A DNA stretch of 40,766 nucleotides from Desulfovibrio sp. DV (GTDB lineage Bacteria > Desulfobacterota > Desulfovibrionia > Desulfovibrionales > Desulfovibrionaceae): assembly GCF_001936595.1 (NCBI RefSeq), contig NZ_MLBG01000031.1, positions 1 to 40,766 on the forward strand. Direction: 5' to 3'. Shown one piece after another: positions 1 to 40,766 of this stretch. The notes beneath the pieces are model-generated. The model did no database searches and had not been told where the DNA came from. It saw only the letters and a list, made by a program, of their open reading frames with translations. Every line of letters begins with the position of its first letter. The stretch's first letter is position 1. Both the position numbers and the translations under genes were made by a program.

Positions 1-30
1 CCGCATCCTTCCCGGATGCGGCCGTTTTTT
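1..30 (+). terminator. Rho-independent terminator of an upstream gene outside the window
   Basis: An 8-bp GC-rich stem (arms 1-8 and 14-21, five-base loop) is followed by a run of six T at 25-30. This is the classic form of an intrinsic terminator for plus-strand transcription, so the window begins just after a plus-strand gene. Confidence 0.75.
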
Positions 31-268
31 GGGTGAAAACGCCAGGGCCAACAACGAGCAAGCCTGTCGTTTCACCCCTTTTTATATAAACGGCCGAGGG
101 CTGCTTTCCCCCGGCGGTCAAAAATCTCTTCCCGTCCTTTCTTGTTTCACTCCCACCACCGCCCCGGCACCGCGCCCCTCAAATCGAACTGACCCCAGGT
201 GGGATTCCAAAGGGCTCAGCCCTTTGGCCGCCGGAGGCATCTTCCTCTTCTCTCCTCTGCTTCCTGTC
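31..268. repeat. Convergent intergenic region with a REP-like palindrome
   Basis: I see no gene here. At 207-227 there is a perfect 9-bp stem with a 3-base loop. It is followed by a GGCCGCCGGAGGC stretch (226-238) and a pyrimidine-rich tail. The same stretch recurs at 5368-5380 beside another palindrome, so the two belong to one dispersed repeat family. In both cases the element sits just past the 3' end of a minus-strand gene (trmO here, tsaB there). There is no T tract, so it is not a textbook terminator. Confidence 0.5.
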
Positions 269-784
269 CTACTCCCGGCCCGCGACCTCGTCGGCCGCCA
301 CGAACCGGTCGTCGGAGCGGGTCTTGGCCACGGCGTCCTTGCGCCCATCGAGCCAGCCGCTGCGCACCGCTCCGGCCGGGGCGTCGAAGGCCGGGGCGTA
401 GGGTTTGATGTCGAGCAGCGGCGTGCCGTCGAGGACATCGATGCCGCGAACGGTCAGGACATTGCCGGCCACGGCCACCACCTCCACCACCGACAGGCCG
501 ATGGGATTGGGCCGTTTGGGGGCGCGGGTGGCGAAAAGGCCGCGCGGGGTATCGTCGAGATAGGGCGTCACCGCGGTCTTGTAGCCGGTCGACTGGTGAA
601 AGCAGTAGAGGAGGTAGACATGGGAAAAGCCGTCCACATCGGCCAGGGCCGGGGCCAGATCAGGATCCAGCACGACCTGCCCCAACACCTCCCTGGCCCC
701 GCCGGGCTGGATGGGCATTCCTTCCAGGGTGGTAAACGGGGAGTGGATGATCCCGATGGGACGCATGGCGATGGTCTCGGACAT
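269..784 (-). CDS. trmO: TrmO (TsaA/YaeB family) tRNA N6-threonylcarbamoyladenosine-37 methyltransferase
   Basis: The 171-residue protein matches the UPF0066/TsaA beta-barrel family. Family hallmarks visible are the opening IGIIHSPF, the central HVYLLYCFH, and the TRAPKRPNPIGLSVVEV block that forms the SAM and tRNA binding region, followed by GTPLLDIKPYAP. The family methylates t6A37 of ANN-decoding tRNAs using SAM, in the cytoplasm. The ATG at 784 is preceded by AAGGAG at a normal distance. The C-terminal 30 residues after the DIKPY block are short and charged, and the family length is typical. The gene stands alone, with the unknown membrane gene upstream in the same direction (26-bp gap). 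TsaB, which helps make t6A itself, is encoded about 5 kb away. Function is inferred from family membership. Confidence 0.9.
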   Translation of the reverse strand: MSETIAMRPIGIIHSPFTTLEGMPIQPGGAREVLGQVVLDPDLAPALADVDGFSHVYLLYCFHQSTGYKTAVTPYLDDTPRGLFATRAPKRPNPIGLSVVEVVAVAGNVLTVRGIDVLDGTPLLDIKPYAPAFDAPAGAVRSGWLDGRKDAVAKTRSDDRFVAADEVAGRE

Positions 785-810
785 GAGCTTCTCCTTGGCG
801 AAATACGGTC

Positions 811-1656
811 TCAGGCGTCGGCCTCAAAGGCCTCGCTGGCCCGGGATACGCCGTAGGCAAAGGCCATGGCTGCAACGCCGATGACCGGGGCGTAATAGGC
901 CGGCGCGGCCAGGGCGAACCGGATCAGCAGCGTGGCCAGGGCGAACCCGGAATTGCGGAATACCGAATGGAAGGCCGGCTGGTAGGTGTGGGAAAGCAGC
1001 ACGATGAAAATGTCGCTGAAAATAAGGACCGTATAGAAGACGGAAAAGAAGGCGTGAAAATGGCCGGCCACAACACTTTCCCAGCCAATCCACAGGCCGT
1101 AGGAAAGGAAAAAGAACAGCAGACAGAAGGCCAGAAATTTCTTGGTGGCCACAAACGGGTAGAGCCAGGGGCCTTTGCGGCCCTGGGCGCGCTTGCGATA
1201 GCGCCGGTAATACAGGCCAAGCCCCAAAAACACCACCAGGGCTCCGGCCCCGTCGGCCAGCATGGGCAACAGCACATTGACGGCCTCGACCAGGACGATG
1301 GGCTCGTGCAGATGCACCAGTTCCTTGAAGGCGTCCCGCAACAGGATCAGGCACAAGACCTCGAACTGCTTGCCCAGGGACTTGGTCACCGAACAGGGCA
1401 GTACGAAAATGAGGTCCACGACTTCCTGGATGAGCACCAGGGTGAAGGCCAGATTGATGGCGTAAAAATGGGAGACGGGCGTCACCCGGGCCAGGACCGG
1501 GGGCAGCAGGCCGCGAATGTTGAGTTCAATGCCGATCAGGCCGACCAGAAAGGCGACGACCTGGCTTACCGCCACGAAACGGCGGGTTTTGGGATGCTCC
1601 CAGAAGGAATGGAGCGGATCGAAAAGGTCGGTGGCGAGTTCGTAAAATGTACTCAT
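811..1656 (-). CDS. Unknown polytopic membrane protein
   Basis: I do not recognise this 281-residue protein. About six or seven hydrophobic segments are visible: near residues 28-48, 60-88, 120-148, 168-195, 200-222 and 230-270. A basic cytoplasmic loop (YYRRYRKRAQGRKGP) lies between the third and fourth. Several histidines and acidic residues occur in or next to membrane segments. There is no signal peptide and no recognised catalytic motif. The start ATG at 1656 has an AGGAA ribosome site seven bases upstream. It is followed by trmO after 26 bp and could share its transcript. A transporter or membrane sensor is possible, but nothing in the sequence decides between them. Confidence 0.75.
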   Translation of the reverse strand: MSTFYELATDLFDPLHSFWEHPKTRRFVAVSQVVAFLVGLIGIELNIRGLLPPVLARVTPVSHFYAINLAFTLVLIQEVVDLIFVLPCSVTKSLGKQFEVLCLILLRDAFKELVHLHEPIVLVEAVNVLLPMLADGAGALVVFLGLGLYYRRYRKRAQGRKGPWLYPFVATKKFLAFCLLFFFLSYGLWIGWESVVAGHFHAFFSVFYTVLIFSDIFIVLLSHTYQPAFHSVFRNSGFALATLLIRFALAAPAYYAPVIGVAAMAFAYGVSRASEAFEADA

Positions 1657-1714
1657 AGAATATTCCTAGGCAGGCTTATGCACCAGGGTTTCCCGAAAGA
1701 AAAGTCCGGAAACG

Positions 1715-1740
1715 CCGGTCCCCTTGCCAGAAGGGGCCGG
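1715..1740. promoter_or_regulatory. Hairpin between divergent genes
   Basis: The 166-bp region 1657-1822 separates the divergent membrane-protein and chemoreceptor genes and must hold both promoters. At 1715-1725 and 1731-1740 there is a 10-bp stem with one bulged T and a five-base loop. No T tract follows. It could be an operator or a leader hairpin of the chemoreceptor mRNA. I could not identify convincing -35/-10 boxes. Confidence 0.3.
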
Positions 1741-1822
1741 TTCGTTCATATCGTTGCATAGCATCGCCGGCCGCTGCCGTTTTTTGCTGCCGCCGAAAGC
1801 ACCCCACGCCCCGGAGAGATCC

Positions 1823-4477
1823 ATGAAAAAAATGCGCGACTGGTCCATCAGCCTCAAGATTGCCATCGTGTTTATCGCCATGCTGACCGCCCTGGCGAGC
1901 TTCACCATGTTCTTTTTCATCTACGAGCTGGGTCAGTACCGGGAACAAAACGGCCAGTTGATGCGCACCAAGCTGACGACCGAAGCCAGGGACCGCCAGC
2001 GCGAGGCCGTCAACCAGGCCTACGATGTCGTCAAATATTTCTACGATGTCTCCCAGGACGAGGCCGCGCTCAAAAAACGCGCCCACGACCATTTAAAAGG
2101 CGTGGTGGACGCCGTGCTCGGGCAGGCCAAGGCCTTTTACGAAGCCAACAAAGACACCATGCCCCGGGAAGCAATCGAGGCACACATCAAGGAACTGGTG
2201 CGAAGCGCCCGTTTCGACGACAACAACTATATCTGGATCAACGACACGGCCGCCCGCATGGTCATGCACCCCAGCCAGCCGGCCCTGGAAGGCAAGGACC
2301 TCTCGGGCTACCGCGACCCCAAAGGGACAGCCCTTTTCATGGACATGCTCAAAGTGGCCAAAGACAAAGGCCAGGGCATGGTGTCCTATATGTGGGACAA
2401 GCCCGGAGCAAAAAACGACCCCAAGCCCAAGGTGTCCTACGTGCGGCTGCTGCCGGAACTGGGCTGGATTTTCGGTTCCGGAGCCTGGATTGAGGACGAG
2501 ACGGCCCGGCTGCAGGCCGAGGCCAAGACACAACTGTCCAAGATGCGCCTGCTCGATGGCAATTACTTCTTCATCTACGACAACATCCGTCCCATCCCGC
2601 GCATCCTCATGCACCCCATCCGGCCGGATTTCGACGGCAAGGTCCTCGACACGGCCCAGTTCGAACGGGCCACCGGCATGATACCGGGACTCGGTGCGCC
2701 GGAAGTCCCCTACCCGGCCGGCAAGACCAACATCGCCACAGCCATGGCCGACGCCGTGGCTGCCACCGGCGAAGGCTTCGTCAGCTATCCCTGGCCCAAG
2801 CCCCTGGCCGGCGGGGGCGAGACCACGGAATCCTACCCCAAACTGAGCTATGTCAAACTGTTCAAACCCTGGGGCTGGATCGTCGGCATGGGCGACTACA
2901 TCGACGGCATCGACCGCAACGTGGCCGCAGAGGCCGGCAAGCTCAACGAGGCCATCCGGGCCATCGTCGTCAAACTCGTCATCTTCTCGGCCATCATCCT
3001 CGCAGCCATGGCCGCCCTGTGCCTCATTATGGTGCGCCGCCTGCTCAACCGCCCAATCTCGGCCATCGTGGCCTACGCCGACAAGGTGGCCGGCGGCGAT
3101 CTCAATGCCACGGTCGAAGCCGACCTGTCCGCGGAAATGGCCAGCCTGTCCGCCTCCATCCACGCCATGGTGGACCATCTCAAGACCGAGCTGGAATTTG
3201 CCAAGGGTATCCTCAACTCCGTCACCCTGCCCTGCGTGGTGGCCGATCCCTCGGGCAAAATCACCATGGTCAACCGCTGGCTGGCCCACTTCCTGGGTGA
3301 GAAAAAAGAACCGGAAGCCTACGTCGGCCGTCCCATGACCGAGGTCTTCGCCAGCCACGCCATCGTGTCCCGGGTTCTTGGCGAGGTCATGTCCCGCCGT
3401 GAGATCATGACCAACGTGGAATACGACGGCAACTACGCCTGGGGCGAACGGTTCTTCATCAAGATCGACGCCGCTCCCATCAGCGACGACGCCGGCCGGA
3501 TGCTCGGCGTGTTCGCCATGCTGGCAACACTCACCAAGGTCAAGCTGCAGCAGGAAGCCCTGGCCGAACAAAACCGGCTCATCGCCACGGCCGCCAATAC
3601 CGCCGAAGGCATCTCGGCCAAGGTCACGGAAAACGCCCGTGATCTGGCCCAACGCATCGAAAGCACCAATGAAGGCGTCTCCTACCAGCGCCAGCGCACC
3701 ATTGAGACGGCCACGGCCATGGAAGAAATGAACGCCACGGTGCTGGAAGTGGCCCAAAACGCCGGTCTGGCCGCCAGCAGCGCCGACGAAGCCCAAACCC
3801 GCGCCCGCCAAGGCTCGGATATGGTACGCCAGGTGGTGGCCGCCATCGAAGACGTCAAGAAGATGGCCGAAACCCTGCGCCAGGACATGGCCGAACTCGG
3901 CAACACCGCCGAAAATATCGGGCAGGTCCTGGGCGTTATCTCCGATATCGCCGACCAGACCAACCTCCTGGCCTTAAACGCCGCCATCGAAGCCGCCCGG
4001 GCCGGCGACGCCGGCCGCGGCTTTGCCGTAGTGGCCGACGAGGTCCGCAAACTGGCCGAAAAAACCATGACCGCCACCCGCGAAGTCGGCCAGGCCATCA
4101 CGGCCGTGCAGCAGGCTGCCCGGCGCGGCAACCAGGAAACCATCCGGGCTGCCGAGGCGGTCTCGCGCAGCACCGATCTGGCCGAAAAAGCCGGCGAAGC
4201 GCTGGCCGCCATCGTCGGCATGGTCGAAAACACCGCTGATCAGGTCCGGGCCATCGCCACTGCCGCCGAACAACAATCCTCCACCGCCACCGAAATCAGC
4301 CGGGCCACCGAGGAGGTCAGCCGTATCGCCGAAGACATCCGCGAAGGCATGGACGCCTCGGTCATCGCCGTGCGCGGGCTTAACGACGAGGCCCAGGAAC
4401 TCGGGGAACTGATCGAACGCATGCAAACCTCCAGCCAGGACGAGGCCGACGCCAAGCCGGCCCGCCTGACTGCCTGA
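1823..4477 (+). CDS. Methyl-accepting chemotaxis protein with tandem Cache modules, HAMP and PAS
   Basis: This 884-residue chemoreceptor starts at the ATG at 1823 (preceded by GGAGA). That start places a basic N terminus directly before the first membrane helix (about 11-34). The periplasmic part holds two Cache-type modules in tandem. Each has the N-Y-[IF]-[WF]-I opening, a MHP motif and the closing G-W-I-x-G. A second helix at about 383-405 leads into HAMP, then a PAS domain (about 475-580), then the MCP signalling domain. The highly conserved hairpin tip, starting [20 protein letters not shown], lies near residue 709. No C-terminal receptor-tethering pentapeptide is present. The PAS domain between HAMP and the signalling domain suggests a second, cytoplasmic input. 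The next gene, 30 bp downstream, is a lone receiver domain and probably belongs to the same transcript. Upstream in-frame starts at 1724 and later lack a ribosome site and would add residues without membrane logic. Confidence 0.9.
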
Positions 4478-4507
4478 TCCTATCAACACGCCCAAGGAGA
4501 ACCCAAC

Positions 4508-4873
4508 GTGGCCCGGATACTCATCGTCGACGACGCCGCCATCACCCGCACCATGCTGCGGGCCATCCTCGAAAAAGCCGGCCATCAGGTGACCGAAGCC
4601 GCCGATGGCAACGACGCCCTGACATCCTTCCGCGAAACCCCCGCCCAGGCCGCCTTCGTCGACATCTTCATGCCCGGCAAGGAAGGCCTGGCCACCATCA
4701 AGGAGCTCCTGGAAATCAGCCCCGCCCTGCCCATCATCGCCATCAGCGCCGGCAGCACCTTCACCGATACCGAAACCCTGGGCTGGGCCAAAAGCTACGG
4801 AGCCAAATACACCCTGCCCAAACCCCTGTCCGCCGCCGCCGTGCTGGAGACGCTCAAACTGATTTTCGGATAA
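4508..4873 (+). CDS. CheY-like single-domain response regulator
   Basis: The 121-residue protein is a complete receiver domain and nothing more. Visible active-site residues are the acidic pair D8-D9, the phosphoacceptor D52 (in FVDIFMPGKEG), S80 and K105 (in LPKPLS). AAGGAG precedes the start. It follows the chemoreceptor gene by 30 bp and is probably co-transcribed with it, so it may carry that receptor's signal. The more divergent sequence after the phosphoacceptor (GKEG rather than MDG) sets it apart from canonical CheY. Whether it binds the flagellar switch or acts as a phosphate sink cannot be told from sequence. Confidence 0.88.
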   Translation: MARILIVDDAAITRTMLRAILEKAGHQVTEAADGNDALTSFRETPAQAAFVDIFMPGKEGLATIKELLEISPALPIIAISAGSTFTDTETLGWAKSYGAKYTLPKPLSAAAVLETLKLIFG

Positions 4874-4883
4874 GCGAAGAGAA

Positions 4884-4950
4884 CCGGGACGGTGTCCCGG
4901 CCCCTGGCAGGGCTCTGCCCTGCACCCGCCGGGGGGATGATCCCCCCGGC
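4884..4950. repeat. Composite of three stacked palindromes (REP-like)
   Basis: Three perfect hairpins follow one another directly after the response regulator gene. They are 4884-4900 (7-bp stem, 3-base loop), 4907-4923 (7-bp stem, 3-base loop) and 4928-4950 (11-bp stem around a single central base). The last is nearly identical to the palindrome at 5349-5369. The arrangement resembles REP/BIME elements in other high-GC bacteria. It may also end transcription from the chemotaxis genes, although no T tract is present. Confidence 0.65.
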
Positions 4951-5147
4951 CCCCCCAAAGGGTCGCATGGCGTGGACGAAGTAAGGAACTGCTGCGGCTG
5001 CGGGAGGACGGGGAGTTGCGGGCGCGGAGTTCTTGGCGGCTTTGCCGCATGGTTCGCCCGGCAAAAGCAGTCAAACCAGCAATACGTGCTTGCTCTCTCG
5101 GAAAGACGCTGGCGCGATCAAAAAGCCCCCACCCCTCTTTCAAAAAT

Positions 5148-5201
5148 GCGTCCGGGCCGGTTTTGCGCGAGGCTTTGATCGCGCAAAACCGGCCCGGACG
5201 C
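5148..5201. repeat. 21-bp perfect inverted repeat
   Basis: Arms 5148-5168 and 5181-5201 are exact reverse complements with a 12-base spacer. A 12-base direct repeat (GACGCTGGCGCG) occurs at 5105-5116 and 5197-5208, so the left boundary of the unit recurs at the right end. No gene is visible in 4874-5416, the convergent gap between the response regulator and tsaB. Confidence 0.8.
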
Positions 5202-5209
5202 TGGCGCGT

Positions 5210-5280
5210 TGGGGTCTGGGATTTGGCTGGCGGTCCCGGGCGGCTTCCGGCCGGGACCGCCAGCCAAATCCCAGACCCCA
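5210..5280. repeat. 30-bp perfect inverted repeat
   Basis: Arms 5210-5239 and 5251-5280 are exact reverse complements around an 11-base spacer. The spacer is itself GC-rich and could extend the stem. This is far longer than an ordinary terminator stem and lacks a T tract on both sides. It is the centrepiece of the palindrome cluster between two convergent genes. Confidence 0.85.
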
Positions 5281-5348
5281 TTCCCTCACGCCTCCACGCC
5301 TCCACGCCCCACACCCACCCCATACGCTTACAACCCCATCGCAGGGGT

Positions 5349-5369
5349 CCGGGGGGATCATCCCCCCGG
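5349..5369. repeat. 21-bp palindrome, second copy of the element at 4928-4950
   Basis: A 10-bp stem surrounds one central base and is almost identical to 4928-4950. It is followed by the GGCCGCCGGAGGC tail also found at 226-238. It lies 47 bp past the 3' end of tsaB on the opposite side of the cluster. The two copies therefore bracket the larger inverted repeats. Confidence 0.75.
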
Positions 5370-5416
5370 CCGCCGGAGGCCTCTTCCCTCCCCCGACTCC
5401 CGCTCCCCGGCCTGCG

Positions 5417-6193
5417 CTATCCCTGCATGGATTGCAGCACCCGGGCATGGGCTTCTTCGGGACTCAGGCCCCGGGCGGCGGCAAAGGTGGCGAGGTTGTC
5501 TTCGGCGTCGCAGGGGCGAAGATAGAGCGGCTCGATGGCCGTCACGCCGTAGCTGGCGCGGGCGGCGGCTTCCAGGACGATCTCGGGGGCTGGTTCGTGG
5601 TATTCGGGGCCGAGGATGGTGGCCAGCGGGGCGGTATTGAGGAAGACGTCCCGGGAACGGGCAGCGCCTTCGCCGACCAGCCACAGCGGGCCGACGGCAG
5701 CGGCATCGGCCAGGCGTTCGGCCGCATCGGCGATGGTGAGGGCCACGGGCGGGCCCATGGGCATGGGCGGGCCGTCGGTCAGAAAGGTTTGCAGGTAGAC
5801 GAATCCGGTCCGGGCGTAGGTGATGGCCACGACGACGCCGGTGGCCTGTCCGGCGGCGGTGGCGGCCAGAAGCGGCAGGTACTCCAGGCCGGCCATGGGT
5901 ACGCCGCTGCCAAGCGACAGGCCAAGAGTGGTGGCCAGGGCGACGCGGATGCCGGTGAAGCTGCCGGGGCCGCGCACGCAGGCGATGCCGCCGAGGCTGG
6001 CCGGGGCGATGCCGGCTTCAGCCAGCAGGCCGGCAATAATCGGAATCAGGATTTCGGCGCTGCTGCCCGAGGTAACGGCCCGGCGGTGCCAGAAGGCTTG
6101 GCCGGGCCGGCCCAGGGTGACGGCCAGTTGCGGCGTCACCCCGTTAATGACGAGGAGCGGCCCGTTTCCGGGCAGTGAAGCGGCATCAGCCAT
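5417..6193 (-). CDS. tsaB: TsaB, partner subunit of the t6A tRNA threonylcarbamoyl transferase
   Basis: The 258-residue protein has the ASKHA-fold TsaB signature. It shows VRGPGSFTGIRVALAT near residues 85-100 and the following GLEYLP segment, where TsaB proteins contact TsaD. TsaB is a non-catalytic partner of TsaD and TsaE in making threonylcarbamoyladenosine at position 37 of tRNAs. The first strand reads LLVINGVTPQ instead of the usual LxIDTS, so the N-terminal nucleotide-site residues are not conserved. TsaB does not need them for catalysis. The start overlaps the end of rseP by 8 bp, implying translational coupling. The gene is the last of the minus-strand run that begins near cdsA, and it is followed by the palindrome cluster. 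Confidence 0.85.
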   Translation of the reverse strand: MADAASLPGNGPLLVINGVTPQLAVTLGRPGQAFWHRRAVTSGSSAEILIPIIAGLLAEAGIAPASLGGIACVRGPGSFTGIRVALATTLGLSLGSGVPMAGLEYLPLLAATAAGQATGVVVAITYARTGFVYLQTFLTDGPPMPMGPPVALTIADAAERLADAAAVGPLWLVGEGAARSRDVFLNTAPLATILGPEYHEPAPEIVLEAAARASYGVTAIEPLYLRPCDAEDNLATFAAARGLSPEEAHARVLQSMQG

Positions 6194-7265
6194 CGGTCAG
6201 GCTCAATTGCCGCCGGATGTCGTTGACCGTGGCCAAAAGCATGAGGCCGAGCAGAAAGGCCAGCCCGAGCTTGGTGGTGAGCTGGCGCACCCGGGGGCTG
6301 ACCGGTTTTCGCATGATGATTTCAAGGGCGTAGAAGAGCAGATGGCCGCCGTCGAGGACCGGGATGGGCAGCAGGTTCAGCACGCCGAGGTTGACGCTTA
6401 TAAGGGCGGCCAGGGCCACGACGTTGCCAAGGCCTTCGCCGGCCTGTTTGCTGACCATCTGGGCAATCATGATGGGACCGCCGATGCTGTCCAGCGGCAC
6501 GACGCGTTCGATGAGCTTTAAAAGGCCGGTATAGGTGACGACAACGACGTTCCAGGTCTGTTTGACGGCTTCGGTGGCGGCCAAGCCGGGGCCAAGGGGC
6601 ACGGTCCGGGTCTTGCCCGAGGCCACGATGCCGACGAGGGGCACGCTTTCCTCTTCACCGAAGAGGTTTTTGACGGTGCGCAGCGTCGGGGTCAGGGTGA
6701 AGGTGGCGTCTTTGCCGTCGCGGTTGACGGTGAGGGTGACGGGCTTGCCGTTGCTGCCCCGGATGGCGGTGGCCAGGGTGTCCCAGTTGGCCACGGGTGC
6801 GCCGTTGATCGTAAGGACGGTGTCGCCGGCGGCCAGACCGGCCACGGCGGCCGGGCTGTCCTTTTGCACCTGTCCGACCACGGGCAGCATTTCAAAGCGG
6901 CCCTCGGCGGCGAGCAGGCCCCAGAAGAGCAGCCAGGCCAGGAAGAAGTTGAACAGCGGGCCGGCGGCCACGACGATCATGCGCTGCCAGGCCGGGCGCA
7001 GGCGGAAGTGGGTTTCCGGCGGGAAATCGTCCGGCGCGGTGTCGTCCGGGTCCTGGGCCACGAGCTGGACATAGCCGCCAAGGGGGATGGCGGAGAGGAT
7101 GTACCGGGTTTTACCGCGGGTGAAACCGAAGAGCTTCGGCCCAAATCCCAGGGAAAAGGTGGTCACGCCCATGCCGAAGGCCCGGGCGGCGATGAAATGT
7201 CCCAGTTCGTGGAAAAAGATGAGGCCCCCAAGGACCAGAGCCACGGCAAGGATACTTTCGATCAT
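6186..7265 (-). CDS. rseP: RseP, site-2 zinc metalloprotease (S2P)
   Basis: This intramembrane protease carries the zinc motif HELGH at residues 19-23 within the first membrane helix. A PDZ domain occupies the middle, and the second active-site motif NLLPIPVLDGGH lies near the C terminus. In the family it cleaves membrane-bound anti-sigma factors and leftover signal peptides in the inner membrane. I chose the ATG at 7265, giving 359 residues, because it leaves a short N terminus before the catalytic helix as in homologues. GTG at 7271 or TTG at 7277 are alternatives, since the nearest AGG (7282-7284) fits them better. Upstream is dxr (126-bp gap) and downstream tsaB overlaps by 8 bp. The dxr-rseP order is conserved in many bacteria. 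Confidence 0.9.
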   Translation of the reverse strand: MIESILAVALVLGGLIFFHELGHFIAARAFGMGVTTFSLGFGPKLFGFTRGKTRYILSAIPLGGYVQLVAQDPDDTAPDDFPPETHFRLRPAWQRMIVVAAGPLFNFFLAWLLFWGLLAAEGRFEMLPVVGQVQKDSPAAVAGLAAGDTVLTINGAPVANWDTLATAIRGSNGKPVTLTVNRDGKDATFTLTPTLRTVKNLFGEEESVPLVGIVASGKTRTVPLGPGLAATEAVKQTWNVVVVTYTGLLKLIERVVPLDSIGGPIMIAQMVSKQAGEGLGNVVALAALISVNLGVLNLLPIPVLDGGHLLFYALEIIMRKPVSPRVRQLTTKLGLAFLLGLMLLATVNDIRRQLSLTDG

Positions 7266-7391
7266 GGGCACTCGCAAACGCCTGGGGACGGCTTGTCCGG
7301 GCGTGGTGTTTCGACGGCGGCCGGGCGGTCGGGAAATCCGAGCCCGGGCCTGCCGAGTGGTAATAATAAGCCGGAATGGCGCAAAAGCAAC

Positions 7392-8663
7392 TTATTGCCG
7401 CGCTTTGGCCCAGTCCGCGACCTCGCGGCGCACCTGGACATCGAGGTCCATGACGGCGGCGGCATCGGGCAGGGGCTGGCCGGCGTGGGCGCTTAAGGCC
7501 TCGGCGATGGCCGCCGGGATGTCCATGAAGCGCAGGCGGCCATTGAGGAAAAGGTCCACGGCCACCTCATTGGCGGCATTGAGGGCCACGGTGTGGCTGG
7601 AGCCGGCGGCCAGGGCCTGCCGGGCCAGGCCCAGGCAGGGGAAATCGTCTTCGCGGGGGGCTTCGAAGGTGAGCGAGGCCAGCGTGACCAGATCCACCCG
7701 GGGCACGGACAGGGACAGGCGCCGGGGATAGCCCAGGCAGTAGGCGATGGCCACGCGCATGTCCGGGGGTCCGAGGTGGGCCAAAAGCGATCCGTCGTGG
7801 AGCTGGGCCAGGGAATGGACGATGCTTTGGGGATGGACCACCACCTCCACCCGGGCCACGGGCAGGCCGTAGAGGCGGCAGGCCTCGATGACTTCCAGGC
7901 CCTTGTTCATGAGGGTGGCCGAATCCACGCTGATTTTGGGGCCCATGGACCAGTTGGGGTGATTAAGCGCCATGGCCGGGGTCACGGCTTCCAGGCTCTC
8001 CCGGTTGGTCCCGCGAAACGGCCCGCCCGAGGCGGTCAGCACCAGCTGTTCGACCAGGGGCAGGTCAGGGAGTCCGGCCCCGCCCAGGGCCTGGAACAGG
8101 GCGTTGTGTTCGGAATCGACGGGCAGGATCACGGCTCCGGAGTCGGCAGCAGCCGTGCGGATAAGGTCCCCGGCCAGGACCAGGGACTCCTTGTTGGCCA
8201 GGGCCACAATCTTGCCGGCGGCCACGGCGGCCAGGGTCGGCGTCAGTCCGGCCGCGCCCACGATGGCCGAAACGACCAGATCGACTTCGGGCATGGCCGC
8301 CATGGCGGCATAGCCGTGCGGTCCGACCAGGATGTCGGGGCGGTAGCCGGCGGGGAGCAGGCCGGCCAGGGCCTTGGCCCCCTCCTCGGTGAGGACGGCC
8401 AGGACGGCCGGGCGAAAGGCGGCGGCCTGCTCGGCCAGAAGCCTGATGTTGGTCGCGCCGGCCAGGGCAAAGACCTCGTAGGCGTCGGGGTGCTCGGCGG
8501 CGACCCGAAGCGTGCTCACCCCGATGGAACCGGTGGCTCCAAGCAGGGCCAGCCGACGGCGGCGGCCGGTATCGGGCACGGTCAGGGAGGAAATATAGCC
8601 GGTCCCGCAAGCGTCCGGGAGGCCGGCCGGGGCGGTCGAATGATCGGTTGGGATCGGGGTCAT
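7392..8663 (-). CDS. dxr: 1-deoxy-D-xylulose 5-phosphate reductoisomerase
   Basis: Dxr converts DXP to 2-C-methylerythritol 4-phosphate with NADPH, the committed step of the MEP isoprenoid pathway. The NADPH fold is visible as LALLGATGSIGVSTL. The metal and substrate residues are in PVDSEHNALFQ, and LTASGGPFRG, HPNWSMGPKISVDSATLMNKGLE and VHPQSIVHS are all intact. The ATG at 8663 overlaps the stop of the upstream gene as ATGA, implying coupled translation. It gives 423 residues with an N-terminal extension of roughly 35 residues compared with the family. A GTG just before the NADPH fold (in LTVPDTG) is a possible alternative start. The next gene is rseP. Confidence 0.93.
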   Translation of the reverse strand: MTPIPTDHSTAPAGLPDACGTGYISSLTVPDTGRRRRLALLGATGSIGVSTLRVAAEHPDAYEVFALAGATNIRLLAEQAAAFRPAVLAVLTEEGAKALAGLLPAGYRPDILVGPHGYAAMAAMPEVDLVVSAIVGAAGLTPTLAAVAAGKIVALANKESLVLAGDLIRTAAADSGAVILPVDSEHNALFQALGGAGLPDLPLVEQLVLTASGGPFRGTNRESLEAVTPAMALNHPNWSMGPKISVDSATLMNKGLEVIEACRLYGLPVARVEVVVHPQSIVHSLAQLHDGSLLAHLGPPDMRVAIAYCLGYPRRLSLSVPRVDLVTLASLTFEAPREDDFPCLGLARQALAAGSSHTVALNAANEVAVDLFLNGRLRFMDIPAAIAEALSAHAGQPLPDAAAVMDLDVQVRREVADWAKARQ

Positions 8664-10174
8664 GCGTCGCGTCGCGCCTTTGCCGGATCGGCGGCCCCGG
8701 GAGGGGCGATGCCGTACCGGCCGAGAATTTCGGTGACGCGGGCGGAAAGGTTGGTGGCCACCTTGCCGAGCGCCGCCAGATTGATGCACAGGTAGCAATC
8801 GACCTTGTAGCTGGCGTATTCCCACAGACCGGCCAGGGACCGGGTCAGTTCCGGCTCGATTTGCAGCAGTCGCAGCTTTTCCTCGAGTTCGGCAGGATTT
8901 TTGGCCTTCCACAGGAGCATGTCGGGCTGGTCGGGATCGTCGTCGAAAAACTGTTTGCGCCGGATCTTGCTCAAGCCCGCCTCGGCCAGCGCGTCCACAT
9001 CGGCCTTGGCGGCCCGGCGGGACCGGGCGGATTTGATCTGGATGCGGGCGGCGTCGGCCGCGCCCTTTTCGCGCAGCAGGTGGGCGAAATCGAGTTCCAT
9101 GACGTGTTCCAGGACATTGCCCAGCCGTCTGGCCTCGAAGTAGCCGGCCGCCTGGACGAGCCAGACGACTTCCTTGGCCGAGAACTCGCGCAAGGCCCGG
9201 GAAAAATCCTCGCGCACCACCCGAAGCGACACCATGGCCCCCAGGCAGAGAGCCACCACCAGCTCGCCGAACCGTTCGCGGGCATCCTCGGCATCGACGG
9301 CTTCATCCACCAGGGCGGCCCGGTAGTCGGCGGTCGCAATGTCCATGGCCGCCACCCGGGCGGCGAACTGGAGTTCGTCGCGTTCCAGGCGCTTGTCGCT
9401 GTCGCCAAGATCGGCCCGCAGGCACAGGCTCAAGGCGGCCTCGGCATTGGCGCGGCCGTCGTCGGAGTCGGTGGCGTCTTCAAAGGCGGTCTGGACGCGG
9501 GTTTGGGAGATGGCCTTGGTGGTGCCTTTGAGCTTGGAGAGCACGGCGTCGAAGGGATAGACCACCATGAGAAGCTGGCCTTCGCGCAACAGCCGGTAGC
9601 GGCGTTCGGCCAGGATGTCGTCGTAGGCCCCGCGCACCTCTTCCTTGATGAAGCGGTCGATGTAGGCGCGCCAGTAGAGTTCGTCAAAGACCATGGTGGA
9701 GGTGATTTCCTCGATTTTCACCAGGGAATCTTCACCAAAGTGGCGGATGACGGCGTCGCTGAAATTGTCCTTGATCAGGCTCGAAACATAGACCGCGCCC
9801 TGCAGGCACTTGGCCAGGATGGTTTCCTGGCGCTCCAGGCGTTTGGCCAGCTTTTCCTGGGCGACGGCATCGCCCACGGCCTTGGCCTTGCCGTAGTGGT
9901 TGAGTTCGAGGAGGTAGGCCGAAAAATGCTCTTTGATAAAATGGTACCCGGGATGCAGGCCCTCGGCCCGACGCAGCAGCATGTCCATGAGGCTTTGCTG
10001 TTCGGTTTCAAGCAGGGGAAACTCATTGATGCGGCTGCGATTGGCCCGCAAAAATTCCAGAAAAACCCGCTCCTCCAGCACTTCCCGGCGGGCCTTTATG
10101 GCCTTGAGTTCCTCCAGGCGTTCCAGGCAGGCGGCAAAGCGGCCGTCCCGGTCAAGCGAGGATGCGTCGTCCAT
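8660..10174 (-). CDS. Unknown cytoplasmic protein inside the cdsA-dxr operon
   Basis: I do not recognise this 504-residue protein. It is highly charged and mostly helical in appearance, with no signal peptide and no membrane helix. Stretches such as EEVRGAYDDILAERRYRLL and EFSAKEVVWLVQAAGYFEARR suggest long helical repeats. A basic segment (KSARSRRAAKADVDALAEAG) divides the last quarter from the rest. Two cysteines lie close together near the C terminus (VDCYLCINLAALGKVATNL). The ATG at 10174 has AAAGGAG about ten bases upstream and starts 15 bp after the cdsA stop. Its own stop overlaps the dxr start as ATGA. This tight packing suggests co-expression with phospholipid and isoprenoid genes. 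No function can be given. Confidence 0.85.
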   Translation of the reverse strand: MDDASSLDRDGRFAACLERLEELKAIKARREVLEERVFLEFLRANRSRINEFPLLETEQQSLMDMLLRRAEGLHPGYHFIKEHFSAYLLELNHYGKAKAVGDAVAQEKLAKRLERQETILAKCLQGAVYVSSLIKDNFSDAVIRHFGEDSLVKIEEITSTMVFDELYWRAYIDRFIKEEVRGAYDDILAERRYRLLREGQLLMVVYPFDAVLSKLKGTTKAISQTRVQTAFEDATDSDDGRANAEAALSLCLRADLGDSDKRLERDELQFAARVAAMDIATADYRAALVDEAVDAEDARERFGELVVALCLGAMVSLRVVREDFSRALREFSAKEVVWLVQAAGYFEARRLGNVLEHVMELDFAHLLREKGAADAARIQIKSARSRRAAKADVDALAEAGLSKIRRKQFFDDDPDQPDMLLWKAKNPAELEEKLRLLQIEPELTRSLAGLWEYASYKVDCYLCINLAALGKVATNLSARVTEILGRYGIAPPGAADPAKARRDA

Positions 10175-10189
10175 GGTGTGGCGGCTCCT

Positions 10190-10978
10190 TTAACCCAGTC
10201 CGAGCACGGACCGGCAGGCGGCGTAGAGCAGGATGGCGGGCAGCAGGCCGTCCACGCGGTCGAGCAGACCGCCGTGGCCGGGCAGGATGGCGCCGGAATC
10301 CTTGACGCCGGCGACCCGTTTGAGGGCAGACTCGAAAAAATCCCCGAACTGCGAGACCGCAGCCAGCACCGCGCCGGCCAGGGCCAGGGGGGGGAGCGCG
10401 GCCGGCGTTGCAACGGCGAACACGGCGGCCACGACCGCCCCGGCCGCCACACCGCTCACCGAGCCGGCCCAGGTCTTGCCCGGACTGACCGCCGGCCAGA
10501 CCTTGGCCCCGCCCACGAGATGGCCGCCGTAGTAGGCCCCGGTGTCGGCAGCCATGACCACGGCCAGGACAAAGGCCGTTTCCAGGGGTGAAAACAGGGT
10601 CAAAAGGCCCAGGGTCACAGGCAGATACAGCAGGGCGGCCACCAGCCGGCCACACGGCGGCGACGGTTCCTGGCGGGCAGCGAAACGGCGCAGGAAATCA
10701 AACTGCTCGATCCAAAGCGCCGCGGCCAGAAGCCCGACCACGGCCGGCCACTGGCCGCCAGCCAGGGCCGCCACGCAAAGCGCGCCAAGCAGATAACCGA
10801 CGGCTTCCAGGACCGGTCCGGGCCGGCCGGCCATGGCGAAAAACTCACGCATGCCGAGAACGGAAGCGACGGCAATGAGGGCAGCCAGGGGCCAGCCGCC
10901 GCAAACAACGGCCGCAGCCAACACAGGCAGGCCCACGGCAGCGGTGAGGATACGTTTTTTTTGCGATATGGCTTGCAT
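10190..10978 (-). CDS. cdsA: Phosphatidate cytidylyltransferase (CDP-diglyceride synthase)
   Basis: CdsA makes CDP-diacylglycerol from phosphatidate and CTP in the inner membrane, the branch point of phospholipid synthesis. The protein has about seven or eight hydrophobic segments. The family signature is intact near the C terminus: SQFGDFFESALKR, GVKDSGAILPGHGGLLDRVD. GKTWAGSVSG precedes it. I placed the start at the ATG at 10978 (262 residues, normal for the family) because residues encoded further upstream are Pro/Arg-rich and unlike CdsA. The ribosome site there is weak. The gene heads a run with the unknown 504-residue gene and dxr. The frr and uppS genes that often precede cdsA are not next to it here. 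Confidence 0.92.
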   Translation of the reverse strand: MQAISQKKRILTAAVGLPVLAAAVVCGGWPLAALIAVASVLGMREFFAMAGRPGPVLEAVGYLLGALCVAALAGGQWPAVVGLLAAALWIEQFDFLRRFAARQEPSPPCGRLVAALLYLPVTLGLLTLFSPLETAFVLAVVMAADTGAYYGGHLVGGAKVWPAVSPGKTWAGSVSGVAAGAVVAAVFAVATPAALPPLALAGAVLAAVSQFGDFFESALKRVAGVKDSGAILPGHGGLLDRVDGLLPAILLYAACRSVLGLG

Positions 10979-11060
10979 GATGGTTTCAGGCGGCCCGGTT
11001 GGGGCGCACAGGTTTTGTAGGCCATTTGCCGGACCAGGGCAACGTCTGCCCCGGGGGCTG

Positions 11061-11552
11061 TCAGGAGCCCGCTTCCCACCAGCTGACCGGCTCAAAGGTC
11101 ACGGGTATGACCCCGGCCAGTCCGGGCAGCACCGAACCTTCGATCAGGGCCTGCAACCGGCCGGTGAGATTTTTGTAATAGATGTCGCAGTCCACCAGAA
11201 ACCAAGCGTCGCCGTCGGCCAGGCCTTCGGTGACCACCATGATGTACTCAAACCCCTGGCCGAACCGGGGCTGGCCATTGCTGGCGTCGGCGGCCTGGGC
11301 AAACCGGGCGAAGCGGTCGAACACGGCGGCCAGGGCCTCGCGACGGGCCGGCCCCGGATCGGGATCTGTCTGAAAGGTCAGGGTTATGTAGCCGGAATGG
11401 TCCGGCCGGACAAATTCGGCAATCTTGAGCACGCCTTCCTTGGCCGGGCCGCCATCGCCGAGGTCGAGATGAAATCCGGTAAATCCGGCCAGCTTCTCGT
11501 GGGCCTTGAGTTCCCGCAGTTGCCGCTTGAGGTCGATGACGCCATCGGACAT
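11061..11552 (-). CDS. Unknown 163-residue cytoplasmic protein
   Basis: I do not recognise this protein. It has no signal peptide or membrane helix. It looks like a mixed alpha/beta domain with an acidic N-terminal half and several aromatic residues in the C-terminal half (DAWFLVDCDIYYKNLTGRL). The ATG at 11552 has a strong GGAGGAG site. It lies 82 bp upstream of cdsA in the same direction and may be the first gene of that transcript. Divergent from it is the histidine kinase gene. Confidence 0.75.
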   Translation of the reverse strand: MSDGVIDLKRQLRELKAHEKLAGFTGFHLDLGDGGPAKEGVLKIAEFVRPDHSGYITLTFQTDPDPGPARREALAAVFDRFARFAQAADASNGQPRFGQGFEYIMVVTEGLADGDAWFLVDCDIYYKNLTGRLQALIEGSVLPGLAGVIPVTFEPVSWWEAGS

Positions 11553-11682
11553 GGGGGCTCCTCCCTCCGGTTTGGACGCGGTGGATGCAACGCTGCTGCC
11601 TTGTAAAAGCTCTCCTGGAGACGTATGCTTTTTTCATGTGTAGCGCCACTGGCTTCCCCTGCCCTCGTCCCGGAGACCGCTT

Positions 11683-12678
11683 TTGAGCGCTTGGCCGCCC
11701 CATCGGCTGTCGGCCCTGGGCTGGACGCTGGGTTTTGCGGCCGTCTCGCTCGTGCCGCTGGCCGCCTGTCTGGCCGCCCTGGACCCGCAGGCCCGCACCT
11801 TCGACGTCCTGGCCGCAGCTTCCCTGGGGCTCCTGGCTGCCGTTGCCGCAGCGGCGTTTCTGGCCCGGCGCCTGGAGCGGCAGTTGGATGCGGCCAGGCA
11901 GGAAAGCCGTTTTTTGCGCCGCCAGATCCTCAGCCTCGGCAAGCTGGCCGCCATCGGCGAAATGGCTGCCGGGGTGGCCCATGAAATCAACAACCCCGTG
12001 GCCATCATGATGGAAGAGGCGGGGCTTGTTCTGGACATTCTGGAGGATGACGCCCCCGCCGCCCCCGGCGATCAGGCCGAAATCCGCCGCGCCCTGCAGC
12101 AGATCCGGACCCAGGGGGCGCGGTGCAAAGACATCACCCACATGCTCCTGCCCATGGCCCGCAAGACCGACGATGCCCGTACCGCCGTCGATCTGAGCGC
12201 CCTGGCCGGCGAGATGGCCTCCCTGTCGGAACGGCGGGCCAGCCACGCCAAGGTGCGCCTTGTGACCGATCTGGCCCCGGATGTGCCACCGGTGTCCGGT
12301 TCGGCGGCCAGGGTGCAGCAGGTCTTGTTAAATCTCATCAACAACGCCTTAGACGCCATGGCCCCGGAGGGCGGCGAACTGACCATCGCCACCCGGCGCG
12401 CCGGCGAGGGCGGGGAATTGCTGGTGTCCGACACCGGCCACGGCATCCCCGAAGCGGTCATCGACCAGGTCTTTGAGCCCTTTTTCACCACCAAGGCCCG
12501 AGGCAAGGGCACCGGACTTGGCCTGTCCATCAGCGCCGGCATCGTCCGGGAGTTTGGCGGAGACATTTCGGTGCGCTCCGTTCCGGGACAGGGCACGACC
12601 TTTCGGGTCGTGCTGCCGGCCTATGCCGGCCAAACGCTCCCGGCCCCTGCCGCCGCCGCACTCCCGGAGAACGAATGA
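11683..12678 (+). CDS. Membrane histidine kinase with no obvious sensor domain
   Basis: Two N-terminal membrane helices (about residues 12-32 and 42-61) are separated by only a short loop, so an extracellular sensor domain is essentially absent. They are followed by a short coiled linker and an HisKA H-box with phosphorylatable H100 in AAGVAHEINNPVA. The HATPase domain shows NLINNALDAM (N box), DTGHGIPE (G1) and GTGLGLSISAGIVREFGGD (G2). The likely start is TTG at 11683, which has GGAG eight bases upstream. No nearby ATG in frame has a comparable site. The stop overlaps the start of the receiver gene (ATGA), so the two are a cognate pair. The signal may be sensed within the membrane or by a partner protein. 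Confidence 0.9.
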   Translation: MSAWPPHRLSALGWTLGFAAVSLVPLAACLAALDPQARTFDVLAAASLGLLAAVAAAAFLARRLERQLDAARQESRFLRRQILSLGKLAAIGEMAAGVAHEINNPVAIMMEEAGLVLDILEDDAPAAPGDQAEIRRALQQIRTQGARCKDITHMLLPMARKTDDARTAVDLSALAGEMASLSERRASHAKVRLVTDLAPDVPPVSGSAARVQQVLLNLINNALDAMAPEGGELTIATRRAGEGGELLVSDTGHGIPEAVIDQVFEPFFTTKARGKGTGLGLSISAGIVREFGGDISVRSVPGQGTTFRVVLPAYAGQTLPAPAAAALPENE

Positions 12679-13058
12679 ATGCCACGCCCCTGCGCCTGCT
12701 GCTGGTTGACGACGAAGCGGGATTTACCGAAGTGCTGGCCAAGCGGCTGCGCCGCCGGGGCCTGGACGTGACCGTCGCCCTGAGCGGCGGTGAAGCCATG
12801 CAGGCCGTGGAGCAAGGCGCGTTCGACGCGGCGGTGGTGGATTTCAAGATGGCCGACATGGACGGCCTTGAGCTGCTTGCCTGGCTCAAAAGCCACAGCC
12901 CGGGGCTGCCGGTCCTCATGCTGACCGGACACGGGTCCGGGGAGGCGGCCCGGGAGGGCCTCGCCGCCGGAGCGGCCGACTATCTCATAAAACCTTGTGA
13001 CTTACACGAACTGCTGGCCAAGATCGCTGCCGCGACAGGCCGTGTGGTTGCCCCATGA
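12675..13058 (+). CDS. Response regulator receiver protein without output domain
   Basis: The 127-residue protein is a receiver domain with the acidic cluster VDDE at residues 11-14, phosphoacceptor D56 (VVDFKMADMDG), T84 and K106 (YLIKPCDL). There is no DNA-binding or enzymatic output domain. It starts inside the end of the kinase gene and its own stop overlaps the methyltransferase start, both as ATGA. The output may therefore be a protein interaction, possibly with the co-encoded methyltransferase. That is inference from gene order only. Confidence 0.88.
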   Translation: MNATPLRLLLVDDEAGFTEVLAKRLRRRGLDVTVALSGGEAMQAVEQGAFDAAVVDFKMADMDGLELLAWLKSHSPGLPVLMLTGHGSGEAAREGLAAGAADYLIKPCDLHELLAKIAAATGRVVAP

Positions 13059-13720
13059 GCATGGAAAAAGGAGCGCCGCCTGTGGATGACGACACCGCCC
13101 GTTTCGACGCCCGCGCTGCGGCCTGGGACGCCAATCCCATGCGCCTCAAACTGGCCCGGGACATTGCTGCGGCCATGACCGCCGCCGGAATTTTCCGCCA
13201 GCCCGTACCCTCTGCCCTGGATTTCGGCTGCGGCACCGGCCTTTTGACCCTGGAACTGGCCGAACGGGCCGGACAGGTCACGGGCCTGGACACCTCGGAC
13301 GGCATGTTGGCCGAACTGTCGGCCAAAATCGAGCGGGCCGGCCTTGGCAATGTCGGCGTCTTAAAGGCCGATCTGGCTGCCGGCGATCCCTTGCCCGCAA
13401 GCTACGACCTCATTGCCAGCGCCATGGCCCTGCACCATGTGCCAAAGCCCGAGCCGGTCCTCAAACGCCTGTTTGCCGCCATCTCGGCCGGCGGCTCCCT
13501 GGCCCTGGCCGACCTCGACAGCGAGGGCGGCGTCTTTCACGACGACAACGCCGGGGTCTACCATCACGGCTTCGACCGCATCGATCTGGCCGACATGCTG
13601 GCCGGCATCGGCTTTACCGGCATTGACGCCGCCACGGCCGCCACCATCGAAAAGCCCGGCAAAAACGGGACGTCCAAGGCGTTTACCGTCTTTTTGATGA
13701 CCGCCCGCAAGCCGTCCTGA
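13055..13720 (+). CDS. Class I SAM-dependent methyltransferase
   Basis: The 221-residue protein has the SAM-binding motif I (ALDFGCGTGLLTLELAER, about residues 49-66). It also has the acidic end of strand 2 (GLDTSDGM) and the ALHHVPKPEPVL segment typical of the Methyltransf_11/25 group. The substrate cannot be read from the sequence. Some related small methyltransferases are in lipid or quinone pathways. Two possible starts exist, ATG at 13055 (overlapping the receiver stop) and ATG at 13061. It is the last gene of the kinase-receiver-methyltransferase run and is followed by a strong hairpin. Confidence 0.85.
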   Translation: MSMEKGAPPVDDDTARFDARAAAWDANPMRLKLARDIAAAMTAAGIFRQPVPSALDFGCGTGLLTLELAERAGQVTGLDTSDGMLAELSAKIERAGLGNVGVLKADLAAGDPLPASYDLIASAMALHHVPKPEPVLKRLFAAISAGGSLALADLDSEGGVFHDDNAGVYHHGFDRIDLADMLAGIGFTGIDAATAATIEKPGKNGTSKAFTVFLMTARKPS

Positions 13721-13753
13721 CCCGCTCCGGGTCCTTTCCCTGCCATTTCCACA

Positions 13754-13797
13754 GCCGCCCGTGGCCCGCGCCGTTTCCGGTGCGGGCCGCGGGCGGC
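13754..13797. terminator. Hairpin between convergent genes
   Basis: A 16-bp stem with one mismatch (arms 13754-13769 and 13782-13797) lies in the 85-bp gap between the convergent methyltransferase and OmpA-domain genes. No T tract follows on either strand. It may act as a bidirectional transcription stop or a 3' end stabiliser. Confidence 0.5.
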
Positions 13798-13805
13798 CCT
13801 GCGCC

Positions 13806-14867
13806 TTAGGAGCCGGCCGGAGCGTCGGGCAGCGGCGGCGGCAATTCGGGCGAACCGGGCTGGCTGCCAGCCGGCTGTCCCGGACCGGCCTGATCCTGTT
13901 GCCCGGCAGCCGGAGCCTCAGACGTTGGCGCGGCCGGGGTCGGCTCCGGGGCCACCGTCGGGGATGGCGCCGGGGCCGGGCCGGCATCCGAAGGCGAAAG
14001 CACCGGCGGGAGCGCAGCCTTGCCCCCGCCGTCGGCCGGATCGGCTTTGGCCGGCTCGCTCCCCAGGGTCTGGGGGGCGGTCGGGGCCGGTCCCGAGGGC
14101 GGGTTCGTCTCGCGAAGGAGTTCCGAGTCGCCGCCCTTCCCGGCCTCGGCCGGCTGCGCCGCGCCGCCGGGCACCGTGCCGCGCAGGGACTGGGACCCGG
14201 TTTCGCCGGCCAACAGCGGCACGTCGGCCACGATGATGTCCACCCGGCGGTTTTCCTGTCGCCCCTCCGGCGTGGCATTGCTGGCCACGGGCTGGTAAAA
14301 GGCCCGGCCCATGGCGGTGAAGCGTTCCGGGACAAGCCCGCTTGCCTCGGAGAGATGGCGGATCACCGAAGAGGCCCGGGCGGCGGACAGCTCCCAGTTG
14401 GACGGATACATGGAGGAATGGATGGGCATGTTGTCGGTATGTCCGACCACGTAGATGCTCTTGCCCTTGACCTTGGCCAGCACCGTCCCGACCCGGCTCA
14501 GGATATCGCGGCCCTTGGGCGTGATCTCGGCGCTGCCCGAGGCGAAAAGCACCTTGTCCACGAAATTGATTTCGAGCTTTTCCCGAAACTGGCGCACCCG
14601 GATATCCCGGCTGTCCACTTCGCCGCGCAGATCGGCCACCAGGGAGTCGTAGGCGGTCTGCAATTCTTCGGTCTTGCGTTCGAGGTCCTTGGCCCTGGTT
14701 TCGGCCTTGTGCTCTTCCGCCTTGGATTGAAACAACTGTCTGGTAAGATTCTCCAGGGCTTCCGGAACCCCCTTGCGGTTGTACAGGGAATTGGCCAGAT
14801 AGGCGGTCAACCCCACCGGGAGCAGAACCAGGATCACCATGAGTACTTTGAGCATCCGTCCACGCAT
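13806..14867 (-). CDS. Membrane-anchored OmpA-domain protein with a long Pro/Ala-rich tail
   Basis: The 353-residue protein has an N-terminal membrane helix (about 6-26), a coiled-coil segment (about 40-85), and an OmpA/MotB peptidoglycan-binding domain (about 95-215). The family's peptidoglycan-binding residues are visible in VVGHTDNMPIH and NWELSAARASSVIRHL. The last 120 or so residues are a low-complexity tail rich in Pro, Ala and Gly, probably disordered. The membrane helix lacks the ion-carrying aspartate of MotB, and no motA is adjacent, so I do not call it a flagellar stator. It probably tethers the inner membrane to the cell wall. The ATG at 14867 has GGAGG six bases upstream. It is divergent from the pabBC gene. 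Confidence 0.85.
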   Translation of the reverse strand: MRGRMLKVLMVILVLLPVGLTAYLANSLYNRKGVPEALENLTRQLFQSKAEEHKAETRAKDLERKTEELQTAYDSLVADLRGEVDSRDIRVRQFREKLEINFVDKVLFASGSAEITPKGRDILSRVGTVLAKVKGKSIYVVGHTDNMPIHSSMYPSNWELSAARASSVIRHLSEASGLVPERFTAMGRAFYQPVASNATPEGRQENRRVDIIVADVPLLAGETGSQSLRGTVPGGAAQPAEAGKGGDSELLRETNPPSGPAPTAPQTLGSEPAKADPADGGGKAALPPVLSPSDAGPAPAPSPTVAPEPTPAAPTSEAPAAGQQDQAGPGQPAGSQPGSPELPPPLPDAPAGS

Positions 14868-15032
14868 AGAGGCCTCCAGAAAAAGCCGTGCTGCCGACGG
14901 CCCGTCATGCGGACTTGCGCGACCGGCCCGGCCCCATGCCCTGGTCGGTCGGCCCCAGTCTTATCCGCTATCCCCCCAAAAGGCCACCGCCCACGCCTTT
15001 GGCCCAATCCCGGCCCGGCAGGGCGGGCGGCC

Positions 15033-16802
15033 ATGAAGGGCGACGCCTGGTTTGCCGGCACCGCCCCGGCCGGCGACACCGCCACCCGGGACTGGCCCCG
15101 GGCCTTTGCCGCCCCGGCTTGGTCCGGCCTGGCCCACACCCTGGAAGAGGTTCTGCCGCTTCTTCGGGCCGCCCTGGCCGAGCAGGAGCGCGGCCGCTGG
15201 CTGGTGCTGGCCCTGGCCTACGAAGCAGCCCCGGCTTTTGACCCCAGCCTCCCGGTCCATGCCCCGACCGGGGAGCCGCTGGCCTTTGTCGCCGCCTACG
15301 ACGCTCCCGTGCCGGCCAGCCCCCCGGCCCAGGCAGGCCCGGCCACTGCCGCGCCCTGGACGCCCGGCCTGTCCCGCGAGGCCTACGGCCGGGCCATCGA
15401 CGCCATCCACCGGCACATCGTTCTCGGCGAGTGCTATCAGGTCAATTACACCTTTCCTCTAGAAAGCCGCTTTGCCGGCGACCGGGACGCCTGGTTTGCC
15501 GCCCTGGCCGCCCGGCAGCAGGCCGCCCTGTGCTGCCGCCTGGATCTGGGCGAGCAGACGCTGCTGTCGTTTTCGCCGGAACTCTTTTTCAAGCGCCAGG
15601 GCGGGCAGATCACCGTCCGGCCCATGAAAGGCACCCTGGCCCGCGGCGATACGCCCGAATCCGACGCCGGGCAGGCCGCCGCCCTGGCCGCCTGCCCAAA
15701 AAACCAGGCGGAAAACCGCATGATCACCGATCTCATGCGAAACGATCTGGGCCGCATCGCCCGACCGGGCAGCGTGGCCGTCAGCGGCCGTTTTGCCGTG
15801 GAACCCCTGGGCGCAGCCTGGCAGATGACCACAACCGTCACGGCCGCCGTGCCCCGCAGCCTGGACCTTGTCGCCGTCCTGACCGCGCTCTTCCCCTGCG
15901 GCTCCATCACCGGCGCGCCCAAACGCAGCGCCATGGACGCCATTCGCCGCCTCGAACCCTTCCCCCGGGGCTTTTACACCGGCACCATCGGCTGGGTGGC
16001 CCCGGACGGCGAGTGCCTGTTTAACGTGGCCATCCGCACCATGACCCTCAACCACGCCGACGGCCGCTGCCGCTTTGGCGTCGGCGGCGGCATCACCCAT
16101 GATTCCCGCCCGGCCGAGGAATACGCCGAGTGCCAGTTAAAGGCCCGGTTTCTGACCGACCCGCCGCCCGATTTCGCCTTGCTGGAGACGCTTCGCCTGG
16201 CTAACGGCCGTTTTTCGTTTCTGGCCGAACACCGCGCCCGGCTGGCTGCCTCGGCCTGGAGTCTGGGCTTTCCCCTGGACGATCGGGCCATCGACGCCGC
16301 CCTGGACCGGGCCGGGCGGGAAGCGGCAGGCCAGCGCCGCCGGGTCCGCCTGCTCCTGGCCGCTGGCGGGGAAGTGGCAACCGAGTCCTTCCCCCTGCCG
16401 GCCCGGCTCGCCCGGCCGGCCCGGCTTGGCCTTTGCCCCGATCCGGTCGCTGCCAACGACCCGACCCTTTTTCACAAAACCACCCGGCGGCAGCGCTACG
16501 ACCGCGCCCTGGCCGCCCGGCCGGACTGCGACGACGTGCTCCTGGCCAACGACAGAGGCGAGGTCACGGAAAGCTGCCGGGCCAATGTGGTGGCCCGGCT
16601 TGGCGGCCGCCTGCTCACCCCGGCCCTGTCCTGCGGCTTGCTTCCCGGCACCTACCGGGCGCGGCTCCTGGCCCGGGGCATCCTTACCGAGGCCGTCCTC
16701 ACCCCGGACGATCTGGCCCGAGCCGAGGAACTGTGGCTGGTCAATTCCCTGCGCCTGTGGACCCGGGCCGTCCTGATCGGGCCTTTGGCCGCCTTGTCCT
16801 GA
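15033..16802 (+). CDS. pabB: Fused aminodeoxychorismate synthase subunit I and aminodeoxychorismate lyase (PabB-PabC)
   Basis: The 589-residue protein joins two folate-pathway enzymes. Residues 1 to about 375 form the chorismate-utilising PabB domain, with GECYQVNYT, the PMKGT motif whose lysine marks PabB rather than TrpE, PKNQAENRMITDLMRNDLGR, and the GSITGAPK and FYTGTIGW motifs. The rest is a PabC-type PLP fold IV domain, with FHKTTRRQRYD and NDRGEVTESCRANV. Together they turn chorismate and ammonia into p-aminobenzoate and pyruvate. No pabA glutaminase gene is in the window, so the ammonia source is encoded elsewhere. The ATG at 15033 is the first in frame that begins the PabB fold. Its ribosome site is weak, and the long open frame upstream is only a high-GC artefact opposite the OmpA-domain gene. 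Confidence 0.9.
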   Translation: MKGDAWFAGTAPAGDTATRDWPRAFAAPAWSGLAHTLEEVLPLLRAALAEQERGRWLVLALAYEAAPAFDPSLPVHAPTGEPLAFVAAYDAPVPASPPAQAGPATAAPWTPGLSREAYGRAIDAIHRHIVLGECYQVNYTFPLESRFAGDRDAWFAALAARQQAALCCRLDLGEQTLLSFSPELFFKRQGGQITVRPMKGTLARGDTPESDAGQAAALAACPKNQAENRMITDLMRNDLGRIARPGSVAVSGRFAVEPLGAAWQMTTTVTAAVPRSLDLVAVLTALFPCGSITGAPKRSAMDAIRRLEPFPRGFYTGTIGWVAPDGECLFNVAIRTMTLNHADGRCRFGVGGGITHDSRPAEEYAECQLKARFLTDPPPDFALLETLRLANGRFSFLAEHRARLAASAWSLGFPLDDRAIDAALDRAGREAAGQRRRVRLLLAAGGEVATESFPLPARLARPARLGLCPDPVAANDPTLFHKTTRRQRYDRALAARPDCDDVLLANDRGEVTESCRANVVARLGGRLLTPALSCGLLPGTYRARLLARGILTEAVLTPDDLARAEELWLVNSLRLWTRAVLIGPLAALS

Positions 16803-16827
16803 CCGGCCGCCAAAAAACAGCGGCCGG
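16803..16827. terminator. Short hairpin after pabBC
   Basis: An 8-bp GC stem (16803-16810 and 16820-16827) with a 9-base A-rich loop starts directly after the pabBC stop codon. It lacks a T tract. It may weaken read-through into dapF, which starts about 100 bp further on. Confidence 0.4.
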
Positions 16828-16925
16828 CCAGACCCAAACACTGCACCTCCGGCCCCCTGACCGCCTCTCGACGCGGCACCGGTGATCTGCTAGCCTCGCG
16901 ACACTTCATCCGAAAGGAGACTGGC

Positions 16926-17783
16926 ATGGACATCGAGGCTGTTTGCGGCAAATCCGTTCCGTTTTTCAAGATGCAGGGCTGCGGCAATGATTTCGTGGTG
17001 GTGGACAACCGCGCTTTGGCAATCGATCCGGCGGCCATGCCCGAACTCGTCATCCCGGTGTGTCGCAAAGCCTTTGGCGTCGGGGCCGATGGCATGATCT
17101 TTTTCGACCACGCCCCGGCCGGCTCCGGGCTGGCCTATATCTGGCATTTCTTCAATGCCGACGGCTCCCGGGCCGAGATGTGCGGCAACGGTTCGCGCTG
17201 CGCCGCCAGACTGGCCTGGATGCTCGGCATCGCCCCGGCCAAACATGTGTTCGGCACCGATGCCGGTCCCATTGAGGCCGAGGTCGATGTGGATTCCAAC
17301 CAGGTGACGGTGCAGCTCACCCCGCCCAAGGATCTGCGCCTCAACATGGAAATCGAGATCGACCGCCGGCCCTTCCACCTGCACTCCGTCAACACCGGCG
17401 TGCCCCATGCCGTGGCCGTCATGGACCATATCGAGATGGTCGAGGTCTGGAAGCTCGGCCGGGCCATCCGCCAGCATCCGGCCTTTGCCCCGGCCGGCAC
17501 CAACGTCAACTTCATCGCCTCCGAAGAGCACGGCAGCCTGTCACTTCGCACCTACGAGCGCGGCGTGGAAGACGAGACCTACGCCTGCGGCACCGGTGCC
17601 GTGGCCTCGGCCATCATTGCCCGGGAACTCGGCATGACCGGCGAGGAAACGGAGATCATCACCACCGGCGGCGAAGTGCTCGGCGTCATTTTACGCGACG
17701 GCAAGACCTACCTGCGCGGCGCGGCCGAGCTGGTCTTTCAGGGCGTGTTTTACCCGCAAAGTCTGGGAATCGATACCGAATGA
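16926..17783 (+). CDS. dapF: Diaminopimelate epimerase
   Basis: DapF converts LL- to meso-diaminopimelate, the precursor of lysine and of peptidoglycan cross-links. Both catalytic cysteines are present: C86 in AEMCGNGSRC and C221 in TYACGTGAVAS. The N-terminal MQGCGNDFVVVDNR and the GVGADGMIFF segment are also typical. At 285 residues it has normal length. An AAGGAG ribosome site precedes the ATG. A VOC protein gene follows after 20 bp and is probably co-transcribed. Confidence 0.96.
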   Translation: MDIEAVCGKSVPFFKMQGCGNDFVVVDNRALAIDPAAMPELVIPVCRKAFGVGADGMIFFDHAPAGSGLAYIWHFFNADGSRAEMCGNGSRCAARLAWMLGIAPAKHVFGTDAGPIEAEVDVDSNQVTVQLTPPKDLRLNMEIEIDRRPFHLHSVNTGVPHAVAVMDHIEMVEVWKLGRAIRQHPAFAPAGTNVNFIASEEHGSLSLRTYERGVEDETYACGTGAVASAIIARELGMTGEETEIITTGGEVLGVILRDGKTYLRGAAELVFQGVFYPQSLGIDTE

Positions 17784-17803
17784 TTCTGTAGCGGAGTTCG
17801 ATC

Positions 17804-18382
17804 ATGCACTACACCGGCATCAACCACCTGGCCATGGCCACGGCCGACATGGACGCCACCATCCGCTTCTGGCGGGATCTTCTGGGGATGCGTCTGGTGG
17901 CCGGCCTTGGCCGGCCCGGGTACCGTCATTATTTCCTGGAAATCTCCCCGACGGACATGCTGGCGTTTTTCGAGTGGCCCCAGGTCGAGCCGATCCCGCC
18001 CAAGGACCACGGCGTCCCGGTCAAGGGCCCCCTGGCCTTTGACCACGTCTCCATCGGCGTGCGCGACCGGGACGATCTGTGGGACATCAAGGACCGCCTG
18101 GAAGCCGCCGGCTTCTGGGTGTCGGAACTGATCGACCACGGCTTTATCTTCTCGGTCTATTCCTTCGACCCCAACAACATCGCCATTGAATTCAGCTGTC
18201 CGGTCCCCGGCGTGGACATAAGCGGCCATCCCATCATGGCCGACCGCCATCCCTCGGCCGTAACCCGCGAGGGTTCCGAGCCCCAGCCCGGCAAATGGCC
18301 GGCCCACACCTCCACCCCCCTGGCCGAGCGGCGCATCTACCCCGGCGAAGGCCGGGAGCTGGTCCTGGTCGAGGACGAGTAG
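17804..18382 (+). CDS. VOC (glyoxalase/bleomycin resistance) family protein
   Basis: The 192-residue protein begins with a VOC module: INHLAMATADMDATIRFWRD, then a second module with FDHVSIGVRDRDDLWDIKDRL. The metal-ligand positions are plausibly filled by H8 near the start, H84 or so in FDHVSI, and E at IAIEFSC near residue 128. The family includes glyoxalases, ring-cleavage dioxygenases and fosfomycin-type resistance enzymes. The substrate is not evident. A C-terminal extension of about 50 polar residues follows the VOC fold. A GGAG site precedes the start. It is the last high-GC gene before the AT-rich island, 10 bp from the convergent gene there. Confidence 0.85.
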   Translation: MHYTGINHLAMATADMDATIRFWRDLLGMRLVAGLGRPGYRHYFLEISPTDMLAFFEWPQVEPIPPKDHGVPVKGPLAFDHVSIGVRDRDDLWDIKDRLEAAGFWVSELIDHGFIFSVYSFDPNNIAIEFSCPVPGVDISGHPIMADRHPSAVTREGSEPQPGKWPAHTSTPLAERRIYPGEGRELVLVEDE

Positions 18383-18392
18383 CTCAAGCAGG

Positions 18393-18815
18393 CTATTTGT
18401 AAAGCTTAGATGCATATACTATGCTAATCAACAATGTGCTCACCATTGCCGTTACAGCCCCAAGACAAATCGGTGCATACTCAACGAGCACAGCCCGTGG
18501 CTCTTTAAACAGTACCCCCAACAATCCAGTTAAAACTGGCACGGAAAATCCAAGAACAGCGCCAATCAGTGGAGTTTGACTATATCCTACGCAAAAACCG
18601 AGAAATAATCCACAAGATGCATACGCCACAACCGCAACTACCACATCTTGCGCTTTTACATCAAAATACTTACTAATACATACACAGATAACTACGCACA
18701 ACAATGCTGAGACAAGAACAACTGGAAAGAACTCTAAAAGAGTCCCGATTAGGCCCCGCATATTTCCAGCCAATTTTGCAAGAATAACATCCCATTCGCT
18801 TGCTAATACTGACAT
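18393..18815 (-). CDS. Small four-helix membrane protein of the AT-rich island
   Basis: I do not recognise this 140-residue protein. Four hydrophobic segments are visible, at about 26-48, 57-77, 82-103 and 112-135, with few charged residues between them. Codon use is much richer in A and T than in all neighbours: the 60-base row 18421-18480 has 28 G or C, against 39 in the row 17881-17940 just upstream. The start overlaps the end of the upstream exported-protein gene by 13 bp, so the two form an operon. The topology could be a small pore, a holin-like protein or a membrane partner of the exported protein. None of these is shown by the sequence. Confidence 0.7.
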   Translation of the reverse strand: MSVLASEWDVILAKLAGNMRGLIGTLLEFFPVVLVSALLCVVICVCISKYFDVKAQDVVVAVVAYASCGLFLGFCVGYSQTPLIGAVLGFSVPVLTGLLGVLFKEPRAVLVEYAPICLGAVTAMVSTLLISIVYASKLYK

Positions 18816-19225
18816 ACTTTTACCCCTTGCTGATATGCTGCACCAAGTTCTTTGTAGATCTGAATACCTCTGTAATAATTTTCTAGAATTTGTTGATACG
18901 TCATGATTAAATCTACATAATGACCAAATTCTTCTTGATACTTCTCGCTAGTAATCATCGAATTTCGACGTTCTGATTCAAATCGTACCCTCCCGGTCTC
19001 TACAGCCCCCTTGAATCCTTCACACTGCAATCGAAAATTTTCACAAGAACGTCGAAATGCCTCTGCATTTTGCCGCTGGCCCTCCCAGCAACTTCGACAA
19101 TTTGCTTGTTCACAGTGCATGGCAGGAGGATTGTCCAAACCTTGGGCAGATGGCACACTTGGCCACGCATACCCAAACTCGATATTTGCAAAAAGAATAA
19201 TAGCTAGCGCAACTAAATATTTCAT
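18803..19225 (-). CDS. Exported cysteine-rich protein of the AT-rich island
   Basis: I do not recognise this 140-residue protein. It opens with a signal peptide (MKYLVALAIILFANIEFGYA, likely cleavage after YA). The mature part has a cluster of five cysteines in its first 50 or so residues (HCEQANCRSCWEG, SCENFRLQCEG) and one near the C terminus (VKVCQY), which suggests disulfides or metal binding. The second half looks like an amphipathic or coiled helix. Codon use is AT-rich: the row 18841-18900 has only 19 G or C of 60. A strong GGAGG ribosome site precedes the ATG. It lies downstream of dsrP in the same direction but beyond that operon's terminator. Confidence 0.72.
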   Translation of the reverse strand: MKYLVALAIILFANIEFGYAWPSVPSAQGLDNPPAMHCEQANCRSCWEGQRQNAEAFRRSCENFRLQCEGFKGAVETGRVRFESERRNSMITSEKYQEEFGHYVDLIMTYQQILENYYRGIQIYKELGAAYQQGVKVCQY

Positions 19226-19310
19226 TGTATCCTCCTATATTTAATTGCCCCCTAACATGCCCCGGCCCACTTGTCACCACCATTAGGCATATCTTGCAAA
19301 GCCCATAAAA

Positions 19311-19342
19311 AAAGGCCCGCCTCCTCACGGAGACGGGCCTTT
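19311..19342 (-). terminator. Rho-independent terminator of the dsrMKJOP operon
   Basis: On the minus strand a 9-bp stem (arms 19311-19319 and 19334-19342), extended by four more pairs past a mismatch, is followed by a run of T (A run at 19307-19313 on the plus strand). It begins 20 bp after the dsrP stop codon. It separates the dsr operon from the AT-rich island genes. Confidence 0.85.
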
Positions 19343-19361
19343 GCAGTCAGGAACGCAGTGC

Positions 19362-20555
19362 CTATTCGGCAGCCGGGGGCGGAACCATGGACAGGTTGCC
19401 GCCTTCGACTTCGACGCGCACTTCAATGGCGATCTTCCACAACACGGTCAGCACGATGCCGCCCAGGGAGAAGATCATAAGCGAGATCATGATTTCCGGG
19501 ATCGTGGGCGAGTAGACCGTGACCTGCTCAAACGGGTTGGGCGTGAACCCACCGATCAAAAGGCCCAGGCCCTTGTCGATCCAGGAGGCGATGACCAGCA
19601 TGATCAGGCCCGTGACCAGGGCCGGGGTCTTCTGGCGCACCGGCGTCGGGATGAGGAACAGCAGGCAGCCAAGGCCCAGAACCACGGCGGTCCACATGAA
19701 CGGCACCATCATGGTGTGGCCGTCGATCCCGTTAAAGAGATAGATCAGCGGGGCCATGTGGCCGGGCATGTTGCTGTAAAACGAGGTGAACACTTCAAGC
19801 AGGAAGAAGAAGATGTTCACGCACATGGCGTAGGTGATGATCACGGCCAGGCGGTTGATGGCCTTCTGGCCCGGATCAAACCCGGTCAGGCGGCGCAAAA
19901 ACAGCACCAGCAACAGCAGGATGGCCGGACCGGAGCAGAACGCGGAAGCCAGGAACCGGGCAGCCATGATGGCCGTCAGGAAGTAGTGGCGTCCGGGCAG
20001 GCCGGCGTACAGGAAGGCCGTGACGGTATGGATCGAGAAGGCCCAGATGACCGACACGATGGCCAGGATCTTGACCCACTTCGGTGGGGTCATGTCGTTT
20101 TTGAAGTACTGCAGACTTGTCCAGCCGACAATGATGTTGAGGAACAGGTAGCCGTTTAGGACCACCATATCCCAGAACAGCACCGAGTGCGGCGTGGGGT
20201 TTAACAGCACGTTGAGCATGCGCTGCGGCTGACCAATGTCGACGACGATGAAACCCAGGCACATTACGACGGCGGCGATGGCCAGGAACTCTCCCAGAAT
20301 GATCATCTTGGAGAATTCTTTGTAGTGGTGGAAGTAATACGGCAGGACCAGCATGACGGCCGAGGCGGCCACGCCGACCAGATAGGTGAACTGGGCGATG
20401 TAAAAGCCCCAGGACACGTCGCGGTTAAGCCCCGTGATCTTCATGCCGAAGGTCAACTGGTAGAGCCAGAACCCCAGCCCTAACAGCATGACCATGCCCA
20501 GGGCAGTCAGCGTGCCCCAATAACGGGGACTTCCTTTGAGTGCTTTTTCCAGCAT
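19362..20555 (-). CDS. dsrP: DsrP, NrfD/PsrC-family membrane subunit of DsrMKJOP
   Basis: This 397-residue integral membrane protein has about ten helices and no soluble domain, as expected of the NrfD family. In the DsrMKJOP complex DsrP is thought to exchange electrons with the menaquinone pool and pass them to DsrO and DsrJ at the periplasmic side. Features include the N-terminal GMKITGLNRDVSWGFYIAQF, shared with quinone-reactive NrfD proteins, and the VVDIGQPQRM and FWDMVVLNGYL segments. The start lies 8 bp after the dsrO stop, and its GAGG ribosome site lies inside the end of dsrO. It is the last gene of the operon and is followed by a clear terminator. Confidence 0.95.
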   Translation of the reverse strand: MLEKALKGSPRYWGTLTALGMVMLLGLGFWLYQLTFGMKITGLNRDVSWGFYIAQFTYLVGVAASAVMLVLPYYFHHYKEFSKMIILGEFLAIAAVVMCLGFIVVDIGQPQRMLNVLLNPTPHSVLFWDMVVLNGYLFLNIIVGWTSLQYFKNDMTPPKWVKILAIVSVIWAFSIHTVTAFLYAGLPGRHYFLTAIMAARFLASAFCSGPAILLLLVLFLRRLTGFDPGQKAINRLAVIITYAMCVNIFFFLLEVFTSFYSNMPGHMAPLIYLFNGIDGHTMMVPFMWTAVVLGLGCLLFLIPTPVRQKTPALVTGLIMLVIASWIDKGLGLLIGGFTPNPFEQVTVYSPTIPEIMISLMIFSLGGIVLTVLWKIAIEVRVEVEGGNLSMVPPPAAE

Positions 20556-20563
20556 GGCTTACC

Positions 20564-21340
20564 TCACAGGATGTAATACACGCTCGGCGAGGTGCCGGCG
20601 TCCGGTTTGCGGCGGATGGCGAAGTGCTCGCGCAACACCTTGCGGATGTCGGACTGCTCGTCGGACAGGTCACCGAACACCAACGCGCCCCCGGCCGCTT
20701 CCACGCATTTGGGCATCTTGCCAATGGCCAGACGCTCGGCGCAGAAGTTGCATTTTTCCACAACGCCGCGCATCCGGGTGGGGAAAAGCGGGTTGAAGTC
20801 TTTGATAAACGGGCGCGGGTCCTGGAAGTTGAAGCTGCGGGCGCCGAACGGGCAGCCGGCCATGCAGTAGCGGCAGCCGATGCAGCGGTGGAAGTCCATC
20901 ATGACGATGCCGTCAGGGCGCTGGAAGGTCGCCTGGGTGGGGCAGACCTTGACGCACATGGGGGATTCGCACTGGTTGCAAAGGAGCGGGAACTGGCGGT
21001 GCTCCACCTCTTCGGACAGGTAGTGGCCGTGCTCGGTGGGGAAGGACTCCTCATAAGAGGCTCCCCAGAGCCATTTGATTTCCTTGGGCCCGGCGATGTC
21101 GGGCACATTGTGTTCGGTGTGGCAGGCCTTGCGGCACGTGGCAATGAGTTCGGGAGTGAACTTGGCGGAATAAACAGCCATGCCCCAATGCTTGGCTTTG
21201 AGGCCCTCCTCGAAATTGGCCACGGTCGGCACTCCGGCAGCGTGGGCCGGAGCGTCGCCCAGGAAACCGAGGCGACCGGCGCCGATTCCCATGGCCGAGA
21301 CGGCTGCCAGTTTCAGGAACTCTCGTCTGCTATTTTTCAT
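20564..21340 (-). CDS. dsrO: DsrO, exported iron-sulfur subunit of DsrMKJOP
   Basis: The 258-residue protein starts with a Tat signal (SRREFLKLAAVSAMGIGAG, twin arginines at residues 5-6), so it is exported folded with its clusters. Four groups of cysteines follow for several [4Fe-4S] clusters: CRKACH, CNQCESPMCVKVCP, CIGCRYCMAGCPFG and CNFCAERL. This is the layout of NrfC/PsrB-type electron transfer subunits. It is predicted to sit in the periplasm between DsrP and DsrJ. AAGGGGA precedes the start, and it lies 41 bp after dsrJ. Confidence 0.95.
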   Translation of the reverse strand: MKNSRREFLKLAAVSAMGIGAGRLGFLGDAPAHAAGVPTVANFEEGLKAKHWGMAVYSAKFTPELIATCRKACHTEHNVPDIAGPKEIKWLWGASYEESFPTEHGHYLSEEVEHRQFPLLCNQCESPMCVKVCPTQATFQRPDGIVMMDFHRCIGCRYCMAGCPFGARSFNFQDPRPFIKDFNPLFPTRMRGVVEKCNFCAERLAIGKMPKCVEAAGGALVFGDLSDEQSDIRKVLREHFAIRRKPDAGTSPSVYYIL

Positions 21341-21381
21341 GGTATGGTCCCCTTAAATGGAGGTGTCACCGGCGCGCCGGC

Positions 21382-21798
21382 CTAGTGTCCGCCCGCGGCC
21401 ACCGTAGCGGTGGGGGGAATGGGCGTCTTCTGGTCCGGCGTCAGGTTGTGGCAATCCCAGCAATAGGGGGCCACGCCTACCGTTTCGTGGCAGCGGTCGC
21501 AGAACTTGGTCTTGTCGGTATGGCAGGACATGCAGGTGTTGGTCAGGCTTTTGACGTACTTCTGGCCCTTGGCATTGACGAAGATACGGCTGCCGTCACG
21601 CACGGCCTCATTGCGCCATTCGTTTAAAAGCTGCATGTGTTTGTCGCGCATTTCCCTGGTGTCAAGGACGCACTCTTTCTGATCCTTGGGCAGTTCCGGC
21701 TTGACCTCGAACGGGTGTCCCATGTTGTACACCACCGGCACGAGGGCGAGGGCCAGGAAGAACAGAATGCCTGGTATGATATATTTGGCATTGTACAT
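21382..21798 (-). CDS. dsrJ: DsrJ, triheme c-type cytochrome of DsrMKJOP
   Basis: The 138-residue protein is anchored by an uncleaved N-terminal helix (about 6-25) and carries three heme-binding motifs: CMSCH (89-93), CDRCH (100-104) and CWDCH (113-117). A further cysteine, C43 in KECVLDT, matches the position discussed in the literature as the unusual heme ligand of DsrJ. It faces the periplasm and exchanges electrons with DsrO. It starts 3 bp after the dsrK stop, and its GGAGG ribosome site lies within the Glu-rich end of dsrK, which suggests coupled translation. Confidence 0.95.
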   Translation of the reverse strand: MYNAKYIIPGILFFLALALVPVVYNMGHPFEVKPELPKDQKECVLDTREMRDKHMQLLNEWRNEAVRDGSRIFVNAKGQKYVKSLTNTCMSCHTDKTKFCDRCHETVGVAPYCWDCHNLTPDQKTPIPPTATVAAGGH

Positions 21799-21801
21799 AG
21801 G

Positions 21802-23415
21802 TTATTCCTCCTCGTCCTCCATCCCCGGCAGGGGGTTTTGCCTGAGATCGGTGGTACGCTTTTTCTCGCCATCGAGAATGATGGCATTTCCCACCAACTC
21901 ATGCACGCCGGAGACGCCGACACCCGGGGCCCAGTAGTCGCAAAGGGGCGGCAGGGTGGCACGGTCGATGGCGCAGATGCAGGCCAGGTTGTTGACGCCG
22001 TGACGATCACGCACATACTTGACCGCGTTGCCCCGGGGCAGGCCGCCGCGCAGGCGCGTTTCAGTGAACTCTTCGTTGTTAAGGCCCGCGCCGCCGCCGC
22101 AGCAGAAGGTCTGCTCGCGGATGGTGTTCTCGGGCATTTCGTAGAACTGCCGGCAGACATTCTTCATGATGTAGCGGGGTTCGTCCAACAGACCCATGCC
22201 GCGGGCAGGGTTGCAGGAATCGTGGAAGGTCGAGATGAAGTTGTCGTTGCGCGACGGATCGAGATTGAGCTTTTTGTTCTTGATCAGGTCGGCCGTGAAC
22301 TCCGCGATGTGGAGCATCTTGGTGCCGGCGGCCGCGTCGAACTTGGTGCCGGTAATGGGCGACACCGGGGTTTCCAGGAAGTCGGCCGGGCCGTTCATGG
22401 TGGACATGTACTGGTTAATCACGCGCCACATGTGGCCGCACTCGCCGCCAAGGATCCACTTGACGCCCAGGCGTTTGGCTTCATTGTACATCTTGCCGTT
22501 GATCTTCTTCATCATCTTGTCCGACGTGAAGAGACCGAAGTTGCCGCCTTCCGAAGCGTAGGTGCTCCAGGTGACGTCCAGGCCCAGATGTTCAAACAGG
22601 ATCAGGTAGCCCATGTAGGTGTAGATGCCCGGATCAGCGAAGATGTCGCCCGAGGGGGTGATGAAAAGGATTTCGCAACCCTTTTTATTCACATTGGGGC
22701 GGATGCGCTTGCCGGTGATGTCCTCTATGTCGTCACAGAGGAAGTCCATCATGTCCTTGTAGGCGTGGGGCTGGATGCCGAGGTGGTTGCCGGTGCGGTT
22801 GCAGTTGGCGGCCGGCTCGAGAATCCAGTTGATGTTGCAGCCCACTTCGTGGAGCAGCTCGCGGGCCATCATGGTGATTTCGGCGGTGTCGATGCCGTAG
22901 GGGCAGAAAAGCGAACACCGGCGGCATTCCGTGCACTGGTAGAAGTACAGGAACCATTCCTTGATGACGTCTTCTTCGAGCTTGCGGGCGCCGGCCAGCT
23001 TGCCGAGCACCTTGGCGGCCGCCGAGAACTCGCCGCGGTAGATGGAGCGCAGCAGTTCCGCGCGCAACACCGGCATGTTTTTCGGGTCGCCGCCGCCGAT
23101 GAAGAAGTGGCACTTGTCCGCGCAGGCGCCGCAGCGCACGCAGATGTCCATGAAGATCTTAAACGATCTGTACTTCTTTAAAAGCGAGCGGAACTTTTCC
23201 ATGACGATGCGCTGCCAGTCGGGCGGCAGCTGCCAGTCGTCGTCGGTGGGGCTCCAGACGCGGGGGTTGGGCATCCCGAGATACTTGAGGATATCGGGCT
23301 TGCCGGGGTAGCTGAAATTGCCGGTTTTAAACGGCGTCTTGGTGTCCATCCACGACTTGACCGGCGTGGTGTAATTAATCTTAATGAGTTCTTCCGGTGG
23401 CGGATACTTGGCCAT
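21802..23415 (-). CDS. dsrK: DsrK, HdrD-like catalytic subunit of DsrMKJOP
   Basis: The 537-residue cytoplasmic protein is related to heterodisulfide reductase HdrD. Two ferredoxin-type cluster motifs occur near residues 90-165 (CVRCGACADKC, CTECRRCSLFC). C-terminal CCG-type motifs (GGECGH and FHDSCNPARG...FCCGGGAG) bind the special noncubane cluster. In current models DsrK reduces the DsrC trisulfide or disulfide made by DsrAB, using electrons from DsrM. AGGAG precedes the ATG. The C terminus is a run of acidic residues that also encodes the dsrJ ribosome site. It lies between dsrM and dsrJ, as in other sulfate reducers. Confidence 0.95.
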   Translation of the reverse strand: MAKYPPPEELIKINYTTPVKSWMDTKTPFKTGNFSYPGKPDILKYLGMPNPRVWSPTDDDWQLPPDWQRIVMEKFRSLLKKYRSFKIFMDICVRCGACADKCHFFIGGGDPKNMPVLRAELLRSIYRGEFSAAAKVLGKLAGARKLEEDVIKEWFLYFYQCTECRRCSLFCPYGIDTAEITMMARELLHEVGCNINWILEPAANCNRTGNHLGIQPHAYKDMMDFLCDDIEDITGKRIRPNVNKKGCEILFITPSGDIFADPGIYTYMGYLILFEHLGLDVTWSTYASEGGNFGLFTSDKMMKKINGKMYNEAKRLGVKWILGGECGHMWRVINQYMSTMNGPADFLETPVSPITGTKFDAAAGTKMLHIAEFTADLIKNKKLNLDPSRNDNFISTFHDSCNPARGMGLLDEPRYIMKNVCRQFYEMPENTIREQTFCCGGGAGLNNEEFTETRLRGGLPRGNAVKYVRDRHGVNNLACICAIDRATLPPLCDYWAPGVGVSGVHELVGNAIILDGEKKRTTDLRQNPLPGMEDEEE

Positions 23416-23458
23416 GATCGCTCCTCACTTCTCTCCAGAAATAGTTGATTCCGGCCTC

Positions 23459-24460
23459 TTAGGCCTCTTTATCCACGGGGAGTCCGGCTTCAATCATCTT
23501 CTCGCGGAATTCGTCCTCGTAGGCTTCATAGGAATGGGCCTTCACGGTGGGGTCGTTCCAGGGGTTCACCCACATGGCCCGACGGCTCATATTGGGGCAG
23601 ACCCGGGTGGGCGAGAGGAAGATGCCGCCCATGTGCATGAGCTTGGAGAAGGGAAAGTAAATGAAAAGCGCGCACACCAGGGTCAGGTGGGCGTACACCG
23701 AGGCGTCGATGGGGGCGGTGGGCAGGTGCGGACGCAGCGTCACCAGACCCATGGCCAGTTCCTTGACGGCGATGACGTCGACCTTGACCACGTAGCGCAT
23801 CCACACGCCGGTCAGCACGATGCCAAGCAGCAGGAACAACGGAAAATAGTCCTGCATGAGCGTGATGTAGCGGACCTTGCCGTCAAAGACGCGGCGGGCC
23901 AGCAGAAAGAGCAGGCCGACCAGGATGAGCGCGTCGGACTGGTACATCACCGGCAGGCCGATCTGGAGAATCGAATCCAGAAATTCGGCGATGCCGACCG
24001 GGCCGGGCACCGGCGCCATGAAAAAGCGCAAGTGGCGCACGAAGATGAGCAGGAAGCAGTAGTGGAAGATCAAGGCGAACAGCCACAGGGATTTCTCCGA
24101 GCTGTAGCCGACCTTGGGTCCGTCCTGCTGGAGCTTCACCGACGTGTTGCGGAAAAGCGACCGGAAGCAGAGCACTTCCAGGACCATCCGCATGAACACG
24201 CCCTTCTTGTCGTCAGGGTTGTCCCAGGGGCTGTTTTTGATCCAGGGCAGCGATTTCTGCTGACCGCCGGTGGTGGGAATGCAAAACGGAACCGGGCTTT
24301 TGGCCCAATCCACGATGCGCATGGTAAAACCCACCAGAAAAATGATGATTGCGATGTACGGGAGTGCTATCCCGAACAGCGCGCTCATCCCCATCCCCAC
24401 GCCCAACCACGGGATGACGATAAGCGCCAGTACCGCGAGAAAGGAGTAAAACGCTGCCAT
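23459..24460 (-). CDS. dsrM: DsrM, NarI-like cytochrome b subunit of DsrMKJOP
   Basis: The 333-residue membrane protein has about six hydrophobic segments, with histidines in helices that suit b-heme ligation (HYCFLLIFVRHLRFF and the later VCALFIYFPFSKLMHMGG). It is thought to oxidise menaquinol and feed DsrK on the cytoplasmic side. The C-terminal tail is polar and cytoplasmic. A GAGGTGAGGG stretch precedes the ATG. It follows the RsbRD_N-like gene by 36 bp, so the operon reads (RsbRD_N)-dsrM-K-J-O-P. Confidence 0.93.
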   Translation of the reverse strand: MAAFYSFLAVLALIVIPWLGVGMGMSALFGIALPYIAIIIFLVGFTMRIVDWAKSPVPFCIPTTGGQQKSLPWIKNSPWDNPDDKKGVFMRMVLEVLCFRSLFRNTSVKLQQDGPKVGYSSEKSLWLFALIFHYCFLLIFVRHLRFFMAPVPGPVGIAEFLDSILQIGLPVMYQSDALILVGLLFLLARRVFDGKVRYITLMQDYFPLFLLLGIVLTGVWMRYVVKVDVIAVKELAMGLVTLRPHLPTAPIDASVYAHLTLVCALFIYFPFSKLMHMGGIFLSPTRVCPNMSRRAMWVNPWNDPTVKAHSYEAYEDEFREKMIEAGLPVDKEA

Positions 24461-24496
24461 GTACCCTCACCTCGTTAAAGGTTTCCCCATTGACGC

Positions 24497-25039
24497 CTAC
24501 TGGTCCTCCCCTCCCTCGGCGGAGAGGTCGCAGACGAGATTGGCCCGTTTAAGGAGCCGGTCGTACTGTTTCTTGATCTGATCGATCCGAAGGGCGTAGA
24601 TTTTTTCCCGGCACTGGCAGTAGATGTCGAGCGAGAACAGGGCCAGTACATCGATAGCCGATTCCAGGGCGAGGAGCTGGACGAACAGATTGTGCTCGAC
24701 GATCTTGGGCCACAGGGCTTCCCGGACCGCCTTTTTGAGCAGAAAAATGAACGCCGTGGCCTGGGCCGGGGTGAAATCCTGGACAGCGCGCACCCGCACG
24801 ATCTCGTCGAGAAACGGTGTGAACGTGGCCGCGTCCGGTGCCTCGCCGCAGCTGGCAAGGCCCATGACAATACCGCGCATTCCGGCCTCGAACCGGTGGC
24901 GCACGGGATTGGCAAAGGGATCGTCGCGTTTTTTCCACAGCACGGCCGTATTCTCGGCATAGGTGCCGAGAATCAGGTCGAACCAGGCGTCAAGGACAAC
25001 CTGCTGGTCCAGGACGAGGAAATCCACCAGTTTGAGCAT
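24497..25039 (-). CDS. RsbRD_N-like helical protein leading the dsrMKJOP operon
   Basis: This 180-residue cytoplasmic protein looks like a free-standing RsbRD N-terminal domain, the helical sensory part of RsbR-type stressosome proteins and similar sensors. Cues are the opening in which a residue-rich helix is followed by a W-F-D-L-I-L-G-T-Y segment, the DDPFANPVRHRFEAGM stretch, and a later FLDEIVRVRAVQDFTPAQA stretch. No STAS, kinase or DNA-binding domain follows. The ATG at 25039 has AAGG upstream. It precedes dsrM by 36 bp and is almost certainly co-transcribed with it. A role as a redox or metabolite sensor, or as an assembly factor for the complex, is inference from position only. Confidence 0.7.
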   Translation of the reverse strand: MLKLVDFLVLDQQVVLDAWFDLILGTYAENTAVLWKKRDDPFANPVRHRFEAGMRGIVMGLASCGEAPDAATFTPFLDEIVRVRAVQDFTPAQATAFIFLLKKAVREALWPKIVEHNLFVQLLALESAIDVLALFSLDIYCQCREKIYALRIDQIKKQYDRLLKRANLVCDLSAEGGEDQ

Positions 25040-25109
25040 GGAAATGTACCTTTCTTCACAAATGCTTAACAGGCTGGTTCCTTACCAGAAAAGCGCAAAT
25101 TGTAAAGGA

Positions 25110-25151
25110 CGGAAATCCTCAGGCCAGAGCGGAAATCACCAGGGATTTCCG
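25110..25151. promoter_or_regulatory. Candidate operator: three copies of CGGAAATC upstream of dsrMKJOP
   Basis: CGGAAATC occurs at 25110-25117 and again at 25130-25137, exactly 20 bp apart. Its exact reverse complement GATTTCCG lies at 25144-25151, so the last two form a perfect 8-bp inverted repeat around six bases. The element lies 71-112 bp upstream of the operon's first ATG and 55 bp upstream of the divergent gene's ATG. This is the typical layout of a regulator site controlling both directions. I found no convincing promoter boxes for either gene. Confidence 0.5.
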
Positions 25152-25206
25152 GGGACTTGCCGCCCTGGGGCGCATTTTGCTAGTCTCGGAAAAAAAGAGA
25201 GCCGCC

Positions 25207-25719
25207 ATGCAGCCCACACCCGCACAATTTGACATCCTGCGCGCCGCCGCCGCATTTTCCGCAGTGGAGCGCTACAGCGGGACCATGCCCAAACGGCAGG
25301 CCCTGCATTATGACAAGACACAATTGACGGGCCTCGAAGATGCCGGATTTCTGGAGCGGGTCAAGCTCTCATTTCCCTGCGGCAAGGATGTCGAAGGCTG
25401 GCGGCTGACGGGGTTTGGGCGGCTGATCCTGGCCGACAAGGCGGCCGACGACGCCCTGGAGCCGGAGCATCTGCGTATCCTTTCAGATGTCTACCACTAC
25501 TCCCGGCTGTCCCAGAACCGGGGGATGATGCCCAAGGAACTGGCCCGGACGTTTGACGCCGACGACGTGCGCGACCTGTTTATGCACGGCTATCTGCTGC
25601 GCATCCATCTCAAGGGAGCGGTCAAGGCCAAAGGCTGGGTGGTGTCCAACAAGGGCCTTGCCGCCCTGCGCCGGGCGACCGGTCCGGTCTTTGTCGGGGC
25701 CGGTCCCCAGAAAAACTAG
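25207..25719 (+). CDS. Protein of two duplicated winged-helix-like modules, candidate dsr regulator
   Basis: I do not recognise a family, but the 170-residue protein shows a clear internal duplication. Residues 8-75 and 89-155 align with an offset of 81: I10-L11 with I91-L92, M27-P28-K29 with M108-P109-K110, D36 with D117, and G47-F48-L49-x-R51 with G128-Y129-L130-x-R132. The match continues at a shift of 79 with G64-W65 against G143-W144 and G71 against G150. Each module reads like a small winged helix, ending in a G-W-x-[LV]-[TS] wing strand. I start it at the ATG at 25207, since the upstream TTG at 25177 lacks a ribosome site. It is divergent from the dsrMKJOP operon across a shared palindrome, so DNA binding there is a reasonable hypothesis. 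It overlaps the convergent amphi-Trp gene by 4 bp. Confidence 0.75.
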   Translation: MQPTPAQFDILRAAAAFSAVERYSGTMPKRQALHYDKTQLTGLEDAGFLERVKLSFPCGKDVEGWRLTGFGRLILADKAADDALEPEHLRILSDVYHYSRLSQNRGMMPKELARTFDADDVRDLFMHGYLLRIHLKGAVKAKGWVVSNKGLAALRRATGPVFVGAGPQKN

Positions 25720-25973
25720 AACTCGCCGCGAAGCCCGGGTTCGCCCGGCTGGTGCGGACTCCACGACAGCCGCACGTCCAGGCCCTCGCGGTCGGGCCGC
25801 TTGGTGGCTTTTATTTCCACATCCAGCATCACGGCCGGCGTCAGCCGCACCGACACCCGTCCGGCCGCAACGCCAAGGCTGCCGGCCCGCAGTTCCCGGG
25901 CCATGGCTTCCAACCGGTCCGCCGCCTCCCACACGCCCATCACCCCGCCCAGGCGGGCCTTCTGGATCCCCAT
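25716..25973 (-). CDS. Small amphi-Trp domain protein
   Basis: The 85-residue protein fits the amphi-Trp domain pattern. It has a helix with EAADRLEAMARELRAGSL, then strands with V-x-V-x-L-x-P and an acidic-hydrophobic strand (LDVEIKATK), ending at LDVRLSW. The function of the domain is not known. It is found as a small stand-alone protein in many bacteria and archaea. GGGGAGG precedes the ATG. Its end overlaps the convergent gene by 4 bp. It lies 98 bp downstream of pncC on the same strand. Confidence 0.75.
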   Translation of the reverse strand: MGIQKARLGGVMGVWEAADRLEAMARELRAGSLGVAAGRVSVRLTPAVMLDVEIKATKRPDREGLDVRLSWSPHQPGEPGLRGEF

Positions 25974-26071
25974 GCGACCTCCCCGGCCGCCTGTCGGCGG
26001 CCATGACGCCCTCTACCCGGCCCGGATGGCCGGCTGGCGTCGGGTTGGCGACAAGACGTCGACGCGACGGT

Positions 26072-26575
26072 TCAGGCTCCGGGACCGGCGGTCTGCCGTA
26101 TCCGGACGAGGAGTCCCTCCATGGCCTCGACCACGGCCAGCCGCTTGACGGCCAACCGGTCGCCGGCAAAGAGAAACTGGCGCACATCGGTAAAATCCGG
26201 CCCTTCCCAGGCCATCCAGACCGTGCCCACAGGCTTCTGGGGCGTGCCGCCCGTTGGGCCGGCAATGCCGCTTATGGCCACGGCCACATCGGCCCGCAGC
26301 ACCCCGCGCGCACCCCGGGCCATGGCCAGCACGGCCTCCCGGCTGACCGCCCCCTTGGTGTCGAGCACAGCCTGGGGCACGCCCAGCACATCGCGTTTAA
26401 TGCCGTTGGCATAGGCCACCACGCCGCCGCCAAACCAGGACGAAGCCCCTGGCGCGTCCGTCAGAACGCTGGCCAGCAGGCCCCCGGTACACGACTCGGC
26501 GCAACCAAGCATCCAGCCCCTGGCTGAAAGCGCCTCGCCCAGGGTTCCCGCCAGTTGCCGCATCACCTCTTCCAT
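26072..26575 (-). CDS. pncC: Nicotinamide-nucleotide amidase (CinA C-terminal domain protein)
   Basis: The 167-residue protein is a stand-alone CinA C-terminal domain. The family motifs are present: LGCAESCTGGLLAS at about 23-36, SSWFGGGVVAYANGIK, and AISGIAGPTGGTPQKPVGTVW at about 100-120. The enzyme deamidates NMN to nicotinate mononucleotide and recycles pyridine nucleotide. No N-terminal molybdopterin-binding CinA domain is attached. The ATG at 26575 is followed 12 bases later by a second ATG in frame (MRQL), which is a less likely start. It is divergent from serS. Confidence 0.9.
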   Translation of the reverse strand: MEEVMRQLAGTLGEALSARGWMLGCAESCTGGLLASVLTDAPGASSWFGGGVVAYANGIKRDVLGVPQAVLDTKGAVSREAVLAMARGARGVLRADVAVAISGIAGPTGGTPQKPVGTVWMAWEGPDFTDVRQFLFAGDRLAVKRLAVVEAMEGLLVRIRQTAGPGA

Positions 26576-26702
26576 GCTGCCTCCTCGGCCATTTTGCCCC
26601 GCCTATCTGATTTTTCCCGGCCTGTCACCGCCTTGCTTCGAGGTCTGTTGCCAATTTTGTTAAAAGAGCCGCCCGCCACGCCCGTTCCCGCCCATGGGCC
26701 GA

Positions 26703-26749
26703 CGGCCGGCGCTTGCCGCGTCCAGGCTTGACGCGGCAAACGCCGGCCG
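26703..26749 (+). promoter_or_regulatory. Long leader hairpin upstream of serS
   Basis: Arms 26703-26722 and 26730-26749 form a 20-bp stem with one mismatch and a seven-base loop. The stem ends 38 bp before the serS ATG, within the 212-bp gap between serS and the divergent pncC. No T run follows. An attenuator or protein-bound leader for serS is possible. I could not find an alternative pairing that would make it a switch. Confidence 0.5.
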
Positions 26750-26787
26750 CGTACAGGCATGGCCGATGGATATGACAAGGAGCGAGT

Positions 26788-28077
26788 ATGCTGGATCTTA
26801 AATTCCTGCGCCAAAACCCCGAGGCCGTGGCCGCGGGCATGGCCCGACGGCGTTTTCCCTTCGACATGGCGGCCTTTCTGGCCTTGGAGGAACGCCGACG
26901 CGCCTTGCTGACGGCGGTTGAGCAGAAAAAAGGCCAGCGCAACGCCGCTTCGGCCGAAGTGGCCAAGATCAAACGGGCCGGCGGCGACGCCGCCCATGTC
27001 CTGGCCGGGCTGGGGACGCTGTCTGACGATATCAAGGCCCTGGACGAGACGGCCAAGGCCATTGACGCCGAAGTGGCCGAACTGCTTCTTGGCGTGCCCA
27101 ACCTGCCCCACGCCACCACCCCGGACGGGGCCAACGAGAACGACAATCCGACCGTGCGCGTGGTCGGCACGCCGCGCGAATTTTCCGAATTCCCCCCGCG
27201 CGAGCACCAGGACGTGGGCACGGCCCTCGGGCTTGACGCCGAGCGGGCCGCCAAACTGTCCGGGGCGCGCTTCGTGGTCCTTCGCGGCGGCCTGGCCCGG
27301 CTGGAACGCGCCCTGGCGGCCTTCATGCTCGACCGGCACATCGCGGCCCACGGCTACACCGAAGTGGTCGTCCCCTACATCGTCTCCGATGAGAGCCTGC
27401 TTGGCACGGGCCAGTTGCCGAAATTTGCCGCCGACCTGTTTAAGATCGAGGGCGCCGCCTCCTACCTCATCCCCACGGCCGAGGTGCCGGTGACCAACCT
27501 GCACCGGGGCGAGGTGCTGCCCGAGTCGGCCCTGCCCTTGGGCTACGTCTGCCATTCCCAGTGCTTCCGCTCCGAGGCCGGGTCCTACGGCAAGGACACC
27601 AAGGGGCTCATTCGCCTGCACCAGTTCGGCAAAGTGGAACTGGTGCGCTTTGTCCATCCCGACGCCTCCTATGCCGAACTGGAAAAGCTCACCAGCCATG
27701 CCGAGGCCATTTTACAGGCCCTGGAACTGCCCTACCGGGTGGTGGCCCTGTGCGCCGGGGACATCGGCTTTTCCTCGGCCAAGACCTACGACCTGGAAGT
27801 CTGGCTGCCCGGCCAGGACAAATACCGCGAGATCTCCTCGTGCTCCAATTTCGAGGATTTCCAGGCCCGCCGCGCCGACATCCGCTTCAAGCCCGAGGGC
27901 GGCAAAAAGACGGCCTATGTGCACACGTTAAACGGCTCCGGCCTGGCCATTGGCCGCACCATGGCCGCCATCCTGGAAAACTATGTCCGCGCCGACGGCG
28001 CGGTGGCGATGCCCAAGGCGCTCATCCCCTACATGGGCGGCCTTGAAGTCCTGGAACCGGAGGGAAAGCAGGCATGA
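26788..28077 (+). CDS. serS: Seryl-tRNA synthetase
   Basis: SerS charges tRNA-Ser with serine in the cytoplasm. The 429-residue protein has the N-terminal coiled-coil arm (about residues 30-100) that contacts the long variable arm of the tRNA. It is followed by the class II core, with motif 2 in [21 protein letters not shown] (residues about 260-280), the [10 protein letters not shown] serine-site segment, and motif 3 in [25 protein letters not shown] precedes the ATG. It ends in an ATGA overlap with a tiny membrane-protein gene. Confidence 0.97.
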
Positions 28078-28262
28078 TCACCGACGAAAAGCGCAAGGCC
28101 TTCTGGGCCGACGTCAAGCGCGGCCTGTTGATCGGCGGCGCGGTGGGCGTCCTTGGCGGCATCTTTTTCATGGACATGCGCCGGGGCCTGGCCCTGGGCC
28201 TCATCGGCGGCTTTTTCGCCGTGCTGACGCGCCGGTCCCTGGACAAACGCCGACGCCGCTAG
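28074..28262 (+). CDS. Tiny membrane protein translationally coupled to serS
   Basis: I do not recognise this 62-residue protein. It has two hydrophobic segments (about 17-33 and 37-52) between a charged N terminus and a basic [10 protein letters not shown] tail, so both ends should face the cytoplasm. The start overlaps the serS stop as ATGA. A strong terminator follows 18 bp after its stop, supporting a two-gene transcript with serS. Similar unannotated glycine-rich helical hairpins are common in this lineage, but no function is known to me. Confidence 0.65.
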
Positions 28263-28280
28263 CCCTTCCCGACAACGGGA

Positions 28281-28316
28281 AAACGCCCGGCAGCCTTGGG
28301 GTTGCCGGGCGTTTTT
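28281..28316 (+). terminator. Rho-independent terminator of serS and the tiny membrane protein
   Basis: A perfect 12-bp stem (28281-28292 and 28303-28314) with a ten-base loop ends in a run of five T (28312-28316). The 28317-28466 stretch between this terminator and the facing tolC terminator holds no gene that I can see. Confidence 0.88.
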
Positions 28317-28466
28317 GCGTCTGGGCCTTGCCGCCCGGCCTTCCCGCCTCTTCGGCCGGGTGCAGGCCGGCCCCGGCGGCCGGAACCGCCCTGGGCGCGT
28401 CCGGCCCGTGCCTCCGGCCATCATTGGCCAGGACCGCCCGCCCCGCATTTTCTCCCACCCGCACCA

Positions 28467-28500
28467 TAAAAAAAAGCGGCAGGCCCCGTGGCCTGCCGCT
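28467..28500 (-). terminator. Rho-independent terminator of the TolC-type gene
   Basis: An 11-bp perfect stem (28475-28485 and 28490-28500) with a four-base loop is followed on the minus strand by a T run (A run at 28468-28475). It starts 27 bp after the stop of the outer membrane channel gene. Confidence 0.88.
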
Positions 28501-28527
28501 CATGGCGTCGCCGGAAACCCCGGCGGC

Positions 28528-30141
28528 CTAGTTGACCGCGAGGTTGAGATTTTTCGTACCCATGGCCACGTAGATGTCGGCCAGGGCGCTCTGGTAGTCG
28601 GTCAGGGCCTGGGTCAGGTTGAACTCGGCGGTGCTGACCCGGGCCTGGGCGTCGAGCACGTCGGTGCTGGTGCCGACCTGGGCCTGGTAGCGGGCCACAG
28701 CCATGCGGAAGCCTTCCTTGGACGCTTCCAGGGCGGTGCGGGCCACCGAGATGCGTTTGGCCGCATCCTGGATATTGAGGTAGTAGGTCTTGACCTGATA
28801 GCCGACGTCCAGGCGCAGTTTGGCCAGATCGGCCTGCAGCTTCTTGACGTTGTCCCGGGCGGCCTGCAGCCCGAAATAGGTCGAGCCCCAGTCCCAGGCC
28901 TGCAGGGAGGCGGTGATGCCCACGGCAGTGGTCTCCGGGGTGGTCGAACCGGAATTGTCCTTGAGGTCGAGATCCAGGGTGTTGCCCTGCTTGGTATAGG
29001 TGGCCTGGGCCTGGACCTGGGGATACAGCGGGCTGGCTGCGATCTTGGCGCTGCGCTCGGCGATCTGCACGGACTTGACGGCCATGTACAGGTCGGGACG
29101 CTGTTTGTAGGCCAGATCGAGGCAGTCCTCGATGTTCATGGCAAAGGGGATGTAGGACAGCTCGCCCAGATAGTTGGTCTGCTGGTTGAGCGGCAGGTTG
29201 AGCAGGGAATTGAGCTGGGCGATCTGCACCAGGACGTTGTTTTCGGCCTTGAGCAGATCCTGCTCGGCCTGGGCCAGATCGGATTCGGCCTGCAACACGT
29301 CCAGGCGGGGCTTGAGGCCGACGTCATAGTAGGCCTGCGCCACCTTGTACTGGGATTCCAGACGGGCCACGGAATCCTTGTTGCTCGCCACGTTGGCCCG
29401 GGCTTGCAGCAAGGTCAGGAAGGCCTGCTGCACGGCCTTGACCAAGGTCAGTTCGGTATACTTGATATTGGCTTCGGCCTGCTCTTTGGTCAGGGCGGCC
29501 TTCTGGTAGGTATTTAAAAGGCGGAAACCGGTAAAAAGCGGCTGGGTGACCTGCAACTGGAGCTGGTAGAGATTTTGCCAATAGCCGACCCGGGTGGAAG
29601 CCGTGCGCGTCGTGGCCAGGTTTGAGCCGGTCATGGTGTTGACCAACTGGTTGCCCGGGTTGGCCAGGGTGGTCGAACTGACGACCTTGGCGTCGGTGCG
29701 CTGGAAGGCGTAGCTGACGGTTCCCACCGGGCCGAAGTTGGCCAGGGCCTGGCGCCGGTACTCTTCAGAGCCCGACAGGGTGGCCCGGGCGGACTGCATT
29801 TGCGGGTTGGCTTCCAGGCTGCGCTGGACGCTTTGCTGCATGTCCAGGGACTGGGCGTCGCCGGCCTGGGCCACGGCTTTGCCGCCGGCCTGGGTCACGG
29901 CCGGGTCCGTCTGTTTTTCCTTGACGAATTCGGGCAGGGGGATCTTGTTGATCTGGTTTTCAAGGCCGGCATCCGGGGTCGTGGCAGCGGCTGCGCCGGA
30001 CTGGGCAGTACCCGAATAGCGTTTGGCCACACGGTCTTTGTTCGTGGCCGCGTCCTGGGCGAAAGCCGGCCCGACAAAAAAACCAAAAATTAAAAAGCCC
30101 GTTATTATAATCTGATAGGGCCGTTTCGTGTCTGCGGTCAT
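28528..30141 (-). CDS. TolC-family outer membrane channel protein
   Basis: The 537-residue protein has a signal peptide (hydrophobic stretch at about 10-24, likely cleavage after AFA at 28). Two repeats of the outer membrane efflux protein fold with long coiled-coil helices follow. The first reads around SLEANPQMQSARATLSGSEEY and the second around LYMAVKSVQIAERSAKIAAS. TolC-type proteins form the outer membrane exit duct of tripartite efflux pumps and type I secretion systems. No inner membrane pump or adaptor gene is adjacent. I chose the ATG at 30141, which has GGAGAGG nearby, over the further upstream start at 30201, which would hide the signal peptide. A poorly conserved linker of about 80 residues precedes the fold. 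Confidence 0.88.
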   Translation of the reverse strand: MTADTKRPYQIIITGFLIFGFFVGPAFAQDAATNKDRVAKRYSGTAQSGAAAATTPDAGLENQINKIPLPEFVKEKQTDPAVTQAGGKAVAQAGDAQSLDMQQSVQRSLEANPQMQSARATLSGSEEYRRQALANFGPVGTVSYAFQRTDAKVVSSTTLANPGNQLVNTMTGSNLATTRTASTRVGYWQNLYQLQLQVTQPLFTGFRLLNTYQKAALTKEQAEANIKYTELTLVKAVQQAFLTLLQARANVASNKDSVARLESQYKVAQAYYDVGLKPRLDVLQAESDLAQAEQDLLKAENNVLVQIAQLNSLLNLPLNQQTNYLGELSYIPFAMNIEDCLDLAYKQRPDLYMAVKSVQIAERSAKIAASPLYPQVQAQATYTKQGNTLDLDLKDNSGSTTPETTAVGITASLQAWDWGSTYFGLQAARDNVKKLQADLAKLRLDVGYQVKTYYLNIQDAAKRISVARTALEASKEGFRMAVARYQAQVGTSTDVLDAQARVSTAEFNLTQALTDYQSALADIYVAMGTKNLNLAVN

Positions 30142-30195
30142 GCCGTGTCCTCTCCATCTCGAGAGATTACCCGGAGTCCGGGCAACTTCCCGATA

Positions 30196-30241
30196 ATACA
30201 ATTGATCCGGATTGTATACTCTTGTGAACAGTCATTCACAA
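30196..30241. promoter_or_regulatory. Promoter with two inverted repeats between tolC-type gene and polA
   Basis: ATACAAT (30196-30202) and ATTGTAT (30211-30217) form a perfect 7-bp inverted repeat with an 8-bp spacer. TTGTGAA (30222-30228) and TTCACAA (30235-30241) form a second with a 6-bp spacer. On the minus strand a sigma-70-like promoter fits over them: TTGTGA (30241-30236), 17-bp spacer, TATACA (30218-30213), about 70 bp upstream of the channel gene's ATG. A repressor on these sites would block that promoter. The spacing differs from the usual Rex (4 bp) and CRP (TGTGA-N6-TCACA) forms. Confidence 0.5.
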
Positions 30242-30387
30242 CCCTGGCATACACCCCATTCCAGCGCGGTAGCGTATCCGGGTTTCCCCTCTTTGTCGAG
30301 TCCAGGCCAGCCCTGGTTGCATCCACCCGCCCCCTGCCGTACAAGCCAAGGCATCGGCGCGGCCAGAATGCCGCCAAAAGGAGCCTC

Positions 30388-33060
30388 ATGACCCTGACCA
30401 AACGGCTTGGCTTCGCCAAAACACCCCTCTTCCTCGTCGACGGAAGCGCCTATATCTACCGTGGCTACCATGCCTTCCGGGACATTTCCCGGTCGGACGG
30501 CTTCCCCACCAGCGCCCTGTTTATGATTTTCCGCCTCCTGTTCAAACTTCTCAAAGAGCAGGAGCCGCGCCACCTGGTTTTCTTCCTCGACGGCAAAGGC
30601 CCGACCTTTCGCAGCAACATCTATGCCGCGTACAAAGCCAACCGCGAGGCCATGCCCGAACCCCTGGCCCGCCAGATCGAACCCCTGCGCCAGGGGCTGG
30701 CCCTGCTCGGGGTGCCGGTCATCGTGCCCCAGGGAGCCGAGGCCGACGACGGCATCGCCAGTCTGGCCGCCCGGTTCAGTCCCCAGTTGCCGGTGGTCAT
30801 CGTCGGCGCGGACAAAGACCTTAAACAATGCTTGAGCGAACAGGTGGCCCTGTACGATCCCTCGGGCAAGGCCGAACGCCTGACCACCCTGGCGGATTTC
30901 ACGGCCGAGTGCGGCATCGCCCCGGCTTCCTGGCCCGATTTGCAGGCCCTGGTCGGCGACGCCAGCGACAATATTCCGGGCATCCCCGGCATCGGCCCCA
31001 AGACGGCGCTGGACATCCTGCGCCGCCTGCCCACCCTGGAAGCCGTGCGCCAGGGCCTCGACACCTTAAAGCCCACAGTGCGCAGCAAGATCGAACCGGC
31101 CTTTGAAGCGCTCCTCACCTACCGCGAGCTGACCCGCCTGCGCACCGACATCCTGCCGGAGACCACTCTGGCCGATACCGCCCTGGGGATCCCCGACCAG
31201 CCGGCCCTGCGCGCCTTTCTGGAAGGCTACGAATTCCGCACCCTGGCCCGGGAAATTCCCGGCCAGCCGGTCCAGGCCCCGACCCCGGCCCGCAAGGAAC
31301 CGGCTGCCTCGGCCCAGCTCTCGCTGTTTGATCTGCCGGCCCGGCAAGCGCCGGGGGCATCCGCCAAGCCTGCCCCGGTTGCGTCGGCCCCGGCCAATGA
31401 CCCGGCCAAGGCCCCGACGACCGGCCAACCCGTCACCGCCCTGGCCGATCTGCCCGATCCGGCCGGCCGCACCCTGGCCCTGGTTCCTCTGGAGAACGGC
31501 CTGAGCCTGTCGTTTGGGCCGGATGACTATCTCCTCGATGCCGCGCCTGCGGCCCTGGCCGCCTGGCTGGCGCCGGCCAAACGGGTGGCCGTGCCCTCGG
31601 TCAAGGCCCTGCTGGCCGCGAACGCCGCTTACGCCGCCCTGCCGCTCACGTTGTGGTTCGACCTGGGTCTGGCCGCCTACCTGCTTAACCCCGAGAGCCG
31701 CTCCTATGGCTTTGAGCGGCTGCGCGACAGCCTCTTTTCCGACCCGGCCGTGGACGCCAGCGAAATTTCCCCGACCGACAATGGCCGGGCCGCGGCCCTG
31801 TTGGCCGACACCCTGTCCGCGCGGCTGGAAACGGCCGGCCTGACCCGGCTTGTGGCCGAACTTGAACTGCCGCTCATTCCGGTGCTCCTGGCCATGGAAC
31901 AAGCCGGCATCGGCATCGACCGGGCTGCCTTTGCCCGCTTCGCCGAGGAGGTGGGGACGCGCCTGGCCGCCCTGGAAGCCGACATCGCCGCCAAGGCCGG
32001 CAAGCCCTTCAATCCGCGCTCCAGCCAGCAGCTTGGCGAAATTTTATATACCGACCTGGGCCTCAAGGCCCACGGCAAGACCCCGGGCGGCGCGGCGTCC
32101 ACCTCCCAGGAAGCCCTGGAGCGGCTGGCCGGCGTCCATCCGCTGGTCGACCGGATTCTGGAATTTCGAAAGCTTGAAAAACTGCGCTCGACCTATCTTG
32201 GCCCCCTGCCGGCCCTGGCCGATGCAGCCGGGCGCATCCACACGACGCTCAACAACATGGCCACGGCCACCGGCCGGCTGTCGAGCTCCAACCCCAATCT
32301 GCAAAACATCCCCATCCGCGGCGAATTCGGCCGGCGGATGCGCGACTGCTTCATCGCCGCCCCCGGCAACAAGCTGGTCGCCGCCGACTATTCCCAGATC
32401 GAACTGCGGGTGCTGGCCCATCTGTCCGGCGAACCGGCCCTGCTCGACGCCTTTGCCCACGGGGCCGACATCCACGCCCGCACCGCCGCCCTGCTCTTTG
32501 ACACGGCCGAGGCCGACGTGGCCCCGGACCAGCGGCGTCAGGCCAAGACCATCAATTTCGGCCTGCTCTACGGCATGGGGCCGCAAAAGCTCTCCCGGGA
32601 TCTCGGCATCAAGCTCGATGCGGCCAAAGCCTTTATTGCCCGGTATTTCGAACGGCTGCCCGGATTGTCCGCCTTTTACGACGGCATCGTGGAATCGGCC
32701 AAGGCCCAGGGCTTCGTCACCACCCTGGCCGGGCGGCGCCGGCTTTTGCCCGACATCAGCTCCGCCAACAGCCAGCTCTCCTCCCAGGCCCGGCGTCAGG
32801 CGATAAACACCGTGGTCCAGGGCGGCGCGGCCGACATCATTAAGATGGCCATGCTGGCTGCCGCCCGGGACGAAACCCTAGCCGGCCTCGGCGCGACCCT
32901 GGTCCTGCAGATCCACGATGAACTGCTGCTGGAAACCCCGGCTGCGGCGGCCAAGGCCGCCGGCGAACAGCTGGCGGCGCGCATGACCGGCGTGTACCCC
33001 CTGGCCGTCCCCCTGGAAGTCGATTGGGGCATCGGCCAGACCTGGGGCGAGGCCCACTAG
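30388..33060 (+). CDS. polA: DNA polymerase I
   Basis: The 890-residue enzyme fills gaps and removes primers in repair and lagging-strand replication. Residues 1 to about 290 form the 5'-3' exonuclease (LFLVDGSAYIYRGYHAF, GAEADDGIASLA, GDASDNIPGIPGIGPKTA). A Pro/Ala-rich linker leads to a 3'-5' exonuclease-like domain. The polymerase has motif A D667 (VAADYSQIELR), motif B K720, F724 and Y728 (RRQAKTINFGLLYG) and motif C D844 (QIHDELLLE). In the exonuclease-like domain the usual DxE, NxxxD and YxxxD residues are absent, as in Taq polymerase, so proofreading is probably lost. The ATG at 30388 follows AAAAGGAG. Upstream in-frame codons run through the promoter region and are not coding. Confidence 0.96.
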   Translation: MTLTKRLGFAKTPLFLVDGSAYIYRGYHAFRDISRSDGFPTSALFMIFRLLFKLLKEQEPRHLVFFLDGKGPTFRSNIYAAYKANREAMPEPLARQIEPLRQGLALLGVPVIVPQGAEADDGIASLAARFSPQLPVVIVGADKDLKQCLSEQVALYDPSGKAERLTTLADFTAECGIAPASWPDLQALVGDASDNIPGIPGIGPKTALDILRRLPTLEAVRQGLDTLKPTVRSKIEPAFEALLTYRELTRLRTDILPETTLADTALGIPDQPALRAFLEGYEFRTLAREIPGQPVQAPTPARKEPAASAQLSLFDLPARQAPGASAKPAPVASAPANDPAKAPTTGQPVTALADLPDPAGRTLALVPLENGLSLSFGPDDYLLDAAPAALAAWLAPAKRVAVPSVKALLAANAAYAALPLTLWFDLGLAAYLLNPESRSYGFERLRDSLFSDPAVDASEISPTDNGRAAALLADTLSARLETAGLTRLVAELELPLIPVLLAMEQAGIGIDRAAFARFAEEVGTRLAALEADIAAKAGKPFNPRSSQQLGEILYTDLGLKAHGKTPGGAASTSQEALERLAGVHPLVDRILEFRKLEKLRSTYLGPLPALADAAGRIHTTLNNMATATGRLSSSNPNLQNIPIRGEFGRRMRDCFIAAPGNKLVAADYSQIELRVLAHLSGEPALLDAFAHGADIHARTAALLFDTAEADVAPDQRRQAKTINFGLLYGMGPQKLSRDLGIKLDAAKAFIARYFERLPGLSAFYDGIVESAKAQGFVTTLAGRRRLLPDISSANSQLSSQARRQAINTVVQGGAADIIKMAMLAAARDETLAGLGATLVLQIHDELLLETPAAAAKAAGEQLAARMTGVYPLAVPLEVDWGIGQTWGEAH

Positions 33061-33191
33061 GCCGACGAAGGCCGACGGACGCCAAAGGGCTTTTCATCCG
33101 CGCCAAAGTTGCCTACCATCATCAGGCTTCATGGCCGGCTGGGAGCTGCAAAACGCCGCTTGCGGCAAATGGATCGACAAGGAACAGACGG

Positions 33192-34001
33192 ATGCCGCCA
33201 ACCGGTAAATCCATTCGGGAAGATTTGGCCCGGGCCAAGTCCGCGTACGCAAAAAACGACGAACTGCGCGCCGTGCAGCTCGTAGCCGTATCCTTGCGCT
33301 CGTTTCTGGCCGTCAAACTTCCGGGCAGCGAACGCACCCCCATTGAGGGCCTTTTGCGCGAAAGCCTCTCCAACATCAGCAAACTGCCAAGCGTCAAGAA
33401 ATACGTGCCAAACGGCATCCCCTACACCAAGGGCCAAGAGCAAAAGCTGGCTGCCTTCACGATCTCCCTGGCCCAAAAGATCGAAGCCGATCTGGCCGAC
33501 GAAGGCCTTGACGCCATGCGCCAGCGCAAGCTTCGCATCGACCATGCCATCATCAAGGGAACCAAGCTGTTGGCAGAGGGCAACCTCTTGGAAGCCCAAC
33601 GCAATTTTCGCGCGGCAGTGGATGAATACGTCGATGAGAAGGGGCTTTTTCCGCTTATTGCCTCGCGCCTGATCGATGCCGGGCAGTACAAGGCCGCCTT
33701 TGAATACCTCAAGCGGGCCATCGACGAATCGCCCGAAAATCCCAGAATTTATGATTTTCTGATCCTGGCCGGCAGCAAGGGCGAGGAATGGGCAACGGTG
33801 GAACGGCTGCTCCTTGAGGGCAAACCGCGCAGCGGCTCCCTGCCGCTCTACGACCAGACCCTGGCCCTGGCCGCCTCCCGGCTCGGCCACTGGGATCTGG
33901 CCCGCTCGGCCGCAACCCAGGCCCTGACCGCCGATCCGAAACTGGAAGAGGCCAAGCGGGTCCTGGCCGCTGTTCACAAGCAGGCTGAAGGCAGCGCCTA
34001 G
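33192..34001 (+). CDS. TPR-type repeat protein
   Basis: The 269-residue cytoplasmic protein has tetratricopeptide-like helical pairs in its second half, for example LLAEGNLLEAQRNFRAAVDE, DAGQYKAAFEYLKRAIDESP and RLGHWDLARSAATQALTADP. The N-terminal 100 residues are helical and charged (DLARAKSAYAKNDELRAVQL), with no recognised domain. There is no signal peptide. AAGGA precedes the ATG at 33192, which I prefer to the start at 33024 inside the end of polA. It follows polA by 131 bp and may share its transcript. It probably acts as a protein-protein adaptor; the partner is unknown. Confidence 0.75.
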   Translation: MPPTGKSIREDLARAKSAYAKNDELRAVQLVAVSLRSFLAVKLPGSERTPIEGLLRESLSNISKLPSVKKYVPNGIPYTKGQEQKLAAFTISLAQKIEADLADEGLDAMRQRKLRIDHAIIKGTKLLAEGNLLEAQRNFRAAVDEYVDEKGLFPLIASRLIDAGQYKAAFEYLKRAIDESPENPRIYDFLILAGSKGEEWATVERLLLEGKPRSGSLPLYDQTLALAASRLGHWDLARSAATQALTADPKLEEAKRVLAAVHKQAEGSA

Positions 34002-35074
34002 CGGCCGGAGAACCGGGCCAGGGCGGCGACCAGGGCTCGAGCATGGCCGGGCCAGGCCCGGGCCAACAGCGCCGCCTCGTCCTCGGGACACGGCCAGCCA
34101 AGGCCACTGCCGGCCCGGGCCAGTTCCTCAGGCGAAAACGAACCCAGAAAGTCCAGGATGCCGCGTTGGGTTTCGGCCGCAAGCCCCTGGGCCGCCAGTC
34201 CCGAGACAAAGCCCTGCACTGCCGTCTCGGCCACATCCTCGCCAGCCAGCACCAGTTCCCCCACGCCTTCCACCCGGTCCAGACGCATACGCAGGGTCAT
34301 GTTGGTGAAAAAGGCCAGGGCCGCCAGCTTGTCGGCGAGTTGCCCGGCCTCGGTAAAATCCTGCCCGGCTCCGTAACCGCGAACGGTAATAAGCCGCACG
34401 GCAACCGCCTCTCCGGCCACCCTGGCCACGAAATCCCCGGCCGCGTGGTGCCACGGGCCGATGCCGGCCCCGGTGTCGGCATGGTAATAGCGCGTGAGGA
34501 TGTGGGCCGCCTGCCGGTAGATCTCCAGGGCGGGCCGGGCCTCCAGGCTGCGCTCGCCGGCATCGTAGTCCCAGAGCCGGACCCGGCCGGTCCCGTCCTG
34601 GTGAAATTCATGAAAGCCGGCAAACCAGTCCTCGAGCAGGAACGCCATCCCGCCGGATGTGGCAAAGGCATGGGGACAGGGCAGATAGTCCGGCGTAAAA
34701 TGCGTACGCAGGCCGGCCAGCAATCCGGCCTCCTGTTCGAGCAGGGCGACAGCGGCCGGGGTGGCGGCCACGTTGACGCACAGCTTCACCTCGACCCCGC
34801 CCCCCCGCACGGTCAGGCTGGCCGGATGATACAAGGCCCCATGCTTCTCTGCCCGGATGACCAGTGCATCGATCCCGGTTCCCGCTGCCGGACAACCAGC
34901 GGCGACGAGGGCGGCCAGCAATGCCGCCCGGGCCTCGCCGCAGGCAAAGGCCTCCAATCCGGCAAAATAGGTTTCATAGGTCAGGCCGTCGCCGCCTTCC
35001 ACAGCGACCGCCCCGAGTTCGGGCCGATAGTCCAGCAGGCCTTGCGGCGAAGCGATCTGGCGGGTGATGCTCAT
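33998..35074 (-). CDS. Unknown protein with a possible kinase-like N-lobe
   Basis: I do not recognise a family for this 358-residue cytoplasmic protein. Its middle resembles the small lobe of APH- or protein-kinase folds. It has a strand with a lysine (K97 in VEVKLCVNV), a helix with E113 and E115 (LLEQEAGLL), and a hinge-like hydrophobic strand (MAFLLEDWFAGFHEF, about 143-157). A possible catalytic region lies around HAD (198-200) or D214, but no HxDxxxxN motif is clear. It lies 172 bp downstream of the dsrN-like gene in the same direction and overlaps the convergent TPR gene by 4 bp. The kinase resemblance is tentative. Confidence 0.7.
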   Translation of the reverse strand: MSITRQIASPQGLLDYRPELGAVAVEGGDGLTYETYFAGLEAFACGEARAALLAALVAAGCPAAGTGIDALVIRAEKHGALYHPASLTVRGGGVEVKLCVNVAATPAAVALLEQEAGLLAGLRTHFTPDYLPCPHAFATSGGMAFLLEDWFAGFHEFHQDGTGRVRLWDYDAGERSLEARPALEIYRQAAHILTRYYHADTGAGIGPWHHAAGDFVARVAGEAVAVRLITVRGYGAGQDFTEAGQLADKLAALAFFTNMTLRMRLDRVEGVGELVLAGEDVAETAVQGFVSGLAAQGLAAETQRGILDFLGSFSPEELARAGSGLGWPCPEDEAALLARAWPGHARALVAALARFSGR

Positions 35075-35246
35075 CGGGGGCTCCTTGGCGGCAAGGGACA
35101 GATGTGGAAAGAGGGCGCGGCCGGAACGATACGCCTCGGGAAAACAGCCGAAGAAAGCGTGCGTTGCTCCCTTGGGTCCGCGTCACAGCCCAGGGGCCAC
35201 ACTGCGGCCAGGGGCAAGGCCACAGGGGAAACCGTCCGGGCGGGTA

Positions 35247-36668
35247 TCAGCCCCGTGCAGTGCAGCGGGCCAGGGCGGCAGCCACAAAATGGTCGGCCCA
35301 ATGGGGTGCGCCGTCGGCGTGGATGTGGGTGTAGGCGGCAAAGGTATTGGCCGTGACCAGACCGTCCAGGCCGTCGAGCATCCCCACGCCGCGCTCCATG
35401 GCCAGGGCAAAGGCCTCGGCTCCGGGCAGGCCCGGACCGGTGCCGGAGCAGGTCCCAAGCGCGGCCTGGCATTTGGAATAATGAAATTCATGGCCGCGAA
35501 GGACCGTGCCCACGGGATGGTAGGGGTTGTCCCTGACCACCCGGGCCACGCTGTAGCCCAGGCCTTGCGGCCGGGCGCACAGGGTCGTCGTCACCGGAAA
35601 GACGCCGGCCATGGGGTAGACCGTGCCGGCAATGTCGAGCCCCTGGCACAGGTACATAAACCCGCCGCACTCGGCGTAAATGGGCAGGCCGTCGGCGGAG
35701 AGGTCCCGCACCCGGTCGCGCACCACGGCATTGGCGGCCAGGGCCTCGACATGGGTTTCCGGGAACCCGCCGCCGAGATACAGGCCGTCCAGCTTTGGCC
35801 AGGGCGCGGCATCGAGGATGCTGACCGTGACCAGCCGGGCTCCGGCCCGCTCCAGGGCTTCGAGATTTTCCGGATAGTAAAACCACAGGGCGGCGTCGCG
35901 CACCACGCCGATGACCGGCCGGGTCCCATCGCCCCGGGGGGCGGGCCGGACCGGCGGGGCGGCCTCGGCCAGGGCCGGCGCGGCCCGGGCAATGGCCAGC
36001 AGGCGGTCCAGATCGACATTGTCCCGGATCACAGCGGCAATGCCGTCCAAAATGGGGTCCACGGCGTCCTGTTCGCGGTTGGACACCAGCCCCATGTGGC
36101 GTTCGGGAATGGGATTGACGGAAATTTTCGGCAGTAAGCCAAGCACCGGCACCCCGGCCAGGGATTCAATGGCCTCGCGCAGGATGTCGCGGTGGCGCGG
36201 ACCGGCGGTGCGGTTTAAGACCACGCCGGCCAGATGGAGCCCGGGCTCGAAGGCGGCCACGCCGGCCACGATGGCGGCCGCGGTGCGGGTCATTTTGGTG
36301 GCGTCGAGGATGAGTACGACCGGGGCGGCCAGGGAGCGGGCCAGGGCAGCGGTGGAGCAGGAGCCGGCCACGTCCATGCCGTCGAAGATGCCGCGGTTGC
36401 CTTCGATGATGCTGATGTCGCCGTCGGCGGATTTTTCGAGGAAAAGTGAGGGAATCCGGTCCGGGGGCAATAAGAAAGGGTCCAGATTGGTGGCGTCGTG
36501 GCCGGCGGCAAGGCCGAGCCAGGCGGCGTCGATGTAATCCGGACCCTTTTTAAAAGGGCGGACTCGCAGACCCGCAGTGGCCAAAGCCCGGCAGATGCCG
36601 AGGGAGAGGATCGTCTTTCCGGCCCCCCCGGAGAGTCCGGCCAGGACCAGACGCGGGCGATAGTTCAC
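35247..36668 (-). CDS. dsrN: CbiA-family cobyrinate/siroheme a,c-diamide synthase, probably DsrN
   Basis: The 473-residue protein has the CbiA layout. An N-terminal P-loop amidoligase domain (GGAGKTILSLGICRALA, FKKGPDYIDAAW, GIFDGM) is joined to a C-terminal glutaminase domain (LYLGGGFPETHVEAL, nucleophile cysteine in YAECGGFMYL, and HEFHYS). CbiA amidates the a and c side chains of cobyrinate in vitamin B12 synthesis. Homologues encoded beside dsrAB (DsrN in Allochromatium vinosum, cobB-1 after dsrABD in Desulfovibrio vulgaris) amidate siroheme, giving the siroamide cofactor of DsrAB. The location behind dsrABD argues for this role, though a B12 role is not excluded. The start is a GTG at 36668 with a weak ribosome site. 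The gap of 159 bp to dsrD holds no gene. Confidence 0.85.
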   Translation of the reverse strand: MNYRPRLVLAGLSGGAGKTILSLGICRALATAGLRVRPFKKGPDYIDAAWLGLAAGHDATNLDPFLLPPDRIPSLFLEKSADGDISIIEGNRGIFDGMDVAGSCSTAALARSLAAPVVLILDATKMTRTAAAIVAGVAAFEPGLHLAGVVLNRTAGPRHRDILREAIESLAGVPVLGLLPKISVNPIPERHMGLVSNREQDAVDPILDGIAAVIRDNVDLDRLLAIARAAPALAEAAPPVRPAPRGDGTRPVIGVVRDAALWFYYPENLEALERAGARLVTVSILDAAPWPKLDGLYLGGGFPETHVEALAANAVVRDRVRDLSADGLPIYAECGGFMYLCQGLDIAGTVYPMAGVFPVTTTLCARPQGLGYSVARVVRDNPYHPVGTVLRGHEFHYSKCQAALGTCSGTGPGLPGAEAFALAMERGVGMLDGLDGLVTANTFAAYTHIHADGAPHWADHFVAAALARCTARG

Positions 36669-36827
36669 GGCGCGTGTCTTTGGGCGCGCATTGCGGCGCG
36701 TCGGAGAGTTCGGGTTTCACGAGCAGGTCCCACAAAGGCCAAGAGGGCACATCGGGAACGGCAAAGTTCGAGGCGTGCCGCCAAAGCCGAAAGATCCGAC
36801 TCGCAAAACGCTTCGCGCCGCTTTGGG

Positions 36828-37055
36828 CTATTCTTCTTCGGCCTTCTGCTTGCCGGCGCCGGTCAAGCCGTACATGGTCGTGGAGCCGCTCGACCAGAAT
36901 TCCAGCTTGCCTTCGTTGACCAGCTCGGTGAGGACTTTTTTGACTTCGCGCTGCTTTTTGTCCGGAAAAACCTTGCAAAGATCGCTGAAGTAGAACTTGG
37001 ACTTGCCAGTTTTCCCCGTAAGGAATTCGAGAACTTGCTCTTTCTCGGAAGGCAT
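36828..37055 (-). CDS. dsrD: DsrD, small winged-helix activator of dissimilatory sulfite reductase
   Basis: The 75-residue protein matches DsrD of sulfate reducers (FYFSDLCKVFPDKKQREVKK, then VNEGKLEFWSSGSTTMYGL). It folds as a winged helix, yet published work shows it binds DsrAB and stimulates sulfite reduction rather than acting as a classical regulator. It is encoded just after dsrB, 57 bp away across a perfect hairpin. An AGAGGGGA stretch precedes the ATG. Confidence 0.95.
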   Translation of the reverse strand: MPSEKEQVLEFLTGKTGKSKFYFSDLCKVFPDKKQREVKKVLTELVNEGKLEFWSSGSTTMYGLTGAGKQKAEEE

Positions 37056-37075
37056 AGCGTCCCCTCTTTGTTTGT

Positions 37076-37105
37076 TTCCGGGCGGGGATCGCTCCCCGCC
37101 CGGAA
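37076..37105 (-). promoter_or_regulatory. Perfect intercistronic hairpin between dsrB and dsrD
   Basis: Arms 37076-37088 and 37093-37105 form a perfect 13-bp stem with a four-base loop. The stem begins 7 bp after the dsrB stop codon and ends 20 bp before the dsrD start. On the minus strand the downstream bases are A-rich (37075 downward reads as AAACAAACAAAG), not a T run, so this is not a plain terminator. It is a candidate mRNA processing or 3'-stabilising element for dsrAB. Confidence 0.7.
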
Positions 37106-37112
37106 GTTGTTA

Positions 37113-38276
37113 TTAAGCCTCGATGTGCTTGGTGAACTTGAACTGGGTGCTCTGGCGCCACGTGTAGTAGGCCGGATCACGGAAGTCATCGATGCAGTGG
37201 TGGGTGAACTCCAGGTCGCACAGCTCGAAGAACTTCTCCCAGCCAATGCGCTCGGCCCACTCGCCCAGGCGCTCGTACTTGCGAGCTTCCTTGGCGTACA
37301 CTTCGACGATCTGCTTGACCATCTTGGTCAGCGTCGGCCAGCGGGGCGGCTCGTTGGGGATAAAGGCCACAACGACCTTGGAGAACTTGGGCATGGAGAT
37401 GCGGTTGGACACCTTGCCGCCGACCATGAGCACGATGCCGTCACCCTCGCCGGAAGCGAGCGGCATGGCCGGGCACATGGTGTAGCAGTTGCCGCAGTAC
37501 ATGCAGCGCGAGGCGTTAACGGCAACGGAGTTGACCTTCTTGCCGTCGATCTCGACCTTGGCCGGCTTGATGGCGCCGGTGGGGCAGGCGGAGACAGCCA
37601 GGGGCACTTCGCAGATGTTGTCCAGGCGGTCGTGCTCGACGATGGGGGGCTTGCGGTGGATGCCGACGATACCGATGTCGGAGCAGTGCACCGCGCCGCA
37701 CATGTTGAGGCAGCAGGCCAGCGAGATGCGGACCATGGCCGGCAGGGTCATGGACTGGAAGTACTCGAACATGTCGTCCATGACAGCCTTGACCGGGCCG
37801 GAGGCGTCGGTGGCCGGGGTGTGGCAGTGGGCGTAACCCTGGGTGTGGACGATGTTGGAGACGCAGGCGCCGGTGCCGCCGACCGGGAACTTGAAGCTGC
37901 CGCCAGCGAACTTGCGGGAAGCCAGATCGGCCAGCAGGCCGTCAAGAGCGGCTTCGGTCTCGACCATGAACTCCACGTTGTTACGCGTGGTGAAGCGCAG
38001 GTGGCCGCCGCAATGCTTCTCGGCGATCTCGCAGATCTCGCGGATGTGCGTGACGCTCATGAGGCGGGCAGCGCCGACGCGCACGGTGTAGACCACGTCG
38101 CCGGACAGGCCGACATGCTTGAGCACGCCGGGTTTGACGATCTCGTGGTAGTCCCACGCGCCTTTGTTTTTCTTGATGACCGGCGGATAGAACTCCTCGA
38201 AATGACGAGGACCGATATCCGTGATCCGGTTTTCCATGGGCTTGTCGGGATTGTATCCGGAAGAGATGAATGCCAT
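37113..38276 (-). CDS. dsrB: DsrB, beta subunit of dissimilatory sulfite reductase
   Basis: The 387-residue protein has the siroheme-[4Fe-4S] half of the sulfite reductase fold. A cysteine-rich cluster site is visible in [14 protein letters not shown] (about residues 185-198), and an inserted ferredoxin domain ([21 protein letters not shown]) follows. It pairs with DsrA in a heterotetramer that reduces sulfite. The product is transferred to DsrC, which is not encoded in this window. It starts 16 bp after the dsrA stop. The length and cluster motifs fit the family. Confidence 0.97.
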
Positions 38277-38292
38277 TTCTTATGTCCCCCGC

Positions 38293-39606
38293 TTATCTCA
38301 TGTGTCTCTGGCGATAGGCCTTTTCGTCATGGGCAAAGCCGCCGGGCACTTCCTCTTCCTTGAAGAAGATGTACGGGTTGGAGCGCGGCTCTTTGACATG
38401 CTGCGGCATAGCCTTGATGTTGGTGACCTCGAGCAGCTTCTGGAAGGACAGACGCTTCATGGTCTCGCCCACGCGCTCGCGGTTCTTGCCTTCTTCCATC
38501 CACCAGTCCCAAATGTTCTCGATGACTTCTTTGATCTCGTCGTAGGGCTTTTCGACCACGACGAAGGGAACGAGCAGCGAGGACATCTGGGCGCCGTCAA
38601 GGATGGGGGCCTTGGCGCCGAGCAGGATCGAGGTGCCGGTTTCTTTGCCGATCTTGACCGCTGCGGGCATGGTGTTGATGCAGTGCATGCAACGGGTGCA
38701 GTTGGCATTGTCAATGGACAGCTTGGCGCCGTCGTAGCTCATGCAGCCGGTGGGGCAGCGATCCACGACTTCCTTGACGATGTCGAACTTGCCCCAGTCG
38801 CGGCCGGAGTGGGAGCCGCCGCCCGGCTTGAACTCGCCGGCGACATAGGCCTTCACGCGATCCTGGTCGATGCGGATGTCGTCCTTCCAGGTGCCGATGA
38901 CCGAGAAGTCGGAACGGGCGATGGAAGCGACGCAGCCGTTGGGGCAGCCGTCGAACTTGAACTTGAACTTGTAGGGGAAGGCCGGACGGTGCAGCTCGTC
39001 CTGGTAGTCATTGGTCAGGGTGTGGCACAGGTCCTGGGTGTCGTAGCAGGCGAATTCGCAGCGCGACTGGCCGAGGCAGTCAGCCGGGGTGCGCAGGTTG
39101 CCGCCCGAGCCGCCGAGGTCGGTGTTCATCTTGTGGGTGACGTCGAAGAAAATTTCTTCCAGCTGCGGGGTGGTGGTGCCGAGCAGCACGATGTCACCGG
39201 TGGAGCCGTGCATGTTGGTCAGGCCGGAACCGCGCAGGTCCCAGATGTCCATGATGCCGCGCAGGTAATCAGCGGTGTAGTACTTGCCGGAGGGCTGGGC
39301 CAGACGCACGGTGTGGAAGTGGGCAACGCCCGGGAACATCTCGGGCTGGTCGCAGTAACGGCCGATGACGCCGCCGCCGTAACCGAAAACGCCCACGATG
39401 CCGCCGTGCTTCCAGTGGGTCTCTTTGTCCTTGAAGGAGAGTTCCAGCACGCCGAGCAGATCGTCAGGGCAGTCAACGGGAGTCTGGTAATCCAGGCCGT
39501 CGGGGTTAGCGGCCCGATGGGCTGCTTCCTGTTTGATGTCGGACACGAAGCTGGGCCAGGGCCCAGTTTCGAGCTGGTCCAACAAGGGAGTTTGGTGTTT
39601 CGCCAT
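38293..39606 (-). CDS. dsrA: DsrA, alpha subunit of dissimilatory sulfite reductase
   Basis: The 437-residue protein carries the siroheme-cluster cysteines in CEFACYDTQDLCH and DGCPNGCVASIARSDFSVIG, and a ferredoxin domain (CPTGCMSYDG, CTRCMHCINTMP). It forms the alpha2beta2 enzyme with DsrB in the cytoplasm and is the terminal reductase of sulfate respiration. The ATG at 39606 follows GGAGGA. It is the first gene of the operon dsrA-B-D-dsrN, read to the left. A YkgJ-like gene is divergent from it. Confidence 0.98.
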   Translation of the reverse strand: MAKHQTPLLDQLETGPWPSFVSDIKQEAAHRAANPDGLDYQTPVDCPDDLLGVLELSFKDKETHWKHGGIVGVFGYGGGVIGRYCDQPEMFPGVAHFHTVRLAQPSGKYYTADYLRGIMDIWDLRGSGLTNMHGSTGDIVLLGTTTPQLEEIFFDVTHKMNTDLGGSGGNLRTPADCLGQSRCEFACYDTQDLCHTLTNDYQDELHRPAFPYKFKFKFDGCPNGCVASIARSDFSVIGTWKDDIRIDQDRVKAYVAGEFKPGGGSHSGRDWGKFDIVKEVVDRCPTGCMSYDGAKLSIDNANCTRCMHCINTMPAAVKIGKETGTSILLGAKAPILDGAQMSSLLVPFVVVEKPYDEIKEVIENIWDWWMEEGKNRERVGETMKRLSFQKLLEVTNIKAMPQHVKEPRSNPYIFFKEEEVPGGFAHDEKAYRQRHMR

Positions 39607-39750
39607 TTGCTTCCTCCAGTGGGGTTTGAAGAGTTACCGCCTTAACCAGCTAACACGCGCTCCGTGCGGGCTTGCGCGCCGCTTAGGGCGCCCTCCCCAC
39701 CGACCGACCCTGCTCGCCGACGTGTGGGGTGTTATTCATTTGGGGGTCTC

Positions 39751-39774
39751 TGAACGAAACGTGAACTTTTGAAC
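39751..39774. promoter_or_regulatory. Three direct copies of TGAAC near the dsrA transcription start
   Basis: TGAAC occurs at 39751-39755, 39762-39766 and 39770-39774. The first two are 11 bp apart, about one helical turn. They lie 145-168 bp upstream of the dsrA ATG, next to where transcription would begin from the proposed promoter. A regulator binding site is possible. The evidence is only the repeat pattern. Confidence 0.3.
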
Positions 39775-39785
39775 AATCGCTCCCG

Positions 39786-39814
39786 ATCTAAAATGACAAC
39801 AGCCGTTATGTCAA
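39786..39814 (-). promoter_or_regulatory. Probable sigma-70-type promoter of dsrABD-dsrN
   Basis: On the minus strand TTGACA (39814-39809) is followed after 17 bp by TTAGAT (39791-39786). The -35 box is perfect and the -10 box is weak. The start would be near 39779, giving a 5' leader of about 170 bases that is GC-rich in its middle. The whole divergent gap 39607-39955 (349 bp) between dsrA and the YkgJ-like gene holds no gene. Confidence 0.5.
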
Positions 39815-39955
39815 CGGCAAACCGGGCTTAGAGCGAGAACTCCCGGAACATTGTCCCTATCACGAGACCCCCCTCGTTGCAAAGCCTATTTCCTGCCAGC
39901 CCAGAACCACGGCCCAAAACTTGCCAAACGCCGCCTTTTGAACCATCACCCCCCC

Positions 39956-40609
39956 ATGCCGTCGCCCACCCCTGCCCCGACCTGCCGCCGCTGCGGCCGC
40001 TGCTGCCGCCTGGGCGGTCCGGCCCTGCACGCGGCCGATCTGCCGCTCATCCACCAGGGCCGCCTCACCCCGGCCCAACTGGTCACCCTGCGCCGGGGGG
40101 AAGGAGTCACCGACAACGTCGCCGGCACGGTCGGGCCCTCCCCGGCCGAGCTGGTCAAGGTGCGGCCCGTAGCCGGCGGCCGGGCCTGCCTGCTCTATCG
40201 CGACCCGCCGGCCTGCGCCATCCACGATGCCGGCCCGCTGGAATGCCGCGCCCTTTTTTGCGACGATCCGGCCGCCCTGGCCGCCCTCTACGCCGCCGAC
40301 CGCCTCACCCGGGCCGACCTCATCGAACCGGGCAGCGCCCTGGCCGAGTTGTGCGCCCATCACGAGGCCGAGACGGATCTGGCCCGGCTGGCCGGGCTGT
40401 GCCGGCTGGCTGCCGCCGGCGATCAGGCCGCCCGGGAACAGGTTGCCGCCCTGGCCCGCTTCGACGCCGCCATGCGCGAACTCCTCCCGGCCCGCCTCGG
40501 CCTGGACCCGGACACCCTGCCCTTCTATCTCGGCCGGCCCCTGGCCGAGGCCCTGCCCGCCCTGCGCGCCGCCGTCATCCCGGGCGGCCTTTACAAGCGC
40601 CGGCCATAA
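39956..40609 (+). CDS. YkgJ-family cysteine-cluster protein
   Basis: The 217-residue protein has the Zn/Fe-chelating cluster pattern of the YkgJ/CxxCxxCC family. It begins with CRRCGRCCRLGG (residues about 10-21) and continues with CLLYRDPPACAIHDAGPLECRALFCDD (about 80-106), so six or more cysteines are spaced for metal binding. The C-terminal half is alanine-rich helix with no further motif. I chose the ATG at 39956. The upstream in-frame start at 39851 adds residues that look non-coding. No strong ribosome site is visible. The gene is divergent from dsrA; the family function is not established. Confidence 0.75.
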   Translation: MPSPTPAPTCRRCGRCCRLGGPALHAADLPLIHQGRLTPAQLVTLRRGEGVTDNVAGTVGPSPAELVKVRPVAGGRACLLYRDPPACAIHDAGPLECRALFCDDPAALAALYAADRLTRADLIEPGSALAELCAHHEAETDLARLAGLCRLAAAGDQAAREQVAALARFDAAMRELLPARLGLDPDTLPFYLGRPLAEALPALRAAVIPGGLYKRRP

Positions 40610-40662
40610 GCCTACATCCGAACCTGCCAGTTTTGCCGGCGCTCCGGCCTGGGGGAGTTCAC

Positions 40663-40766
40663 ATGATGTTCAAAGCCTTGCTTGTCAGCCTCTGCCTCTT
40701 TTTCGCGTCGCCGCTGGCCGTCGTTTCAGCGGCCGATTCCCGGCACACCTTCGGCAAATACAGTTT
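40663..40766 (+). CDS. Exported protein, 5' part only (cut by the window edge)
   Basis: Only the first 34 codons are in the window. They encode a signal peptide (MMFKALLVSLCLFFASPLAV, then VSAADS with likely cleavage after SAA or VSA). GGGGGAG precedes two adjacent start codons at 40663 and 40666. The second has the better distance to the ribosome site. The mature protein cannot be identified. It follows the YkgJ-like gene by 53 bp in the same direction. Confidence 0.7.
   Translation, partial: MMFKALLVSLCLFFASPLAVVSAADSRHTFGKYS

Follow-up and report, generated by a model that had tools for sequence, protein, structure and literature searches.

A tandem winged-helix protein of an undescribed family, encoded divergently from dsrMKJOP in Solidesulfovibrio: a candidate local regulator

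We analysed a stretch of 40,766 nucleotides, hereafter the window, which is contig C31 of genome G000, that of a sulfate-respiring bacterium (Desulfovibrio sp. DV). It carries the genes of DsrMKJOP, a membrane complex thought to supply electrons for sulfite reduction, in an operon headed by an RsbRD_N-domain gene (rsb) and faced by a divergent gene for a winged-helix protein (reg). The features of the locus are the following:

19362-23415, minus strand: dsrK, dsrJ, dsrO and dsrP (NF045796, NF038038, NF045797, NF045798)
23459-24460, minus strand: dsrM (NF038037)
24497-25039, minus strand: rsb, RsbRD_N-domain gene heading the divergent operon (Pfam, E 7.6e-17)
25044-25061, minus strand: degenerate Rex/HcpR-like word TTGTGAAGAAAGGTACAT, first half perfect, second half 3/6, 9/12 in all
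25079-25106, minus strand: presumed rsb-dsrMKJOP promoter (TTTACA, 16 bp, TAAGGA), drawn by eye from conserved columns
25110-25117, plus strand: octamer 1, CGGAAATC, 3 bp upstream of the presumed rsb-dsr -35 (promoter by eye)
25130-25137, plus strand: octamer 2, CGGAAATC, all eight columns invariant in the seven nearest loci
25144-25151, minus strand: octamer 3, in inverse orientation to octamer 2, placed 5 bp upstream of the -35 presumed for reg (by eye), degenerate in relatives
25157-25186, plus strand: presumed reg promoter (TTGCCG, then TGCTAGTCT), drawn by eye from conserved columns
25207-25719, plus strand: reg, tandem winged-helix gene, 170 aa, with domain 1 at about 1-79, domain 2 at about 84-158 and a disordered tail

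All five of DsrM, DsrK, DsrJ, DsrO and DsrP score above the NCBIfam equivalog cut-offs. The intergenic region between rsb and reg is 167 bp long, and in the alignment the ATG start of reg is in line with the starts of its relatives. At its other end, the stop codon of reg is overlapped by that of a small Amphi-Trp-like gene (25716-25973, minus strand; 22.8 bits against a cut-off of 27), a counterpart of which adjoins reg in G122 (L171:3153-3431) and scores above the cut-off (36.4 bits). The window also carries dsrA and a dsrB-like neighbour (37152-39582, minus strand), and a second dsrA/dsrB-like pair lies on another contig of the genome (C22:22272-24702), both dsrA copies exceeding the TIGR02064 cut-off.

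The initial annotation had taken the reg product for an undescribed protein, and in the profile searches no Pfam or NCBIfam model reached its cut-off with it, the best Pfam score being that of HTH_20 (13.3 bits against a cut-off of 27). For 50 members of the family, the best hits, tallied by E-value and not compared with curated cut-offs, were to PadR (6.4e-4; 4 members), MCR_D (0.0016; 1), SufR (0.0042; 1) and MarR (0.039; 1). The protein is a member of an undescribed family, represented here by 65 proteins, that is, the distinct open reading frames of at least 100 residues found at E <= 1e-8 in the fetched loci, from which some partial or interrupted matches are absent. Alignment A1 leaves out a non-homologue (L023), two duplicates (L027 and L028) and a partial sequence (L029), and alignment A2 comprises 50 of the 65 proteins, after removal of 5 with GTG or TTG starts and of 10 near-copies or near relatives. 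A search with the single sequence matched 23 of 59 relatives, including 12 of the 13 other congeners; the assembly of the remaining congener (G002) is 69% complete, and a dsrM match is likewise absent from it. In another family of the order (f5), 3 of 5 genomes matched. With a profile, matches within the window's taxonomic family rose to 55 of 199 genomes (17 of 44 sampled genera), and a phylum-wide sample yielded 3 of 297, all belonging to that family and one of them being the window's own genome. Among the genomes sampled, the protein family was seen solely in Desulfovibrionales, in one or two, rarely three, members per matching genome.

The divergence of reg from the RsbRD_N-dsrMKJOP operon, read at first from the window, recurs throughout one group, in 25 of 25 copies drawn from 24 genomes and four genera. 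These are all 14 copies from the window's own genus, Solidesulfovibrio (13 genomes), and those of G022 and the remaining loci of genera g10 (a total of 7 genomes), g53 (3) and g43 (1). In 20 genomes of other genera, including G018 (genus g6), no family member lies within 1.3-1.6 kb upstream of rsb, and 16 of these 20 carry one elsewhere. In G018 a MerR-type gene (L179:4911-5921, minus strand) faces rsb-dsrM at the place occupied by reg in other genera.

Compared with itself, the reg protein gives a best offset of 81 residues with 19 identities in 89 positions, a marginal signal for a single sequence, as 19 identities were reached at some offset in 30 of 1000 letter shuffles. Alignment of the two halves over the 65 family members is far more telling (hhalign, probability 99.4, E 6.6e-22, 76 collinear columns), and indicates that the protein is an internal duplication of one domain, with halves homologous end to end, as had been proposed with the same offset of 81. 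Two AlphaFold2 models, built from 25 and then 50 sequences (mean pLDDT 85.4 and 90.9), both predict the order helix-helix-helix-strand-strand twice, the second helix being short (4 residues). In domain 1 these elements are helix 5-17/18, short helix 29-32, helix 37-45 and strands 49-55 and 61-67, followed by helix 69-78/79, and in domain 2 the same order runs through 86-99, 110-113, 118-126, 130-135, 141-146 and 148-158. Two winged helices in tandem, the architecture first guessed from the sequence, are thus well supported by the models, the mutual placement of the two domains being uncertain (pTM 0.51 and 0.58).

For neither model did Foldseek return a PDB match at E < 0.001; ScpB heads the lists (1.1e-3, 1.4e-3), which also hold TFIIIC TauB, SarS, MarR, MexR and PadR, with MexR (1lnw_A) covering 82 columns at 3.1 A and RIOK2 (9f81_A) 77 columns at 2.9 A, both at E > 0.001. 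Among predicted viral proteins there were 3 matches at E < 0.001, each with a TM-score below 0.5. SarS of Staphylococcus aureus (PDB 1p4x; Foldseek E 0.012 and 0.021) has two winged helices on one chain that act as a built-in dimer, but it is longer than the reg protein (250 against 170 residues), its TM-score is 0.29 by query, and no shared sequence family was found. Each half of the reg protein also resembles the winged-helix domain of MarR and PadR (PF01047, PF03551), to which the family has weak profile matches; the window protein itself has none at E <= 10, and, unlike these regulators, it would fuse two domains and lack a separate dimerisation helix. A literature search on tandem winged helices and pseudo-dimers, covering titles, returned nothing relevant.

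As for DNA binding, the chemistry of the protein is mixed. Its pI is 9.5 and its second wing is basic, with 5 positive and no negative residues (family means 5.3 and 1.2), and the putative recognition helices are net acidic, with 1 positive and 3 negative residues in the first and 1 and 4 in the second (family means 1.1/3.7 and 1.1/3.0). The first recognition helix starts with T38 and Q/R39 in the window's sub-clade, where the other sub-clade has mostly acidic residues, and in H3a 2 of 9 positions differ between the sub-clades, compared with 22 of 170 overall. This apparent covariation of H3 residues with the octamers is a hint at most.

In the intergenic region, octamers 1 and 2 start 20 bp apart, and octamers 2 and 3 make up a perfect inverted repeat whose arms are 6 bp apart; the threefold repeat and its geometry were found exactly as previously described. 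Over the whole window CGGAAATC occurs 4 times against 2.0 expected, and at least 4 times in 13 of 100 shuffles, so that the count is uninformative and means little; the clustering is what matters. Among 1000 dinucleotide-shuffled versions of the 167-bp region, made for a motif that had been picked after inspection of the same sequence, an 8-bp inverted-repeat arm arose in 68, a threefold 8-mer in 11 and both together in none. The perfect inverted repeat has a single occurrence in the 4.85-Mb genome, where the four further near-matches carry two mismatches each and lie partly within open reading frames; no wider CGGAAATC regulon was seen. CGGAAATC is also missing within 500 bp upstream of sat and of either dsrA copy in this genome.

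The octamers lie close to both presumed promoters, neither of which was found by a sigma-70 consensus scan. Read by eye, octamer 1 gives GATTTCCG-TCC-TTTACA towards rsb, with octamer 2 lying 20 bp farther upstream, and octamer 3 gives GATTTCCG-GGGAC-TTGCCG towards reg. The same orientation of the word just upstream of both -35 elements would fit an activator or an autoregulator. A second inverted repeat, CTGRT-N5-AYCAG over the presumed rsb -10, covaries between sub-clades; it was rejected, being by eye not kept in other genera.

We then compared the region among relatives. Exact copies of CGGAAATC number three in the window, two each in G008 and G006, and one each in G013, G007, G009 and G005, with none in the other seven Solidesulfovibrio loci nor in G022. 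Across all 14 loci of the genus, 51 of 70 columns are invariant in the rsb-proximal half, 12 of 42 in the octamer zone and 17 of 55 in the reg-proximal part. An operator shared by the genus is disfavoured by this distribution, since the octamer zone is poorly invariant and the rsb-proximal half is the best kept. The picture changes in the seven nearest loci, where 21 of the 24 octamer columns are invariant against 12 of the 35 other columns of 25110-25168 (Fisher one-sided test, 4.6e-5; 0.004 when all 73 other columns of 25110-25206 serve as the comparison), the seven octamer-positive loci amounting to about three independent lineages. The test is a fair one because the octamers had been named from one genome before any relative was inspected. 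Random placements of a triple equalled the octamer invariance in 92 of 20,000 cases; when the octamer geometry was slid along the region, the value of 21 was also attained at offsets 25155 and 25156, i.e. on the reg promoter.

Of the 14 genus genomes, 7 contain a single copy each of the exact pair CGGAAWTC-N12-CGGAAATC, always in the rsb-reg intergenic region, and its one-mismatch versions occur elsewhere six times, in six genomes. One exact pair per genome is as expected for a local, not a global, site. Even in the degenerate form CGGRAWTC, the octamer is missing from sub-clade B (the other 7 of the 14 Solidesulfovibrio loci) and from all 11 loci of g10, g43 and g53, and sub-clade B has other invariant columns at the equivalent place upstream of reg (CAACCCC, then AATCCCA). 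Thus the operator is not kept wherever reg faces dsr, the octamers being present in 7 of 14 loci of the genus and in none of the 11 of the other three genera. As to the palindrome, it is perfect in the window only, of 15 loci compared, and already has one mismatch in G008, the protein of which is 99% identical; it was rejected as a conserved operator. Of the palindromic operator first proposed, and expected upstream of dsrM in relatives that retain the gene, what stands is an octamer footprint in the seven nearest loci, and what falls is its extension to the rest. This footprint is real but narrow, at the level of a sub-clade. One assembly, G007, has two dsrM loci, L005 (C129) and L024 (C80), which belong to different sub-clades and are each accompanied by their own reg; with a contamination value of 3, the assembly is possibly a mixed bin.

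Our open-access literature search, covering titles and the openings of abstracts, gave no dedicated regulator of dsrMKJOP. The reading that we favour, tentatively and at slightly less than an even chance, is that the reg protein is a local winged-helix regulator which binds the octamers in one sub-clade, autoregulates, and probably modulates the rsb-dsrMKJOP promoter. On this view two copies of a single winged helix, fused and since diverged, make up a small one-component protein that most likely serves as a local DNA-binding regulator; the presence of winged-helix proteins in the Foldseek lists, the DNA-binding MarR, MexR, PadR and SarS among them, is consistent with such a role. In the Solidesulfovibrio sub-clade that includes the window's genome, we infer that it binds the GATTTCCG-type octamers upstream of both presumed -35 elements, where it would regulate its own gene and probably modulate the RsbRD_N-dsrMKJOP promoter, the sign of this control and any signal being likewise conjectural. 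Control of sulfite respiration by the reg protein, as suggested from the start, would be a plausible role and no more; the case is weaker because both helices expected to read DNA are acidic, most loci retaining reg have lost the octamers, and the family also occurs in other gene contexts.

These contexts also bear on a different explanation, which we consider somewhat unlikely: that the protein is a DNA-binding regulator with its main targets elsewhere in the genome, its place beside dsr being an inherited neighbourhood of one clade and the octamers serving its own promoter or another factor. Apart from dsr, members adjoin argininosuccinate lyase (argH) and FtsH, a FabZ-like gene, glyceraldehyde-3-phosphate dehydrogenase, or a GH57/DUF3536 gene (20 loci inspected; five neighbour genes, chosen by eye, were profile-tested). 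Because relatives adjoin such unrelated genes, the protein family is not dsr-specific, and a family-wide role in dsr control was ruled out. The one to three members per genome, with their several contexts, speak for targets elsewhere. The tree points the same way: 24 of the 25 dsr-adjacent copies fall in one clade (support 91/85), so that the placement beside dsr is essentially one event, and the remaining copy, that of G067 (g43), sits on long branches among the rapidly evolving second copies found in g10. Synteny also extends beyond the pair, pncC and serS being retained nearby in Solidesulfovibrio, in g10 and in two of the three g53 loci (they were not seen in the G067 stretch or on the G077 contig, which ends early), and gene order alone is therefore weak evidence. 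Against targets elsewhere, the exact octamer pair occurs nowhere else in the 14 genus genomes, and the position of reg has been kept although DsrM identity drops to about 58%.

An unlikely alternative to local regulation by the reg protein is that a Rex- or HcpR-type regulator controls rsb-dsrMKJOP at the TTGTGA word, the winged-helix protein being uninvolved in dsr control. Rex of Desulfovibrio vulgaris, a redox regulator of sulfate-reduction genes according to a passage in PMC4215793 and the title of Christensen 2015 as listed in PMC5701242, is a different protein and a candidate for the same promoter; the same passage of PMC4215793, citing Ravcheev 2012, has many sulfate-reduction genes coregulated by Rex. 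The genome encodes a Rex-type protein (Rex N-terminal domain) on another contig, C60, and has 8 sites matching TTGTGA-N6-TCACAA with at most one mismatch, 5 of which adjoin genes matching models of APS reductase beta, DHH/DHHA2, pyruvate:ferredoxin oxidoreductase, NuoE-like and NuoJ-like proteins. Upstream of rsb, Solidesulfovibrio, g53, g43, g10 and g6 share by eye a TTTACA/T-N16-17-TA-rich shape together with the TTGTGA word, which in 24 of 26 loci scores 9-10/12 at a comparable position (12/14, 3/3, 1/1, 7/7 and 1/1, respectively); g6 carries the word with no family member facing rsb. At different places within 260 bp upstream of rsb, 15 of 24 loci of other genera also reach at least 9/12, and the evidence therefore lies in the fixed position of the word and its perfect first half, not in the score. 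The second half-site is poor, the word at the dsr promoter being degenerate, and none of the TTGTGA type was found in the 500 bp examined at both dsrA copies and sat. Moreover, Rex sites are described in a passage of PMC5701242 as identical to HcpR1 sites, so that the two cannot be distinguished, and Rex or HcpR control is compatible with a second regulator. Upstream of rsb in other genera (L089-L095, L097, L099, L108, L110) a different conserved word, CTTGACG...TCTGGAATA, was seen by eye.

It is quite unlikely, in our estimate, that the reg protein is a tandem winged-helix adaptor that binds protein instead of DNA. ScpB is such a protein-binding tandem winged helix, working in the condensin complex, and its chains (PDB 3w6j, 2z99), which are of similar length, are the best Foldseek matches; the sole near-significant match in the PDB sequence search, to domain 2 and the linker, is the C-terminal domain of CheF (PDB 7od9; E 0.07 and 0.006), and the H3 helices are acidic in both domains. 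The TM-scores to ScpB are, however, about 0.3, there is no condensin context at reg, and CheF is an archaeal chemotaxis adaptor whose match covers one domain only. The basic second wing, the high pI, the divergent placement and the footprint at its own promoter likewise argue against the adaptor.

One might go further and speculate that the protein is a one-component regulator of Desulfovibrionales with a built-in dimer, in which C58, at the tip of the first wing and present in 59 of 65 homologues, senses sulfide, persulfide or redox state at the dsr promoter and so couples DNA binding there to the product of sulfite respiration, an idea to which we give very little credence.

If the reg protein does control dsrMKJOP, the locus would show how the final respiratory step is adjusted in such bacteria. 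Whether it does or not, an unannotated tandem winged-helix family with a conserved wing cysteine has been defined in 17 of 44 sampled genera, and a short DNA fragment can be named as a candidate for binding tests. Five g10 genomes (L026, L155, L164, L165 and L166) have a second, fast-evolving member on a long branch, without the wing cysteine.
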